The position numbers and the translations under genes were made by a program. Shown piece after piece: positions 1 through 64,000 of a DNA stretch of 64,000 bases (position 1 is its first letter; every line of letters begins with the position of its first letter). The notes under the pieces were generated by a model. It was given only the letters and a program-made list of their open reading frames with translations, was not told the DNA's origin and made no database searches. Where the stretch lies: NCBI RefSeq assembly GCF_014697475.1, contig NZ_JACJRV010000003.1:62001-126000 (forward strand), in the 5' to 3' direction. Source of the stretch: Nostoc sp. FACHB-152 (lineage in GTDB: Bacteria; Cyanobacteriota; Cyanobacteriia; Cyanobacteriales; Nostocaceae).

Positions 1-871
1 CATCACCTAGTCCTAATAAGTTGGCTTGGGTAAGTTGAATTTGCCGTTGAAAGCTGCCAATACTAGGAACTCGGTTGTTGTTTAAGCTAACTTGGAGATT
101 AAAAGTTTTGGCTTCTGCTGCCCTAACATCAATCACGCTAGTTCCAGGGCGAGAACCAGCCGCCAACTCCGCTGAGATATTTTGAATTAAAGGATCAAGC
201 TGGAGTAGTTGCAGTGCTTGGAGTAATTTATTAACGTTCAGGGGTTTGCCTGTGGCGACAGCGATGCGGCTGCGAACATAATCTGGGTTAAGTCGTTTGA
301 GTCCCCTAACTTCTATACTTTCGACACTACCTTCAATTACTTGAACTTGAACAATACTACCCCGTGCTTTAAAGGTTTGATTGGCGGGAATAAATGCCCC
401 AGAAGAAATGTAACCTTTGTCTGTGTAGAGTTTTGTGACTGCATCACTCACTCTTAATAGTTCTGCAAAGGTAATTGGTTTTCCTGTAAATTCCTTGGTA
501 ACAGCTGCTAATTGTTCACGGCTGAATACAGTGCTACCAACTACGTCAAAGCGATCAACTCGGATTGTCTCTGGCACAGCACTAGGGCTAGTTTCAGGGC
601 TGGGAGTAGTTTCGCTGGGAGTTTGGAATAGGTCTTCTGGTGGAGGTAGAGTAGGGGTTTCTTGTTCTGGTAGAGGTGGTTGCGGCGTTTGTGGCCGAGG
701 TAATCTCTCTGGCGGTGGGAGGGGACTAGTTTGAGCCTGAGTTGGCATCCCTGTATTCCCTGTCTGGGCTGTGACTGGGCTAGGAGATAAACTGCTGAAA
801 AACAAGGGTGTGAGAATTAACAGCAGCGATCGCCTGTGCAATTTCAGACTCAAAAAGTTTGCAGGGGACAT
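1..871 (-). CDS. TpsB/ShlB-FhaC family outer-membrane transporter, 3' end beyond the window
   Basis: Open reading frame without a stop that runs off the left edge; about 290 codons are visible. Starting at ATG 869-871 the protein has a basic N-terminus, a hydrophobic signal segment (about residues 12-30) ending near VTAQ, a proline-rich linker (about 45-100), then a POTRA_2/ShlB-type domain (about 103-180, with VDRFDVVGSTVFS and YTDKGYISSGAFIP) and the start of a second POTRA/barrel region. Family knowledge: TpsB proteins form an outer-membrane barrel that secretes a TpsA adhesin or hemolysin (two-partner secretion); in cyanobacteria some relatives have other partners. No TpsA gene is visible here, but it could lie off the edge. 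A different-frame ORF over 780-1151 is a shadow. Confidence 0.85.
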   Translation of the reverse strand, partial: MSPANFLSLKLHRRSLLLILTPLFFSSLSPSPVTAQTGNTGMPTQAQTSPLPPPERLPRPQTPQPPLPEQETPTLPPPEDLFQTPSETTPSPETSPSAVPETIRVDRFDVVGSTVFSREQLAAVTKEFTGKPITFAELLRVSDAVTKLYTDKGYISSGAFIPANQTFKARGSIVQVQVIEGSVESIEVRGLKRLNPDYVRSRIAVATGKPLNVNKLLQALQLLQLDPLIQNISAELAAGSRPGTSVIDVRAAEAKTFNLQVSLNNNRVPSIGSFQRQIQLTQANLLGLGD

Positions 872-1072
872 GGCAGGTAGATTTAAACCAGGATGTGTTA
901 TTGTTTGCAGTGGCAACATAGGCTGTCAATGTAACTTCGCCCTTGTTGTATATCCAGCCAATAGCAGGAACCTTGAATATAGTACCAGCAGCCTTGGGTA
1001 ATTGTGTAAAGCCTGTGCTGAATGGACGCTGTTGTACTGTCGTGTTGGGTGTACTTACAGCAGGAAACAGGC

Positions 1073-1093
1073 AATAGGCAATAGGCAATAGGG
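1073..1093. repeat. STRR-type heptamer repeat, GGCAATA x3
   Basis: Tandem copies of GGCAATA. Short tandemly repeated repetitive (STRR) heptamers are known from heterocystous cyanobacteria. The same motif recurs inverted at about 1262-1289, at 16816-16838 and near 49640-49660. Confidence 0.8.
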
Positions 1094-1261
1094 GTGAAAG
1101 CCTGTTGGTATATGGCTTTGTTCTTAAAATCTGTATCTCATTTACCTGCAATGTGCTGTATATCTAGCCAAAGTCCTTCACTAGTTAATGAATCATTTGG
1201 ACTATCGGATTCATATTTGATTTCTGAAAAAAACTCAGTATCCTTTTATTCCTTCTTTCCT

Positions 1262-1290
1262 GTTCCCTATTGCCTATTGCCTATTGCCTA
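1262..1290. repeat. STRR-type heptamer repeat, CCTATTG x3 (inverted copy)
   Basis: Inverted counterpart of the repeat at 1073-1093; the two arms are fully complementary over about 20 bases. Confidence 0.8.
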
Positions 1291-1418
1291 GACTAGAAGA
1301 ATGTACCTCATAGGGATGAAAACTGCTATATTTATTGACTATATAAAAATAAAATTTAAGTTTTAGAATAATTGCTAATTTATGCAGTTAAATGATCCAG
1401 ATTATTTAAAATATTTAA

Positions 1419-2123
1419 TTATTCTCTAGAGTTCACAGCCCCATGAAAATAGTGATACACAGTATTTTCAGGTGCTAGGCGAACAGCTGTATTATAGTCC
1501 TCTATAGCTTTTTTTTGTTCACCAAGTTCATTGTAGGCTTGGCTGCGCCAAAGGTAAAAAAGCGCGTTTTGCGGGTGAATACAAATTGCTTTGCTATAGT
1601 CTTCTATTGCTCCCTCTTTATCGCCCAATTTTTTGCACCGAAAATTTGCTCTTTCGCCGTAAAGATAGGCACTCTGGGGATTAAAGCCAATAGCTTTATT
1701 AAATTCCTCGATCGCTTGTTGAGTATCGCCTTGTCTAAAATGACTATAAGCGCGTTTAATGTATGTGGAAATATCTGTTGTTTCTGTTTGGGAATTAGAC
1801 TGTGCTTTAATAGATTGAGCAGTCGAGGGCGATCGCTCTTTCGGTATACTCTGTTTTAAATTGTTTTGATGAAACTGTTGTTGAACAACAACTTTTTTAC
1901 TATTTTTCATGGCCAACCAGCCAATAACTCCTGCACCAGCAATTAACAGTAGACCAGACAATTGCTGCTCTACATCATTAGAACTAGAACTAGAACTCAT
2001 CTCAACTACTTGATTGAAACTATCTCTGTAGCTTTGACTAGCAGGTGCGGGTTGAATTTCGCCCACAGGCGTGAACCATGTTATTGTGATTAAGGCTGTG
2101 GTGCTAAGGAATCTTGGTTTCAT
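1419..2123 (-). CDS. TPR-repeat protein with signal peptide and membrane anchor
   Basis: 234 aa. The N-terminus looks like a signal peptide (MKPRFLSTTALITITWF), followed by a Ser-rich stretch and a second hydrophobic segment (about residues 56-71, LSGLLLIAGAGVIGWLAM), a Q/K-rich linker, and three tetratricopeptide repeats in the C-terminal half (about 121-230). These carry typical W/Y-A-F-Y patterns such as GDTQQAIEEFNKAI, GAIEDYSKAI and KKAIEDYNTAV. TPRs mediate protein-protein contacts; the partner is unknown. The gene stands alone with about 400 bp of upstream DNA. A periplasmic or membrane-bound scaffold is an inference. Confidence 0.8.
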   Translation of the reverse strand: MKPRFLSTTALITITWFTPVGEIQPAPASQSYRDSFNQVVEMSSSSSSNDVEQQLSGLLLIAGAGVIGWLAMKNSKKVVVQQQFHQNNLKQSIPKERSPSTAQSIKAQSNSQTETTDISTYIKRAYSHFRQGDTQQAIEEFNKAIGFNPQSAYLYGERANFRCKKLGDKEGAIEDYSKAICIHPQNALFYLWRSQAYNELGEQKKAIEDYNTAVRLAPENTVYHYFHGAVNSRE

Positions 2124-2525
2124 AATTTGCTGAATGAGACTATGGTGGGTGTACAGCCAAACTTGGATGCAAGTTATGAAAAGAGTGAAAATTGATCAAT
2201 CTTGTTATAAACATTGCCCAGTCAGATTAATTTTTTGATCTTGCCCAGGTTTCCAAATCAGGAAGTTTTTCTTGCTTATAATTCTCCCAAAGTTATTCAT
2301 ACTTGACTTCTGTGTATATACTTACTAAGTATAGTGATATTAATAGTCCCTAAAAACATCTATTTTGCAGCCGATATGCCATTTATGACTACAATCTTTT
2401 GATCAGTAATTTCATGAAATTGTGCTTAAATTTCACAACTTAAGTTATAGATACTAGAGCGATCGCTTATGCCTAAAGTAGCAATGGGTGGAGTAGACAC
2501 AAGCGATCGTATTTTTCATCTTGTA
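2124..2525. other. Intergenic region, AT-rich, no gene seen
   Basis: About 400 bp between two minus-strand genes. It presumably contains the promoter of the TPR gene and the 3' end of the kinase transcript. A HIP1 octamer lies near 2459 and a related GCGATCGT near 2502. No ORF or clear hairpin terminator was recognised. Confidence 0.5.
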
Positions 2526-4697
2526 CTAGAGTTTTTTCAAATCATCTAAAACTTCCTGAGCCGATTGATATCTTCGGAGATAGTCGTAAGCAGTCATCCG
2601 TTCTAAAATCTTCGCTAACCCATCTGAAGTTTTTGCCATATTTTGCCAAATTGGCACAGTTGTTTGCGGGTCACGTTGAATTTCTTTGGCACTTTTCCCA
2701 GTTAAAGCTTGAATTCCAATCATCCCCAAAGCATGAATATCACTGTTTAGCCTTGGCTGACCCATGAGTTGTTCTGGTGATGCATAACCAAGAGTACCCA
2801 CTGCTACCGTTAAGTTTTCTTCTTCTGGCTGAGGTTGGATTTGTTTGACTGCACCAAAGTCAATTAAAACTATCTTGCTGTCAGCTTCTCGCCGGATCAA
2901 ATTGCTGGGTTTGAGATCTCGATGGATAACGTTATGAGCGTGGACAAATATTAACACTTCCAAAACTTCTTTCAGGAGCTTGATAACTTCAGCTTCTCCA
3001 AGACAGTTACCAACACTAAGTTCCTCTTGCAAACAAGTCCCTTGAATGAATTCCTGCACCAGATAAAATTGCTGATTTTCTTCAAAATAAGCAAATAATT
3101 GCGGAATTTGATGATGCTCTCCCAATATCTCTAGTATTTCTGCTTCTGTTTTAAATAAGCGTCTAGCAACTTCTAGAAACCTTGGGTCACTTTGCGCTGG
3201 TTGCAGATGCTTAACAACACATTTAGGGAAACCAGGGCGTTTGATATCTTCAGCTAAGTAAGTATAACTAAAACCTCCTGCACCTAGTATTTGCGTCACT
3301 TTATAGCGATTATTGAGCAATTCGCCACTTTGGGGCATAGTATTCAACAGATGCTGATCATCAAAAGTCGTAGCCCCACCTTCTCTTAATAAAGACTGCA
3401 ACAAAGAAATAGTTTTTTCTTGTTCTTGAATTTTAGAAGCGATTTCATCTCCCTGTTTTTTGTTCCGGTAGGCACTGTAGATTATTACACTACCACTCGC
3501 GGCAATTATTCCTAATGCAGGTGGTACCAGTGGTACCCATCCAGACAGGGTAAAGATGAAAAAACTGCTCCCTAGCAAAATTGCTAAAGACGCTCCACCT
3601 GCTAACCCTAGACGTAGTGGATGCTGAACTTGCGATGCAACTGACGCACCTAGTAAAGTCCAAACCCAAATCCAGATAATTTCACCCCATTCCGGCAAAT
3701 ACCAAAATATCGGTCGTTTGTCGAGAACTACGCTCAGAATTTCACTAATTATTTGGGCATGGATAACAATCCCTGGCATTTTGCCCACGTTATCTTTTCT
3801 GCCAGTACTGTATGGAGTATTGCGAATGTCCTGTTTACTCGGTGCAGTCGCTCCAATTAAAATAATTTTACCTTTGACCCAATCAGGATTAACTTTATTG
3901 TTGAGTACATCTATAAAACTTACCTGTCTAGCAACATTGTTTAGAGAACGGTAGTTGAGCAAGATTTGGAACCCACCATTATCTGCTTCGATGTAACCGC
4001 CAGAATTTCGTTGCAAGCGGGGAAATACAGTCTTACCTAATGTTAATGTGTCGCCTGTTTGGGTGATTTGCGGTTTGATATTGGCAGTTTCTTTTAAATA
4101 TCGTAATGCGGCTAATACTGCGATTGAATACTGGCTTTTGCAGGGCGATTTAGATTCTGGGTTGGCAAACAACAGGGCGCGACGAATTACACTGTCGGGA
4201 TCTTCTGGGAGATCAGCAAATCCGATATTATTTGGCTGCAATCCTTGGGGAGGAGGAGCGGTAGCACTACAAATAGCAAGAGTTTTATCGCTAGTTTGCA
4301 GGTAGGTTAATAGTTTGGCATGACCAGGTTCTACAGGTACATCCCGAAAGAAATCCAAAGCAATGACACGGGCTTGGTTGCTTTCTAATTTACTCAAGAC
4401 CTTGCTTAATACTTCGCCAGATGGTGATGATTGTTTGAGTTTTTGAATATCCTGCTCAGTGAATCCGACAATCAACAGGCGGGGGTCGGGAGGTAGAACT
4501 GGGCGTTTCTGCACCATCTGGTCAAAAATTGTCAGTTCAAAAGATTCTAATAGCCCTAGCTTTTGGATTCCAGCCAAAACGAGTGTGACTATTACACTCG
4601 AAACAATCACTGGCTGTGTAAAGAACTTTTTCACCCCTGCAAGCATAGTGTTAAAAAGGTTTGATTTTGATGGTGTGTCCACTGCGTGGAAGCACAC
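2526..4697 (-). CDS. CHASE2-domain serine/threonine protein kinase
   Basis: 723 aa. Layout: N-terminal membrane segment (about residues 28-46), an extracytoplasmic CHASE2 sensor domain (about 50-330, including VIALDFFRDV and KIILIGATAPS), three C-terminal transmembrane segments (about 340-408), a short coiled coil (about 412-438), and a Hanks-type kinase domain (about 466-720). The kinase shows the glycine loop LGAGGFSYTY (471-480), Lys496, catalytic HRDLKPSN (592-599), DFG (613-615) and the activation-segment motif GYASPEQL, so it should be active. The start is GTG at 4697 with a GGGGA ribosome-binding sequence just upstream; ATG at codon 18 is an alternative. Family knowledge: CHASE2 senses unknown extracellular ligands. 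Cyanobacterial CHASE2-kinases are common and mostly uncharacterised. Confidence 0.92.
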   Translation of the reverse strand: MCFHAVDTPSKSNLFNTMLAGVKKFFTQPVIVSSVIVTLVLAGIQKLGLLESFELTIFDQMVQKRPVLPPDPRLLIVGFTEQDIQKLKQSSPSGEVLSKVLSKLESNQARVIALDFFRDVPVEPGHAKLLTYLQTSDKTLAICSATAPPPQGLQPNNIGFADLPEDPDSVIRRALLFANPESKSPCKSQYSIAVLAALRYLKETANIKPQITQTGDTLTLGKTVFPRLQRNSGGYIEADNGGFQILLNYRSLNNVARQVSFIDVLNNKVNPDWVKGKIILIGATAPSKQDIRNTPYSTGRKDNVGKMPGIVIHAQIISEILSVVLDKRPIFWYLPEWGEIIWIWVWTLLGASVASQVQHPLRLGLAGGASLAILLGSSFFIFTLSGWVPLVPPALGIIAASGSVIIYSAYRNKKQGDEIASKIQEQEKTISLLQSLLREGGATTFDDQHLLNTMPQSGELLNNRYKVTQILGAGGFSYTYLAEDIKRPGFPKCVVKHLQPAQSDPRFLEVARRLFKTEAEILEILGEHHQIPQLFAYFEENQQFYLVQEFIQGTCLQEELSVGNCLGEAEVIKLLKEVLEVLIFVHAHNVIHRDLKPSNLIRREADSKIVLIDFGAVKQIQPQPEEENLTVAVGTLGYASPEQLMGQPRLNSDIHALGMIGIQALTGKSAKEIQRDPQTTVPIWQNMAKTSDGLAKILERMTAYDYLRRYQSAQEVLDDLKKL

Positions 4698-4859
4698 AAC
4701 TTCCCCGTTGGGTTGAATCTCTATATTAAAAGCAATTGTAGGTAGATGGCTTCAACTGTCGATGCTATGTGTAGCTGGTTTTCATCGCTGAGTTGCTTTT
4801 AAGGAGGGAGCAGGGATATTCAACGCCAAGTTCTGCGAGGAAAGTTCAATTCTTTTCAT

Positions 4860-5819
4860 TTACTTGAGTGTGCAACAAGGTACTAAAGGTTCTTTAACAA
4901 TTGTTTCTAATCCAGCAGATCGTAACAAGTCTTCCCAGTCATTCTTAATTGCCAGATCATTGGGGCTTGATTGGCGTAATTGAGTCAAAATAGTTAATGG
5001 ATTTTCCCAAATTCCTGATAACGCATAGATAGCTGCTTGCTCTTCGGGCTTGGCTTTTGCTAACTGAGTTTGGAGTGTTTGATCAGGTGCAATGCGTTCG
5101 ATAGAACCATGAACTACATAGTCTGAACTTCGTTCTTTGCGATCGCAAATTAGCGAGAAGTACCATTGGTAGGACTTACCAACTTTCAATTTTGGTACAT
5201 TGGCATCAACAGGCAAACTTAAACTTACAATTCCGGGTTGGCTAGGTACTGGTAAGGTTTTTTTATAAATTACCTCTTCTTGGTCATCTTGTAAAACCAA
5301 TTCCATGACTGGTGCAGATGTCTGCGGTAAGTAGAAAAAGAAGGATGGGTTCGCTTTGGTTGTTCTTTGGGTGTCAAATTCCGGGGTAAGTGCTGTTAAG
5401 CGTTGTTTACCTTGAATGCAAGCTTCTCCTGCTTCATTGAGATGTATATAGCCAGAACGGGTAGCTCCTGGTATGCGCCTTTTAGCTACACCAAGATTTG
5501 TGGGGATGTAAGTGACGTAGGCTTTTGCGTTATTACTAGCCCGGCGATCGCGCGAGACATAAATTTCGAGATTACGTATGGCTATAGTTGCATTGCGATC
5601 GCCTGGCCTTTCATAAAGTGCTTGTTTAAAATAATCTATAGCTTCTGCGTAATTACGCTGGCGGGTCGCAGTGTAACCCAGTTGCATATATTTTTTGTAA
5701 TCAATCCGGGCTTGCACAGTGCCAGGAAGTTTTGCTAGTGCTTTATTTAAGCTAACAGGTAATATAGAAGCAAGTATCAAGGCAACACAGAAGCATCTAA
5801 TCAGAAAAACGGATTTCAT
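4860..5819 (-). CDS. DUF928 secreted protein with N-terminal TPR
   Basis: 319 aa from ATG 5817-5819, which has an AGGGGG ribosome-binding sequence seven bases upstream; a TTG two codons earlier would sit almost on that site. Signal peptide (about residues 1-28), one or two TPR units (about 40-85), then the DUF928 domain with GATRSGY, a strand-rich core (FFFYLPQTSAPVMELVL) and the end motif IYALSGIWENPLTILTQLR. Family knowledge: DUF928 is a cyanobacterial exported domain of unknown function. A smaller paralogue and a decayed copy follow at 6.2-7.6 kb. It lies downstream of the CHASE2 kinase on the same strand, but separated by 160 bp and transcribed first, so co-function is uncertain. Confidence 0.85.
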   Translation of the reverse strand: MKSVFLIRCFCVALILASILPVSLNKALAKLPGTVQARIDYKKYMQLGYTATRQRNYAEAIDYFKQALYERPGDRNATIAIRNLEIYVSRDRRASNNAKAYVTYIPTNLGVAKRRIPGATRSGYIHLNEAGEACIQGKQRLTALTPEFDTQRTTKANPSFFFYLPQTSAPVMELVLQDDQEEVIYKKTLPVPSQPGIVSLSLPVDANVPKLKVGKSYQWYFSLICDRKERSSDYVVHGSIERIAPDQTLQTQLAKAKPEEQAAIYALSGIWENPLTILTQLRQSSPNDLAIKNDWEDLLRSAGLETIVKEPLVPCCTLK

Positions 5820-5825
5820 AGTCAA

Positions 5826-6220
5826 TCCCCCTACGTCCTGGGAATTTACGGTCTTGGGCTTTACTTATGTTGATACATTACATCTATGTTGCATTCCGTA
5901 GATGTATACAAAATTTCATTTTGATTTTCTGACATTAGTAGTGAATATTATACTTACCCAATACCTTTCGGTTAAGGGGGAAAGGGTAAAAAGTAGAATA
6001 AAGCCTTTAACCCTTACCTTTAACCTTTTCCCAAAACCAGATTACAAGTTAAAAATGCTTAACCGAACAGTATTGTATACTTACCTACAAACTTAGTTGA
6101 TTAATTAAATAATCAGCTCCCCGGCTTTTTAAATAAGTCGTGGAGCTGAAACCCCATAATTTTACTAAATCTTATTTGATGCTTATTCTACCCGATCATA
6201 TAGATCACAAATCCTAGAGT
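5826..6220. other. Intergenic region with purine-rich inverted repeat
   Basis: About 395 bp. At roughly 5970-6040 a purine run (GGGGGAAAGGG) is followed by a pyrimidine run (AACCCTTACC, CCTTTTCCC); the arms can pair into an imperfect hairpin. The same kind of element occurs near 12.1, 38.8, 40.1 and 42.05 kb. ORFs here are low-complexity shadows. Confidence 0.55.
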
Positions 6221-6952
6221 TTAATTAATTTGTTGCATCACATTTTCTTGCTTGGCTAAAGGTGCTTGAGCCAATTGTTTATCAAATTCTATGCCTTGGC
6301 TCATTAACAAGCTTTCCCAATCAGCTTTGAGTGCTGTATCGTAAGGACGGGAATAGCGCAATTGGGCTAAAGTATCAAGTAGATCTTGCCAAATACCTGC
6401 TTCTGCATAGATACTTAAACGTTCTTGAAGGTTAGCTTTTTTTACCTTACTTAAAACACTAGAATTGTTAACGCGTTTGATTGCTCCGTTAACTAATTTA
6501 TCTAAAGAACGGTCTTCAGTATTGCAAATTATGGAGAAGCTCCATTTATAAGTTTGGCTTTTTTTTAGTGTATTAACGGGTAGAGGGATACCAACCACGC
6601 CAGGATTACCAATAGATTTATAGTTTTGCTTGTAAATTAGTTGGTCTTCTTCATCTGTGATCACTAATTCTAATTGTCGTGCTTGATTCTGAGGAATATA
6701 AAAATAGAGTGCGGGGTTGGATACAGTTGTTAAAGAAATATTTGATTTCGGAATCAAAGCAGTTAAATGTTGATGTCTAGCAACACAATTTTGACCGCGA
6801 GAGCCACCAGGAACTCTGCGTCCAGGTGCGCCTAGATTTGGTGGTAATTTAACTTTGACTTGTGCTTTTACTGGAGCTATGGAACAGACAAGCGCAAGTA
6901 TTGTAATTCCAGAAATTACTTTAGTTGAAAGTTTTGGTAAAAAATTGTTCAT
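6221..6952 (-). CDS. DUF928 family exported protein
   Basis: 243 aa with a signal peptide (MNNFLPKLSTKVISGITILA, cleavage near VKA) and a complete DUF928 domain: GAPGRRVPGGSRG, LTALIPKS, FYIPQNQARQLELVI, YKWSFSIIC and IYAEAGIWQDLLDTLAQLR match the same blocks in the 4860-5819 gene. It lacks the TPR region of that paralogue. The next gene upstream on this strand is a degraded third copy that ends seven bases before this start, so the locus arose by tandem duplication. Function unknown. Confidence 0.83.
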   Translation of the reverse strand: MNNFLPKLSTKVISGITILALVCSIAPVKAQVKVKLPPNLGAPGRRVPGGSRGQNCVARHQHLTALIPKSNISLTTVSNPALYFYIPQNQARQLELVITDEEDQLIYKQNYKSIGNPGVVGIPLPVNTLKKSQTYKWSFSIICNTEDRSLDKLVNGAIKRVNNSSVLSKVKKANLQERLSIYAEAGIWQDLLDTLAQLRYSRPYDTALKADWESLLMSQGIEFDKQLAQAPLAKQENVMQQIN

Positions 6953-6958
6953 ATTAAT

Positions 6959-7640
6959 CTACTCCTGCGTTCGGTTATTAAAATTTGAGGCTGTTTTCGG
7001 TTTCAATACTAATGACTCAGGAATTAGTGGCGGCTGCGCTATTTGCTTATTTAAGCTAACATCTCTGCTTGTGCTTAGTCCTTTCCATTCAAATGCAAGT
7101 TCTTGATTATTAGCCTCCAAATAGTGCCTTTGAGCTAGAGTGGTGATTGTATCTGACTCAATACCAGCTTCTGCATATAAAACTGCACGCTCTCGTTTAG
7201 TTACTTGTTTTAGTTTTCTTGCTAGTTGCGAATTTGGTAGTAGGCGTTGTCTTAAACCTGCTACACATTTATTTTGAGACTTATCGGCCAGTTGACAAAC
7301 CACTGATAATTTTCATTTGGATTTTTTGTTTAATACTAAATAATTAACAGTTAGATTTAAAACAATTATTCCAGTTTTATTACTAAATTTGGCTTTTTGT
7401 TTGTAAACGTATTGCTTATCTTCATTTTGAACAATCAGTTTTAATACTAGCGTAGAAGTTCGAGGAACATAGAAACGCCATGTGGAGTCGGCTACAGTAG
7501 TTAATCCTGATTAAGATTCGAGAATCAAAGATATTACAGGAATTCCTCTCTGTAAACACTGATTATTAGCAGCAGACACAGGTGATCTCCCTCTAACTGG
7601 TTGTCTTCCTCTTGGGGATGCTCGTTGTGTTTCGAGAGAA
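6959..7640 (-). pseudogene. Decayed third DUF928 copy
   Basis: A 114-codon ORF (6959-7303) encodes only the DUF928 C-terminus (RERAVLYAEAGIESDTITTLAQ, which aligns with ERLSIYAEAGIWQDLLDTLAQ of the neighbour). Reading upstream on the same strand, the missing N-terminal blocks are recognisable but broken: a GRQPVRGRSPVSA-like piece, then a stop after LILES, then VADSTWRFYVPRTSTLVLKL, and another stop (TGA) about 20 bases upstream of the ORF start. No signal peptide is intact. This pattern fits a pseudogene of a DUF928 paralogue rather than a small gene. Confidence 0.75.
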
Positions 7641-7807
7641 GAGCTTCTTTTAAAGGCTCGAATTAGTTTTAGTGGCTGTAGCTGTGCTTAAGGATTTCTA
7701 CTTGTATCTTCTGGCGACGATGATTCATAAACCCGTGTTCCCGCTAATATTAATTCATTACTTTTCCCACTATCTATGACCATTAATTTTAGGGATACTC
7801 ACTAAAA

Positions 7808-8287
7808 TTATTTGCTGAATGCGGCATAGCCAAAGGTAGCATTAAATAGGCGACACCAAATAGCTGCACTGGCGAAGTCTGCAATCTTCACACTGTCAGG
7901 AATAGCATAACGTTGCGCTCCAGACACTTTTTGTAGTGTCCCCAAAGTGACGTAATCTTGTTTTTTAAGACCAGAAATGGGTAATTTTTCTTGGCGGTGG
8001 AGAATTACAAACAAGTCTGGCCCATTGTCTGTTTTAAAGTTCTGGTCTAGTTCCAAAAAATTATTACCGTTTTCAGTGATAATGCGAGCCATCCCTGTGG
8101 TCTTGTGTTCTGCTTTCACAAAACTACCTGATTTCACAACTGTACCTGCGCGAGATGCAGTTTTCGGCGGTTGAATACTTTGAACACCTTGGCTACTAGC
8201 GTTTTGTGCAGGTTGTGTCGCTACCTCTTTGTTACAACCAAATATCGCCAAAGCAGCCAAACCCAAAACTAGGAATTTTCCTTGCAT
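7808..8287 (-). CDS. DM13-domain lipoprotein
   Basis: 159 aa. A lipoprotein signal peptide with lipobox AIFGC puts the acylated Cys at about residue 18. A linker follows, then a DM13 domain (about 53-159) with SGSFVKAEHKTTGMARI, NGPDLFVILHRQ and a near-C-terminal conserved Cys in AIWCRLFNATFGYA. Family knowledge: DM13 is proposed to act in electron transfer or redox at the cell surface, with its single Cys; this is not proven for bacteria. It stands alone upstream of the DUF928 group and downstream of gcvP. Confidence 0.85.
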   Translation of the reverse strand: MQGKFLVLGLAALAIFGCNKEVATQPAQNASSQGVQSIQPPKTASRAGTVVKSGSFVKAEHKTTGMARIITENGNNFLELDQNFKTDNGPDLFVILHRQEKLPISGLKKQDYVTLGTLQKVSGAQRYAIPDSVKIADFASAAIWCRLFNATFGYAAFSK

Positions 8288-8514
8288 GGCTTAAACAGCC
8301 TCCAATTAAGCTACTTATGTAAATTTTTGCTCTTGTTGCTAACAAGCAGTGTATTATTATTTGCCTTATCTTTAATCTCAGGATAACTACTAACTGCGAT
8401 CGCAACATAGCATAAAGCTACAGTAAAATACACAAGTAGTATGGAAAATTGCTGATAATTTTAGCAAGAATTTATAATTATTATCAAAAAAATTATATGG
8501 TGATCTCAAACTTG

Positions 8515-8547
8515 AGTGTTGAGTGTTGACCGTCAACACTCAACACT
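8515..8547. terminator. 33-bp perfect palindrome downstream of gcvP
   Basis: AGTGTTGAGTGTTGAC is followed after one base by its exact complement. It sits 24 bp past the gcvP stop and can form a long hairpin. Without a clean T-tract it may be a processing or termination site, or one of the dispersed palindromes of the genome. Confidence 0.5.
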
Positions 8548-8570
8548 AGTTTTCCTAATCTTCTGCTTTC

Positions 8571-11468
8571 CTAAGAAGCATACGCTTCCATTGGTAGACA
8601 AGAACAAACAAAATTCCGGTCACCAAAAGCTGCATCGATACGACCAACACTCGGCCAGAATTTAGCTTCACGCGTCCAAGGTGCGGGGTAGGCGGCTTGT
8701 TCGCGGGAATAGGGATGAGTCCATTCGCCAGCAATGAGACTTTCGGCGGTGTGGGGTGCGTTCTTCAACAGATTATCTTCAATATCCATCTTGCCTGATT
8801 CAATTTCGGCGATTTCTTGGCGAATAGCAATCAAGGCATCACAAAAACGGTCTAATTCTTCCTTAGATTCGCTTTCTGTGGGTTCCACCATGATTGTACC
8901 TGCCACCGGCCAGGAGACAGTCGGTGCATGGAAACCGTAATCTATTAACCGTTTAGCAATATCATCAATGTCGATGTTGGCGGATTTTTTGAGCGATCGC
9001 AAATCTAAAATACACTCATGGGCAACTAAACCATTTTTGCCCTTATACAACACTGGATAGTAAGTTTCTAGCCGCTTCGCAATATAGTTAGCATTGAGAA
9101 TTGCCACCTTGGTTGCTTGGGTCAAACCCGTCGCCCCCATCATGGCAATGTACATCCAAGAAATGACCAAAATACTGGCACTACCCCAAGGTGCAGCAGC
9201 AACAGCCCCTGTTGACTGTTGATTTGATTTAGTGATAGGAACTACAGCGTGTCCAGGTAGAAAAGGAATGAGATGGGCGGCTACCCCAATTGGCCCCATC
9301 CCTGGGCCGCCACCACCGTGAGGGATACAGAAGGTTTTGTGTAAATTCAAGTGACAAACATCTGCACCCACATCTCCCGGACGGCACAAACCGACTTGGG
9401 CGTTCATGTTTGCCCCATCCATATATACTTGTCCACCGTGGCGATGCACAATATCACAAATTTCTTGAATTGCTTCCTCAAATACCCCGTGAGTTGAGGG
9501 ATATGTCACCATCAAAGCCGCAAGTTCACTACTATGCTTTTCTGCCTTGGCTTTGAGGTCATTCACATCAATATTACCGTCAGCATCGCAGGCAACGGCT
9601 ACCACTTTCATACCACACATAACCGCACTAGCAGGGTTTGTCCCATGTGCAGAAGTCGGAATTAAACAGACGTTGCGGTGTGCTTCGCCGCGACTGGCGT
9701 GATATTCGTGAATTACTAAAAGTCCAGCATATTCGCCTTGAGAACCGGCATTGGGTTGCAGCGAAATTCCGGCAAACCCAGTAATTTCAGCTAACCACGC
9801 CTCAAGTTGCTGGAACAGAATTTGATAACCCCAAGTTTGCGATGATGGTGCAAAAGGATGTATCTTGCCAAATTCCGCCCAACTCACTGGGATCATCTCG
9901 GCTGTTGCATTCAACTTCATTGTGCAGGAACCTAAAGGAATCATCGATGTAGTTAGCGATAAATCTTTGGTTTCTAACTTGTGCAGATAACGCAACAACT
10001 CAGTTTCGGAGTGATAACGGTTAAATACTGGATGAGTTAAGTAGCGGCTTTGGCGAGGTAGAATAATATGACAAGTTGAGTCAGTTAATTCTTCTATAGT
10101 GAAGGGTAATTCATCTTTAAGCGCGAAAATTTGCCACAGGTCAATTAAATCTTCCGATGTAGTTGTCTCATCAAGAGAGATACCAACAGCAGTATCATCA
10201 AAAATTCGTAAGTTAATATTTCTAGCTTGGCAAGCTTCAAGAATAGCTTTGAGGCTGTGTGTGCCTAATTCTAAGCGTAGCGTATCGAAGTAATTTTCTG
10301 AACTAATCCTATAACCTAGACGCTTTAAGCCTACTGCCAAGATTGAAGTTAGCTGGTGAATATTCTCCGCAATATTCTTCAGTCCCTCTGGCCCGTGATA
10401 GACAGCGTACATACCTGCCATAACTGCCAGTAGTACCTGTGCGGTACAGATGTTACTTGTTGCTTTTTCCCTACGGATGTGCTGTTCGCGGGTTTGTAAT
10501 GCTAGACGTAATGCTGGCTTACCGTTGACATCCTTTGATACCCCCACAATGCGCCCTGGTACTTGGCGTTTATATTCTTCTTTGGTAGCTAAGTATGCTG
10601 CATGAGGCCCGCCAAACCCTAAGGGAATACCAAAGCGTTGCGTACTACCCACGGCAATATCAGCACCAAATTCGCCGGGTGGTGTGAGTAAAGTTAAGCT
10701 GAGAGGATCGGCGGCGACAGTAACTAACGCCCCTAATTCATGGGCTTTGTCAATAAAGGCGCGATAGTCGTAAATAGTGCCGTCGGTGGCAGGATATTGT
10801 AAAACTGCCCCAAAAATTGGTTGAGTAAAGTCAAATGTCTGATGGTCGCCAACTATAATGTGAATTCCCAGAGGTTTCGCCCTTGTTTGCAACACATCGA
10901 TAGTTTGGGGATGACAGTCACGGGAGACAAAGTAGCTATTAGCTTTATTTTTGCTGATGCCGTAACTCATACTCATCGCTTCGGCGGCGGCTGTTGCTTC
11001 ATCTAGTAATGAAGCGTTGGCAATTTCCAAACCTGTTAAGTCAATAATCATGGTTTGGAAATTCAGCAGTGCTTCCAGTCGTCCTTGGGCAATTTCTGGC
11101 TGATAGGGAGTGTAAGCAGTATACCAACCGGGATTTTCTAAGATATTACGTCCAATTACAGGTGGTGTAATGCAGTCGTAATATCCCATACCAATGTATG
11201 AACGACAAACTTGATTTTTAGCAGCAATGTTTTTTAACTTGGCTAATGCTGCGTACTCACTTTGTGCGTCGGGTAATTGTAGCGTTTGCTGCAACCGGAT
11301 TGCTTGTGGTACTGTGCGATCGATGAGGTCGTCTAAGCTGGAAAAATCCAGCAGTTCCAGCATTTGCTGAATCTCATGGGAGTTAGGGCCTATATGTCGT
11401 TCTAAAAAATTAGAGGACGATGAATTTACTGGGTGGGTGGACTTGGGGTGAGGGGCATGAAATACCAC
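8571..11468 (-). CDS. gcvP: Glycine dehydrogenase (decarboxylating), P-protein
   Basis: 965 aa, the usual full length for the fused P-protein. It decarboxylates glycine with PLP and passes the aminomethyl group to lipoyl-GcvH. The PLP-lysine motif is in [17 protein letters not shown], and the N-terminal block [17 protein letters not shown] is typical. The start is GTG 11466-11468 with GGAG eight bases upstream; no ATG precedes the conserved region except ATG 11456-11458, four codons in. It is the last gene of gcvT-gcvH-gcvP on the minus strand. In cyanobacteria this complex handles photorespiratory glycine and supplies one-carbon units. Confidence 0.97.
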
Positions 11469-11613
11469 AAATTGAACTCCGGACGCAACTATTTAATATT
11501 TTGCAATAAAAAATTCTTTTCACAAGCCGACACTAAAAGAAAAGTACGAAGTATGAAATTACTCTGCGGGAAGCTCCCCAAAGGGCGTATACATACTTCA
11601 TACTTCATACTTC

Positions 11614-12000
11614 TTAATGGCCTTCAACCAAGGCACTATACTCATCCGCAGTCAAGGCTTCGTCAAGTTCACTAGGATCACTAATACGTACTTTCAAAAA
11701 CCATCCATCGTTGTAGGGATCATCTGACAGTACTTCAGGATCATCAATCACCGCATCATTACGTTCTACTACTGTACCTGTTACTGGTGAAATTAATGAT
11801 TCAACGGCTTTTACTGATTCAACTGTGCCAAAATTGTCGCCCTTGTCAAGAGGAGTACCAAGGTCAGGCAATTCTACAAACACAATTTCACCTAATTCCT
11901 TGATAGCAAATTGAGTAATACCAATGGTAGCCATGTCACCATCTAGGCGCACGTATTCATGACTATCCAGGTATTTCAAATCTTCAGGATATTCAGACAT
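11614..12000 (-). CDS. gcvH: Glycine cleavage system H protein
   Basis: 128 aa, the standard size. Lipoyl-attachment lysine in [15 protein letters not shown] (Lys at about residue 65). It carries the aminomethyl group between GcvP and GcvT and is reoxidised by dihydrolipoamide dehydrogenase, which is not in this window. It lies between gcvT and gcvP with gaps of about 280 and 145 bp. The downstream gap contains an inverted GAAGTATGA repeat, so the three genes may not be on a single uninterrupted transcript. Confidence 0.97.
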
Positions 12001-12083
12001 ATAAATTACTCTCCGATATCACAACAATTATTGTCCCAACAGTAATGCTAATCATCTTTGATCAGGAGCTTTACTCTAGATTA

Positions 12084-12203
12084 GACTTCATGCAGAAGTC
12101 GGGAAAAGGGTAAGGGGGAAAGGGTAAAGGGATAAGAAAAAACCCTTTCCCTTTTACCTTTTCCCTTTGCCCTCTCTTGCAAAAAGAGTTTTGCAAGAGG
12201 TCT
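12084..12203. repeat. Composite palindromic element, copy 1
   Basis: Three nested parts: a short palindrome GACTTCATGCAGAAGTC, a purine run followed by its pyrimidine complement (GGGTAAGGGGGAAAGGG and CCCTTTTACCTTTTCCC), and a terminal palindrome CTCTTGCAAAAAGAGTTTTG ending CAAGAG. The same arrangement with the same outer palindromes recurs at 38808-38930. It lies between gcvT and gcvH. Possibly a MITE-like or REP-like element; no ORF inside. Confidence 0.75.
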
Positions 12204-12279
12204 ATTGAGTAGTTCACAACACATTATTCCTTAAAAACTGCAAAGTATGAAGTAAGTAGACGCGTAGCAACTTGTAAGT

Positions 12280-13410
12280 TCAGGCTTTAGTTTTTGAGCG
12301 ATAAAAGGGGCGTTTGACTACCACGGCTGGGTATGTTTTACTGCGAATTTCTACTTCTAGTTGCTGGCCGACGCTTGCTAGTTTGGTAGGAACGTAGGCT
12401 AAAGCAATGGGGTAACCAAGTGTAGGAGAGATAGTACCACTGGTAACTTCTCCGATGACTTGACCTGCGGATAAAACTTGGTAGCCGTGACGGGCTATGT
12501 TACGTCCTGGCATTTTTAAACCTACGAGTCGGCGTTGCAGTCCGTTGGCTTTTTGTTGTTCTAAGACTGACCGACCAATAAAATCGCCTTTGGTATCGAG
12601 GTGAACTAACCACCCTAAACCAGCTTCTAGGGGTGTGGTTGTATCGTCGATGTCTTGACCGTAAAGTGCCATTGCGGCTTCGAGACGCAGGGTATCCCTT
12701 GCACCTAGCCCACAGGGAACGACACCAGCGTTGTAAAGACTAAGCCATAGTTCTATGCCTACTTCTGGGTCTACCATAATTTCAAAGCCATCTTCCCCGG
12801 TGTAACCTGTACGGGCGATGAAGGCGGGTTGACCTAGTAGGGTTGCTTGTAAATGACCAAATGCTTTGATTGGTTGGAGGTTTTCTGCGACAAATGGCTG
12901 GAGATATTTAACTGCTTGTGGCCCTTGCAGGGCAATTAAAACTTTTTCTGGTGAGATGTCTTGAAATTTTACTTGATCTAAATTGAGGTTTTGCAATAGC
13001 CATGTTTTATCTTTGGTAGTGGTCGCTGCATTGACAACGATCGCCACTTTCTCTACACCTGTACTATCTTCACCTTGATAATAGACAATAATATCGTCAA
13101 TTATTCCCCCTTGGGGATTTAACAATACTGTATATTGTGCTTGACCAGGTTGTAATCGATTCAAGTCCGAAGGTACTAAACCCTGGAGTTGGTCAATGAC
13201 TTTTTTCCCTTCTAGCGTGAATTTGCCCATGTGGGAAATGTCAAACATCCCCGCAGCAGTTCTCACGGCTTCGTGTTCGCTGGTGATACCACCATATTGT
13301 ACGGGCATTTCCCAACCACCAAAGCTGGTCAGGCGGGCTTTGAGTTCTACACCCAGTTGATATAAAGGAGTTCGCGCCAAGGATGTGGCGATGTTTTCTT
13401 GATTAGACAC
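12280..13410 (-). CDS. gcvT: Glycine cleavage system T protein (aminomethyltransferase)
   Basis: 376 aa. Transfers the methylene group from aminomethyl-lipoyl-GcvH to tetrahydrofolate, releasing ammonia. Typical blocks: N-terminal [42 protein letters not shown], the folate-domain [13 protein letters not shown], and [15 protein letters not shown]. The start is GTG 13408-13410; no strong Shine-Dalgarno is seen, but the conserved N-terminus begins about ten residues in. First gene of the gcvT-gcvH-gcvP order. I looked for a glycine riboswitch upstream and did not recognise one. Confidence 0.96.
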
Positions 13411-13691
13411 GTAGTTATGCTTTGCGATCGCACTTCAACTATATATCCTACGGGATTACCTTTAATTTAGCTGGCAAGGTATAGGAGGTGATAGGTAACA
13501 GATGACAGGTGATAGGTTACAGGTTTCAGGGTTAAAAGTCTTTTGCTGTCTCTGCTTTATTATTAGTTAATGCCCTAAATATATTGGTTGTTACTATCAA
13601 GCATCAAATACATACCCTACTGCTTACTCTCTACTCCCCATTCCCTAGTAATCTTATTGTTAGGAATGTTGAGATTTGTTAAGAAGACATT

Positions 13692-14186
13692 ATGAAGTAT
13701 TGGCGCATACTAGCTAGTTTTGCCTTAGCTATGATTCTATTGTTATTTCCTTTGTCAGCGCAGGCTGCTAGTTCTTCGAGTATTACTCGTTCTGCTGGCG
13801 ATGAAGTTAAGGGAAAAGATTTTTCAGGACAAAGTTTAATTGGTAGTGAGTTTACCAATCTTGATTTAGAGAATGCTAACTTCAGCAATGCTGACTTACG
13901 TGGAGGTGTGTTTAACGGTACCGTCCTCGAAGGAGTCAATTTTCAGGGTGTAGATTTTAGTAATGGCATAGCTTATCTAGCCAAATTCAAAAACACTAAC
14001 TTAAGCGATGCGATTTTGACAGATGCGATGATGCTGCGATCGACCTTTGATAATGTTGAGATTACAGGTGCAGATTTTACGAATGCAGTGTTAGATGGCC
14101 CACAGGTAAAAAAACTCTGTGCTAAGGCTAGTGGTGTCAATTCTAAAACTGGTGTGGATACACGTGAATCTTTAGGATGTAAGTAA
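13692..14186 (+). CDS. Lumenal/periplasmic pentapeptide-repeat protein
   Basis: 164 aa. Signal peptide ending SAQAA (about residue 26), then about 15 pentapeptide units of the A(D/N)LXX type (about 45-140; [36 protein letters not shown]), and a two-Cys C-terminal tail (KKLCAKASG and ESLGCK). The size and layout resemble cyanobacterial and chloroplast thylakoid-lumen pentapeptide proteins; a lumenal location is inferred. Pentapeptide repeats fold into a right-handed four-sided helix. The two C-terminal cysteines could form a disulfide. A hairpin terminator follows at 14200-14220. Confidence 0.85.
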
Positions 14187-14199
14187 ATTAATAGAAACA

Positions 14200-14220
14200 C
14201 CCTCCCGATATTTGGGAGGG
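14200..14220 (+). terminator. Hairpin after the pentapeptide gene
   Basis: CCCTCCC, a seven-base loop, then GGGAGGG and TTATT. A strong G+C stem 14 bp after the stop codon; the T-tract is short. Confidence 0.7.
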
Positions 14221-14288
14221 TTATTGATTGCAAATGCCAAAACGCAGAGAAGCCCAATCATATAGTAAAATGTAGTGATGTAGTGGCA

Positions 14289-14639
14289 CTAGAATTGCTG
14301 AATATTTTTAGCTTGGTCATCTGTTAATCGCAAAGCTTTTTCTATTTGAAATCTTTGTTCAGCATTGCGTAAAAAATAGCCATCCACCATAGCCGAACCT
14401 AATAACCTACCCAATTCTTCGCGGCTAGTAGTAATTAGAGTATTAAATCTATCATTGGGTAAATTTCCCAACATAGCTACAATAGCTTGATTAATTAACT
14501 GTAATACTTCTGGTGAATCTGGTTTAGATAGCTGAACAACCGTTTCTCGATTTAGAGATTGCACATATTCCCAAAACTGATTTTTGCTAACTTCTTCAGG
14601 TGTAATATTCTCTGGTTGGCGAGGAGAAAGATTACTCAT
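14289..14639 (-). CDS. DUF760 family protein
   Basis: 116 aa, cytosolic, no signal. The family block is VAMLGNLPNDRFNTLITTSREELGRLLGSAMVDGYFLRNAEQR (read in parts), typical of DUF760, found in cyanobacteria and plastids. Function unknown. A 51-codon ORF with a good ribosome-binding site ends 24 bp upstream (14664-14819) and is probably co-transcribed. A GTGTACACCGTAG-type repeat lies further upstream at about 14879. Confidence 0.8.
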   Translation of the reverse strand: MSNLSPRQPENITPEEVSKNQFWEYVQSLNRETVVQLSKPDSPEVLQLINQAIVAMLGNLPNDRFNTLITTSREELGRLLGSAMVDGYFLRNAEQRFQIEKALRLTDDQAKNIQQF

Positions 14640-14663
14640 AGTATATTTTCCGGTTGCGCTTCA

Positions 14664-14819
14664 CTATATAGAATTTATCAAGTTTTTATTGTCTATATAG
14701 TCTGATAAACCGAACATCCACAATCTGGTTTTTTCGACATGAGGCAAATCTTGTATACTCATATCGCTTAATTTTAAATCTTCAACTTGTCGCAAATGTT
14801 CAATCAGAGACGCACCCAT
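14664..14819 (-). CDS. Small ORF upstream of the DUF760 gene, 51 aa
   Basis: ATG 14817-14819 is preceded by GAGGGG with a seven-base spacer, which is the best ribosome-binding site in the area. The 51-residue product begins MGASLIEHLRQVEDLKL, is charged and helical-looking, has no signal or membrane segment, and stops at TAG 14664-14666. The next gene (DUF760) starts 24 bp later on the same strand, so the two would form an operon. No family recognised. It could be a small regulator or a truncated gene. Confidence 0.5.
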   Translation of the reverse strand: MGASLIEHLRQVEDLKLSDMSIQDLPHVEKTRLWMFGLSDYIDNKNLINSI

Positions 14820-14955
14820 AATTTTTCCCCTCAGCACTGGCAATTTTACCTGTTGTAGAGGGTGATAAGATGATTTGTGTGTACACCGTAGCCTTAAGTA
14901 AGAGGCGCTAGGGTAGGCTAATTCTATGCAGCCTCATAAACAATTGGTGGTATAA

Positions 14956-15855
14956 CTAGTTCTGCTTATCTAACATATCCATAGCTATGTTTAAACTATA
15001 TTTCATCCGATTAAATGCTGCTGATAAACTACCAATCTCATCATGAGTATTTTCTTCAAATTCAGCAGTCATATCTCCAGTACTAACTTTTTGAGCGATT
15101 CTTTCAATTTTTTGAATTCGCTTAATTATGGTCTTTTTAATTAAGAAGTTAATTAAAAGCACTATTATGGCAAAGATAAACACTAAAAATGCCATAATTA
15201 ATAACCAAGCTCTTTGCGCGCTATCAAATACTTCTTCAGAAGGAACAGAGACTATCTGAGCCGCCACTATCTCATTAAAGTTCCAACCAAAACCATTTTC
15301 TGAACCGTAAGTTCTTAACTGACTTTTAGGAGCTTTGTCTGGGGTAGAATGGCATTGCAGACAGCTTTGTTCTGTAACAGCTAGGGGACGAGCAATATAA
15401 AATACTGTGCCTTCTGGTAAACTACGAAAGTCAGCAATTTCTTTGAGTGCGGGATTCTTGCGAAAGCGATTGACAATTTGTGCTTCATAACTATCGGCTT
15501 TGTCTCGTAAATTAGTTGGATTTAAGGTAGCTTCTTTATAAAAGAAATTTTGATACTCTTCATTTTTGCGTAGATTTGCAAATACTTCTGTTGCTGAGTA
15601 AGCTGGTACTGTTTCTGGTATAAATAATGGGTCTGTTTCTAGTCTAGATAACAGTAAATTTCTCACTTGATTTTGGGTGTATTTTCTCACAGAAGTCATT
15701 GTTTTAATCAGAATTGAGGCTTTACTAGTTACTTCAACTTGCGCTCTATGCTGGAGTACACTAGATAAGACAGTTCCACTTATTACAATGCTGATGAGAA
15801 AAACTATGGTTAAAAGCAGGGTAAACTTAGTACCAATTTTTAAGTTTTTTAACAT
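14956..15855 (-). CDS. DUF3365 (Tll0287-like) heme-c sensor with HAMP domain
   Basis: 299 aa from ATG 15853-15855 (a longer in-frame TTG start at 15930 is less likely). Order: membrane segment (about residues 12-32), periplasmic DUF3365 domain (about 40-212) with a c-type heme motif CLQCH (Cys165, Cys168, His169), second membrane segment (about 216-240), HAMP linker (about 241-292), then the end. Family knowledge: Tll0287-like domains are extracytoplasmic heme sensors, often joined to kinases or cyclases. Here there is no output domain after HAMP, so signalling must pass to a partner. It is divergent from a PhnD-like binding protein gene with about 100 bp between starts. Confidence 0.85.
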   Translation of the reverse strand: MLKNLKIGTKFTLLLTIVFLISIVISGTVLSSVLQHRAQVEVTSKASILIKTMTSVRKYTQNQVRNLLLSRLETDPLFIPETVPAYSATEVFANLRKNEEYQNFFYKEATLNPTNLRDKADSYEAQIVNRFRKNPALKEIADFRSLPEGTVFYIARPLAVTEQSCLQCHSTPDKAPKSQLRTYGSENGFGWNFNEIVAAQIVSVPSEEVFDSAQRAWLLIMAFLVFIFAIIVLLINFLIKKTIIKRIQKIERIAQKVSTGDMTAEFEENTHDEIGSLSAAFNRMKYSLNIAMDMLDKQN

Positions 15856-15957
15856 AATTTTTAGTTTTAAATGTTTTATTATACACGGTGATATGAAAGT
15901 TACTCTAGCTAAGTTTACTGATAAAAGCAAGTATAGTTGCTGTAACTAAAATTTAGA

Positions 15958-16824
15958 ATGTTTAAAAAATTAACACGTCGTTTTTTTCTTGGTCAGTTGC
16001 TATTCTTAATAGTTCATGGCTGTAAGTCACAAAAAACACTTGAAGGCGGATTAACTATTGGTGTAATTGACTATGATGGGGGAACAGAAATAATTAATCA
16101 GTATGCTAAATTTAATCGTTATTTAGCTGAAGCGACAAAAACAAGAATTATTTTAGAACCAACTTTTAACGAAAATAAAGCTATTGAACGTTTGGAATCT
16201 CGCGCTTGGTCATTGGTATTTGCACCACCTGGTATAGCTGCTGTGGCGATCGCTCATTATCAATATATTCCGCTTTTTCCTTTAGTTGGGGTGAATAATG
16301 TACGCTCTGTATTGGTAAGTCGTGAGGATAGACCTATCCGTGATTTAAAGAATTTACAAGGTAAAACAGTAGCGTTAGGAGAATTAGGTTCAGCTACGGG
16401 TTATTATTTTCCACTGTTTAATCTTTATGGCTTAACCTTGGCTGAAGTCTTATTTGCTCCTACACCTACAACCGTTCTGGAATGGGTAGCACAAGGCAAA
16501 GCTGATGCTGGTGCTGTTTCCATCGAGGAGTATAATCGCTACAAGTCAACTCTACAAGATACTAAACTTCGCATCCTTTACACAGATCCACACTATGTTC
16601 CACCTGGTGTGGTTTTAATTGGTTCGACTGTAGAACGCAACCGCCAAGAGTATATTCGCAAAGTTATGAGTGAGTTCCCCTCAAAGTTAGCTCAAGAAGT
16701 TGGATATATACCCAACGCACCTGTCCCAAATTACAAATATATAATTAGTGTAGTTGAGAGGGTGCAATTATTAGCAGATAACCTGCAAAGCAAACCTGTT
16801 GATTTATTTGAGAAAAGGCAATAG
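15958..16824 (+). CDS. PhnD/transferrin-like periplasmic substrate-binding protein
   Basis: 288 aa. The N-terminus has a twin-arginine-like signal (LTRRFFLGQLLFL) ending IVHGC, which could also act as a weak lipobox. The mature part is a PhnD-type phosphonate-binding fold (about residues 33-270): LTIGVIDYDGG, RYLAEATKTRIIL, LQGKTVALGELGSATGYYFP, VAQGKADAGAV and ILYTDPHYVPPGVVL. No permease or ATPase gene is adjacent, so it may be a sensor or chemoreceptor subunit rather than a transporter part. It is divergent from the heme-c sensor gene. The stop TAG lies inside a GGCAATA heptamer repeat, so the last few residues derive from that repeat. Confidence 0.82.
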   Translation: MFKKLTRRFFLGQLLFLIVHGCKSQKTLEGGLTIGVIDYDGGTEIINQYAKFNRYLAEATKTRIILEPTFNENKAIERLESRAWSLVFAPPGIAAVAIAHYQYIPLFPLVGVNNVRSVLVSREDRPIRDLKNLQGKTVALGELGSATGYYFPLFNLYGLTLAEVLFAPTPTTVLEWVAQGKADAGAVSIEEYNRYKSTLQDTKLRILYTDPHYVPPGVVLIGSTVERNRQEYIRKVMSEFPSKLAQEVGYIPNAPVPNYKYIISVVERVQLLADNLQSKPVDLFEKRQ

Positions 16825-16838
16825 GCAATAGGCAATAG
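16814..16838. repeat. STRR-type GGCAATA heptamer repeat overlapping a stop codon
   Basis: Three tandem heptamers; the first contributes the end of the PhnD-like reading frame and its TAG stop. Confidence 0.75.
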
Positions 16839-17045
16839 CAAAGAAGGCAGGTAAAAATGTACTGATTTTTTCAAAAATTAAATATGAGTCCTATACAGAT
16901 GAAGCTGTTAGTTCATATCTTCATCCCATTGATAGAAATGTAAACTATTCTTTTGATAGATTGTCAATTAAATTCAACTACTTAATATGAATAAATAGTT
17001 AAATAACTATTATAAAAAAATATTTTATATTACATTAAATTGAAC

Positions 17046-17618
17046 ATGATTGAGCGAAATTCATTTAAATCCAACAAAAATCGTCCTATTAGGAAAAGTG
17101 GGCAACCTCAAACAGCACCAGTACAAAAGATATCTTATAGCGTTGCCCATGCAATGCCAGGAAGAATTCGCTTTCGGATTCCTCGGCTATCTAAAGATAC
17201 GGAATATGCTAAAAAACTTCAGTTAGTAATAGAATCTCAAACTAAGAATGCAACAGTCCGGATTAATCCTACAGCTGCATCGATTATTGTTCATTATTCA
17301 ACCCAATTAATGCCAGTTGAACAAATGCGATCGCATTTAGTCAATCTTATTCAAACTGCACCAAATATAGCTTTGCCAACCAAAGTAGGCACAAAAACAA
17401 TTGTCGGGACAATGTTTGATGCTTTAATTAGCTTATTTGAAAGTTTACGTAACGTTAATAAAGCAAGTACCGCTATTAAGCATCATCAAATTAAGAAAAA
17501 CTTCTGGGAGCGATTACTCTCTAGTGGGGAAAACATAATTAAAGGTCTGAAATCTGCTATAATGTTTGTCTTGCCTAATCAAAAATTGCAATCACAGTCA
17601 GCACTAAACTCTGCTTGA
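17046..17618 (+). CDS. HMA_2-like (heavy-metal-associated fold) domain protein
   Basis: 190 aa from ATG 17046-17048; a TTG two codons earlier is less likely. N-terminal basic, low-complexity tail, then a ferredoxin-like HMA_2-type domain (about residues 30-105) with ISYSVAHAMPGRIRFRIPRL, AKKLQLVIESQ, and TVRINPTAASIIVHY. It has no CxxC metal motif, so copper binding is not expected. The C-terminal part (about 110-190) is amphipathic with one hydrophobic segment. Family knowledge: HMA_2 proteins in cyanobacteria often accompany P-type ATPases or heavy-metal modules; none is adjacent here. Function unknown. Confidence 0.7.
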   Translation: MIERNSFKSNKNRPIRKSGQPQTAPVQKISYSVAHAMPGRIRFRIPRLSKDTEYAKKLQLVIESQTKNATVRINPTAASIIVHYSTQLMPVEQMRSHLVNLIQTAPNIALPTKVGTKTIVGTMFDALISLFESLRNVNKASTAIKHHQIKKNFWERLLSSGENIIKGLKSAIMFVLPNQKLQSQSALNSA

Positions 17619-17823
17619 TTCTAGCATTGTGACGTTACGGTGGAATTATAAGTGCAGGAAATAAAGCTACTATCTCAAAGTAGAAAATAATTTTGATTTA
17701 GGTTCGTCAAGCACGTAATTTTGTGGTCGGTTTTTACTCTACCAGTCTTATTATTTTTAGCCAGAATGTAATTTAGTCGTGCAATATATTGCACTTTTAT
17801 TTAGCTAAAACCAGAGGCAAAAT

Positions 17824-18006
17824 ATGTTTCCTTTTTGGGGTAACTTCTGTTATGGTAGCGAACCTATTTCGCACAAAGCTCATTTAGAACGTAAACTAAA
17901 GTTCTTAACTTGGATGCGAGATGATTTAGAATCAAGGCTATCGGGTATTAATGCGGCAATTGATACTACTCGACAACAGATAGAACGCGAAAATACAACC
18001 GTTTAA
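17824..18006 (+). CDS. Small protein with C-terminal coiled coil, 60 aa
   Basis: ATG at 17824 has AGAGG six bases upstream. The product starts MFPFWGNFCYGSEP (aromatic and Gly-rich head), followed by a predicted helical heptad region (about residues 19-57, KAHLERKLKFLTWMRDDLE) rich in Leu and charged residues. It resembles small DUF5320-type proteins with an aromatic/Gly head and a helical tail, but I am not certain. A hairpin terminator at 18168-18194 may end its transcript. Confidence 0.55.
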   Translation: MFPFWGNFCYGSEPISHKAHLERKLKFLTWMRDDLESRLSGINAAIDTTRQQIERENTTV

Positions 18007-18167
18007 CAGTTATCAGTTATCAGTTATAAGTAAAGAATGAGGTGTTTATCTTTGGCGAAACATCACACCAATTGGTAGTAGGTGTTAGTGGCGGGTTTAA
18101 ATCCCCCACTATACGCCGTGATCACTGTTTACTGTTCACTGTTTTAAAAGTTCATTCTAAATCAAGG

Positions 18168-18194
18168 AGTCTAGGGTTTACCTAGACTTTTTTA
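18168..18194 (+). terminator. Rho-independent terminator
   Basis: Stem AGTCTAGG/CCTAGACT (8 bp) with loop GTTTA and a following TTTTTT run. A clean intrinsic terminator on the plus strand; it probably ends the transcript of the 17824-18006 gene. Confidence 0.8.
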
Positions 18195-18379
18195 TTATTC
18201 GTATTTTAAAGAAAAAGAATTTATAGACAAAAATTTAACGTTAATACTGTTGGTAGTGAAATCTGTATCTATTTTATTTCTTTCGATAGATGACAAAATA
18301 CTAAATTGACAAATTTATTTAAATAAAAATCTAATTATATTTCTAATAAAAATAAATTAAATAGAAAAAAGCTGGACAT

Positions 18380-18468
18380 GACGTTGACATTAGGCTAATC
18401 AAACGTCAAGCTAGTCCAAAGGACTATCGACTAGCTTCTTGGCAATCACAGCCAAAAATTCATAGTCC
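18380..18468 (+). promoter_or_regulatory. Candidate structured RNA element with pseudoknot in the ahcY leader
   Basis: Hairpin 1 (18380-18407) pairs GACGTTGA with TCAAACGTC with one bulge. Hairpin 2 (18408-18437) is a perfect 9-bp stem AAGCTAGTC/GACTAGCTT. Its loop contains GGACTAT (18421-18427), which is exactly complementary to ATAGTCC at 18462-18468, so a 7-bp pseudoknot or an alternative pairing is possible. It ends about 60 bases before the ahcY start. It does not match the SAH riboswitch consensus I remember. Seen: the complementarities. Inferred: a regulatory role. Confidence 0.5.
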
Positions 18469-18471
18469 TGA

Positions 18472-19809
<1,338 letters not shown>

Positions 19810-19840
19810 ACTCTAACTAGAATTCTTGAATAGATAAATC

Positions 19841-19871
19841 TGTAGAGACGTTGCAATGCAGCGTCTCTACA
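19841..19871. terminator. TGTAGAGACG/CGTCTCTACA palindrome between convergent genes
   Basis: A 10-bp perfect stem with an 11-base loop between the ends of ahcY (plus) and the cNMP-binding gene (minus). Probably a bidirectional terminator; the stem TGTAGAGACG resembles a palindrome I remember as dispersed in Nostoc genomes. Confidence 0.65.
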
Positions 19872-19886
19872 ATTATTTTGGTTAGA

Positions 19887-20258
19887 TTAAACTATCAGGT
19901 GTTGCAAGCGAGACAGACGCTCTGAATACTTTTTGATGACATTCAATGCAAACATAGGTGTTTCTTGCACAGCGAAGAGAAACCTTTTTTCATCAAGGTA
20001 AGCAAGTTTGCACTCTGTTTTGGCGATCGCAGTATATGTGCGATTTTTGATGCCTATAAGCACTCCTGTACCAAAAATATCACCAGATGTAATTGTCTCT
20101 ACGACTTTACCATTAACTAATATGTCTACTTCCCCCTCGACAATGCCAAACATAACATCGCCAGGCTGTCCTTCCTCAAAGATGACCTGTCCTGCTGAAT
20201 ATGCTTGAGGGTCGGGTTGTTTTTGGAAGATACTGACTGTAACTACCGGACTTAACAT
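19887..20258 (-). CDS. Single-domain cyclic-nucleotide-binding protein
   Basis: 123 aa consisting of a Crp/PKA-type cNMP-binding beta-barrel only: QVIFEEGQPGDVMFGIVEGEVDI, SGDIFGTGVLIG, RTYTAIAKTECKLAYLDEKRFLF. There is no DNA-binding or effector domain. The phosphate-binding-cassette position reads FGTGVLIGIKNRTYTAIA, which lacks the canonical FGE(L/I)AL..R(A/S)A sequence, so nucleotide binding is doubtful. A stand-alone ligand-binding or scaffold protein is the likely role. Confidence 0.82.
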   Translation of the reverse strand: MLSPVVTVSIFQKQPDPQAYSAGQVIFEEGQPGDVMFGIVEGEVDILVNGKVVETITSGDIFGTGVLIGIKNRTYTAIAKTECKLAYLDEKRFLFAVQETPMFALNVIKKYSERLSRLQHLIV

Positions 20259-20658
20259 TAGAGTAATACCAAATTCCTTTGCTTTAAAAATATTTGGCTA
20301 AGTAATACAATTACTGAGTCAAGTATACTACCTTCTGTTGATTAACCTGCAATCGTAGTTGACAGCTAGCTATGATTAGCAAAAATTGATTTTTATTAAT
20401 TATCTAGATATATCGCTTCTTTTATAGATAAAATTCAGATTAAATAATATTCATCTCAAAGGTTTGTTTAGTTTTGTATCTTATTTAATTAAGATTTTTA
20501 TATTTTTTTTGGATGCTTTTGTCTGATGTACATTTGTCATAATTCATGAGTTATTAATTATTTATATTCACCAAAATCAGATGATTAATGACGGATGAAA
20601 TCATCACCACAATATAGCTAAAATCTATGTGTAGTTATGATAGGAGATAGAGGTTGTT
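20259..20658. other. AT-rich divergent intergenic region, no gene seen
   Basis: 400 bp between divergent genes; presumably both promoters. No repeat, hairpin or ORF stands out. Confidence 0.5.
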
Positions 20659-20922
20659 ATGCGACGCATTATTGAAGTTATATTATTAGTTTTTTGCGCC
20701 ATGACTTTGATTCTGCTGGGAACACTATCAGCGATCGCATCACTTTTTACAAAATTTGGAAAACAGCAACAAAGACGTAAACATAAAAATTATCTGGCAG
20801 AAATTGACAGTTTATTTAAGGTGCGATCGCCTGATTTTCAAGATGCAGTAAATTTAAGTGAAGATGAGGATAAATATATTTATATTTTTGGATATAGAGA
20901 ATGGTATAATTATAATATGTAA
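20659..20922 (+). CDS. Small membrane protein, unknown function
   Basis: 87 aa. One N-terminal transmembrane helix (about residues 5-30, EVILLVFCAMTLILLGTLSAIA) followed by a basic stretch (GKQQQRRKHKNY) and an acidic and aromatic C-terminus. Upstream there is an AGGAGATAGAGG purine run before the ATG. No family recognised. Two HIP1 octamers lie within the frame. Coding is plausible but not certain. Confidence 0.45.
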   Translation: MRRIIEVILLVFCAMTLILLGTLSAIASLFTKFGKQQQRRKHKNYLAEIDSLFKVRSPDFQDAVNLSEDEDKYIYIFGYREWYNYNM

Positions 20923-21258
20923 TTAAAAATGCAATAAATTTTCTACCAAGATTACATCTGAAAAATTAGGGATGAGTAGATAAAATAAATTTCAAACGTA
21001 AGACTTAGATATAAGCTACAGAAGTTTCAAAGCTAAATACTAGCGATCGCCTTCGCATTCAAACGCTCTGTATCTAGGAAGAATTCTACTGCTCATTGCC
21101 CAAAACACCATTAGACCTGTTCGCAAAGCATTTCGTTGGCGTTGTAATATAGCCTCAGATGTAGTGTACATTTCATAATCTGGAAACTAAGCTTAACTCT
21201 CAAAAATATTACACAGAACTGTACTACTCTTGCATAGCCAAGTCATTGAGTAGTTAAT
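20923..21258. other. Intergenic region before the restriction gene
   Basis: 336 bp with one HIP1 octamer near 21042; no ORF or hairpin recognised. It presumably holds the promoter of the restriction endonuclease gene. Confidence 0.5.
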
Positions 21259-21852
21259 ATGAAAATTGTTCAAGAGGTTTCTTTGATCAGTGTTGGTAGT
21301 TTTGAAGAATCAAATGATTGGTCTATAATTCGGGCTGAAATTCGAGATGCTATTTCTTTAATCGTTCATCCTCCCGGTGCATCCAGCTTTACAATTAATC
21401 CATCAAAACACGGTAATGGTGTTAAGCCTATTAAAGAAGCTTGCATGATTGCATTGAGAGATAGATTTGCATGGAAATTGGAAACTCAGATTAACTATGC
21501 AACTAGATCACCAGGAAAGGTTGATGCAACGAAAGTCATTGATAACTATCTTTTTGCTCTTGAGTGGGAAACAGGCAATATCTCCTCAAGTCATCGCGCA
21601 ATCAATAAAATGATTCTTGGGTTGCTACGTGGTGTTTTTCTAGGTGCTGCCTTGGTACTTCCAAGTAGGAAACTTTACCCTTATCTAACCGATCGCATTG
21701 GTAATTATGAAGAGCTAGAACCTTATTTTGATGTTTGGCGAGCAGTTAGAATTGAAGAGGGTTTTTTCGCAATTTTCGTAATTGAACACGACCAACTAGA
21801 TAGCAGTGTACCAAAGATTACTAAAGGAACAGATGGTCGTGCGTTAATCTGA
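21259..21852 (+). CDS. BamHI-family type II restriction endonuclease
   Basis: 197 aa. Closely resembles BamHI as I remember it: FTINPSKHGNGVKPIKEAC, EWETGNISSSHRAINKMILGL, YLTDRIGNYEELEPYF and VPKITKGTDG align with FTINNTEKNCNGVVPIKELC, EFETGNISSAHRSMNKLLLGL, YLTDRVTNFEELEPYF and VPLIPKGSDG. The BamHI catalytic acids Asp94, Glu111 and Glu113 correspond to Asp89, Glu102 and Glu104, so it should be active. The C-terminal tail after KGTDG is shorter than in BamHI. The expected target is GGATCC (inferred from the family). The gene ends 3 bp from the end of the methyltransferase gene on the other strand. Confidence 0.9.
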   Translation: MKIVQEVSLISVGSFEESNDWSIIRAEIRDAISLIVHPPGASSFTINPSKHGNGVKPIKEACMIALRDRFAWKLETQINYATRSPGKVDATKVIDNYLFALEWETGNISSSHRAINKMILGLLRGVFLGAALVLPSRKLYPYLTDRIGNYEELEPYFDVWRAVRIEEGFFAIFVIEHDQLDSSVPKITKGTDGRALI

Positions 21853-21855
21853 ACG

Positions 21856-22842
21856 CTATGTAGAAAAAGGAATTGACAGTTGTGACGCATTGTTTTTTTG
21901 TTGCTTCGGTTTTTTGCTTCCCCTTGCTGATTCCCATTGCTCAATAACTCCATTAGCTAGATTAATCAATCTTTCTACTGCTGGTTCTGTGTCCCCAATT
22001 TCTGAACCAATCCAGTAACGGTGTAGTTTTTCGGCTGCATAGAATGTAGTCCCAGAACCCCCAAATGGATCGACCACAATTTGACCTGGATTCGATGCCA
22101 TTGCAATAATCCGTTCTAACATAATGGGAGCAAGTTCATTTGGCACGCGTTTTTTGTGCCGACGATGCCGAACTGGTGGGATATCAGTCCACATTTCTTC
22201 TGCTAATGTCCATAAAACTTCAGTAGAATCAGCTTTGGTTGTATCTTCCCAAACATCTTCTGGTGCGTCCCAGACATCCATTAAATTAATACCTTTTTCA
22301 TTCAGCTTCTTTCGATGTCCACCATAGTCACGAATTTCTCCACCACAGTGCCGACAAACTTGAATAGGTGTATAAACTTTGTTAAAAACTGCTGGCTCCC
22401 CTTTTGTGTAATAAATTAGACCATAGTGAGCAGGAGACATCCTTTTACCTCTAGGAAAAGCCTTCGGCATTCTACAAGCAATCCAATGGCGAAACCACAT
22501 CCCCCGACGATTGAGGTAAGCACCATACTCCATGCACCATCTAGGCAGGTTGAAGACAAACAAACTTCCACCAGGTTTCAGCACGCGAACACACTCATTT
22601 AGCCACTGTTGCGACCAGTCTAAATACTTATCTACCTCCATGCGATCGCTCACACCTTCACCATATTCTTTACCAAGATTAAAGGGTGGATCAGCAAATA
22701 CAAGCTCTACAGACTCATCAGGCAAAGCTGACAGCAGTTTCAGACAGTCTCCTTGATAGAGTATGCCATGCTGACTCATGTAAACCTGTTGCAGTCCTTG
22801 TTGAGTAGCAACATCAGGTGTGATTACTTGAAACGGAAGCAT
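21856..22842 (-). CDS. Site-specific DNA methyltransferase, partner of the BamHI-like enzyme
   Basis: 328 aa, beta-class amino-methyltransferase: the catalytic motif DPPFN (51-55) comes before the SAM-binding motif DPFGGSGTT (258-266). It modifies a base amino group (N6-adenine or N4-cytosine; DPPF does not decide). A Cys/His pair CRHCGG with a later His (about 163-176) could bind zinc. Convergent, tail-to-tail with the endonuclease gene, so it should protect the same site, probably GGATCC. No separate controller (C) protein gene was found nearby. Confidence 0.9.
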   Translation of the reverse strand: MLPFQVITPDVATQQGLQQVYMSQHGILYQGDCLKLLSALPDESVELVFADPPFNLGKEYGEGVSDRMEVDKYLDWSQQWLNECVRVLKPGGSLFVFNLPRWCMEYGAYLNRRGMWFRHWIACRMPKAFPRGKRMSPAHYGLIYYTKGEPAVFNKVYTPIQVCRHCGGEIRDYGGHRKKLNEKGINLMDVWDAPEDVWEDTTKADSTEVLWTLAEEMWTDIPPVRHRRHKKRVPNELAPIMLERIIAMASNPGQIVVDPFGGSGTTFYAAEKLHRYWIGSEIGDTEPAVERLINLANGVIEQWESARGSKKPKQQKNNASQLSIPFST

Positions 22843-23120
22843 TCATTTTGCCTTGAGTACATAGGTTTCCACATTGCACCCTTAAAGGTAACTCAAATTC
22901 TGTAGAGAGGTAAACTGCGATCGTGCAACGTTACAGGCTGTCCATCCTCGCTTGTATGATATCGAGGGTAGAGGGCGTATATATAATTATGGCAAAGTGT
23001 GAACTAAAGAAAGTTTAGCTGATCTATTCAATATTGATTACGTGATGACGTGTCTTACAAACTACTGATATAACTAAGTAAGCTTGGAAGTAAGCACAAG
23101 TGTACTATCAGTTTTAACCT

Positions 23121-25808
23121 ATGTATCTTAAAACAGTCTTCATTCGCTTTTATAAATCATTCAACGATGACTTCCTCAGAAAAAATGATCACAGGGTCAA
23201 ACCTAAACCTTGGGAAAAAATAGATGATGCTTTTTACCCATATATTGAAGTTCCAATTCATCCAAAAATCACAACAATTGTTGGTGCAAATGAATCTGGA
23301 AAATCTCACTTATTAAGTGCTATCGAAAAAGCTATATCAGGGAAAAATATAGAACGCAGTGATTTTTGTCGCTATTCTCATTTTTTTACAGTTAAACAAA
23401 ATGAATTAAAATACCCCAATTTTGGAACTGAATGGGCTGGACTCACTCAGACCGAAGAGGTTAGCTTAAGAAAAATTCTTGAAATTCCTGATAACATAAT
23501 TTTTGAGAGATTTTTTGTATTCCGCAACAATATCAATAGTTTAACAGTATATCTACCGGAAAAAGGAGATTACAGACCATACAAGATAGGAACAAAACAA
23601 GCGAGCGAGTTGCAGGGCTTACTTCCAGAAATACTCAGAATTGAATCTGAGGTTGCGCTTCCATCTAGTGTTCCTATAAAAAAACTAGTTCACTTAGGTG
23701 AAGAGAAGTACATCGATAGCAGAAAATTTGAACTTCTGGATCGGGAACAACGAAGTAGAATCGTAGACGCACTTGATAACTTTAGTGATAACCCAGAATT
23801 AGTTACTAGAATTCGTCTGCTCTGGGGTGAAGACAAGGCCGTAGTTGATCCAGTAGCTATTGAAACAATCAAGTCAATTATTTCGGCACTGGATGAAGTA
23901 GGTTTTAGTTCTAAGGAAAAAGAAAGAAGAGAGAAACAATTTAATTTAGCTTATAAATTAATTTGCAAGATAGCCCAAGTGGATACTAATGCGTTGCTAG
24001 ATTTAGCTAAGGCAATTAAAAATGGGATGCAAGGGTACGCAAATGGAATCATCGATAATATTAATAGACAATTATCTATTAATTTAAACTTCCCAAACTA
24101 TTGGGTTCAAGACCGCAACTTCTCCTTAAAAGTTATGGCAAGAGACTATGATTTAGTTTTTACCATAACTGATAGAACTGGAACTGAATATTCATTTAAT
24201 GAGAGAAGCCAAGGATTACGATACTTTCTCAGCTATTACATTCAATACCGCTCTCATGAACCTCATACAAGTAAAACAGAAATATTGTTAATGGATGAAC
24301 CAGATGCTTACTTATCCAGTCAAGCACAACAAGACTTACTTAAAGTTTTTGATCTGTTTGCCAGTCCCGAACCAGGTTCGCATTTAATTTATCCAATCCA
24401 AGTAGTTTATGTAACACACTCTCCTTTTTTAATTGATAAAAATCATGGTGAGCGTATTCGAGTATTACAGAAGGGCAATGAGGATGAAGGAACAAGAGTA
24501 GTTAAAGATGCAGCTAAAAATCATTATGAACCTCTGCGGTCTTCGATTGGTGCTTATGTTGGCGAAACCGCCTTCATCGGCAATTGTAACTTAATGGTTG
24601 AAGGCATTTCTGACCAAATTCTTATTGCAGGAGCTACAACATATCTCAGATCAAATAACACTCCTAATTTAGAAACTTTAGATCTCAATCAAATCACTAT
24701 TGTTCCCTCTGGTTCAGCATCACATATTCCATATTTAGTCTATCTAGCTCGTGGACGGGATATTGAGCAACCAGCTGTAATCGTTTTATTGGATAGTGAT
24801 AATAGTGGTAATGATGCTAAAAGGCAATTATTAGGGAAAGGTGGCCAGCATAGAAGACCCTTACTTAAAGAGCAATTTATACTTCAGCTTGATGCTTTGA
24901 AAGAAGAATTCTGTTTAGTTGCTAATAATATTACACCGAAAATTGAGATAGAAGATATTATTCCATTACAAATATGCATACAAGCCACAAAGTTGTATTT
25001 GCAAGAGTTTCTCCAAGTAGAGCAAACAGAAATTGATTTTTTAAATGAAGACTTAGTTTTAAGAAATATCGATAACAAAACTATACTTGATGCTATACAA
25101 GCAAGTCTGTTAGAGTTTCCCGACAAAAATTTACAAATTAATAAGGTTGGTTTTGCTCGGAATGTTATTCAAGTAGTTAATAACTGGACACGACAAAGAA
25201 ATTCTTTGGATGAGCATCAATATAAAGCACTTCAAAGTTTTGAAAATAACTTTAAAGTTCTGTTTAAAAAATTGAATCTTATGCAGCGCCGTGCCCAGCA
25301 GAGGTTAACAGATGAAAGACTATCTCAAAAAATAGAGCGTTTAAAGAAAAATTTCTTTGCACTTCATTCTATTGCTGCAAGACGTGAAGATGGTGTCATT
25401 CTTCTTGATGATATTGAAGGGATTTTGGATATCAATACAGACAATGAAGCGATTAAAGAAATTGAAGCCATTAAGAGCGCAATTCAAAACTTGCGTCGTG
25501 ATTACAAGTTGGATATTGACATGAGTAAGATGATTCATGACTACACTGGATTTCAGTTAGGCTTAGAGAGAATTAAATACGCAGGACTTTTAGCTAGCCA
25601 AGAAGAAATTGATGATGAGATTCAAGCAGATAATTTAACTAGTTCCGAAAAAGTTTCTGAAGATACACAGGTAGATAAGTTGGGTGTCAATAGGCAAACA
25701 CAAGTTAATAATGAGCAAGTATCAATTACCTCTGAGTTAGACACTGCTGAAATTGCTGATATCGCTACAAATTCTGATAAGAAAAGAAAGCCCAACCGAC
25801 GGCAATAA
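23121..25808 (+). CDS. OLD-family ATPase with TOPRIM nuclease domain
   Basis: 895 aa. N-terminal ABC/SMC-like ATPase: Walker A GANESGKS (55-62), signature-like SQGLRYFLSYY, Walker B ILLMDEPDAYLS (about 389-400) and switch His in VTHSPFLID. Then a TOPRIM domain with the Glu in MVEGISDQ (about 494) and DxD in LLDSDNSGND (about 558-560), which are the metal ligands of OLD nucleases. A long helical tail (about 650-895) ends in an acidic, low-complexity stretch. Family knowledge: OLD nucleases occur alone or with a helicase (GajA/GajB, Gabija). No UvrD-like helicase gene follows, so this is a solitary OLD. Beside the restriction-modification pair it suggests a defence island. Confidence 0.9.
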   Translation: MYLKTVFIRFYKSFNDDFLRKNDHRVKPKPWEKIDDAFYPYIEVPIHPKITTIVGANESGKSHLLSAIEKAISGKNIERSDFCRYSHFFTVKQNELKYPNFGTEWAGLTQTEEVSLRKILEIPDNIIFERFFVFRNNINSLTVYLPEKGDYRPYKIGTKQASELQGLLPEILRIESEVALPSSVPIKKLVHLGEEKYIDSRKFELLDREQRSRIVDALDNFSDNPELVTRIRLLWGEDKAVVDPVAIETIKSIISALDEVGFSSKEKERREKQFNLAYKLICKIAQVDTNALLDLAKAIKNGMQGYANGIIDNINRQLSINLNFPNYWVQDRNFSLKVMARDYDLVFTITDRTGTEYSFNERSQGLRYFLSYYIQYRSHEPHTSKTEILLMDEPDAYLSSQAQQDLLKVFDLFASPEPGSHLIYPIQVVYVTHSPFLIDKNHGERIRVLQKGNEDEGTRVVKDAAKNHYEPLRSSIGAYVGETAFIGNCNLMVEGISDQILIAGATTYLRSNNTPNLETLDLNQITIVPSGSASHIPYLVYLARGRDIEQPAVIVLLDSDNSGNDAKRQLLGKGGQHRRPLLKEQFILQLDALKEEFCLVANNITPKIEIEDIIPLQICIQATKLYLQEFLQVEQTEIDFLNEDLVLRNIDNKTILDAIQASLLEFPDKNLQINKVGFARNVIQVVNNWTRQRNSLDEHQYKALQSFENNFKVLFKKLNLMQRRAQQRLTDERLSQKIERLKKNFFALHSIAARREDGVILLDDIEGILDINTDNEAIKEIEAIKSAIQNLRRDYKLDIDMSKMIHDYTGFQLGLERIKYAGLLASQEEIDDEIQADNLTSSEKVSEDTQVDKLGVNRQTQVNNEQVSITSELDTAEIADIATNSDKKRKPNRRQ

Positions 25809-25930
25809 TTAAGAGTTATTGCCAGTAATCATAGCGATTAGATTAAATTGACGATAAAAAAAACCAATATTTCACAGAACTAATCAGGAGTGATCGCCTG
25901 GAAGCATTTTGGCGATAAGGTTAACCAAAT

Positions 25931-26221
25931 TCATTGTTCAAGTCTGCCAATTTCGATATTGGTTGTAAGGTCAAGCTGACAGGCTAACCGTGCATTGAAA
26001 ATGTTGGGTGCTAATGTATTCAGCATTTCCAACTCGTCTAACTCAGGCGGAGGAATTTCACCAATAACCTCAACTAAACAAGTTCCACAAATACCAGTCC
26101 GACAACCAAACAATACAGGCGAATTCTGAATTGTCAGATGCTCAGATAAATTTTCATGGGCTGGTAAAGTAATAGATGGGTAATCACTTCCCGGAAAAGA
26201 AACAGTACATAAATTAGACAT
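25931..26221 (-). CDS. 2Fe-2S ferredoxin (plant-type fold)
   Basis: 96 aa from ATG 26219-26221. Cluster ligands are the CRTGICGTC motif (C-x4-C-x2-C) plus a fourth Cys in ARLACQL. The conserved MSNLCTVSFPGSDYPS start and LTIQNSPVLFGCRTG are typical of [2Fe-2S] electron carriers for oxygenases. A frame extension to ATG 26245 overlaps the preceding gene by 19 bp and is less likely. The gene follows the di-iron protein directly, so it is a good candidate for its electron donor, and possibly for the Rieske enzymes nearby. Confidence 0.88.
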   Translation of the reverse strand: MSNLCTVSFPGSDYPSITLPAHENLSEHLTIQNSPVLFGCRTGICGTCLVEVIGEIPPPELDELEMLNTLAPNIFNARLACQLDLTTNIEIGRLEQ

Positions 26222-26226
26222 AATAT

Positions 26227-27447
26227 TTAAACCAAACTCTTCCATTCCTCTCCGCGCCTCTGCGTCTCTGCGTGAGACATATCCTGTTCAAATCGTCGAA
26301 AAGCATTTCTCTGAGTCTCCAAATACCGAGAAATCGAATTACCACCCATCACTGACATCTCTCGATTTTGCTGCCAAAGGTAATCAAGTTTTTCCACATA
26401 CACTTTATAAGATTGCATTGCTTCCTGATGAGTTGCAAAACTGCGATGTAAGCCTTCAGACTCTTCTGTAAAACAGCGACGCATCATTTCTTTAGCATCA
26501 GTATCGCTCATATTGAAGATAGGCGATCGCAGCACATAATAAATCTTCCTATACAACGCTGGCTCATACCAAAAAATCCCATTAATCGCCGCCGAAAAAT
26601 GAAAATGATCGCGCTGACATCCCACTAATCCTAAATTAGCAACTAATCGCTCAAATCCAGTTGGTTGTGGTAAACAAGTAACAACGTCATGAGATATAAT
26701 TGTTGAACTATTAAAGTGAAAACTTTCATCTAAAAAGTGATAATAAGATATCTTAGCCGGAATCGGAGCAGCTTCAGGATGAGAATGTTTCTGATAATAA
26801 TTACTGAGTTTATGCTGTACTAATTTACCATTTAGTGTCCTAACTCCTCGGACAGTAAAATACTGACAAGCCAAAAAAGTATTATTCGCAGAAATCAACC
26901 CAAAATATTGTAATTGAATCTTTTTCCACCAAGTTTTTAAAGCATTGGTATCTGCATAAACCATCGTTTCGGTAAACGGGCCGCGCATGGGGTAAGTAAA
27001 TATAGGCTCCCCAAACAATGCTTGTTCAACTTGTTTCGCAATTGTACGGAAGGCGTTAATATGCGCCCTTTCTTGAGAAGATTCTAAATCTAAGGTATCG
27101 CAGATTAAGCGAAAATCTTCTTGAGCATAAAGTCCGGCTGCACTAGTTTGATTGAAATATATAGTTGCAATCTCTGCGGAAACGATTTGAGAATAGTATG
27201 CAACCCAGTAAAGCTGATTCAAAATTATCCTTTGGTGTTGGCTAGACTGTTCCCATAAAGGTGTTCCGTAGAGTAGGGAAAATTCTTCTGGATTCCAGTA
27301 TTCATTTTGGCAATATTCATAGCGAAAGTTTGCAGTTGCTTCATCCATTAAAGCAGTATGGTCTTGCTGTTTATTGCGTGTGTGATTAATTTGTAATTTG
27401 CGATAAGTTGTTGGACTATCTGAGAGTTGTTGAATAGTATTTTGCAT
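26227..27447 (-). CDS. AurF-like di-iron ferritin-fold oxygenase
   Basis: 406 aa. Two ExxH motifs, ERAH (Glu126, His129) and ESFH (Glu241, His244), with Glu92 in VSAEIATIYF and later His residues (His281 region) fit a carboxylate-bridged di-iron site as in the AurF/p-aminobenzoate N-oxygenase group; the match is by motif and size only. The last 15 residues (HAETQRRGEEWKSLV) come from a dispersed CTCTGCG-type repeat, so the original C-terminus was probably shorter. It is followed at once by the ferredoxin gene. Function and substrate unknown; N- or C-oxygenation of an amine or fatty chain is an inference. Confidence 0.65.
   Translation of the reverse strand: MQNTIQQLSDSPTTYRKLQINHTRNKQQDHTALMDEATANFRYEYCQNEYWNPEEFSLLYGTPLWEQSSQHQRIILNQLYWVAYYSQIVSAEIATIYFNQTSAAGLYAQEDFRLICDTLDLESSQERAHINAFRTIAKQVEQALFGEPIFTYPMRGPFTETMVYADTNALKTWWKKIQLQYFGLISANNTFLACQYFTVRGVRTLNGKLVQHKLSNYYQKHSHPEAAPIPAKISYYHFLDESFHFNSSTIISHDVVTCLPQPTGFERLVANLGLVGCQRDHFHFSAAINGIFWYEPALYRKIYYVLRSPIFNMSDTDAKEMMRRCFTEESEGLHRSFATHQEAMQSYKVYVEKLDYLWQQNREMSVMGGNSISRYLETQRNAFRRFEQDMSHAETQRRGEEWKSLV
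26236..26276. repeat. Dispersed CTCTGCG-type repeat inside the di-iron gene
   Basis: CTCCGCGCCTCTGCGTCT is the complement of the repeated GACGCAGAGGCGCGGAG theme that also occurs near 33918, 47798 and 61310. It supplies the 3' end of the 26227-27447 reading frame. Confidence 0.6.
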
Positions 27448-27529
27448 AAAAAATCTCTATATTTTTGTCAATGATGCAAGATGTAAACTAGAAAATAAGC
27501 AAAAGTCAGAAAACTTAATTAAAATCGCT

Positions 27530-28270
27530 ATGAGTCTTTTTTGTTTAGTTCACGGTGCATTCCAAGGTGCTTGGTGTTGGGATTTATTAATTCCTCACTT
27601 AGAAGCGCAAGGTCATAAAACAGTCGCAATGGATTTGCCAATTGCAGATGCATCGGCAAGTTTATCGCAATTTGCTGATGTCGTCCTTCAAGCGTTGCCA
27701 AAAACTGATGATGATATTGTGCTGGTTGGTCATTCAATGGCTGGTACTGTTATTCCTCTGGTTGCAGAAGCTCATAAAGTACGCCAATTGGTATTCTTGA
27801 CTGCGCTGATTCCATACCCAGGAATTAGTACAATTAATCAATTTTCTCATAATCTTGATGCTGATAGTCTTGCCTCATTAAATTACGAACCCAAAGAGTT
27901 AAATCAACTGCAACAATTTCATGATGAACCTGATATGTTTAATCCTGTTTCTGTTGGTAGAGACTTTTCAGATGAAGCAGTATTAATTGAACTGTTTTAT
28001 CATGATTGTCAACCGGATGTAATGCGCTGGGCGTTGTCAAAAAGTCGATCGCAACAAGCAATGGCATATATTTATGAGACAAATCCTTTAAAATCTTTAC
28101 CAAATTTAGACTATAAATATATTCTTTGTAATGATGACCGAATAATTTCTCCTGCATGGTCACGCTATACCGCACGTAAACGCTTGGGAGTTGATGCGAT
28201 TGAATTGCCTGGAGGACATTGCCCACACTTGTCTCGTCCTGCTCAACTTGCCTCCGTATTAACTAATTAA
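27530..28270 (+). CDS. Alpha/beta hydrolase, esterase/hydroxynitrile-lyase type
   Basis: 246 aa. Ser nucleophile in GHSMAG, Asp in NDDRIISP and His in GGHCPHLSRP form the triad. The N-terminal oxyanion block LVHGAFQGAWCW is typical of the methylesterase/hydroxynitrile-lyase group, which splits small esters or cyanohydrins. It is divergent from the AurF-like gene (82 bp between starts) and overlaps the end of the other di-iron gene by four bases. The substrate is unknown; release or trimming of an acyl product is possible. Confidence 0.85.
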   Translation: MSLFCLVHGAFQGAWCWDLLIPHLEAQGHKTVAMDLPIADASASLSQFADVVLQALPKTDDDIVLVGHSMAGTVIPLVAEAHKVRQLVFLTALIPYPGISTINQFSHNLDADSLASLNYEPKELNQLQQFHDEPDMFNPVSVGRDFSDEAVLIELFYHDCQPDVMRWALSKSRSQQAMAYIYETNPLKSLPNLDYKYILCNDDRIISPAWSRYTARKRLGVDAIELPGGHCPHLSRPAQLASVLTN

Positions 28271-29181
28271 AACACACATTGATAAGCAGGAAGTGGTTCA
28301 AAAGCACCTCGTTCATCTAAGGCTTGAACGATCGCATCCGCAGACGCACCACGCATGAGCGATCGCAATATTTGTAATCGGGTTCCACTGTGGATTTGGG
28401 TATCTAATTCTTCGAGGATTTGGATTTTTTGCGATCGCGTCAAATCTCCTTTCACTTTTTCAATGGCGGCTAACACGTTTTGCGGCCCCACCTGTACCAT
28501 AAATAGAAACTGTGCCAATACATCCATGATTATTGCTTGACTATCAGCTGAAACTGACATTTGGTTAAATAATGTAGTTCCCGTACCATGATGACGAGAT
28601 TCTGCTTGCAAAAAACTAGTGAAAAGTTCTGCCAAAATTGGATGATGACACTCTTTCGCCAAGCGGCGGTAATGGCTTAAACCCCATCCTTCTAAAACAA
28701 CCTGAAGCACAAATAACAGTACTGTTTTGTCTGCACTTTCAACTACTTCTGCTAATAAATTCAAAAATGGATCGTTGCTGTTAGTTGATTCGATTTCTGG
28801 TAAAAAATGAATAATTTGGCTGAGGTGAGTGGCTTCATCAGCCGTAAATAGTCCGTAAAGCATTCGCTCTTCTACAGTTTCGGCTAACAATACCATTTTT
28901 GCCATATAACCAACACCTGCTTTTTCAATGAAATAGGATTCTGCTAACAGGCTGCGATTTGTCAACCCAAGTATGGCAGATTGTTCGGCTAAACTTGCTT
29001 GTTGAAAAATTTGGACTCTATGCAGATTAAAAAATTCAGCATCCCAATAATCTAATTGTTGTGAAGATTTATCACCTTGATTTGGCAATGCAGCTTTAAG
29101 TATGCGTTGCAATCGGTCGTTAGGATTTAGATGTGGTAAGTCGATTCCGGCAATTTTATATGACAAATCAATGTTTTTCAT
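28267..29181 (-). CDS. Second di-iron ferritin-like protein
   Basis: 304 aa from ATG 29179-29181; a TTG two codons upstream is less likely. Two ExxH motifs, EATH (about Glu116, His119) and ESRH (about Glu194, His197), and Glu86 in FIEKAG fit a ferritin-fold di-iron site. The order helix-ExxH-helix-ExxH resembles fatty-acid or amine oxygenases, but no named family is certain. It shares no obvious sequence with the AurF-like protein 800 bp away. It overlaps the alpha/beta hydrolase gene by four bases, tail to tail. Confidence 0.6.
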   Translation of the reverse strand: MKNIDLSYKIAGIDLPHLNPNDRLQRILKAALPNQGDKSSQQLDYWDAEFFNLHRVQIFQQASLAEQSAILGLTNRSLLAESYFIEKAGVGYMAKMVLLAETVEERMLYGLFTADEATHLSQIIHFLPEIESTNSNDPFLNLLAEVVESADKTVLLFVLQVVLEGWGLSHYRRLAKECHHPILAELFTSFLQAESRHHGTGTTLFNQMSVSADSQAIIMDVLAQFLFMVQVGPQNVLAAIEKVKGDLTRSQKIQILEELDTQIHSGTRLQILRSLMRGASADAIVQALDERGAFEPLPAYQCVF

Positions 29182-29261
29182 GTTCAAATAAAGATGTTGT
29201 TAAAACAACTTTTCAAGTTAGTAACTCATTACTCTATCTTGAAATTAAGGAGATGAGTTGA

Positions 29262-29732
29262 TTGCAAATTCGTGAAGATGATCTGACAAGTAAAAAGATC
29301 GCTGACCTTCTGCGGGAACATCTCGAAAATATGTATGAGATTACCCCGCCGGAAAGCGTTCATGCTCTTGATATAGAAGCATTGCGATCGCCTAATATTA
29401 CTTTCTTTTCAGCTTGGGAGGGCGAAGAATTACTCGGATGTGGTGCATTAAAAGAACTAGATGCGAGAACTGGTGAAGTCAAATCAATGCGTACCGCCAA
29501 GGCTTACCGTCGTAAAGGTGTCGCCTCCAAGATTTTAGAACACATCATCAAAGAAGCCCAACAGCGTGTTTACTATTACCTGAATTTGGAAACAGGAGCT
29601 TCCCCGGAGTTCGCGCCAGCACGAGCCTTATATATACGGTATGGGTTCGAGTATCGTGGCCCCTTTGGAGACTACAATGATGACCCAAACAGTGTATTTA
29701 TGACGAAAAAGCTCGCTGGAAAAGATTTATGA
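29262..29732 (+). CDS. GNAT-family N-acetyltransferase
   Basis: 156 aa. TTG start 29262-29264 with AAGGAG nine bases upstream; no better start nearby. The acetyl-CoA-binding motif is RTAKAYRRKGVASKIL, followed by the YLNLETGASPEFAPARALYIRYGF block of the YsnE-like subgroup (read in parts). It transfers an acetyl group to an unknown small molecule or protein. It is divergent from the second di-iron gene and may belong to the oxygenase cluster or be independent. Confidence 0.85.
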   Translation: MQIREDDLTSKKIADLLREHLENMYEITPPESVHALDIEALRSPNITFFSAWEGEELLGCGALKELDARTGEVKSMRTAKAYRRKGVASKILEHIIKEAQQRVYYYLNLETGASPEFAPARALYIRYGFEYRGPFGDYNDDPNSVFMTKKLAGKDL

Positions 29733-29830
29733 ACTCTGTTGTTTCCATGTTTCCCATAACAGATGCACATCATCCGGTTGTCCATCGTAGTTGAGCATCT
29801 CGTCTGAAATCGTTTATTAGTTTATATGAC

Positions 29831-30871
29831 TCAGGTTATCCTAGAAGGGCTTTGTGAAACCGAAGAATCAACAGCTTCCCAAGTTCCCCAAGTTAAGGCT
29901 TTCTGATGATTAACGTGCTGGATAAATTGCAAAATTGACTGGTCTGCTTTAGTGGGAGTCTTTAAATCAAACTGAATTGTCTGAAATACCTGTGTATCGC
30001 CTTTGGCGAAGTAATTACCAACCTGTTGTGTTAACCAAAGCAACCCACGATTGATACTCCATCCCAAACATCCAAGACGTTTGCGAGTTATAAGAATAGT
30101 TTGTCCCTCAGTTTTACCACCTTCGGTCATCCGCAACGCAAATATGATGTAGAAGTGGAGGAAGTCTGGCCCTAGTGTGACAGTACCAGTACTGCCATAC
30201 CAATAGCACATACTATAAGTAACTTCATTGCGGTATAGAGGACTAATCAAGCGGATTAACCAGGAATCATCGCCGCCTCTGGTAGTGTTGTTAAATGCGA
30301 TCGCATTAGAATTCAAATCTTGGCAATCAAATACAATCTCCAAAGGTAGATTATGTACAGTATTGAAATGATGAGCATCAATGGCATTAATCAGCAATAC
30401 ATTGGGATGGCAGTTTTTCACAAACCGAGTCCCCAACATATAATCGCAGTCTACCTGTTCCAGTTCCGGGACGAAGGGCAGTAAACTAGGTGTTTCCTCT
30501 CCCGCCCAAACCCAAATCATGCCATATTTTTCTGATGTCTGCCAAGTTTTGATGCACACAGGTAAAGGCTTTCCTTGGGAAGGAACATCAATACAGATTC
30601 CGCGCTGGTCATATTTCCAGTTATGAAAAAAGCAGCGAATAGCATCACCTTCTACCTTACCTTCTGCCAAATGTGCGCCCATATGGGGACAATAAGCATC
30701 CACCGCCATCACCTGACCACTAACTCCACGATAAATTGCCAGGTTTCTTCCTAATAGCGTTACAGCTTTCACCTTACCAACTTTTAATTCTCTAGATGGC
30801 AAAGCCCAGTACCATCCTTCTACAAATTGTGTCGGATGGTTAAAGTTTGCAAGTGGATTGGTAGGATGCAT
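29831..30871 (-). CDS. Rieske non-heme iron oxygenase
   Basis: 346 aa from ATG 30869-30871, five bases after the end of the previous gene; a longer start would overlap that gene by 52 bp. Rieske [2Fe-2S] motif CPHMGAHLAEG ... CFFHNW (C-x-H-x17-C-x2-H) is followed by mononuclear iron ligands in NAIDAHHFNTVH (D-x2-H-x4-H). The arrangement is that of the alpha subunit of a Rieske oxygenase; a separate reductase is needed, and the ferredoxin at 26 kb could serve. The substrate is unknown. Confidence 0.88.
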   Translation of the reverse strand: MHPTNPLANFNHPTQFVEGWYWALPSRELKVGKVKAVTLLGRNLAIYRGVSGQVMAVDAYCPHMGAHLAEGKVEGDAIRCFFHNWKYDQRGICIDVPSQGKPLPVCIKTWQTSEKYGMIWVWAGEETPSLLPFVPELEQVDCDYMLGTRFVKNCHPNVLLINAIDAHHFNTVHNLPLEIVFDCQDLNSNAIAFNNTTRGGDDSWLIRLISPLYRNEVTYSMCYWYGSTGTVTLGPDFLHFYIIFALRMTEGGKTEGQTILITRKRLGCLGWSINRGLLWLTQQVGNYFAKGDTQVFQTIQFDLKTPTKADQSILQFIQHVNHQKALTWGTWEAVDSSVSQSPSRIT

Positions 30872-30876
30872 AACAG

Positions 30877-31617
30877 TTAAATTAAAACCGAATCTTGAAC
30901 AAATTTTAATAATGATTCTGACTGCCACATCCGTTGTCCAGCGCGGGTCAGATTTTCATAACTAATTTCAGTTAAACAAACTAATTCATCGCCTAGACGA
31001 TAGCTAGGATTTTTTTCCTCAAAAAATTTGATATGCGGATTAGTTTGTCGTCCTGTGGGAATTTCAATTAACCCTTCGCGCAGAATTTGGGGATTCTGGA
31101 AGCGAACAATACCAGTTGTTTCTTGATAAGAATCGCCATAATATTCTTGTGCCAAATTCCCCATAAGATTTGCAAAATCGACAGGTGTGGCTGCATCGTA
31201 GCGAGGATAAAACTCTTGCCAAAAGGTAGGAAGAAAGCGATAGGTGCGAAAGCCAGAACAAATTAGCAACCAATATAATTTATTTCCCGCATAATATTCA
31301 CGCAGAAAATTAACTGCGGCAATCCAACTACGCGGTAGAGTTGTACTTGACCAAGCACTCGGATCAACAATTGTATCGCCTGAATACACCACATTAATTT
31401 GCTCTCCAGCAAAGGTCGTTTGGCGCAACATCAGAGTTGAGAATCCTTTAAGAGTATTGGTGATGTCATCTCTCAACAACAATGTCCAGCTTTTACACTC
31501 TAAATCAGCCTGAAATACTTCCCAGGTTACGCCTTTAAAGTGATTATTTAGTAGTGTATACATAGCGATGCGATCGCTTGGTTGCAGCTTTTGAACAGGA
31601 ACCAGCCAACTTTTCAT
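30877..31617 (-). CDS. GNAT-like acyltransferase
   Basis: 246 aa. A predicted GNAT fold: LNNHFKGVTWEVFQADLECK, TLLLRDDITNTLKGFSTLML, INVVYSGDTIVDPSAW and an Arg/aromatic-rich middle (GFRTYRFLPTFWQEFYPRYD). No clear acetyl-CoA loop was seen, and a long-chain acyl carrier substrate is possible. It ends five bases before the Rieske gene, so they form an operon. It probably attaches an acyl group to the product of this cluster; this is inference from context. Confidence 0.55.
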   Translation of the reverse strand: MKSWLVPVQKLQPSDRIAMYTLLNNHFKGVTWEVFQADLECKSWTLLLRDDITNTLKGFSTLMLRQTTFAGEQINVVYSGDTIVDPSAWSSTTLPRSWIAAVNFLREYYAGNKLYWLLICSGFRTYRFLPTFWQEFYPRYDAATPVDFANLMGNLAQEYYGDSYQETTGIVRFQNPQILREGLIEIPTGRQTNPHIKFFEEKNPSYRLGDELVCLTEISYENLTRAGQRMWQSESLLKFVQDSVLI

Positions 31618-31799
31618 TATTCAGAATTTACCTATACTCGTTTAGGAGAAGTCTTAAATTAACACTCTAATAAGCAAAATGGTGAAATTACTGAGTAATG
31701 TGACAGATTCGAGAATGGTTATTTACACTACTTATTAATAATTACTATAAATTGCTCATGGTGCAGTAATCTCGTCGATAACCCTACCATTAAATTTAA

Positions 31800-32813
31800 T
31801 TAACTTAACTTTGAATCTTTTGCCAGATTTGACCATCTAGATGGTTCTAGCTGATTAACATACTGCATATATTGAACCAAAGGCTGATCAATACTCAGTA
31901 GCAACTGCGGATTAAAGCAAATATTATCGTAAATTTTGCCATCTTCATCTCTGAGCATATAGTAAGCCAATCGAGTACAAAACAGCAAAAACTTACTCAT
32001 AAGATATCCGATGATTCCTTGACGTTTTTGGGTTACATAAATAGGTTGAATTCTTGTTCTCCCAGGCGCAATTGGAGTATAAGCATATATCATGTGCAAT
32101 GGAGGAAAAAGCCGCACATTCTTCATCATGGTTAACAAACCGATGCAACCATCAGCATAACGCATTGAATACTCATAGGTAGATCCAAGAAATCTTTGCC
32201 CTAAGCGTTCTCTAAAAGTTGTTTGTGGAAATTTACCCCGCATCGTAAAGTCAATTTGTGTACCTAACTGATTACGATGTAGCGACAAATCCATTTTGAT
32301 ATCTAAATGATGAATTGTTTTTAAATGTTGAGCATCAATGCCATTCATCATACAAATATGATGATGGCAACTTCTTTCAAAGGCAGTATCAGCTTGTGCA
32401 GTAACTTCCTTACCCTGCAATTCATCAAAATCAGCCACACTTTCTGGTGCTACAGCATCAGGATAAATCCAAATAAAACCATACTTTTCTTCTGTTGCAT
32501 AAGCTTGCACTTTTGCTTTAGCTGGAATCTCTGATTGACAGGGAATATTTTGACAAATTCCTGTTTCATCAAATGCCCAATGATGAAATGCACAACGAAT
32601 CCAATTACCGTCAACCTGGCCAATTCCTAAATCTGTACCCAAATGAGGACAGTAAGTATCCAACGCGCGCACTTGCCCATCTTCACCGCGAAATATAGTA
32701 ATTCTGCGATCGCAAATATCTACTGATTTGGCTTTTCTGATAGCTAATTCCTTACTAGGGCAGGCAATGTACCAACCTTTAGCAATAATATTCCAATTAT
32801 TAAATATCTGCAT
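31800..32813 (-). CDS. Second Rieske non-heme iron oxygenase
   Basis: 337 aa from ATG 32811-32813, which overlaps the end of the Mpo1-like gene by 14 bp. Rieske motif CPHLGTDLGIG ... CAFHHW and iron ligands in NGIDAQHLKTIH. It is similar in layout to the Rieske protein at 29.8 kb, with similar N-terminal blocks (GWYIACPSKELAIRKAKSV versus GWYWALPSRELKVGKVKAV), so they are paralogues that may act on successive positions of the same substrate. Confidence 0.88.
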   Translation of the reverse strand: MQIFNNWNIIAKGWYIACPSKELAIRKAKSVDICDRRITIFRGEDGQVRALDTYCPHLGTDLGIGQVDGNWIRCAFHHWAFDETGICQNIPCQSEIPAKAKVQAYATEEKYGFIWIYPDAVAPESVADFDELQGKEVTAQADTAFERSCHHHICMMNGIDAQHLKTIHHLDIKMDLSLHRNQLGTQIDFTMRGKFPQTTFRERLGQRFLGSTYEYSMRYADGCIGLLTMMKNVRLFPPLHMIYAYTPIAPGRTRIQPIYVTQKRQGIIGYLMSKFLLFCTRLAYYMLRDEDGKIYDNICFNPQLLLSIDQPLVQYMQYVNQLEPSRWSNLAKDSKLS

Positions 32814-33207
32814 ATCTAGTTTTTTGGTAACTATATAATATTTCTTTTCTTTGGCGAATATCATCTTGATATTTACCAATTAAAACCCTGAATAGCATTC
32901 TACCTAAACAATAAGAAGCTCGCCAAGAAAACACAGCATCTTGCAAATCAATGTGGCTACGCTCAAATAAAAAATGTCCTGTTAATCCAATTAACTGAGT
33001 TAAGGGTAATCCTAAGAGTAACCATAGATTTTGCAACTTCCAAGCAGAAAATAGCAAACTGTAAAAAAAGACTATCCCTAAAATATGGAGAGCAACATTA
33101 ACAGGATGCTGATGTTTAAGAACAAAAATATCCCAATAATCTGTAAAAGGATGCTCCAGAATTTGGTTATTAATCCGATTTCTTAACTGTTTTTGAAAGT
33201 TATTCAT
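32800..33207 (-). CDS. Mpo1-like/DUF962 membrane protein
   Basis: 135 aa, with two or three hydrophobic helices (about residues 36-92). The His-rich pattern HPVNVALHILGIVF, then GHFLFERSHID, matches the DUF962/Mpo1 family; the yeast member Mpo1 is an Fe(II) dioxygenase that alpha-oxidises phytosphingosine-derived fatty acids. It overlaps the HNH gene by four bases (ATGA) and the Rieske gene by 14, so the three are one transcription unit. A role in lipid or fatty acid oxidation is an inference from the family. Confidence 0.7.
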   Translation of the reverse strand: MNNFQKQLRNRINNQILEHPFTDYWDIFVLKHQHPVNVALHILGIVFFYSLLFSAWKLQNLWLLLGLPLTQLIGLTGHFLFERSHIDLQDAVFSWRASYCLGRMLFRVLIGKYQDDIRQRKEILYSYQKTRYADI

Positions 33208-33863
33208 TTATGTCTCGTCCACTTGCACTGTATATAGTGTTCTTCTATTGCCTTTTTATCAGGTCTATCAGCCTCGCTTTCAGGAAGTGAGATTTTTCTC
33301 TGAAAAAATGCCCGACATTGTGTTTTCATTAATTTAGGTGCAATTAAAACTTTCATAGTCTCTGGCTCGATAGTAATTAGCTTGAGATCGAATAAAGTGT
33401 GAAGATCGGCTCTCAACAATAATCCGTTACAAGTATTATTAGTTTGTATCCCACGATAAGGAATAATGTGTGCTGCCTCTAAAGCCTGCTCTACGTCGCA
33501 GCCAGAAATAGCACATCTATCTTTGTAGGCTGTAAGAAGTTGCTGGCGAAATTGAGATTGTCCTCGACGACGAACTATTGACGTTAAAACTCGCTCTCTT
33601 GCATCTTCTAAAGTTATAGTGTTAAAAAAATTTCGATCCAGTTCTTGCTGAATGCTACTCAGCTTTGTAATTTCTAAATTCCGATACTGTGAGATTAATT
33701 GTTCTACTTTTTCGAGAATGTCTACAGTAGTTTTGTGTTCCCTTTGGGCATACCAAACGTTTGCCTGCCCCACCGCAGTAATTCCTTGATAATGTTTCAT
33801 CCAACCGATATTGAAAAAAATTATTTTTTCCATATTTATAAAATTACTGGTATATTTCTGCAT
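33204..33863 (-). CDS. HNH-nuclease-domain protein
   Basis: 219 aa. C-terminal HNH_2-type domain (about residues 95-195): FRQQLLTAYKDRCAISGCDV, EAAHIIPYRG, CNGLLLRADLHTLFD. The typical zinc pair is replaced by C-x4-C in CAISGC, as seen in HNH_2. The N-terminal part (1-90) is helical and of unknown function. It is translationally coupled (ATGA) to the Mpo1-like gene, which is unusual for a nuclease; a restriction-like or mobile role is possible, and its presence in an oxidoreductase operon is unexplained. Alternative start at 33833. Confidence 0.75.
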   Translation of the reverse strand: MQKYTSNFINMEKIIFFNIGWMKHYQGITAVGQANVWYAQREHKTTVDILEKVEQLISQYRNLEITKLSSIQQELDRNFFNTITLEDARERVLTSIVRRRGQSQFRQQLLTAYKDRCAISGCDVEQALEAAHIIPYRGIQTNNTCNGLLLRADLHTLFDLKLITIEPETMKVLIAPKLMKTQCRAFFQRKISLPESEADRPDKKAIEEHYIQCKWTRHK

Positions 33864-34053
33864 AATATCAATTAGTAAAAGACAGGAATTTAATGCTAAA
33901 CTCGCAAAATTATCTTTGCGTCACTGCGTGAGATAGCCTACCTAAGAGTGAGACAAAACTGTTCCCAATTTTTCACGTCTCAAATAACTTTAGTGCTGCC
34001 TCAAGCCGCAATTTTGTAAAATTAGACCAAAGTTAAACCATAGCTCTTTACTC

Positions 34054-34383
34054 ATGAGTTCCCATCATCTCTTAAAAGTTGACATTTCTGAACTCAGCGT
34101 TGCAGAACGTATTCAACTTGCTGAAGATTTATGGAACAGCATCTTAGCGCAACAAGAAGAACTTCCATTAAGTGAAGCGCAACAACAGGAACTAGAGCGA
34201 CGGTTAGAGAATTACCAGAAAAACCCTGCAAGTGGTTCTAGTTGGGAACAGGTTAAAAAACGCTTAGGCTTCTCCCAATTCTCCTCATACAGTTCATTCT
34301 CAATCAGCACCAAATTTTTTCAAAGGGTCTGTGCCTACCAACTCCTTAGCTGGCTAGGTTTAGAGGTGATTGTCGCCCCTTGA
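34054..34383 (+). CDS. Orphan addiction-module antitoxin (CHP02574/Unstab_antitox type), altered C-terminus
   Basis: 109 aa. The first 73 residues match the family of small RelE-partner antitoxins: SVAERIQLAEDLWNSI, ELPLSEAQQQELERRLENY, SSWEQVKKRL. The last 35 residues (SSYSSFSISTK onward) are unlike the family and probably come from a frame change or a fused sequence; a hairpin (34362-34399) covers the stop. No RelE/ParE toxin gene follows. Family knowledge: these antitoxins are usually paired with a toxin downstream. This copy is probably a remnant. Confidence 0.7.
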   Translation: MSSHHLLKVDISELSVAERIQLAEDLWNSILAQQEELPLSEAQQQELERRLENYQKNPASGSSWEQVKKRLGFSQFSSYSSFSISTKFFQRVCAYQLLSWLGLEVIVAP

Positions 34384-34399
34384 AGACAATCACTCTTCT
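34362..34399. repeat. Inverted repeat over the antitoxin stop codon
   Basis: AGAGGTGATTGTC and GACAATCACTCTTCT pair over about 12 bp with a 10-base loop; the TGA stop of the reading frame is in the loop. It may be a terminator or insertion scar. Confidence 0.5.
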
Positions 34400-34404
34400 A
34401 GCAC

Positions 34405-34500
34405 AGGATAGGTTAAAAGATTGACTTGTAATTGAGAGATTGCCGATTTAAATCGAGGGTTGAAAGATAGGAGTTCGATTCTCTTACTATATATTTTTTT
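34405..34500 (+). pseudogene. Possible degenerate tRNA (tRNA-Thr-like) relic
   Basis: TTGACTTGTAA (34421-34431) and GAGAGATTGCCG followed by TTTAAATC resemble the anticodon arm and T-arm of a cyanobacterial tRNA-Thr(UGU), and AGGAGTTCGATTCTCTT (34470-34486) is a complete T-arm of another tRNA type. The acceptor stems do not pair. Read as remnants of one or two decayed tRNA genes, just after the antitoxin relic. Confidence 0.35.
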
Positions 34501-34666
34501 GCAAAATTAAGTTTACAAAGCTTATTTGAGCAGTTACTTTAAGAAGTACGCTAATAAAAAGCATATTAAGGCTGACAATAATTTGTCACTAGTTCCCTAC
34601 AAACGGGATTGAGCCTAAGAAGGCAAGAATTTGTCACTGTACATTACAAGTTCAAAGCTTTATTTA

Positions 34667-34750
34667 TGGGCAGGAGGAGAATCGAACTCCTATGACCGCA
34701 AGGTCGCCACATTTTGAGTGTGGTGCGTCTACCAGTTTCGCCACCCGCCC
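34667..34750 (-). tRNA. tRNA-Leu(CAA)
   Basis: 84 nt on the minus strand. Acceptor GGGCGGG pairs with CCTGCCC, discriminator A; anticodon stem CCACA/TGTGG encloses loop CTCAAAA with anticodon CAA; long variable arm (ACCTTGCGGT) and T-arm AGGAGTTCGATTCTCCT as for class II tRNAs. The 3' CCA is not encoded. Reads UUG codons. Confidence 0.97.
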
Positions 34751-34857
34751 TTGGGTGCAACTTTCCTAATATAACCTATTTAATCAATCTGTGGCAAGTA
34801 ATTTTGCTAAATAATTGTATTTTTACCGGACTTAGCTAGAATTTGATACCAAGACTT

Positions 34858-35958
34858 CTAGGGTTTTACTGCCACTAAACTAGAGTCAATGTCTTTGATG
34901 CTTGTACAACCACTCAGAGCCATTGCCACACTTAACTCATCTTCTAACAGTGAGATGATATGAGATACACCAATTTGTCCTGCTACAGCTAATCCCCAAA
35001 GTATCGGACGGCCGATAAGTACGGCTTTTGCACCAAGAGCTAAGGCTTTAAGGATGTCTGTGCCTCGGCGGATACCACCATCTATCAAGATTTCTGCTTG
35101 ACCATCGACAGCTATCACTATCTCAGCAAGGGCATCGAAAGATGCGATCGCCCCATCCAGTTGTCTGCCACCATGATTAGAAACTACAATTGCTTTGGCT
35201 CCATGCTCAACAGCACGGACAGCATCATCACCGCGTAAAATCCCTTTAATTACCAAAGGTAATGGCGATAAAGACTGTAACCATTCCAAATCAGCCCAAG
35301 TTACCGCAGGGTTTAATTGCTGGGCAAAATAGGTAAATAATCCAGATTCTCCCGATTCTTGGGGAATATCTAATCCTGAGATATTTGTGATATTCGCTAA
35401 ATGTAATCCTGGTGGTAAGGTAAATTCGTTACGTAAATCTCGCTCTCGTCTTCCTAAGATAGGCGCATCTACTGTCAAACAAAGAGCCTGATAACCGGCG
35501 GCGTAAGCCCTTTCTACAAGATTCCGCGTCAAGCCTCGATCTTTGTGGATGTAAAGCTGGAACCATTGCAAAGCATTATGTTTGTAACCTACCGCAGCGA
35601 CTTCTTCCAGGCTCTTTGTTGCCATTGTACTCAACACCATACCCGCACCTGCGGTAGCAGCTGCTAAGGCTGTGGCCAGTTCTCCCTGTGAATGGGCTAG
35701 ACACTGGAAAGCCATTGGTGCGATTAATAAGGGTAGTTGTAGTGGCTGTCCTAAAATAGTAGTGCTTAAGTTGCGATCGCTTACATCTACCAGCATCCTG
35801 GGGCGCAATTTAATCTTTTCAAATGCAGCGCGGTTATCTCGTAATGTAATTTCATCCCAAGCACCACTACAGTAGTAATCAAAGGCCATCTGTGATAGAT
35901 GCTGCTTTGCTAACTGTTCGTACTCCCACAGGTTAATTGGCTGAGATATATCTGTCAT
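34858..35958 (-). CDS. FMN-dependent 2-hydroxyacid oxidase (lactate/glycolate oxidase type)
   Basis: 366 aa from ATG 35956-35958 (a TTG seven codons earlier is less likely). Flavin alpha-hydroxyacid dehydrogenase family: LPLLIAPMAFQCLAHSQGE, VKGI-type Lys (PLVIKGILRGDDAV) and the catalytic His in VVSNHGGRQLDG, DGGIRRGTDILKAL. It oxidises glycolate or L-lactate with oxygen, giving H2O2. Family knowledge: an enzyme of this group in a N2-fixing Nostoc acts as an L-lactate oxidase that scavenges oxygen; substrate here cannot be told from sequence. Located beside tRNA-Leu(CAA). Confidence 0.9.
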   Translation of the reverse strand: MTDISQPINLWEYEQLAKQHLSQMAFDYYCSGAWDEITLRDNRAAFEKIKLRPRMLVDVSDRNLSTTILGQPLQLPLLIAPMAFQCLAHSQGELATALAAATAGAGMVLSTMATKSLEEVAAVGYKHNALQWFQLYIHKDRGLTRNLVERAYAAGYQALCLTVDAPILGRRERDLRNEFTLPPGLHLANITNISGLDIPQESGESGLFTYFAQQLNPAVTWADLEWLQSLSPLPLVIKGILRGDDAVRAVEHGAKAIVVSNHGGRQLDGAIASFDALAEIVIAVDGQAEILIDGGIRRGTDILKALALGAKAVLIGRPILWGLAVAGQIGVSHIISLLEDELSVAMALSGCTSIKDIDSSLVAVKP

Positions 35959-36023
35959 GGTATGGAATGAAATTGCCAATATAGCTCAAGTTCTTGACTA
36001 TTTTATTGCTAAATGAGTAACTA

Positions 36024-36725
36024 TTACGGCTGGATTCCTAAGCGAATTGCTACTTGCTTAGATTCTGCCAACGTTGCTGCTAAAATTTCTGCCCCTGCAA
36101 GTTTTACCAGTTTTGTGACTTTACCTGCTGTTTCCGGAGAACCAGCATTAAATGGTGGTTCAGGATTATACTCCAAAATCAGCTGGATAAACTTTGCTGT
36201 ATTTTCATCACAGAGTTTCGCTACTACTACGAGTCCAAAATCAATACCTGCGGTAACACCGCCGCCTGTAATTCGGTTTCCATCAATGACAACACGTTCA
36301 TGACTGACTGTAATTCCCATCTCAGCAAGACAATCTCGAAACATCCAGTGACAGCTTGCTTTGTAACCTGTAAGTAATCCAGCCGCCGCTAAAATTAGCG
36401 ATCCCGTACAAACTGAAGTTATGTATTGGGCATTTTTTGCCTGTTGGTTGAGAAGTGTCAGCACTTCCACATCACGCATGATTTCAATCGTTCCCATTCC
36501 CCCACCGGGAACACAAATCACATCTAGTTGTGGACAATTAGCAAATGTCGTTGTGGGATGAAGAACTAAACCGCCTGCATCTTGTACTGGTTCTAAATTT
36601 TTCCAAATTAAATGCACATGGGCAGCAGGCAACATGGAAAATACTTGATAAGGGCCAGTCACATCTAATTGAGTAAAGTCTGGGTAGATCAATAACCCGA
36701 TGTTGTATGGAGTTGAGTTAGTCAT
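36024..36725 (-). CDS. DJ-1/PfpI family protein (isonitrile-hydratase-like)
   Basis: 233 aa. Nucleophile Cys in SVCTGSLILAAAG with the elbow typical of DJ-1/PfpI; VCVPGGG-type block (CVPGGGMGTIEIM) and N-terminal LLIYPDFTQLDVTGPYQVF belong to the GlxA/isonitrile-hydratase branch. Isonitrile hydratase converts isonitriles to formamides; other members are amidases or glyoxalases, so the substrate is unproven. An AraC-type regulator gene is the next upstream gene on this strand and may control it. Confidence 0.82.
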   Translation of the reverse strand: MTNSTPYNIGLLIYPDFTQLDVTGPYQVFSMLPAAHVHLIWKNLEPVQDAGGLVLHPTTTFANCPQLDVICVPGGGMGTIEIMRDVEVLTLLNQQAKNAQYITSVCTGSLILAAAGLLTGYKASCHWMFRDCLAEMGITVSHERVVIDGNRITGGGVTAGIDFGLVVVAKLCDENTAKFIQLILEYNPEPPFNAGSPETAGKVTKLVKLAGAEILAATLAESKQVAIRLGIQP

Positions 36726-36941
36726 AGTTACTTGGTTGCTACTAGGTTTACTTTAGGCAAACATCAAAGTCAACAAGAAGGGTGTGGGGTAATTGGTGGG
36801 GGCTTTGACTCGAAAGTGGTTTCTCTTCGGTGTGTACAAAAATACAATTTTCTCTTCCCCCTACACCCCACACCCTGCACCCTACACCCTAGTTTTGGTA
36901 ACTATCTTGTATGTTGTTGAGATTTTTTTGGTAGTTTATTG

Positions 36942-37832
36942 CTATTGCGATCGCATCGCTTTTGGAGTCAACCCAACTAGACGTTTGAAATGTTTAGTCA
37001 AATGACTTTGGTCTATAAAACCGCATTCTAAAGCAACTTCAGCAATGCTTAATTCTCGGTTTTTTAATAGAAGTTTGGCTTTTTCTATTCGCTTTTGAAT
37101 CAAATATTGATGAGGAGTTATGCCAACTGATTGTTTGAATAAATGGCAGAAATAGTAATGACTAATTCCTAAAAGTTCGGCAATATCTGTTAATTTGATA
37201 TCTTGATCAAGATTTGCATTGATATAGTCAATTGCTAGTTGCAACTTGTTCTTAGCCAGACCATCGCCGTAATGTTTAATTACTGGCTTACAGGTAGCAT
37301 AAGCTTGTAGTAGATGAACGGCAAGCATTGTTGCAGCTGATTCACCAAACAGTGCATTAGGTGAGGATTCGGTTTCAATCGCTGCTTTTAGTGCTGCTGC
37401 TGTGTACTGTATAACTGGGTCAATAATAGAAAATTGTGGAATCAGTTCAAATGCATTTCCTTTGACTGATTCATAAACTACTTTCTCCATGAACTGAGGA
37501 CAAAGGGTAACTATCAAAAATTCTCCCTCTCTGTCCCAGTGTAACCACTGACTAACGTTAGCAGGTGTTAATTGAATTACACCATTGTCTACTAGCTGAG
37601 TTCTTGATTTACTATCTTTTCGGACTTCTAATTGAAATTGATTGTAAGCGATCGCTAGGACATGATGAGTCAAATAGTGTTCAGTTGTTGAATGAGCAGG
37701 ATGACGATAGTAAAATAACCCAACATTTGGCCATCCGGTGTTTTGGCTTGAGAGGATGGGAGGAGTTGGCAAAATTTGCAGTGACTCTTCCTGCTTGATA
37801 AAATTCACTACAAGCCTTTTGCTATCATTCAT
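36942..37832 (-). CDS. AraC-family transcriptional regulator
   Basis: 296 aa. C-terminal double helix-turn-helix (about residues 190-290): LTDIAELLGISHYYFCHLF and IAEVALECGFIDQSHLTKHFKRLVGLTP, with the AraC hallmark at the second motif. The N-terminal part (about 1-180) is a beta-rich ligand-binding domain (HHVLAIAYNQFQLEVRK). It precedes the DJ-1/PfpI gene on the same strand with a 216-bp gap, a common arrangement for a local activator. The inducer is unknown. Confidence 0.9.
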   Translation of the reverse strand: MNDSKRLVVNFIKQEESLQILPTPPILSSQNTGWPNVGLFYYRHPAHSTTEHYLTHHVLAIAYNQFQLEVRKDSKSRTQLVDNGVIQLTPANVSQWLHWDREGEFLIVTLCPQFMEKVVYESVKGNAFELIPQFSIIDPVIQYTAAALKAAIETESSPNALFGESAATMLAVHLLQAYATCKPVIKHYGDGLAKNKLQLAIDYINANLDQDIKLTDIAELLGISHYYFCHLFKQSVGITPHQYLIQKRIEKAKLLLKNRELSIAEVALECGFIDQSHLTKHFKRLVGLTPKAMRSQ

Positions 37833-37881
37833 CTAGTAAATTAGGCGATCGCACTAAGTTTCTCAAATTTTAAAACATCTT

Positions 37882-38790
37882 CTATAGAAACCTATCCAAC
37901 AGTTCTTCGCGTGATAATTGCAGTAATAAAGGAGTAAATTCTTCTGGGGCTAATGCCAATAAAGGTTGGATAATCCCTGCTAATTCCGTATCTACAGTTC
38001 CAAATCGAAATTGCAACAAATTATTTATAACCTTACGGCGTTCTGCTTGAAGACCTTCTTGAATACCTTCTTGAATACCTTCTTGTTTAGCTTCTGCTAA
38101 TTTTTGCTCGTAAATAGGTGATAAGCGCATAATTAAATCCCTATCCTCTTGGTCTATATTTTGATTTACTTCCAAGGTCGTCTTCAAACTCAATAATAAA
38201 TCAATTGCTTTGGCACGCAAGGGATTATCTTGGGGCAGCGCTTCTAGTTCATCTATGGCTTGTTGCTGAACTCTGCCTTTACCTAAAAGTCTTAGCCACA
38301 GTGTTTCTTCAATACGCGGTAGTTGATGAATTGCAACGATCGCGGTTCTAAAATACTCACCAAAGAAGTGTACACCCACTTCCCAGTTTTCTAGGTCTTG
38401 GCTAGTTCTAAAACCCTCTAATATAGATTCCGAAGCTGTCGGTGATAAAATCCATAATCGCGGTAATTCTGATTCTGCAACTCGGTTGTGATCAACTTTA
38501 GTCTGACGCTTGATTTGGGCAAATATATCAAATAATTTGTTCAGACAACTGCGAATTTCTGTAATTGTAGCCGCGTTTCTAAAGGGTTCAATTAATGCTG
38601 GTGCAGATGCAATTTTTCCTAATAATCCCAATTCTAGTTTATCGCTTGTTGATGGAGATGTAGGTGCGAAATAAACGTCAATTTCTCGGATTTCCGCAGA
38701 AACTTTGCGGCTAGTTTCGATTGTTCCTAATGGTTGTAATAATTCTTGAAGATAATCTTTGGCAAATTGGTCGTAGGGAAACCTGGTCAT
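37882..38790 (-). CDS. Rpn-like PD-(D/E)XK nuclease/transposase-related protein
   Basis: 302 aa. The N-terminal block FAKDYLQELLQPLGTIETSRK followed by EIREIDVYFAP contains the D...(E/D)xxVYF pattern of the Rpn/YhgA-like family, but a strict active site EXK is not obvious. The C-terminal region has the in-frame repeat EGIQEGIQEGLQ and a DUF4351-like end (LLQFRFGT, LSREELLDRFL). Family knowledge: such proteins are abundant in cyanobacteria and linked to recombination. Function here unknown; copies are usually independent of neighbours. Confidence 0.7.
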   Translation of the reverse strand: MTRFPYDQFAKDYLQELLQPLGTIETSRKVSAEIREIDVYFAPTSPSTSDKLELGLLGKIASAPALIEPFRNAATITEIRSCLNKLFDIFAQIKRQTKVDHNRVAESELPRLWILSPTASESILEGFRTSQDLENWEVGVHFFGEYFRTAIVAIHQLPRIEETLWLRLLGKGRVQQQAIDELEALPQDNPLRAKAIDLLLSLKTTLEVNQNIDQEDRDLIMRLSPIYEQKLAEAKQEGIQEGIQEGLQAERRKVINNLLQFRFGTVDTELAGIIQPLLALAPEEFTPLLLQLSREELLDRFL

Positions 38791-38807
38791 TAGCTAACTT
38801 GGACACT

Positions 38808-38930
38808 AGACTTCTTGCAGAAGTCGGGAAAAGGGGAAGGGGAAAGCGGGGAAAGGTTTTGTATTTTCCCCTTCCCCTTTAACCTTTTCCCTTTTCCCAC
38901 CTCTTGCAAAAGCACTTTTGCAAGAGGTCT
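38808..38930. repeat. Composite palindromic element, copy 2
   Basis: Same organisation as 12084-12203: outer palindrome GACTTCTTGCAGAAGTC, purine run/pyrimidine complement (GGGGAAGGGGAAAG; CCCCTTCCCC), then CCTCTTGCAAAAGCACTTTT closing with GCAAGAGG. The ends of the two copies agree closely while the middle differs. Confidence 0.75.
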
Positions 38931-38986
38931 ACTGTACCCATATCTTACATGAAGGCGATCGCCTACGACCTAACGGAGATTGCAGT

Positions 38987-39862
38987 TTACCAGTTACGCC
39001 AACCGCCTTTGTTTGCTACTTCATCCGAACTTTTCAACCCATGAGTTTGCAGTAAAGTTTGATATTCTTGACTACTAGCCCAACGGTCAATTTCTCTGGC
39101 GCGTAGCACTGGGACGGGATGGCTTAATTGGGCTGTGCGAGCTGCTTTTACCATTTCCCCCACTTCTGTCTTACTAATATCATCGTAAGCACGGGCTTGG
39201 GCAACAAAAGCATCAAGGTTAAGTTGCGGTGCGAGGGTTGGTGAACCACCTGCGAGTTTCATCAATACGGACATGACAACTTTGGGATTTTGGGTGGCTA
39301 ACAAAGCGGCGCGATCGCAGGTAAACTCAGCACAGCGTACCCATTCTAAAAGTTGTGTTTGGATGGCTTGAGCAAGCAAATTACCCACATTCGGCACAAT
39401 TGCCGCAGCTAAGATTAATAAGTTTACAGGCGTTAAATAAACGCTGTGGTCGCATTTGAGATGCCCTAACTCATGGGCAATTACCGCCTGAATTTCTTCT
39501 GGTGTCAGAATGTCTATCAAAGATGTGTGCAGCACCACAAAAGGCTGCTTACCCCGCATGGCAAAAGTATAGGCATTGGGAGCCGGATGTTGGCGAACAT
39601 ATAATTGGGGTGGCTCAATATCTAAAACTTTGCAAGCTTCTAGTAATAATTTATGTAAATCTGGCAGTTGATTTTCGCTGACTAAAACACTAGATGCAAT
39701 ATTTTCTACATAAAAAATTTGCTCTGCCATTGGCCCAAGCCAATTTCGCACCATCAAATCAATACCTGGTATTTGTTTGAGAGCTTTAGTAGATTCCAAG
39801 TCTAGGGGATGACGAAAGGAGTCAGCTTTTAAACCAGTTAGTGGGGTTTTAATAAATGACAT
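38987..39862 (-). CDS. M48-family zinc metallopeptidase
   Basis: 291 aa. Zinc motif HELGH in VIAHELGHLKCDHS (first His about residue 129); downstream Glu ligand likely in EFTCDRAAL. It has one weak hydrophobic stretch (VNLLILAAAIVPNVGNLL, about 144-161). Peptidase M48 proteins cleave membrane or damaged proteins, as HtpX does; this member is shorter and without clear N-terminal transmembrane helices. Stands alone. Confidence 0.9.
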   Translation of the reverse strand: MSFIKTPLTGLKADSFRHPLDLESTKALKQIPGIDLMVRNWLGPMAEQIFYVENIASSVLVSENQLPDLHKLLLEACKVLDIEPPQLYVRQHPAPNAYTFAMRGKQPFVVLHTSLIDILTPEEIQAVIAHELGHLKCDHSVYLTPVNLLILAAAIVPNVGNLLAQAIQTQLLEWVRCAEFTCDRAALLATQNPKVVMSVLMKLAGGSPTLAPQLNLDAFVAQARAYDDISKTEVGEMVKAARTAQLSHPVPVLRAREIDRWASSQEYQTLLQTHGLKSSDEVANKGGWRNW

Positions 39863-40226
39863 GATGTAGGCAGCTTGAACACAAAGACTGTAGGAATTAG
39901 GCTGTTAAATTAACAGCCATTCACAGCTAGTATAACGATTAAGTAGGGTAAGCAATCTCCATCTAACTGAGCAGGAATTATGTAACAAGAGTGGGAGGGT
40001 GTAAGAGAAGAAGGGAAAAGGTAAAAGGTGAGCCAGCGCGGTCTTGGGGGTTTCCCCCATGAGCGACTGGCGTTAGCGCAGCGTTAGCGAGCTTGCGAGC
40101 GTCACCCCGAAGGGGTGAAAGGGAAAAGGGTAAAAAACAACCTTTCCCCCTTACCCTTTTCCCCTTTCCCAAGGCGAAGCCTTTCACCTACACCCCTACA
40201 CCCTTATACCCCTTCATCCCTAACTC
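39863..40226. other. Intergenic region made of dispersed repeats
   Basis: 364 bp. At 40010-40030 and 40117-40165 purine and pyrimidine runs (GGGAAAAGGTAAAAGG; CCTTTCCCCCTTACCC) flank a middle block (40030-40105) with GGGGGTTTCCCCC and GTTAGCGCAGCGTTAGCGAG. No gene. The region is a mosaic of hairpin-forming repeats between htpX-like and murA genes. Confidence 0.6.
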
Positions 40227-41540
40227 CTAAGTCGAAATCGTGATTGGCGGAGTATTGCCATTAGAAGCCACCCCTGGTGTTGAGACTTCTTTCACGCGCT
40301 TGATTTTAGCTCCCAATTGTTGCAACTTAAGATCAAGGCGATCGTAGCCGCGATCAAGGTGATGCAATCCTTGAAAGATAGTTTGTCCTTGTGCTGCTAG
40401 TCCAGCTAAGACTAGGGCTGCGGATGCTCGCAAGTCTGTGCCGATGACGGGCGCACCGGATAATGTCGGTACTCCACGGACAAAGGCGGCATTACCTTTG
40501 ACGCGAATATCTGCGCCTAAGCGGTTTAGCTCGGAAGCATGACGCAAGCGATTTTCAAACACAGATTCGTTGATGATGCTGTCACCCTCAGCTAAGGTGA
40601 GCAACGCCATAAACGGTGCTTGCATATCTGTGGGGAAACCAGGATGGGGCATGGTTTCAATATATGTCGCTTTGAGCGTTTCCGCAGGTAGCAGTCGTAA
40701 GCAGTCTGGGGCTTCCTCAATGATTGGTACGCCAATTTCTCGGAGTTTGGCAATCACAGGAATTAAATGGTCTGGTACGACTGGGGATAATAAGATTTCA
40801 GAACGGGTAATCGCACCAGCCACCAAAAAGGTTCCGGTTTCAATGCGATCGGGGATAATGCTGTAGTCAACAGAATGCAATTGAGGGACACCCACAATTG
40901 TAATTATGCTAGTGCCAGCACCTTGAATTTTGGCTCCCATTGCGTTACAGAAATTCGCCAAGTCGGCAACTTCTGGTTCACGGGCGGCATTTTCGATGAT
41001 GGTTTCACCATCAGCGAGAGTTGCAGCCATCATCAACGTTTCCGTTGCTCCTACACTGGGAGTGTCAAGATAAATTTTGGCTCCTTTTAATCTGCCACCA
41101 CCTGGAACAAAAGCATTACAGATGCCATGTTCAATCTGCACTTCGGCTCCCATTGCTTGCAGTCCCCGGACGTGCAAGTCAACTGGTCTTGCACCAATTG
41201 CACAGCCACCAGGTAATGGCATTTGCGCCACACCTAGCCTTGCCAATATGGAACCAATGGCAAAGAAACTTGCTCGTAGTTGAGTGACGAGTTCGTAGGG
41301 AGCTTTGGATGTAGTAATATCGCGGGCATTAATGTCTAAGATGTCACCTTGGTGTGTGACGCTGACACCCAACGCTGATAAAACTTGTCCCATTTTTTCC
41401 ACATCCGCCAACAAGGGAACATTGCGGATGTGACAATCTCCAGAACAAAGCAATGCTCCAGCCATGATTACCAGTGCTGAATTTTTTGCTCCGCTAATTT
41501 TTACATGACCGTGCAAAGGATGCCCACCCAAAATTTGCAA
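40227..41540 (-). CDS. murA: UDP-N-acetylglucosamine 1-carboxyvinyltransferase
   Basis: 437 aa as called from TTG 41540. First committed step of peptidoglycan synthesis: transfers enolpyruvate from PEP to UDP-GlcNAc. The Lys/Asn pair of [18 protein letters not shown] and catalytic Cys in [15 protein letters not shown] (Cys of the fosfomycin target) are present. No Shine-Dalgarno lies before TTG 41540. Twenty codons upstream, in the same open frame, ATT 41598-41600 has GGAGG seven bases before it, so translation may begin there. A tRNA-Leu(CAG) lies upstream on the other strand. Confidence 0.96.
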
Positions 41541-41600
41541 GACTGAGGAGTCTGCTTGAGGTGCAAGCTTGGCATCTGGTAAGCTGGTAGAAGAATTAAT

Positions 41601-41951
41601 AAGCCTACCTCCAAAAGTAATACTTAATTTTCAAGGGTTTAAGTTTGGTTTTGATTCTACAGTAAAGATTTAATTTGTCTACATATTGTATAAAGCAATA
41701 TATTATTTGGGCGGGAATCGGGGCTGAAAATAACCATGATTTGACCTGAGGTGTATGAGTAAGGCTCAATACTCCGTAGAAGCTTGGCTATGTTTCTTTG
41801 ATACTTGACATTAAACTGTAGAAAACCCAACCACCTATCATAGTTCCCAATCTTCGATCTGCAATATCTATGACACAGATATTTGTGTATTACTTGACGA
41901 AAATAAATAATTAAGTAACAATTGGAAATTGTCGATATAAAAACGATGCCA
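41601..41951. other. Intergenic region between murA and tRNA-Leu(CAG)
   Basis: About 350 bp. It contains the murA upstream region including the GGAGG motif (41608-41612) and no credible gene. The long minus-strand ORF through here is an artefact that reads the tRNA in antisense. Confidence 0.6.
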
Positions 41952-42033
41952 GCGGAACTGGCGGAATTGGCAGACGCGCTAGATTCAGGTTCTAGTGCCG
42001 CAAGGCTTCCGGGTTCAAGTCCCGGGTTCCGCA
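41952..42033 (+). tRNA. tRNA-Leu(CAG)
   Basis: 82 nt. Acceptor GCGGAAC pairs with GTTCCGC, discriminator A; anticodon stem CTAGA/TCTAG holds loop TTCAGGT with anticodon CAG; long variable arm GTGCCGCAAGGCT and T-arm CCGGGTTCAAGTCCCGG. No encoded CCA. Reads CUG codons. Confidence 0.97.
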
Positions 42034-42039
42034 TTTAAA

Positions 42040-42100
42040 GGTAAAAAGTAAAAGGCAAAAGTACGAATATTTTACTTTTTACTTTTTATTTTTTACTTTT
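42040..42100. repeat. AT-rich inverted repeat after tRNA-Leu(CAG)
   Basis: GGTAAAAAGTAAAAGGCAAA and the pyrimidine-rich TTTTACTTTTTACTTTTT stretch after it can pair; it may terminate the tRNA transcript and is one of the dispersed AAAAGTAAAAG-type repeats. Confidence 0.5.
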
Positions 42101-42110
42101 GCCTGAAATT

Positions 42111-42893
42111 GTGTTAACTAGTTTACAAAATCCTCTAGTCAAGCAAATCCGCAAGCTGCACTCTACTAAGGAGCGTCACAAGCAGGAACTTTTTTTGCTG
42201 GAAGGGACGCATTTATTAGAGGAAGCTTGTGCTGTCAATTATCCGTTAGTAACGGTTTGTTGTACACCACAATGGCAAGCTGCTCATACTTTATTGTGGG
42301 AAGAAGTGTGTAGTAGTTGCGATCGCGTCGAAATTGTCAGTGAGGAAGTTTTAGGTGCGATCGCCACTACAATACAACCAGATGGAGTAGTCGCCACAGC
42401 CAGACGCAGCGAATCTTTAAATCAAGTCCCATTCACTGGTATTGTTTTAGCCTTAGAAACCATCCAAGACCCCGGTAATTTAGGAACAATTATTCGCACG
42501 GCGGCGGCAGCAGGAGCATCGGGATTGTGGTTGAGTGGGGATAGTGTAGATTTAGATAATCCCAAAGTGCTGCGTGCTACGGCTGGACAGTGGTTTCGCT
42601 TAAATATGGCGGTGAGCGAAGATTTATTAACGACAGTCCAACAAAGTCAGCAAGCAGGAATGCAAGTTATAGCAACGTTACCAACAGCGAAATTAACTTA
42701 TTGGGAAATAGACTGGCGCAAACCTAGTTTGATTGTGTTGGGGAATGAAGGTGCGGGTTTATCAGCAGACTTAGCAACAATGGCGGATAAACAAGTCAAA
42801 ATTCCCCTAAGTCCAGGAGTGGAGTCGTTGAATGTGGCGATCGCAGCTGCTTTAATGTTGTATGAAGCTCGGCGACAAATGACGATAGCCTAG
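42111..42893 (+). CDS. TrmH/SpoU-family RNA 2'-O-methyltransferase
   Basis: 260 aa from GTG 42111-42113 (TTG four codons earlier is less likely). N-terminal LTSLQNPLVKQIRKLH, a RNA-binding domain (HKQELFLLEGTHLLEEA), then the SPOUT knot: VLALETIQDPGNLGTIIRTAAAAGASGLWL, VLGNEGAGLS and SLNVAIAAALMLYE. These knotted motifs bind SAM and methylate the 2'-hydroxyl of rRNA or tRNA; the exact site is not decided by sequence. It follows tRNA-Leu(CAG) on the same strand. Confidence 0.88.
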   Translation: MLTSLQNPLVKQIRKLHSTKERHKQELFLLEGTHLLEEACAVNYPLVTVCCTPQWQAAHTLLWEEVCSSCDRVEIVSEEVLGAIATTIQPDGVVATARRSESLNQVPFTGIVLALETIQDPGNLGTIIRTAAAAGASGLWLSGDSVDLDNPKVLRATAGQWFRLNMAVSEDLLTTVQQSQQAGMQVIATLPTAKLTYWEIDWRKPSLIVLGNEGAGLSADLATMADKQVKIPLSPGVESLNVAIAAALMLYEARRQMTIA

Positions 42894-42900
42894 AGAAGCA

Positions 42901-43131
42901 TCACTTTGTCTTTTCTTCTAGATATTGTTCAATATCAGCAACCGCATCCTCAAAAGCCGCTAAATCAATATCTGTCAACTGATTAAATAATTCGTCGTCA
43001 TTTATCTCCTCAGTCTGTGTTTCTTCATCCTCAGTCAGACTGTCGTTTAAAATATTTTCCAATTGGTCGAGAGAGTGCTGAAATTCTTGGTTAGCGGCAC
43101 TACGCTGTTGATGCTGATTTTGCTCCATCAT
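42901..43131 (-). CDS. Small acidic protein, unknown function
   Basis: 76 aa, Gln- and Glu-rich, with no signal, membrane segment or family match. It may be helical (about residues 10-75; FQHSLDQLENILNDSLTEDEE, then AAFEDAVADIEQYLEEK). It starts at ATG 43131 (double Met) and converges with the methyltransferase gene (7 bp between stops). A small regulatory or binding protein is possible. Confidence 0.5.
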   Translation of the reverse strand: MMEQNQHQQRSAANQEFQHSLDQLENILNDSLTEDEETQTEEINDDELFNQLTDIDLAAFEDAVADIEQYLEEKTK

Positions 43132-43455
43132 ACTGACTAAAAATATTGATTTACTAACTTAGTTTTAAATTGCTGTTCCTACAAACTTCTATTTTGCATA
43201 TCTAAAAGCCTCATGGCTATGTGCTGTATCAACTTTACACACTCAATGGCTGAACAGCAAAATTACAGCAGGGAACAGAGTTGAAAGTATTTTAATATCT
43301 TACTTTTTTAGGAAAATTTGTACCTCATTCTCCTACAATCTGCTGTATTAAAACCCTTACACCCAATCTCAACAACTAAACTTGCATCTTCACGGGTGGT
43401 TGTGAATAATACAAAGGAAAGCTTTGCGCTTCAATCCTTATAATTACAGCTAACT
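43132..43455. other. Intergenic region, no gene seen
   Basis: 324 bp between divergent genes; probably both promoters. No repeat or hairpin stands out. Confidence 0.5.
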
Positions 43456-44625
43456 ATGACTACCGTAATCTTTGTACATGGCACAGGGATAAGAAAACGG
43501 GAATACGAGGAAAATTTTAAGATTATTGAGCAAAAAATCCATGCCCAAAGACCTGATATTAAAGTTGCACCATGTCTTTGGGGTGATGTGTGTGGGACAA
43601 AGTTAAATGCTAAGGGTGCATCTGTGCCTTTGTATGATGCAACACTGGCTTTAACTGAGGCAGAAACAGAAGACCCAGATATTTTACTGTGGGGGGAGTT
43701 ATACCGCGACCCTTTGTATGAGTTGCGCTTGCTGTCGTTGAAATCGATTGAGGAAGGTAGCGTAAATCCTTTTGGGGAACAACCCGCAGATATTTTACAG
43801 GCGCGGGTGGAGAATTTTACGCCTACGGCTGAATTGGAAGCGGAATTATCCAAAGCGGGAATTGCTGGGGTGTTTGATGAAGCGCGAGAGGCGGTTATTC
43901 ACTCTCAGCCGTATGAGGAAATTTTGCCGAGAGTTACCGAGTCTGATTTAAATGGGTATTTGGCTGCTGTGGCTAGGGCAATTGTCGCGCAAGCAATGTT
44001 TATTTGTGAACAACAAGAAAGATTTCCAACCATACTCACGGATGCTCAATTGCGCGATAGAGTTGTGGAATTGCTGATTTTGGCTTTAGCTGAGGCGGAG
44101 TTAGGTTTGGGTGGTTGGTTATTCAAACCATTGGCGCACCTGGGAACAAATTATGTTAAGGGAAAACGCGGTGCTATCACTGATAAATTTTCGCCTTTCC
44201 CTTGCGATATTGTGCTTTATCAGGCGCGAGGGGAGAAAATTCGGGCTTTTATTCAGGAACAAATTGAACAGGTAGAACCGCCAGTGGTTTTAATTGCTCA
44301 TAGTTTAGGGGGTATTGCTTGTGTAGATTTGTTAGTACAGCAACAAATATCTCAGGTGGAATTATTAGTTACTGTTGGTTCTCAAGCACCATTTTTATAT
44401 GAGCTTAATGCCCTGTACAGTCTAGAATATGGTCAACCTCTGCCAGAACATTTCCCCCAATGGTTGAATATTTATGATTTGTGGGATTTTTTGAGCTATG
44501 TGGGTAGTAGAATTTTTCCTAAAGTACAGGATGTAGAGGTAGATAGTAAACAGCCATTCCCCCGTTCTCATGGTGCTTATTGGACTAATGCGAAAACTTG
44601 GGAGGCGATTTTTGCGAGGTTGTGA
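43456..44625 (+). CDS. Lipase-like alpha/beta hydrolase linked to a STAND locus
   Basis: 389 aa. VIFVHGTGIRKREYEENF at the N-terminus and the nucleophile elbow LIAHSLGG (Ser283) define an alpha/beta hydrolase with a long lid (about residues 90-230) in the middle. A likely catalytic His lies in PRSHGAYWTN (about 376). No signal peptide, so it is cytosolic; an acyl ester or phospholipid substrate is possible. It is followed on the same strand by a caspase-NB-ARC gene (155 bp gap), which suggests an effector module of a STAND immune or cell-death system; this is inference from context. Confidence 0.75.
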   Translation: MTTVIFVHGTGIRKREYEENFKIIEQKIHAQRPDIKVAPCLWGDVCGTKLNAKGASVPLYDATLALTEAETEDPDILLWGELYRDPLYELRLLSLKSIEEGSVNPFGEQPADILQARVENFTPTAELEAELSKAGIAGVFDEAREAVIHSQPYEEILPRVTESDLNGYLAAVARAIVAQAMFICEQQERFPTILTDAQLRDRVVELLILALAEAELGLGGWLFKPLAHLGTNYVKGKRGAITDKFSPFPCDIVLYQARGEKIRAFIQEQIEQVEPPVVLIAHSLGGIACVDLLVQQQISQVELLVTVGSQAPFLYELNALYSLEYGQPLPEHFPQWLNIYDLWDFLSYVGSRIFPKVQDVEVDSKQPFPRSHGAYWTNAKTWEAIFARL

Positions 44626-44639
44626 TGATGTCCGAATGT

Positions 44640-44745
44640 TTACGGGAAAGAAAAAACCCCTCTCCAAACCTCTCCCCGAAGCGGAGAGAGGCTTTAACAT
44701 TTCCCCCTTCCCTACTAGGGAAGGGGGTTAGGGGGTTAGGTCAAT
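44640..44745. repeat. Dispersed CCCCTCTCC/GGAGAGAGG repeat
   Basis: ACCCCTCTCCAAACCTCTCC with the later CGGAGAGAGG, then CCCCCTTCCCTACTAGGGAA. Two hairpins, similar to the block at 48150-48240 downstream of ispH. It fills the gap between the hydrolase and the caspase gene. Confidence 0.6.
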
Positions 44746-44779
44746 GATTTATCCACATAACCAGAGAAACTAAGTCATC

Positions 44780-46228
44780 ATGCAGTTGAGGGCTGAACCG
44801 AAACGCACTTATGGGCTGGTTGTGGGTATCGAAAGATATCACGAAGCTGGCTGGAATGTACCGGGAGGGGGACAAGCTGAGGATGCGCTGAGGTTTGCGC
44901 GGTGGTTGCGTGCGTGTGGTGTACCCAAGGAAAATATTCGGTTGTGTTTGTCGTCGTTGGCTGAAAATGAACACTTGGTTGGGGAATGCGTGTTAACAGT
45001 AGAGTCGGCGACGGAACAAAATCTCTACGATATTGTGACTAACTTTTTGTCTCTACAGTCTGGTGATTTACTTTACATTTTTTGGGCTGGACATGGTTTG
45101 ATTTCTGCGGAACGAGAACGCAGGTTGATTTGTGCTGATGCGACGAAGCAAAGTTGGCTAAATCTAGATTTAAATTCGTTGCTGCTGTTATTGGGTTCAG
45201 ATAGGTTTGGCATTCGTCATCATGTTTGTATTATTGATGCTTGTGCTAATTATTTCTTAGAAACTCAGGGAAGACCGACTAATTTAGGTGGAAGAATATT
45301 TTCGAGTGGGAAGCCGAGAACAGATAGTCAACAGTTTGTGTTACTGGCGACGCGGGAAGGAGAAACAGCTAAGGTAAATGCGGCAGAGAAAACGGGATAT
45401 TTTTCGCAAGCGGTACATGAAGCTTTAGCACAAGTGACTGAAAGCTTTCCGCCGGATATGGTGGCTGTTGCGGAACAAGTTAAGCAGCGTTTTCAAAGTT
45501 TAGATAAAAGACAACTACCAACTTATTTTTATTACCGCAGTTGGGATGGAGATCAAGAGAAATATCATTACAATCCTTTTGATATTCGCCACAATATTCA
45601 ACAGAGTAATGCGATTAAGTTTGTCGGTAGAGATGAGAAGTTAGCCCAACTACATCAGCTATTAAAGGAAAATGATGTAGTTGTAATTAGCGATGTCACT
45701 GGGCTAGGTGGGGTAGGTAAAACTGAGTTGGCTATTCAATACTCATGGCAGTATTTAGAAGATTATCCTGGCGGGTGTTGCTGGTTGAATCCCCAAGGGA
45801 CTGAATTAGGAACACAGTTAGTAGAGTTTGGTATGGTAAATTTTCCTAACTTTTATCCGCCCCAGGAATTAAGTATGAATGGTAAGGTTGGTTATTGCTG
45901 GCGGAATTGGCAAGCAGGCAAGGTTTTATTAGTGTTTGATGATGTGAAAGACTGGAAGCAAATTAAAGATTATCTGCCAGCTAAAGGTTCGCGGTTTAAA
46001 GTGTTAATTACGACTCGTCAAAATACAGGCTTGACATATCCTTCGCTGCCGTTGGGTGAATTGTCAGCAGATGCCGCCTTAGAATTATTAACACAGCTAT
46101 TGGGACGCGACAGAGTTGAAGGAGAATTAGAATTTGCCCAAAAACTTTGCCAGTTTGTGGGTTATATCCCAATTGGATTGTACCAAGTGGCAGCATACAG
46201 CCGAGAACCAGGGAGAGTGTTATGTTAA
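44780..46228 (+). CDS. Caspase-like peptidase (C14) fused to NB-ARC ATPase, truncated by frame break
   Basis: 482 aa. N-terminal caspase-like domain (about 10-240): catalytic His105 in FWAGHGLI and Cys155 in IIDACANY, with a preceding short beta block (TYGLVVGIERY). Then an NB-ARC domain (about 280-475): P-loop GLGGVGKTELA (Lys314), Walker B VLLVFDDV, sensor KVLITTRQ. It breaks after the GLPL-like motif GYIPIGLYQVAAYSRE, where an NB-ARC protein would normally continue; the stop TAA (46226-46228) overlaps the ATG of the following TPR gene. Family knowledge: caspase-NB-ARC-TPR proteins are typical of multicellular cyanobacteria. Together they look like one gene split by a -1 frame change, or coupled products. 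Confidence 0.8.
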   Translation: MQLRAEPKRTYGLVVGIERYHEAGWNVPGGGQAEDALRFARWLRACGVPKENIRLCLSSLAENEHLVGECVLTVESATEQNLYDIVTNFLSLQSGDLLYIFWAGHGLISAERERRLICADATKQSWLNLDLNSLLLLLGSDRFGIRHHVCIIDACANYFLETQGRPTNLGGRIFSSGKPRTDSQQFVLLATREGETAKVNAAEKTGYFSQAVHEALAQVTESFPPDMVAVAEQVKQRFQSLDKRQLPTYFYYRSWDGDQEKYHYNPFDIRHNIQQSNAIKFVGRDEKLAQLHQLLKENDVVVISDVTGLGGVGKTELAIQYSWQYLEDYPGGCCWLNPQGTELGTQLVEFGMVNFPNFYPPQELSMNGKVGYCWRNWQAGKVLLVFDDVKDWKQIKDYLPAKGSRFKVLITTRQNTGLTYPSLPLGELSADAALELLTQLLGRDRVEGELEFAQKLCQFVGYIPIGLYQVAAYSREPGRVLC

Positions 46229-47769
46229 AAGACATCCTTGCAAGGCTACAGCAAAAGCAAGCAGCAACAGGTGAGTCTGGTGTAGCAGCTGCGTTTGATT
46301 TGAATTGGGAGTGCTTAGAACCAGAGGCGCAAAAGTTAGCTTATTTGTTGAGTTTGTTTGCTTTAGCTCCTATTCCCTGGTCTTTGGTAGAATCGGCAGC
46401 AAGTGCTAGTAATTTAGAATTTGACCTGAAAGCTAACTGCAATATTTTAGTTGAGCGTTATTTATTGCAAGAGTTGGCGGAGGAAACTTACCAAATTCAT
46501 GAACGTATTCAGGAATTACTACGGCAGAAGTTAGAAGAGTTAGCGGAAGTTGACGAACTCAAGCGCGGGTTTTGTCAGGCAATGGTAGCAATAGCGTGTA
46601 ATATTCCTAAGACACCAACATTGAGTGACATTGCTCAAGCAACCCTTGCTATCCCCCATCTTGAGGAAGTTGCCACAGTTGATCAAGCTTGGTTAAGTGA
46701 TGATGATTTAATTTGGCCTTTTGTGGGTTTGGGTAGATTTTACGAAGGGCAAGCAGCTTATGAGCAAGCTTTGCCTTGGTGGAAAAAATGTTTATCAGTA
46801 ACTAGAGAACACTTTGGGGATAAACACCCGTATGTGGCACTCAGTCTAAACAATTTGGCAGAACTCTACTTTTCTCAGGGAAGGTACAGCGAAGCCGAAC
46901 CTTTGTTATTGAAAGCTTTGGAGATGAGAAAAAGCCTGCTGGGGGATGAACACCCGTATGTGGGACAGAGTCTGAACAATTTAGCAACACTTTACCGTTC
47001 TCAGGGAAGGTACAGCGAAGCTGAACCCTTGTACGTCGAAGCTTTAGCGATTTATAAACGTCTGTTGGGGGATAAACACCGAAATATTGCACAAAGCCTG
47101 AACAATTTGGCAGCACTCTACGATTCTCAAGGCAGGTACAGCGAGGCAGAACTCTTGGTTATCGAAGCTTTAGCGATTCACAAACACTTACTGGGGGATG
47201 AACACCCGGATGTCGCACAAAGCCTGAACAATTTAGCAGAACTCTACAATTCTCAGGGCAAGTATAGCGAAGCAGAACTCTTGGTTATCGAAGCTTTAGC
47301 AATGAGAAAACGCCTGCTAGGGGATGAACACCCGGATGTCGCACAAAGCCTGAACAACTTGGCTCTTCTCTACCATTCTCAGGAAAGATACAGCGAAGCA
47401 GAACCTTTGTTCATCGAAGCTTTGGCAATGAGAAAACGCTTACTAGGAAATGAACACCCATTTGTTGCACTCAGCCTAAACAATTTGGCAGCATTCTACC
47501 GTTTTCAGGGAAGACACAGCGAAGCAGAACCTTTGTTCATTGAAGCTTTGGCGATGTATAAACGCCTGTTGGGAGATGAACACCCGGATGTGGCATCTAG
47601 CCTGAACAATTTGGCAGCACTCTACCGTTCCCAAGGCAGGTACAGCGAAGCGGAACCTTTGTTCATCCAAGCTTTGGCGATTTGTGAACAGCGTTTAGGG
47701 GCAAATCATCCTAATACGATCGCTGTGCGAAATAATTTGGAAGATTTGCGCCGGAATAATAATTCGTAA
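46222..47769 (+). CDS. TPR protein, likely C-terminal half of the caspase-NB-ARC protein
   Basis: 515 aa from ATG 46222-46224; GGGAGAG lies four bases upstream and the ATG overlaps the upstream stop (ATGTTAA). The first 60 residues (LKDILARLQQKQ, AFDLNWECLEPEAQKLAYLLSLFALAPIP) correspond to the winged-helix/ARC2 part normally found after the NB domain. About seven 42-residue kinesin-light-chain type TPRs follow (about 198-492), each ending LLGDE and starting HPDVAQSLNNLA. A frame extending back to 46147 is a shadow of the NB-ARC frame. The frame is -1 relative to the gene before it. Confidence 0.8.
   Translation: MLKDILARLQQKQAATGESGVAAAFDLNWECLEPEAQKLAYLLSLFALAPIPWSLVESAASASNLEFDLKANCNILVERYLLQELAEETYQIHERIQELLRQKLEELAEVDELKRGFCQAMVAIACNIPKTPTLSDIAQATLAIPHLEEVATVDQAWLSDDDLIWPFVGLGRFYEGQAAYEQALPWWKKCLSVTREHFGDKHPYVALSLNNLAELYFSQGRYSEAEPLLLKALEMRKSLLGDEHPYVGQSLNNLATLYRSQGRYSEAEPLYVEALAIYKRLLGDKHRNIAQSLNNLAALYDSQGRYSEAELLVIEALAIHKHLLGDEHPDVAQSLNNLAELYNSQGKYSEAELLVIEALAMRKRLLGDEHPDVAQSLNNLALLYHSQERYSEAEPLFIEALAMRKRLLGNEHPFVALSLNNLAAFYRFQGRHSEAEPLFIEALAMYKRLLGDEHPDVASSLNNLAALYRSQGRYSEAEPLFIQALAICEQRLGANHPNTIAVRNNLEDLRRNNNS
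46816..47716 (+). repeat. 126-bp tandem repeats encoding TPR units
   Basis: Seven near-identical 126-bp (42-codon) units with very high DNA identity, for example AGCCTGAACAATTTGGCAGC in several copies. Such arrays can gain or lose units by recombination, as in recognition domains of STAND sensors. Confidence 0.85.
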
Positions 47770-47797
47770 TTCGATAGCACAAACAACGGAAAATCGC

Positions 47798-47826
47798 ACC
47801 ACAGAGGACGCAGAGGACACGGAGGA
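47798..47826. repeat. Dispersed CACAGAGGACGCAGAGG-type repeat
   Basis: CCACAGAGGACGCAGAGGAC followed by ACGGAGG; a repeat family that also gives the tail of the AurF-like gene (26.2 kb). It supplies the GGAGG before the GTG start of the next reading frame. Confidence 0.6.
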
Positions 47827-47832
47827 ATAAGA

Positions 47833-48123
47833 GTGGCAGAAGATTTTTGCGTCAGTCTTATTCGTAATTGCGTTGACGATGACGAGTGTTTTATTGTCGT
47901 AAATGAGGCTTATTTCTCCTTTAATGAGGCTTTGGACTTCTTTAATGAGGCTTATTTCTCCTTTAATGAGGCTTTGAGCTTCTTTAATGAGGCTCGGAAC
48001 TCCTTTAATGAATCTTTGAGCTTCTTTAATGAGGCTTTTAGCTCCTTTAATGAAGCTCGGAACTCCTTTAATGAGTCTTTGATACTCATTAATGAGGCTC
48101 GGAACTCCTTTAAAGAGGTTTAG
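47833..48123 (+). CDS. 21-bp repeat ORF encoding heptad (FNEAxxx) repeats
   Basis: 96 aa. GTG start 47833-47835 follows GGAGG. After about 24 unrelated residues (MAEDFCVSLIRNC...), ten or so copies of a seven-residue unit follow: FNEAYFS, FNEALDF, FNEAYFS, FNEALSF, FNEARNS, FNESLSF and so on. The DNA repeats with a 21-bp period (TTTAATGAGGCTTTGAGC), so this is a minisatellite that happens to keep one frame open. If expressed, an amphipathic heptad helix would result. Whether it is translated is unknown. Confidence 0.45.
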   Translation: MAEDFCVSLIRNCVDDDECFIVVNEAYFSFNEALDFFNEAYFSFNEALSFFNEARNSFNESLSFFNEAFSSFNEARNSFNESLILINEARNSFKEV

Positions 48124-48316
48124 AACTCCTAATGTACTACCAGTTCTGGAATTACCCCACCCTAACCCTCCCCTTGGAAAGGGGAGGGAACTAGATTTCT
48201 CGGTTTCCCCCCTTTATAAGGGGGGATTAAGGGGGGTAATGGGGCTTGTGTGTACACCGTAGCTTGGAAGGGGGACTGGGTGATTTTGATACAGTCTGGT
48301 ATTTGACAAACATCCT

Positions 48317-49510
48317 CTAGGCTTTGAGGGTAAAAATCTTTTCAATTATGTCTTCAACGACTTTATCTGGGGTGGATGCACCGGAAGTGACGCCGACGAC
48401 GATTTTACCTGCTGGTAGCCAATTTTGCGCGATCGCTAATTCCCCATTTAGCTGTCGATGTTCTATAGCACTACCAGATTTAATTCGTTCTACGCAATCA
48501 ATATGATAAGAAGGAATACCCCTTTCAAAGGCAATTTGCTGTAGTTGCGTGGTATTCGATGAGTTAAATCCACCAATCACGACCATTAAATCTAAATCAT
48601 GTTGTACTAATTCCAACATGGCATCTTGCCGTTCTTGGGTAGCATCACAGATGGTATTAAAGCTTTGAAAATGCTCATTTAACTCAGCCGGGCCGTACTT
48701 CTGCATCATAGTACGCTCGAAAAGCTTGCCAATTTGCTCGGTTTCACCTTTCAGCATGGTGGTTTGGTTAGCAATACCCACCCGTGCTAAATCTTGATCT
48801 GGGTCAAATCCTGCGGAACAAGCTTTGGCAAATTTTTGTAAAAATTCTTCTCGATTACCACCTTTGAGAATGTAGTCGGCAACATATTGTGCTTCTTTTA
48901 AATTCAAAACAATTAAATATTTACCTGCAAAGGAACTAGTAGCAACAGTTTCTTCGTGTTTATATTTACCGTGAATAATTGAGGTGTAATCGATTTTTTT
49001 GTGCTTTTCAACGGTATTCCAAACTTTAGACACCCAAGGACAAGTTGTATCAACTATTTTGCAGCCTTTATCGTGTAATATCTGCATTTCTTGAACGCTG
49101 GCTCCAAATGCAGGTAGGATGACTACATCATTTGTCTCCACAACCGAAAAGTCTTTTTTACCTGTTTCTACAGGAATGAATTTAACTGCCATCTCCTGCA
49201 TTCGCTGATTTACAGAAGGATTGTGGATAATTTCGTTAGTAATCCAAATTTGTTCTGTCGGGAAGTGCTGACGAGTTTCATAGGCCATTGCCACAGCACG
49301 TTCTACACCCCAGCAAAAACCAAAGGCTTGGGCTAGTCGGATGGTAACATTACCACTTTCGAGGACGTAATTGCGATCGCGGATTTCTTGAATCAAACTG
49401 CTTTGATATTCAGATTGCAACTGGGTTGTGACTTCTGCTTGATGACCAAACCCTTTGCGATTGTAATTTTCTGAATGTTGGAGTGTACGTTTAAAAGCTT
49501 TTGTATCCAT
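48317..49510 (-). CDS. ispH: 4-hydroxy-3-methylbut-2-enyl diphosphate reductase
   Basis: 397 aa from ATG 49508-49510; a longer ORF start at 49561 adds 17 atypical residues. Last step of the MEP pathway, reducing HMBPP to IPP and DMAPP. Iron-sulfur Cys in [20 protein letters not shown] and [10 protein letters not shown]; catalytic Glu/Thr blocks ([24 protein letters not shown]) present. Cyanobacterial IspH is about 400 aa. Stands alone. Confidence 0.96.
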
Positions 49511-49648
49511 GTTTAATTTTGTGGTGTCTCCTCTATCTGATTTTCGCGCGTGGAGACACAATTTAGAAGGGTGTCAATAGTCAATAGTCATTTGTCATTG
49601 CTTATTCTCCCCTATACCCATACATTCCTGTCCCCTGTAACCTATTGC

Positions 49649-50461
49649 CTATTCCCTATTCCCTGATTGAGTATAAATCTGCAATGCAGTGCGCCAAACT
49701 AGATAGCCGGCTGGGCTGAGGTGTAAACCATCAGTAGAAAGTTCGGGACGGAGATTGCCTTGTTGATTAGCAAACAAAGGATACAAGTCCAAATATTTTA
49801 CGCCGCGTTTGGTAGCTATTAGTTGGATTTGTTGATTTAATTGGCGAATGCGATTGTTGGGAACAGCTAAAAGTTTATCTCGTCCTACCCAAGTTGCTTC
49901 TTCTGCACCATGTGGCAAAATCGACTGCACTACAACTTGGGCTGTGGGATGCGTTTTACGGAGGTATCGCATAATTTGCCGTTGATTCTCTAAAATGACT
50001 TCATCGCTTTCTCCACGAATCAGGTCATTAATCCCAATCATGACAAAAATCACTTCTGGTTTGGTGCGATCAAATATATCTAATCTTTTTAATAGTCCAG
50101 TGCTGGTTTCGCCGGAAATTCCTTGATTGAGCCAATATCTATTTTCTGGTAATAATTCTACAGGGAACCACAGACTGATAGAATCTCCTACTAGGATGCT
50201 TAAATTCTGAGGATTTTGCTCAGTGGCGGCTTGAGCTTCTTGTTTGAGAATATCCAACCACTGCTGGTAATTGAGTTGATGACGGCGGCCTAATTCAGGT
50301 GCAGCTTGGGATGTGATTGTTGATTGCTGCGGCAAACTACCAAAAACGGCGATCAATCTCTGACGTTGCAAAATTAGCAGGATGACCGCCAACATGAGTA
50401 TGCCGTTGGTTGCCAATGAGATGAATGCCCAAATAGGGAAGGTTTTTAAAGAAGTGGTCAC
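49649..50461 (-). CDS. SGNH/GDSL-type hydrolase, membrane-anchored
   Basis: 270 aa. GTG start at 50461. One N-terminal transmembrane helix (about residues 10-32) then an SGNH esterase fold: LVGDSIS (catalytic Ser), NQGISG, IGINDL, and catalytic Asp/His in STDGLHLSP. The family includes acyl-esterases of lipids and cell-wall sugars. The substrate is unknown. It is orphan; the neighbours are housekeeping. Confidence 0.88.
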   Translation of the reverse strand: MTTSLKTFPIWAFISLATNGILMLAVILLILQRQRLIAVFGSLPQQSTITSQAAPELGRRHQLNYQQWLDILKQEAQAATEQNPQNLSILVGDSISLWFPVELLPENRYWLNQGISGETSTGLLKRLDIFDRTKPEVIFVMIGINDLIRGESDEVILENQRQIMRYLRKTHPTAQVVVQSILPHGAEEATWVGRDKLLAVPNNRIRQLNQQIQLIATKRGVKYLDLYPLFANQQGNLRPELSTDGLHLSPAGYLVWRTALQIYTQSGNRE

Positions 50462-50582
50462 GGCTAGTGAATGCCATTAATTTGACTCAAATTTTATACG
50501 TTAGTTTTGAAAAGTTACACTATTTTTTGTAATTGCTTTTACACAGAAGTGCGATCGCATTCCTAAAATCATTCGTGAACAA

Positions 50583-50615
50583 CAAGATCCCCGACTTCTA
50601 TAAGAAGTCGGGGAT
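50583..50615. repeat. Palindrome AGATCCCCGACTTCT, copy 1
   Basis: Perfect 15-bp arms (AGATCCCCGACTTCT and AGAAGTCGGGGATCT) with a three-base loop. A near-identical palindrome is at 58527-58559. It lies 67 bp downstream of the amt stop; likely also a terminator. Confidence 0.8.
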
Positions 50616-50681
50616 CTGAGCAAGCGCGATTTTTGCAAATTAAATAGGACTGCTATATCAAGCTTTTAGTTTTGTCACTTG

Positions 50682-52118
50682 TTAGTTATCCCCTGACATG
50701 ATTGGCCGATCGCCGCCAAATTCAGAGTTGTAACCTTCTTCGCCGTGTTCGTTAATATCTAAACCTTGTACCTCGGCTTCTTCTTTGACTCGCAGACCAA
50801 CTGTAGCATCGATAACTTTGAGAATAATAAAAGTACCAATTGCGGCGATCGCGTAGGCGACTAAAATTGCTGCTAGTTCTACTCCTAGTTCGCCAAAGTT
50901 ACCACGCAATACCCCATCTTTACCACCGCCGTTAACTTGGGTAGTAGCAAAGACGGCGGTTAAAATTGCCCCAACTGTACCACCAACACCATGCACGGGA
51001 TAGGTATCTAAAGCATCGTCAATTTGCAGTTTATGCTTGTAACTCACAGCATAGAAGCAGACGAAGGAGGTGATAAAACCAATTAAAATCGCGGCTAAAG
51101 GTGTAACAAATCCTGCGGCTGGTGTAATCCCTACTAAACCTGCAACTGCACCTGTAGCTGCACCTACGGCAGTTGGTTTACCCCGTAGCGTTGCTTCTAA
51201 AATTAACCACATTAAAGCAGCAGCAGCAGCAGCAGTATTGGTGGCAACAAAGGCGGTGGTAGCTATATTAGTTACTAAATCACCAGAAGTTCCACTAGAA
51301 ACAGATAAAGCACTACCAGCGTTGAAGCCAAACCAACCAAACCACAGCAAACCAGCACCTAACAAGATGAAAGGAACGTTGTGCGGAGGGCTGAGGCGGT
51401 CGGGGTGAGTTCTGCGTGGGCCAAGAACTATTGCTGCAACTAATGCAGAAACACCAGAACTAATATGAACGACTGTACCACCAGCAAAGTCGAGCGCGCC
51501 TAAACCACCATACAAGCCCAGAAATCCACCTTTTGCCCAGACCATATGAGCTAGGGGACTATAAACAAAGGTTGACCACAGCAAGACAAATAGACTGTAG
51601 GCACGGAAACTCATGCGTTCTGCGAGCGCTCCGGAAATCAATGCTGGGGTGATAATGGCAAACATGGCTTGATAAATCATGTATGCCTGATGAGGAATTG
51701 TTGCGGCATAAGAAACTACCTCTTTGGGTTCTGAACCCTGAAGATAATTAGTAGTTTCTAGCCCTACGCCGCTTAACCCTAACCACTGTAAGCCGCCGAT
51801 AATCGCATTCCCTGGTGCAAAGGCCAGGCTGTATCCCCACAAAATCCAGGTAACGCCAACAATTGCCATCAACACAAAGCTCATCATCAAGGTGTTGAGG
51901 ACGTTGCGCGATCGCACAAATCCACCGTAAAAGAATGCTAATCCTGGTGTCATCAGCAAAACTAATGCTGATGAAATTAGCATAAATGCTGTATCTCCTG
52001 TATCAGCAGCAGGTGGAGCGGTGGCTGCTGCTGGTGATTGAGCAAAAGCATTGCCCGTGAGTGGCCAAGCTAAAAGTAATAGAGTAATAGCAGCGATCGT
52101 GAAAACTTTCTTCAACAC
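50682..52118 (-). CDS. amt: Ammonium transporter (Amt)
   Basis: 478 aa from GTG 52116-52118, which has AAGGGG six bases upstream; a TTG seven codons earlier is less likely. Signal peptide (about residues 4-24), then eleven transmembrane segments of the Amt/MEP/Rh fold: LLMTPGLAFFYGGFVRSRN, the twin-His channel block DTYPVHGVGGTVGAIL, and GATGAVAGLVGITPAAGFV. C-terminal GEEGYNSEFGGDRPIM. It imports ammonium/methylammonium, trimeric inner membrane. A GTA-N8-TAC NtcA-like site is 34 bp upstream of the start. A second amt follows at 52.9-54.5 kb. Confidence 0.95.
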   Translation of the reverse strand: MLKKVFTIAAITLLLLAWPLTGNAFAQSPAAATAPPAADTGDTAFMLISSALVLLMTPGLAFFYGGFVRSRNVLNTLMMSFVLMAIVGVTWILWGYSLAFAPGNAIIGGLQWLGLSGVGLETTNYLQGSEPKEVVSYAATIPHQAYMIYQAMFAIITPALISGALAERMSFRAYSLFVLLWSTFVYSPLAHMVWAKGGFLGLYGGLGALDFAGGTVVHISSGVSALVAAIVLGPRRTHPDRLSPPHNVPFILLGAGLLWFGWFGFNAGSALSVSSGTSGDLVTNIATTAFVATNTAAAAAALMWLILEATLRGKPTAVGAATGAVAGLVGITPAAGFVTPLAAILIGFITSFVCFYAVSYKHKLQIDDALDTYPVHGVGGTVGAILTAVFATTQVNGGGKDGVLRGNFGELGVELAAILVAYAIAAIGTFIILKVIDATVGLRVKEEAEVQGLDINEHGEEGYNSEFGGDRPIMSGDN

Positions 52119-52152
52119 TTCTTTCCCCTTCTCCCACAAGTCAAGATTTTTT

Positions 52153-52166
52153 GTATACTAAAATAC
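52153..52166. promoter_or_regulatory. NtcA-type palindrome GTA-N8-TAC
   Basis: GTATACTAAAATAC matches GTA-N8-TAC exactly, 34 bp upstream of the chosen amt start. NtcA is the global nitrogen regulator of cyanobacteria and controls amt genes. No -10 box at the usual 22 bp was seen before the start, so its exact role is unclear. Confidence 0.45.
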
Positions 52167-52427
52167 ATTTCATACTTTTTTGCAACTCCTTTTTGTCTTG
52201 AAAGTTACTCAACCGAATTTTTTTCAAAGAATTAACAAAAATATAATTCTTATGACAGTTGCCAAGACATTAGTGAATTTGTATTGATGCAATTCTCGCA
52301 TTTTTTGTTCTACTAATAGCATTTTGTTTGGACAGAAAATAATTTTTCTAACTAAGTTATTGTGCTAACTTCTGTAAAGAATTTATTTTTAATTCAAAGC
52401 AGCAAAAAATAACAACAGAAATTGTAT

Positions 52428-52751
52428 TTAATTTCGGGGTGCAAACATGATAACTAAAACACTAAGCAATGCTAAGAAAGTACCAAATAAGTCGTAATTA
52501 TCTGGAGTGACTTTATCTATTTGCCAACCCCAAAGCATAGCCATTGCAATAAATACACCGCCATAAGCTGCATAGACTCTACCAAAATTTGCCTCTTGAA
52601 GAGTAGAAATTACGCCATAAAGCGTTAAAGTAATTCCACCCAAAATTCCTAACCAGATTGACTGACCTTGCCGCAACCACAACCAAATTAGATAACAGCC
52701 TCCCAGTTCAAATAAACCAGTCCAGACAAAATAAACTAGAGACTTGATCAT
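52428..52751 (-). CDS. YnfA family (UPF0060) membrane protein
   Basis: 107 aa, four predicted transmembrane helices (MIKSLVYFVWTGLFELGGCY, LWLGILGGITLTLYG-like, YAAYGGVFIAMAMLWGWQ and FGTFLALLSVLVIMFAP). Matches the YnfA/UPF0060 fold by size and the ELGGCYLIWLWLR and GRVYAAYGG motifs. Function unknown. It sits between the two amt genes; the spacing (290 and 140 bp) argues against an operon. Confidence 0.85.
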   Translation of the reverse strand: MIKSLVYFVWTGLFELGGCYLIWLWLRQGQSIWLGILGGITLTLYGVISTLQEANFGRVYAAYGGVFIAMAMLWGWQIDKVTPDNYDLFGTFLALLSVLVIMFAPRN

Positions 52752-52890
52752 ACAAAAAAACTATAGTTGTAAATTTAAACTTTTTATTTTTAAATAAAAA
52801 TTTTAAATATTAAGAAAACCGCCCTCTACATGAAAGGCAAAAGTTGTAGAGGCGGATATAGGTCAGCAATAAAACTGGATATTTATAAAC

Positions 52891-54498
52891 TTACAGGGTA
52901 CTTGGTAAATCACTACTTGGGGAAATTTCTCCTGAATTTGTGCCTTCAGAAAATCCACTAGGACTAGCTTCTTTGAGGAACCCATTGTAGGCTTCCATAC
53001 CATGTTCACCGATATCTAAACCTTCTAACTCTTCGTCTCTGGTGACTCGAATACCTAAAGTAGCTTTCAGCACTAGCCAAAAAATACTACTTAGAAGCAC
53101 TGTCATACCACCTACGGCGGCAGCACCTAAGAATTGAGTAATAAACTGGCCTAAACCACCACCTGCAAATAAACCTTTAGCAGGGCCAAGTCCTTCACCA
53201 TACCAAGAGTAAACACCAGGGCCGACTGCAAATAGACCAACAGCTAAAGTACCCCAAACACCGCAAACTAGGTGAACTGAGGTAGCACCTACTGGGTCAT
53301 CAATACCGATTTTGTCAAAAAACGGTACAGCAAAAACAACTAAAATGCCAGCAATCAAGCCAATAACTATTGAACTAGGAATGCTGACGTAAGCACAAGA
53401 TGCTGTAATGCCTACCAAACCAGCCAAAATACCGTTAATAATCATCGATAAGTCTGGCTTACCTAAGTACAACCAAGCGGTGATAGTAGCTGCAATCCCA
53501 CCAACTGCACCTGCCATGTTGGTTGTTAAAGCAATGTGAGTAATTGCACTTGGGTCAGCAGCCATGACAGAGCCAGGGTTGAAACCAAACCAGCCCAACC
53601 ACAAAATCAAGCAACCCAGGGTGGCAATACTCATGTTATGCCCTGGTAAGGCCACCACTTGTTTATCTTGATATCTACCGATGCGTGGCCCAAGAAATGC
53701 GGCTCCCATCAATGCAGCCCAACCTCCAACGGAGTGAACTACTGTAGAACCAGCAAAATCCCAAAAACCCCTATCTGCCAGCCAACCAGCGCCCCAAATC
53801 CAGTGTCCAGTGATGGGGTAGGCAATACCTACAAGTAACAGGCTGAAAATTAAGAAGTCAACAAACTTAATACGTTCGGCAACTGCACCCGACACAATTG
53901 TGGCTGCGGTTCCAGCAAATACTAACTGGAATAAGAACTTGGCAGCTAAAGGAACCCCTGCCCAACTGAGTGCGCTAAACACACCTTGATAAGCATCTCC
54001 GGTTGCAGGACTGTTATCTGCTCCTGATAGGAACAAGCCATTCAGTCCGATGAAGTCATTGCCGTCGCCAAACATTAAGCCAAAGCCAATCGCCCAAAAT
54101 GCTACGGTCGATAAGGCAAATACAATTAAATTCTTGGCGAGAACGTTAACAGCATTTTTCTGACGGCAAAACCCGGTTTCTAACATACAAAAACCGGCGT
54201 TCATAAAGAATACTAAAAAGGCAGCGATCGCTACCCACAATGTATCAATAGCAACTTTAAGTTCTGCTGTTGTTGGGCCTGCGGGTGCAGGGGTTTGAGC
54301 AACGGCTGCATAACCCCAACCTAATACAATTAGACAAGCTAAAGGCAAACAAGCTTGCCAATTTGGAGAAAGTTGCTTAATTGCTAAATTTATTCTCTTG
54401 ACTTTTGAGTTAAATTGTGTTTTTTTGGCAGAATTTCTGGCAGATAATCGCCTAATTTTTGTTCTCGATTTATTTCTTTGCATGAGTTTGAACACCAT
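52891..54498 (-). CDS. amt: Ammonium transporter (Amt), N-terminally extended
   Basis: 535 aa; a basic N-terminus (about 45 residues, [15 protein letters not shown]) precedes a signal-like segment and the Amt fold: [55 protein letters not shown] and [17 protein letters not shown] (twin-His). C-terminal Ser/Gly-rich tail. Longer than its neighbour by about 50 residues. ATG 54496-54498 touches GGAGG upstream, so the actual start may be the GTG next to it or ATG 54481-54483. It does not share the extended signal of the 50.7 kb gene; both are clear Amt paralogues. Confidence 0.94.
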
Positions 54499-55246
54499 CC
54501 TCCAAACTATCCTGAAAGTAAAAACATATCGAGCAAAAAAAACTAATGCTCGAAGTTAGATGTAATGGTTTTTGATATTTATCCTTAAACCACTTGTCTC
54601 CACGCCAGAAAGCCACATAACCCAAATAGGACTTTAGAAAATTAACGGCACTCTGTAAAATTTGCTTACTGTTATCCTTAAGCAATTATTATGTATTATC
54701 CGAAACAGTCAAGTATACTTCACCTAATCTTTAATTATTGGGCTTAACTGCTTAATGGCTGACAACTGTCAACAGAATTCCTGACAAAAATTACAGAAAA
54801 AGTGGCACATTGGCGGCACAATACATCAAAACTATTGAAACTTTATACTATGAACTTATTAAGCATTAGCTGAGAATAATTATTAAAATGCATCTAAATT
54901 GGCAACATTGGTGAACTCATGAATAAATTTGATTGATTTTCTATTTATCAATAAGGCAATTCTGTATCTTTAGATACGGTTTTCTGAAGCTAGTTTTTTT
55001 TATTACTCTGAAGTGATTAGAGTCAGCAACTACATCCTTTACCATGAAGGGTTTTATCCTCATCCATAAGGAGTTTTAACAAAAAATATTAAGTTTTCAT
55101 ACAAAAAATAAATTGATTGTTACTTTAATTATGTAGTAACAATCATTGCTTAAATATATTTATCAGGGTTTATGCACGGATATTGTGTGTCAAAACTCAG
55201 TGCATAAATATCAAGGTTAATGCACTCAAATCACGTCTAAATGCGC
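54499..55246. other. Long AT-rich intergenic region between amt and purE
   Basis: 748 bp. It holds an inverted repeat TGATTGTTACT/AGTAACAATCA at 55113-55146 and two TGCAT-rich tracts near 55172-55235 (GTGCATAAATATCAAGG theme). The short minus-strand ORF at 54470-54685 is not convincing. No recognised RNA or gene; probably regulatory for the minus-strand amt gene. Confidence 0.5.
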
Positions 55247-55765
55247 TTATAATTCCTCTTTTAAATATTGTTCATAGCCTAGCTGTTCTAATTTGGCTTG
55301 TTTTGACATAACTAATTGGGATAGAGATTGGCGATATTGCTGTACTTTTTCGAGTAATTCTGGTTGGTGAGTGGCAAGAATTTGCACAGCTAACAGCCCC
55401 GCATTTTTAGCGTTACCAATCGCTACCGTTGCTACTGGGATACCTGCTGGCATCTGCACGATAGAATATAGAGAATCAACACCTTGTAAATTACGGGTGG
55501 CAACAGGTACACCAATTACAGGTAAGGGTGTGAGAGAGGCTACCATTCCGGGGAGATGAGCGGCACCGCCTGCACCTGCAATAATGACCTTAATACCCCG
55601 TTGATGGGCTGTTTGGGCATATTGCACCATCCGTTCTGGGGTACGATGGGCAGAGACTATCGCCACTTCCGTTTCGACACCAAACTCTGCACAAACTGCG
55701 ATCGCATCTTTCATAGTGGGCAAATCAGAATCGCTGCCCATGATAATACCGACAAGGGGAGACAT
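55247..55765 (-). CDS. purE: N5-carboxyaminoimidazole ribonucleotide mutase
   Basis: 172 aa. Purine pathway, converts N5-CAIR to CAIR. The class I PurE motif [10 protein letters not shown] at residues 9-18, the SAHRTPERM loop, and [17 protein letters not shown] are present. It is divergent from nagA (92 bp between starts). PurK, which makes the N5-CAIR, is not in the window. Confidence 0.96.
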
Positions 55766-55857
55766 AAAATTTTGGCTTTTTGATTTTGGATTTTTGATTA
55801 GAGGCTGATTGCTAGATCTACAATCGTTTCAGACTAAGCTACTTTCAGTCCAAAGTA

Positions 55858-57024
55858 ATGACTCAAGCAAAAACACCTATCGTTACAAACGTAGATATTA
55901 TCAATGCGCGTGTACCTGGTTATCAAGATTTACAGAGGCTATTAGTTAATCACGAAGGTGTAATTGAACAAATCTTGCCAATGGGAACAGTATTTAAACG
56001 GGTTCCTACCCCTGATTTACAAGTATGGGATGTAGCTGGGGATTGGATTTCATTAGGTGGCGTTGATTTACAGATTAACGGTGCGTTAGGTTTGGCTTTT
56101 CCAGAATTAACAAAGAAAAATGCCCAGAAATTGCCGGAAATATCTCAATATTTGTGGGATTTAGGGGTTGATGCTTATTTGCCGACATTAGTAACTACTT
56201 CAGTCGAAAATTTAGGGCGATCGCTTGCTATTATTGCTGATTTTGCTTCTAGTCAAACAGCAGGCGCGAAAATTTTAGGCGCACATCTGGAAGGCCCATT
56301 TTTGAATTACGGAAAGCGCGGCGCACATCCGGCAGAGTATCTCTTACCTCTAACAATTGACGAAATAAAACGGGTATTGGGTGATTATGCCTCTGTGGTG
56401 AAAGTCATCACCCTAGCACCAGAATTAGACTCTACAGGCAAAGTCATACCATATTTGCGTTCTTTAGGAATCACCGTCAGTTTAGGACATTCTCAGGCAA
56501 CAGCAGCCCAAGCACAACAAGCTTTTGATTTAGGCGCAACGATGGTGACTCATGCTTTCAACGTCATGCCGCCTTTACATCACCGTGAACCAGGATTATT
56601 AGGGGCAGCAATTGTGAATCCCAATGTAATGTGTGGTTTTATTGCCGACGGACAACACGTTGCACCGACAATGCTGAAAATTCTGCTGCGGGCTACTGAA
56701 GAACTTTTTCTAGTCAGTGATGCCCTCGCGCCACTAGGATTACCTGATGGTTTGTATCCTTGGGACAACCGCCAAATTGAAGTGAAAAACGGTACAGCCC
56801 GACTGCGAGATGGCACATTATCAGGCACAACTTTATCGTTATTAGTGGGGGTACAAAACTTGGTGAAATGGGGAATTTGTGACGTAGAAAAAGCGATCAC
56901 GCTGGCTACTAACGCACCTAGAAAAGCCATAGGTTTGCCAATAATTTCCCCACATCAACGCGCCAATTTATTACGTTGGCATTGGGATGACTCCACAAAA
57001 GCACTAACTTGGCAACGATTATAG
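55858..57024 (+). CDS. nagA: N-acetylglucosamine-6-phosphate deacetylase
   Basis: 388 aa, amidohydrolase. GGVDLQINGALG (usual HxH metal motif replaced by DxQxN), HLEGPFLN (Glu ligand), GHSQATAAQ, THAFNVMPPLHHREPG and VSDALAPLGLPDG (catalytic Asp) are typical NagA blocks. It deacetylates GlcNAc-6-P from cell-wall recycling. Replacement of the first metal-binding His as in E. coli NagA (single metal) fits. Divergent from purE. Confidence 0.93.
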   Translation: MTQAKTPIVTNVDIINARVPGYQDLQRLLVNHEGVIEQILPMGTVFKRVPTPDLQVWDVAGDWISLGGVDLQINGALGLAFPELTKKNAQKLPEISQYLWDLGVDAYLPTLVTTSVENLGRSLAIIADFASSQTAGAKILGAHLEGPFLNYGKRGAHPAEYLLPLTIDEIKRVLGDYASVVKVITLAPELDSTGKVIPYLRSLGITVSLGHSQATAAQAQQAFDLGATMVTHAFNVMPPLHHREPGLLGAAIVNPNVMCGFIADGQHVAPTMLKILLRATEELFLVSDALAPLGLPDGLYPWDNRQIEVKNGTARLRDGTLSGTTLSLLVGVQNLVKWGICDVEKAITLATNAPRKAIGLPIISPHQRANLLRWHWDDSTKALTWQRL

Positions 57025-57127
57025 TTCTACAAATTTGAAGAATGATTTTGATATATGGATTGCTTAAAAAGTTATAAATTAACTTTCTGGCAATCCAAAA
57101 TCTTAAATCAACAATTTTAATAGCCCC

Positions 57128-57337
57128 TTAGTTTGGGATCATCGCATCTTGTATCTGTCTCAGTTGGCTGCCAATCCAACTACCGCCTCTACTTATACAT
57201 TCAGGACAAACATCGCCATAGCTATCACCCTGATTGCTACACACAACTAATCTTGCTGCTCCCATCTGAAACGGGTGATGACATATTAAGCACATTTGCT
57301 GTTTTTTTAAAGTGTTACATTCAATTGCGAATTGCAT
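57128..57337 (-). CDS. Small zinc-ribbon protein
   Basis: 69 aa. Two CxxC knuckles, CLICHHPF and CPECISRG, with an intervening GAARLVVCSNQGDSYGDV segment, suggest a zinc ribbon. AGGA lies eight bases before ATG 57335-57337. Tail QLRQIQDAM. No family name. Probably a cytosolic protein or nucleic-acid binder. Confidence 0.6.
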   Translation of the reverse strand: MQFAIECNTLKKQQMCLICHHPFQMGAARLVVCSNQGDSYGDVCPECISRGGSWIGSQLRQIQDAMIPN

Positions 57338-57804
57338 ACTTTCTTATCCTAAAAAATTCGCTTTGATTTATGAAAAAAATATTTCTTAGTTTTTAAAATA
57401 TATCTATGGCTATTAAAAAAGCATCTATCAAAGGAAGTGAAGCTAATAAGTTGAACTCGCTTTAATTAACAGAAAAAACCCCATCATGAAAATGATGGGG
57501 TGCTGAGGTTTGTATTTGCTATAAAGTGGTAATATTAAATTTAATTTATGCTTGAACTAATTGTATCTTCCTATTTGAATTATTATTCTCTACATCTAGA
57601 ATGGTTCACAGTAAAATTTATAAGTTATCCAGAATACAATAAAGTACACCAGACAAATTGGTTTGTATCGATTTAGATAGTCAATCAACTGGTGAAATTG
57701 CTGTGTCTTGAAAACTATTCTAAAAAATCTGTGGAAGCGATCGCTCTTGTCGGTTCGCTTCAATGATAACTTTAAGGATCGGGAACCCTTAAAAATCGAA
57801 GTTT
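57338..57804. other. Intergenic region with a minus-strand terminator
   Basis: 467 bp between a minus-strand and a plus-strand gene. A strong hairpin at 57479-57500 is followed, on the minus strand, by a TTTTTT run, though no annotated minus-strand gene ends there. A small RNA transcribed leftward from about 57550-57650 would fit. Confidence 0.45.
57473..57500 (-). terminator. Rho-independent terminator on the minus strand
   Basis: Stem CCCCATCAT/ATGATGGGG (9 bp) with loop TTTC, followed on the minus strand by TTTTTT. Ends an unidentified leftward transcript. Confidence 0.7.
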
Positions 57805-58491
57805 ATGAACGCAGCCGACGATAAAACGATTGTACGCGAATATTTCAATTCCACAGGGTTTGACCGCTGGAAGCGGATCTATGGTGATGGCGAAGTCAAC
57901 AAAGTTCAACTAGACATTCGCTATGGACACCAGCAAACAGTGGATAAAGTTATCGGCTGGCTGAAAAATGATGGCAATTTATCTGAGCTATCAATCTGCG
58001 ATGCTGGGTGTGGTGTAGGTAGTCTGAGCATTCCCCTAGCTACAGAAGGCGCAAAAGTTTATGCCAGCGATATTTCCGAAAAAATGGTGGAAGAAGGCAA
58101 AAAAAGAGCCTTAGAAACCTTGGGTAACTCCACAAATCCTAACTTTGCCGTACAAGATTTAGAATCTTTAAGCGGTAGCTATCACACTGTGATTTGCTTG
58201 GATGTTCTTATCCACTATCCCCAAGAAAAAGCTGATGAGATGATTTCTCACCTTTGTTCTTTGGCACAGTCACGGATAATTATTAGCTTTGCCCCAAAAA
58301 CCTGCGCCCTCAGCCTACTCAAAAAAATTGGCAGTTTCTTTCCGGGAGCAAGTAAGACAACTCGCGCCTATTTGCATCGGGAAGCTGATGTGCTGAAAAT
58401 TTTAGAAAAGAATGGCTTTGCAGTGCAACGCCAAGAAATGACTAAAACGCGCTTTTATTTCTCCCGCCTACTAGAAGCGACTCGTCAGTAA
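57805..58491 (+). CDS. chlM: Magnesium-protoporphyrin IX methyltransferase
   Basis: 228 aa, SAM-dependent class I methyltransferase. Converts Mg-protoporphyrin IX to its monomethyl ester in chlorophyll synthesis. N-terminal block VREYFNSTGFDRWKRIYG and RYGHQQTVDKVIGWL are typical of ChlM/BchM, and the SAM loop is ICDAGCGVGSLSIPLA. ATG start 57805. Supports a photosynthetic host. Palindrome downstream at 58527-58559. Confidence 0.95.
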   Translation: MNAADDKTIVREYFNSTGFDRWKRIYGDGEVNKVQLDIRYGHQQTVDKVIGWLKNDGNLSELSICDAGCGVGSLSIPLATEGAKVYASDISEKMVEEGKKRALETLGNSTNPNFAVQDLESLSGSYHTVICLDVLIHYPQEKADEMISHLCSLAQSRIIISFAPKTCALSLLKKIGSFFPGASKTTRAYLHREADVLKILEKNGFAVQRQEMTKTRFYFSRLLEATRQ

Positions 58492-58526
58492 AATCTTAAG
58501 GGTAGTGAAATTATTCTTGAGAAGAT

Positions 58527-58559
58527 AGATCCCCGACTTCTTTGATAAGTCAGGGATCT
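58527..58559. repeat. Palindrome AGATCCCCGACTTCT, copy 2
   Basis: Matches copy 1 at 50583-50615 with three changes (AGATCCCCGACTTCT; loop; ATAAGTCAGGGATCT). Lies 35 bp after the chlM stop and may terminate it. Confidence 0.75.
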
Positions 58560-58598
58560 GGACACCTTTAATCGCTGCTATATAAATTTCGCCGCCCT

Positions 58599-59306
58599 TT
58601 AAATCTCATCTGGGTTAATACCCAACTCCCGTAATCTTTGCGCCAGTCGTTCAGCACGTTGTTGTTCTTGTTGTGCGCGTTCCCTTTCTTGCTGCACTAA
58701 CTCCTCTGGTGTGGGTAATCTCTGTTCAGCTTCGTCATACCAATATAACCACTCGCGCGTTCTTCCCAAGTAAGTACCGCGTTCTCGACCAAGTGCTAAA
58801 CCAATTTCTGGCATCCACACCCGCGAACCTGGTTGTAAGATGTATTCACTATTTTCTAAACGATAAACTTCTAAAGGTTCTCGTTTACGCCGATATCTAC
58901 GGCTGGGTACATAAATTGCATAATATAAAATCCCTAATTTCGCGTAGTCGATTTTTTTCTTTTCGTATTCGCCGCCGTAAGTTTGCGAAACAACTTCTAA
59001 GGCAAAAATAGGAACAATCCCATCTTCTTCCCATAGGACATAGCTTAAACGCCCCTCTTCACCAATAAAACGTTCTACACCCAAGCTGAGGAACCCATCA
59101 GGTACTAATTGCGGAGTGTTGGGTGCATAATAAATCCCCATATCAACACCGAAAAACCAATCGGTGCGTTGACTCCAGGCTAAAGCTAAAATGGCATCCA
59201 GTAAATTGGGAATCAGGTTTTGTAGTTCGTTATCCACTGGTGTATCATCAGAGTCGGGCAATTCTGCCGAGGATGGAAGACAGCTGAGGGGGTTGTACTG
59301 TACCAT
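58599..59306 (-). CDS. Uma2-family (DUF820) PD-(D/E)XK nuclease-like protein
   Basis: 235 aa. Core pattern of Uma2: VPDGFLSLG (Asp), then IFALEVVSQTYGGEYEKKKIDYAKLG (Glu and Lys) and YYAIYVPSRRYRR. C-terminal coiled-coil tail rich in Gln/Arg/Glu (QQERERAQQEQQRAERLAQ). Family knowledge: highly multiplied in cyanobacteria; nuclease activity is inferred from fold only. Orphan. Confidence 0.8.
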   Translation of the reverse strand: MVQYNPLSCLPSSAELPDSDDTPVDNELQNLIPNLLDAILALAWSQRTDWFFGVDMGIYYAPNTPQLVPDGFLSLGVERFIGEEGRLSYVLWEEDGIVPIFALEVVSQTYGGEYEKKKIDYAKLGILYYAIYVPSRRYRRKREPLEVYRLENSEYILQPGSRVWMPEIGLALGRERGTYLGRTREWLYWYDEAEQRLPTPEELVQQERERAQQEQQRAERLAQRLRELGINPDEI

Positions 59307-59414
59307 GAAATTCCTCAGTTAGATTAGCTAGTTATATTTTAAGGCTAAAATAATCAAGCCTTTGGGAATCTCTTTCTCAACAGCCACATTTCGCCTGTGA
59401 CAGATAATATTTAT

Positions 59415-61181
59415 ATGAACGCTACACAAGAACAACTAAAGGTAAAATTTGGGCAGGCAATGGTTGCTGCTTTTGGCGATGATTACGCCACAGTAGATCC
59501 GATTTTAGTTCCTGCTAGTAATCCTAAATTTGGTGATTATCAAGCGAATGTTGCTTTGTCACTGAGTAAGAAATTAGGACAGCAACCAAGAGCGATCGCC
59601 TCTGCTATTGTTGAGAAATTAGATGTCTCGGAACTCTGCGAACAACCAGAAATAGCTGGCCCTGGATTTATCAACCTGAAACTAAAAACAGCATATCTCG
59701 AAGCGCAACTGGAGGGAATTTACACAGATTCACGCTTGGGAGTACCTAAAGCGAAAACACCACAAAAAGAAATTGTCGATTTTTCCAGTCCGAATATTGC
59801 GAAAGAAATGCACGTCGGACACTTGCGATCGACAATTATTGGTGATTCTATCGCTCGGATTTTAGAATTTCGCGGCCATGCTGTATTGCGGTTAAATCAT
59901 GTAGGTGATTGGGGTACGCAATTTGGAATGTTAATTGCTTATCTACGCGAAGTTTACCCAGAAGCATTAACCACCGCCAACGCTTTAGATATTGGCGATT
60001 TAGTTAGTTTTTACCGCAAAGCTAAACAGCGATTTGATGCGGATGAAGCTTTTCAAGAAACGGCCAGACAAGAAGTTGTCAGATTACAAGCAGGTGCAGA
60101 AGATACGCTTCATGCTTGGAAATTGTTGTGTGAACAATCGCGGCAAGAATTTCAAGTTATTTATGATTTGCTGAATATTCAAATAAATGAACGCGGCGAA
60201 TCTTTTTATAACCCCCTGCTATCTACAGTAGTGGAAGATTTAGAAAAATCTGGCTTACTAGTAGAAGACCAAGGCGCAAAAGTTGTCTTTCTGGAAGGGT
60301 TTACTAACAGAGAAGGTGAACCTTTACCATTAATTGTGCAGAAATCTGATGGTGGCTATAACTACGCGACAACAGATTTAGCTGCGTTGCGCTACCGGAT
60401 TCAACAAGATGAAGCAAAACGCATCATTTATGTCACCGATGCGGGACAAAGCAATCACTTTGCTCAGTTCCTCCAAGTTGCGCGCAAAGCTGGCTGGATT
60501 CCTGATGATGTGGAATTAGTTCACGTTCCCTTTGGTTTAGTATTAGGGGAAGATGGTAAGAAGTTCAAAACTCGTTCTGGTGACACAGTACGGCTACGAG
60601 ATTTGCTAGATGAAGCCGTTGTTCGCGCCCGTGCTGATTTAGAAGCAAGATTAGAAGCAGATAGTCGCCCAGAATCACCAGAATTTATTGCTAATGTTGC
60701 CGAAGTTATTGGGATTAGTGCGGTTAAGTATGCTGATTTAAGCCAAAATCGCACCAGTAACTACATTTTCAGCTATGACAAAATGCTGGATTTGAAAGGT
60801 AATACTGCGCCTTATATGCTTTATGCTTATGCCCGGATTCAAGGTATTAGCCGTAAGGGTGAAATTAACTTTGAGGAGTTGGGTGATAATGCTCAGGTTT
60901 TATTAGAGCATGAAACAGAATTCGCTTTAGCAAAGTATTTAATTCAATTTGGTGAAGTGATTAGTACAGTGGAGGAAGATTTATTGCCGCATCGTTTATG
61001 TGAATATCTTTACGAGTTGAGTAAAAAGTTTAATGTGTTCTATGATCGCAATCACGGTGTGCGGGTGTTAGATGCAGAAGAACCACAACGCACATCCCGC
61101 TTAGTTTTGTGTAATTTGACGGCTAGAACTTTGAAACTAGGATTGTCTTTGTTGGGGATTGAAGTACTGGAGAGAATGTAA
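59415..61181 (+). CDS. argS: Arginine-tRNA ligase
   Basis: 588 aa from ATG 59415-59417; a GTG six codons earlier is a poorer start. Class I synthetase: HVGH in [15 protein letters not shown] (HIGH equivalent), and [14 protein letters not shown] in place of KMSKS, as usual for ArgRS. N-terminal [13 protein letters not shown] and C-terminal anticodon-binding DALR domain ([20 protein letters not shown]) complete the enzyme. Attaches arginine to tRNA-Arg. Confidence 0.97.
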
Positions 61182-61393
61182 TTAATGGAATAACGAACCA
61201 CAAAGGGCGCAAAAGACGCTAAGAAATGAGAGTTTGAGAGAGTTTTTGCGTAATACCAATTCTCTATCAAGATACGCCTAATTATTTTGGACAGAGCGAA
61301 TAAAACCTCCGCGCAACTCTGCGTTAACCTCAGCGTACCTTTGCGTTAAAAAACTACGATTTGGCGTAGCTTCACACAGAAACGCCATACACT

Positions 61394-62743
61394 CTATCTC
61401 CCCAACAGATTGGGAATATCCCCACAACCACCAGGAATGGTAGACCTAGTTTTTTCCCCACCCCAAGCACAACAATAATAACGATTAGCCTCAGACATCC
61501 GTTGTACATCGCTGAAATCAGCATTCTCGATGACAGCACCAGTATGTTCACCAGTTTGGTAATTTGGTGCTTGGGTGCGGCTGCGGGGTGAGGCTTTCTC
61601 TACAGAAGCATAAAATAGACGCACCCCATTTAAGTCAGCACCGTTGAGATTGGCATCATATAGAATGGTACGGGAAAGGTTGGCTTTTACTAAATCACAA
61701 CCACTCAGGTTTGCGCGCACAAGATTGGCTTCGCTGAGGTCAGTCCAACGCAAATCTGTATTAGAAAGGTCGGCGGCGGCTAACATGACACCTAAATCAA
61801 TGACGCGCACCCCTTCTAAACGGTCTTCTGCATAACCACCCACACCATTGAGAATCGCTCGACCTAAACGCCGATCGCGTTTTAGGGGTGTCAGCAATTT
61901 AGAACGGGAGAGAAAGCGGAGAATTTTGGCTTTACCATTGCCATCAACACTACTAAAAATGGCTGCTGTACGTCCTTCAGCGATCGCTCTTTCTTGCGGC
62001 CAGTCTTCTAGTAATCCTTCTTCATCTAAGACTAAATCAGAAATCCCTTGAAAATACGAATCTATTGTCTGCTGTTGGGTAATGATGTTTTGTTGAACTG
62101 TCAGCAGGTTTTGTTGAATTGTCAGGTCTTTGGAAATTACATACTGTCGCCACGCTACGTAAACGGCAATAATTGCAATTGAGATTTGTCCCAACGCCCC
62201 AAACCATTCTGCTAGAGTCCCCGAAGCTTCCCAGTTAATTTTGCGTCCTAAAATTAACAGGCGATCGCCAATACCACTAAATTTAATTACGCCCACAATA
62301 GCGGCGATGATTCCCAAGAAGCCCACAAACACACTTCTATCTTCCGGCGAGAACCATTCTTTGAGGACATACTGTAACCAAGGTAACAAGATTACAAAAG
62401 ATAACACCACATCCAGCAGAGTTCCACAAATACCAATGATCCAGTTATTGAGGATAACTCCTACTAAAGTAATGGCGATCGCTACTAGCGTAATCAACAA
62501 AGCCCTGGGCTTAACTATAAGTTGAAAAGCTGGGCGTTGCTGAATACCACGGGCTTGTTGCATGGCTGCGTTACTCTGCGCCGACTGCAACGATGAAATC
62601 GCAGCTAAAGCCTGTTGTGCTGCCAATGCTTCTGAACTTAAGCGATCGTTATTATTACCGTTATCAAAATCATCTGGTTGCTGTTCGTGTTCTGGTAACG
62701 GTTCTGGGGTTGGTAGATTAGGAGAGTTAGATTCAATCGTCAT
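61394..62743 (-). CDS. Pentapeptide-repeat membrane protein
   Basis: 449 aa. Acidic and Gln-rich N-terminus (about residues 1-75), three or four membrane segments (about 75-145 and 183-205; LITLVAIAITLVGVI, LDVVLSFVILLPWL, VGFLGIIAAIVGVI, ISIAIIAVYVAW), a Gln-rich coiled stretch (SKDLTIQQNLLTVQQNIITQ), then about ten pentapeptide units (about 318-380; ADLSNTDLRWTDLSEANLV). Cys-rich end YYCCAWGG. Same general type as other cyanobacterial membrane pentapeptide proteins. Function unknown; stands alone. Confidence 0.8.
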   Translation of the reverse strand: MTIESNSPNLPTPEPLPEHEQQPDDFDNGNNNDRLSSEALAAQQALAAISSLQSAQSNAAMQQARGIQQRPAFQLIVKPRALLITLVAIAITLVGVILNNWIIGICGTLLDVVLSFVILLPWLQYVLKEWFSPEDRSVFVGFLGIIAAIVGVIKFSGIGDRLLILGRKINWEASGTLAEWFGALGQISIAIIAVYVAWRQYVISKDLTIQQNLLTVQQNIITQQQTIDSYFQGISDLVLDEEGLLEDWPQERAIAEGRTAAIFSSVDGNGKAKILRFLSRSKLLTPLKRDRRLGRAILNGVGGYAEDRLEGVRVIDLGVMLAAADLSNTDLRWTDLSEANLVRANLSGCDLVKANLSRTILYDANLNGADLNGVRLFYASVEKASPRSRTQAPNYQTGEHTGAVIENADFSDVQRMSEANRYYCCAWGGEKTRSTIPGGCGDIPNLLGR

Positions 62744-63366
62744 GCTTTCTATTTTGCCCCAGTAGGCTCAGGTCAACAGCTGTTCTATGTTAACCGCTAC
62801 TAGGTAAAAAGTTGCCTTTAATCAACAGTTATCATACAGCAGCCACAATAATTAGTGGCACTAGTTTCACCATTGTCATCCACAAATTGTGATAAATCAA
62901 ACTGTAAAATTTACCGAAATTTGGGGATAAATTTTTTTTCTAAACCTTGACTATGTTATGAATAGTAGACCTTATAAGATATTTAAAATATTAATCATTC
63001 ATTTATCTTGATTAGTATTAACTTTTAGGCAATGATTGGTCATGATAAATCACAACCGCGAATTATTCATTATTCTGGAGGGTTGAATTCACCTATAACT
63101 TCTATATCTTAGGTATTAATTCATTATATAAATGTAATTTTTAGCCGGATTTGTGCAGATGAATGAAGCGAAATCAAAGTAATAATTTAATTTTTATCAA
63201 CCTCATGTGGTAAAATTTTGCACAATCGCTTTGAAAATAGCTCAATATAGCCAAATTATGGTTATCGAAGTCATAAGCAAATTAATCAAAAAAAAGAGTG
63301 TTTCCTGATACTATTAGGAAATATCAAAATGATTTAACATCAAACAAAGGGTTCTGTAGGTATAGC
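62744..63366. other. Intergenic region, no gene seen
   Basis: 623 bp between divergent genes. AT-rich, with no recognised hairpin or ORF; likely the promoters of both genes. Confidence 0.5.
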
Positions 63367-64000
63367 ATGGTCTTTTGGCGCTGCTTCGCTGCATCTAGCT
63401 TAATTACTGGCTTACTATATGGCTGCGGTAATGGGACATACTTATCAACAGAAAATACCAAACAGGTAGTGCAAGAAATCAATGTTTCGCAACTACTAAC
63501 AGAAGCAAAAGCTAGTCAGAAAGCAGAAGATTTCTTTAATCAGGGCAATAGATTATTAGATGAGCAACGCTATCAAGATGCGATCGCATCATATGACAAA
63601 GCGATCGCTTTTAAACCAGAAAGTGCTGATGCATGGATTAACCGAGGCATCGCTCTCACAAAATTACAAAAACATACAGAAGCATTAGCATCATACGACA
63701 AAGCGATCGCTATCAATAACGATAAAGACGAAGCTTGGTATAACAGAGGCAATACCTTAGTTTCCTTGCAAAGATACACAGAAGCATTAGCATCATACAA
63801 TAAAGCGATCGCTATTAAACCAAACAAGCACGAAGCCTGGATTAATCGCGGTATTGCTTTGACAAAACTGCAACGCTATTCAGAAGCACTAGCATCATAC
63901 GATAAAGCGATCGCCATTAAACCAAACAAGCCAGAAGCTTATTACAACAGAGCTTGTACTTATGCCCTGCAAGGCAAAGTAGAATTAGCAATTAAGAACT
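63367..64000 (+). CDS. TPR lipoprotein, 3' end beyond the window
   Basis: 211 codons are visible from ATG 63367-63369. Lipoprotein signal with lipobox LLYGC (Cys at about residue 20). From about residue 56 come tandem 34-residue TPRs (YQDAIASYDKAI, TEALASYDKAIAINND, TEALASYNKAIAIKPNK, SEALASYDKAIAIKPNK). The DNA of each unit carries a HIP1 octamer at 63601, 63703, 63805 and 63907, exactly 102 bp apart, because the KAIA codons are AAAGCGATCGC. The gene runs off the right edge; membrane-anchored scaffold is likely. Confidence 0.85.
   Translation, partial: MVFWRCFAASSLITGLLYGCGNGTYLSTENTKQVVQEINVSQLLTEAKASQKAEDFFNQGNRLLDEQRYQDAIASYDKAIAFKPESADAWINRGIALTKLQKHTEALASYDKAIAINNDKDEAWYNRGNTLVSLQRYTEALASYNKAIAIKPNKHEAWINRGIALTKLQRYSEALASYDKAIAIKPNKPEAYYNRACTYALQGKVELAIKN

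Follow-up and report, generated by a model that had tools for sequence, protein, structure and literature searches.

Part of a conserved cyanobacterial Rieske oxygenase gene cluster with a halogenase-like di-iron protein in Nostoc sp. FACHB-152

A conserved gene set in the window

The window, a 64,000-nucleotide stretch of the Nostoc sp. FACHB-152 genome, contains one portion of a gene cluster that is conserved among cyanobacteria. This portion comprises seven genes at 25.9-33.2 kb, encoding a ferredoxin (Fd), two di-iron proteins (DiA and DiB), two Rieske oxygenases (RieA and RieB), a GNAT-fold protein (AcT) and an Mpo1-like protein (Mpo), arranged in the pieces AcT-RieA-DiB-DiA-Fd and RieB-Mpo (Table 1). 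A preliminary description made from the DNA letters had listed ten ORFs here, all of which are open at their coordinates. Its ferredoxin and Mpo1-like protein are borne out by a Pfam scan of 15 proteins (21.9-37.8 kb), and in each of its two Rieske oxygenases the Rieske motif reads CxH-x16-CxxH and the iron site DxxHx4H.

Table 1. Genes and residues at the locus
Feature	Coordinates	Strand	Basis
Fd, [2Fe-2S] ferredoxin, presumed electron donor	25931..26245	-	Pfam Fer2 34.5 bits, cut-off 21
DiA, CylC-like di-iron protein (halogenase-like)	26227..27447	-	both halogenase motifs
DiA motif HxxDExxH, residues 237-244	26716..26739	-	
DiA Gln211, aligned with essential NocO Glu252	26815..26817	-	
DiA motif ExxQExxH, residues 122-129	27061..27084	-	motif definition from PMC12871659
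DiA Glu92, presumed iron ligand	27172..27174	-	role inferred from conservation
Alpha/beta-hydrolase	27530-28270		Pfam Abhydrolase_6 above cut-off
DiB, second di-iron protein	28267..29187	-	E-x29-ExxH twice: E88/E118/H121, E166/E196/H199
GNAT gene	29262-29732		Pfam Acetyltransf_1 and relatives above cut-off
RieA, Rieske oxygenase	29831..30928	-	Pfam Rieske 82.1 bits
AcT, GNAT-fold protein, presumed acyltransferase	30877..31617	-	
RieB, Rieske oxygenase	31800..32879	-	Pfam Rieske 81.6 bits
Mpo, Mpo1-like protein	32800..33207	-	PF06127 34 bits, cut-off 24
HNH gene	33204-33863		Pfam HNH_2 above cut-off

The gene set is kept together in relatives. Among the best 80 of 92 loci fetched with DiB, and with neighbours reckoned among the tracked families only, RieA precedes DiB in 77, DiB precedes DiA in 69 and AcT precedes RieA in 67. 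RieB occurs in 61 of these loci, mostly before AcT (27) or after DiA (31), and the Fd family in 69. This conserved order rules out a chance grouping and upholds the earlier proposal that the genes form a cluster of biosynthetic type, for which no product is known. DiB stands alone in two genomes (G091 and G174).

Three of the ten listed genes fall outside the conserved set. The HNH gene and the separate GNAT gene have no tblastn match (E 1e-5) in the 80 loci (best 80 of 92) and the hydrolase has matches in seven, and on this basis all three were rejected as pathway members; at least four genes of the set, in turn, lie beyond the window. A plasmid search with 26000-33900 returned three records, the best place of each being the GNAT gene only. 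The reported overlaps are present, HNH with Mpo by 4 bp (33204-33207) and Mpo with RieB by 14 bp if an inner ATG is taken as the RieB start (80 bp with the longest ORF), but because HNH is not in the conserved set its overlap is uninformative about the pathway. Mpo is found in 27 of the 80 loci (best 80 of 92), adjoining RieB in 26; the two genes overlap in 17 of the 26 relatives that have both, by 14 or 17 bp.

The Rieske motif and a DxxHx4-5H iron site are both retained in 77/77 RieA sequences and in 65/65 sequences of RieC, a third Rieske protein found in relatives; for RieB the figures are 60/61 and 61/61, respectively. A saxitoxin-type pathway was rejected as highly improbable: the SxtT and SxtDIOX structure matches cover roughly the N-terminal half at 59-81 bits and stand beside many other Rieske enzymes. 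DiB has no Pfam match, its AlphaFold model has a low pLDDT (46.8), and its sole PDB sequence match (E 0.055) is unrelated. An E-x(about 29)-ExxH element occurs twice, with spacing of 28-31, in the DiB of all 80 loci (best 80 of 92), which is the pattern of class I di-iron carboxylate proteins.

AcT, described earlier as a GNAT-like acyltransferase directly before a Rieske gene, does have a GNAT fold as well as that position, but its presumed role is less secure. It has no Pfam match, Foldseek and VIA do not tell GNAT subfamilies apart for it, and none of the 120 matches listed, out of 134, in a distant protein search has an informative name. The usual GNAT CoA loop, [QR]xxGx[GA], has no match anywhere in 66 of 69 AcT sequences, and AcT may therefore not be an acyltransferase.

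DiA and the residue aligned with NocO Glu252

DiA matches Pfam AurF only below the cut-off (21.4 bits versus 29.6), and both ExxQExxH and HxxDExxH are present in the window protein and in 75/75 relatives. The preliminary description had two ferritin-like proteins with two ExxH motifs each. The motifs exist, together with a third ExxH in each protein (positions 126, 241 and 331 in DiA; 118, 196 and 179 in DiB), but DiA is of the CylC-type, halogenase-like kind. Of the nine NocO/CylC active-site residues, the seven in the motifs are kept; a further one is presumed to be Glu92, which is Glu in 76/76 DiA sequences and in 30/30 aligned rows that include CylC-type proteins.

The remaining position, that of NocO Glu252, is Gln in 76/76 DiA sequences and Glu in 11/11 CylC-type rows. 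The CylC-type Glu lies 30 residues before the HxxDExxH Asp, as in NocO (E252/D282), and the Gln of the window DiA lies 29 residues before it. According to PMC12101540, the NocO E252A variant is inactive, losing chlorination though iron binding stays. Chlorination by DiA is therefore uncertain, and for this reason we describe DiA as halogenase-like and do not call the protein a halogenase. In a tree, 30 Rieske-cluster rows, drawn from loci gathered in the present analysis and not from the PMC8406957 sequences, are separated from 11 CylC-type rows by one branch with support 100/100. Relative to the papers we could search, the retention of both halogenase motifs alongside Gln in place of the NocO-required Glu, in 76/76 sequences, seems to be new, and the change offers a direct test of this residue's role in di-iron halogenation.

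Partner genes and a predicted acyl-amide pathway

Clusters of relatives also carry RieC, a fatty-acid hydroxylase (FAH), a hexapeptide transferase (LbH) and a GH3-family ligase. In Nostoc sp. FACHB-152 these four genes lie on two contigs other than that of the window, RieC and FAH (PF04116, 83.6 bits) together on contig C7; neither they nor the amidohydrolase were found in the window by tblastn, for which each family supplied up to 15 members. The scattering that the preliminary description had named as a sign of coincidence is thus partly seen in this genome, but across genomes the separated genes continue to occur together. The ORF after LbH has no Pfam match. The strain's own GH3 gene is an open 501-aa frame ending in TAA, with N-terminal, central and C-terminal domain matches of 93.3, 56.8 and 31.1 bits, all above cut-off; a relative's GH3 also has GH3 domain matches. 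The protein contains TSGSSG and GLYRYRIGD; motifs I and III are similar to their counterparts in plant GH3 enzymes, and motif II is only a TE pair by eye. Across 53 relatives, regular expressions for motifs I, III and II matched 33, 40 and 0 sequences.

DiA matches above 530 bits and GH3 matches above 350 bits occur in the identical 18 of 292 genomes, with bit thresholds placed at gaps seen afterwards and statistics that ignore relatedness, even though the two genes can be on separate contigs or some 1-3 Mb from each other (for example, in G000, G125, G076 and G093). AcT is present in 26 of the 292 genomes, 25 of which also match GH3 at 137 bits or more; in seven genomes AcT and GH3 occur without a high-scoring DiA. 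Both the shared set of 18 genomes and the AcT-GH3 pairing in these seven seem to be new relative to the papers we could search. The sole NCBIfam match of a relative's FAH (L053) is OlsE (55 bits, cut-off 475), and that of a relative's GH3 (L054) is OlsH (27.1 bits, cut-off 620); these scores are far under the cut-offs, and the ornithine-lipid pathway as such was rejected.

We tentatively predict, with a probability of about 0.45, that the cluster makes a fatty-acyl amide and then oxidizes and likely chlorinates it. GH3 would activate a carboxylic acid by adenylation and attach it to an amine, and AcT would place an acyl group on a further amine or hydroxyl group. Fd would supply electrons to all three Rieske oxygenases as well as to the di-iron enzymes DiB, DiA and FAH. 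DiA would cleave an unactivated C-H bond, most likely with chloride rebinding as the next step. Hydroxylation or desaturation of the same skeleton would fall to the Rieske enzymes, DiB and FAH. In lineages having Mpo, this protein would remove one carbon from a 2-hydroxy-acyl chain, a role that we take over from yeast Mpo1, and LbH would acylate a hydroxyl group. The kept order in the 80 loci (best 80 of 92), the co-occurrence of GH3 with DiA and with AcT, the GH3 domains with motifs I and III, and the DiA motifs with Glu92 argue for this pathway, as do OlsE and OlsH as sole NCBIfam matches and the chlorination of fatty-acyl chains by characterized CylC-type enzymes (PMC12101540). The Gln of DiA, the low OlsE and OlsH scores, the missing CoA loop of AcT, the incomplete fit of the GH3 regular expressions and the two genomes with DiB alone argue against it. 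On the acyl-amide reading, a constant GH3 ligase partner would direct the search for a product to a compound in which an acid and an amine are joined. It would also imply that carrier binding of the substrate is not required, which would make the enzymes easier to assay.

The same acyl-amide pathway could instead use DiA as an oxygenase and yield a polyhydroxylated, not chlorinated, product. This is a tenable if doubtful alternative, to which the invariant Gln, the behaviour of NocO E252A, the separate DiA clade and the oxygenase types of the other five iron enzymes (by domain or motif) all point. It has to reckon with the conserved ExxQExxH, whose Gln is halogenase-specific according to PMC12871659, and with a Gln that could not serve as the carboxylate closing the halide site. 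A bolder and rather unlikely form of the chlorination reading is that DiA represents a natural lineage of di-iron halogenases with a permanent Gln in place of the fourth carboxylate and a halide site open by design, acting on free acyl amides from the GH3-GNAT pair and not on carrier-bound chains.

Tailoring of a terpenoid, in which the Rieske enzymes and FAH oxidize a sterol- or hopanoid-like skeleton, is improbable. In its favour, sterol desaturases belong to the FAH superfamily, the solved structure that RieA (92.3 bits, residues 31-192) and RieB match best is KshA, and 4beta-methylsterol monooxygenase is the best NCBIfam match of RieA (77.5 bits), RieB (68.3 bits) and a relative's RieC (70.6 bits). 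These NCBIfam scores, however, are far under the cut-off of 600; RieC matches SxtDIOX and methylxanthine demethylase best and KshA at just 36.5 bits, the recurrent families scanned include no terpene cyclase, and the presence of GH3, GNAT and Mpo1 types speaks for acyl chemistry.

Comparison with known systems

The cluster fits the published orphan class of Rieske-containing CylC clusters, and so does not represent a new kind of cluster. With 36/95 of the CylC-encoding clusters surveyed by Eusebio et al. 2021 (PMC8406957), this class is the largest there; it has no known product and is found chiefly in Nostocales and Oscillatoriales. Shared with it are a single CylC homologue (DiA only), between two and four Rieske proteins (here two in the window, RieA and RieB, plus RieC on C7), acyl transferases and, as in most members, a sterol-desaturase-type protein (FAH, outside the window); DiA also falls in a Rieske/PriA-type clade, by the 100/100 branch of a clade built from our own loci. 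The Nostoc sp. FACHB-152 cluster differs in being split over three contigs. Titles and abstract openings of open-licence papers yielded no recognized product or GH3 partner for the class, although figure S4 of PMC8406957, a supplement outside that search, may draw GH3.

With the CylC/NocO di-iron halogenases (PMC12101540), DiA shares both motifs and the AurF-like family, but it has Gln for Glu252 and forms a separate clade. It is also shorter, at 387-415 aa (one ORF has 505 aa) versus 460-473 aa in three ligase-linked CylC-type proteins, and no AMP-ligase or carrier protein was found among the 15 window proteins scanned. The genome's other CylC-type protein, on contig C105, has as neighbours an AMP-ligase, assigned by Pfam, and an ORF that looks PKS-like by eye. 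Bacterial GH3 N-acyl-amino-acid synthetases of the OlsH type (PMC12493201) have in common with the cluster the GH3 domains, partly recognizable nucleotide motifs and lipid-type partner enzymes, and differ in the low score of a relative's GH3 against the OlsH model. The PriA-containing CylC clusters of Synechocystis are also related: Synechocystis salina (L091) has AcT-RieA-DiB-DiA and its DiA belongs to the same clade, but according to PMC8406957 the other functions of these clusters are scattered through the genome.

A constant gene neighbourhood in cyanobacterial relatives

The ten open reading frames claimed by the preliminary description are all present as described. Pfam and NCBIfam recognize a ferredoxin (Fd), an alpha/beta-hydrolase, a GNAT protein, two Rieske oxygenases (RieA and RieB), an Mpo1-like protein (Mpo) and an HNH protein. 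The CylC-like di-iron protein DiA has a Pfam AurF match that falls under the cut-off, and neither database returns a match for the second di-iron protein, DiB, or the presumed acyltransferase AcT.

Related loci were collected from a genome collection using an alignment of 19 DiB proteins as the query. We determined the gene content of the best 80 of the 92 loci encoding a DiB relative, all of which we take from their genus names to be cyanobacterial, by tblastn with the window proteins and by clustering of 1412 ORFs. A constant gene set recurs across these loci, bearing out the conserved neighbourhood raised in the preliminary description. Many loci are cut by contig ends, with counts of DiB 80 (by construction), RieA 77, DiA 75, AcT 69, Fd 69, RieC (a third Rieske protein) 65, FAH (a fatty-acid hydroxylase) 62, RieB 61, LbH (a hexapeptide transferase) 58, GH3 (a GH3-family ligase) 53, Mpo 27 and amidohydrolase 23. 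Among the 61 loci whose sequence extends over 6 kb before DiB and over 9 kb beyond it, we find RieA (60), AcT (57), DiA (57), Fd (55), RieC (54), FAH (53), RieB (50), LbH (49) and GH3 (46). The common order, which numerous loci of Nostoc and Planktothrix, among others, show, is [amidohydrolase-Mpo-RieB]-AcT-RieA-DiB-DiA-Fd-RieC-FAH-LbH-GH3; Calothrix-type loci place RieB after DiA. The originally described set holds for its other genes and not for HNH and GNAT, which have no tblastn match in the 80 loci, or the hydrolase, which counts as present in 6 of the 80 and has tblastn hits in 7. The GNAT gene appears to be inserted between DiB and RieA, and the methylase and AAA/OLD-like genes, which adjoin Fd where relatives continue with RieC, are possibly a defence pair. 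In Nostoc sp. 106C (L015), too, Fd is followed by an AAA-type relative (75% identity).

The remainder of the set lies elsewhere in this genome. RieC, FAH and LbH are on an 18-kb contig (C7), and GH3, an open 501-amino-acid frame, lies amid other genes on C103. As C103 (404 kb) and the window's own contig, C114 (328 kb), are long, at least for GH3 the separation is more than the effect of a contig end close to the genes. Directly after LbH, where relatives have GH3, C7 carries a 495-amino-acid ORF with no Pfam match; the contig ends about 2 kb further on.

Locations of features in the window and of the remaining set genes in the same genome
Feature	Location	Observation
DNA methylase (PF01555) and 895-aa AAA/OLD-like protein	window 21856-25808	beside Fd; weak AriA, Old and GajA matches
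GNAT gene	window 29262-29732	three Nostoc plasmids carry it at 82-83% DNA identity
HNH protein	window 33204-33863	resembles phosphorothioate-DNA restriction enzymes moderately (49.8 bits against a cut-off of 180); 4-bp overlap with Mpo
RieC, FAH, LbH	L093:6062-8589	
495-aa ORF	L093:8744-10231	
GH3	L138:7835-9340	

DiB carries E-x28-31-ExxH twice at 80/80 loci, the class I di-iron pattern. AcT has a GNAT fold, and the usual CoA loop of GNATs is absent from 66 of 69 AcT sequences. The closest matches are KshA for RieA and RieB, and SxtDIOX and methylxanthine demethylase for RieC; FAH matches PF04116 and LbH matches Hexapep in Pfam.

The DiA active site

The DiA motifs ExxQExxH (122-129) and HxxDExxH (237-244) are present in the window and in 75/75 relatives; the published passages concerned use them for recognizing di-iron halogenases (PMC12871659, PMC12101540). 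Nine residues are described as essential for chlorination by the laboratory halogenase NocO, seven in the two motifs and Glu252 among the other two (PMC12101540); the ninth is presumably equivalent to DiA Glu92. We aligned window DiA with 18 Rieske-type rows (one being the window's gene repeated) and 11 rows of the CylC-type family, to which NocO belongs. All 30 rows share the motif residues and Glu92. In a tree of 30 Rieske-cluster and 11 CylC-type rows, the two groups split with 100/100 support. At the Glu252 position, Glu is kept in all 11 CylC-type rows and stands 30 residues ahead of the HxxDExxH Asp, the spacing seen in NocO; DiA has Gln in 76/76 sequences of its family alignment.

In AurF, the equivalent coordination site is described as occupied by E196; the Glu of CylC is predicted to swing out, giving chloride room (PMC12101540). 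Judged from the sequence, Gln in DiA would leave this site permanently open, suiting a halogenase. The NocO E252A variant is reported as inactive (PMC12101540), and the Gln may therefore equally mean another reaction. DiA is accordingly filed, on its sequence, as halogenase-like. Among four CylC-type controls, an AMP-ligase lies beside L143, L145 and L146, with a Pfam-confirmed carrier protein adjoining in L145 and L146, and none was seen by eye alongside L144. This genome's second CylC-type gene is L143, on contig C105, with an AMP-ligase and a PKS-like ORF nearby. It keeps the Glu that DiA lacks, providing a natural control within one cell.

Co-occurrence and variant loci

We searched one and the same draw of 292 genomes from the phylum for DiB, DiA, GH3 and AcT. 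DiA matches occur in 26 genomes, 18 of them above 530 bits (next score 197.5 bits, inside one of those genomes), and GH3 matches in 42, 18 of them above 350 bits (next score 307); the two groups of 18 are identical. DiB is found in 21 genomes, the three further ones being G058, G091 and G174, and AcT in 26, eight beyond the 18. Fisher tests give p near 5e-29 (DiA-GH3) and 3e-35 (AcT-GH3). Both values serve as description, since the genomes share ancestry and the score thresholds were placed at gaps only after these had been seen. In G000, G125, G076 and G093, for example, DiA and GH3 occupy separate contigs or distant sites, and their link is therefore not only physical. Three genomes of the phylum that are placed outside the window's class (G004, G018 and G038) have all four genes, with AcT and DiB more diverged.

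Partial sets also occur. G199, G062, G013, G050, G053, G077 and G100 pair AcT with a GH3 match that scores 137-307 bits and lies no more than about 4.5 kb away, and they lack a high-scoring DiA; a CylC-type homologue is present in G199. In G058, which has AcT, DiB and LbH, GH3 gave no match. At L126 and L130, AcT and GH3 stand close to another unclassified protein, of 359-363 amino acids, and the oxygenases of the set are absent, which makes a simpler and possibly older version of the module; radical SAM enzymes with B12-type similarity are also encoded at L126. L129 has a fatty-acid desaturase (PF00487, 128 bits) between AcT and GH3, in a genome with no DiA match. L136 and L137 are lone DiB relatives (48-49% identity) with no other set gene within about 18 kb.

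A putative acyl-amide pathway and its published class

From gene set, order, co-occurrence, fold and motifs we infer, reaction by reaction, an acyl-amide pathway with or without chlorination (probability about 0.77). The GH3 N-terminal domain scores 101.6 bits in a relative's protein and 93.3 in this genome's copy. GH3 enzymes are described as activating a carboxylic acid with ATP and then coupling it to an amine, the product of bacterial OlsH being an N-acyl-ornithine (PMC12493201). GH3 and AcT would build the amide, which up to six oxygen-activating iron enzymes served by Fd (RieA, RieB, RieC, DiA, DiB and FAH) would tailor, DiA probably by chlorination. The pathway in its chlorinating form has somewhat less than an even chance.

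Eusebio et al. (2021) classed 95 CylC-encoding clusters, the largest class being 'Rieske-containing' (n = 36); as characterized in the relevant passages, its clusters contain two to four Rieske proteins, one CylC homologue and, mostly, a sterol-desaturase-type protein, and the class is given no known product and was missed by CORASON (PMC8406957). The window cluster fits the features set out there and is very probably a member of this class.
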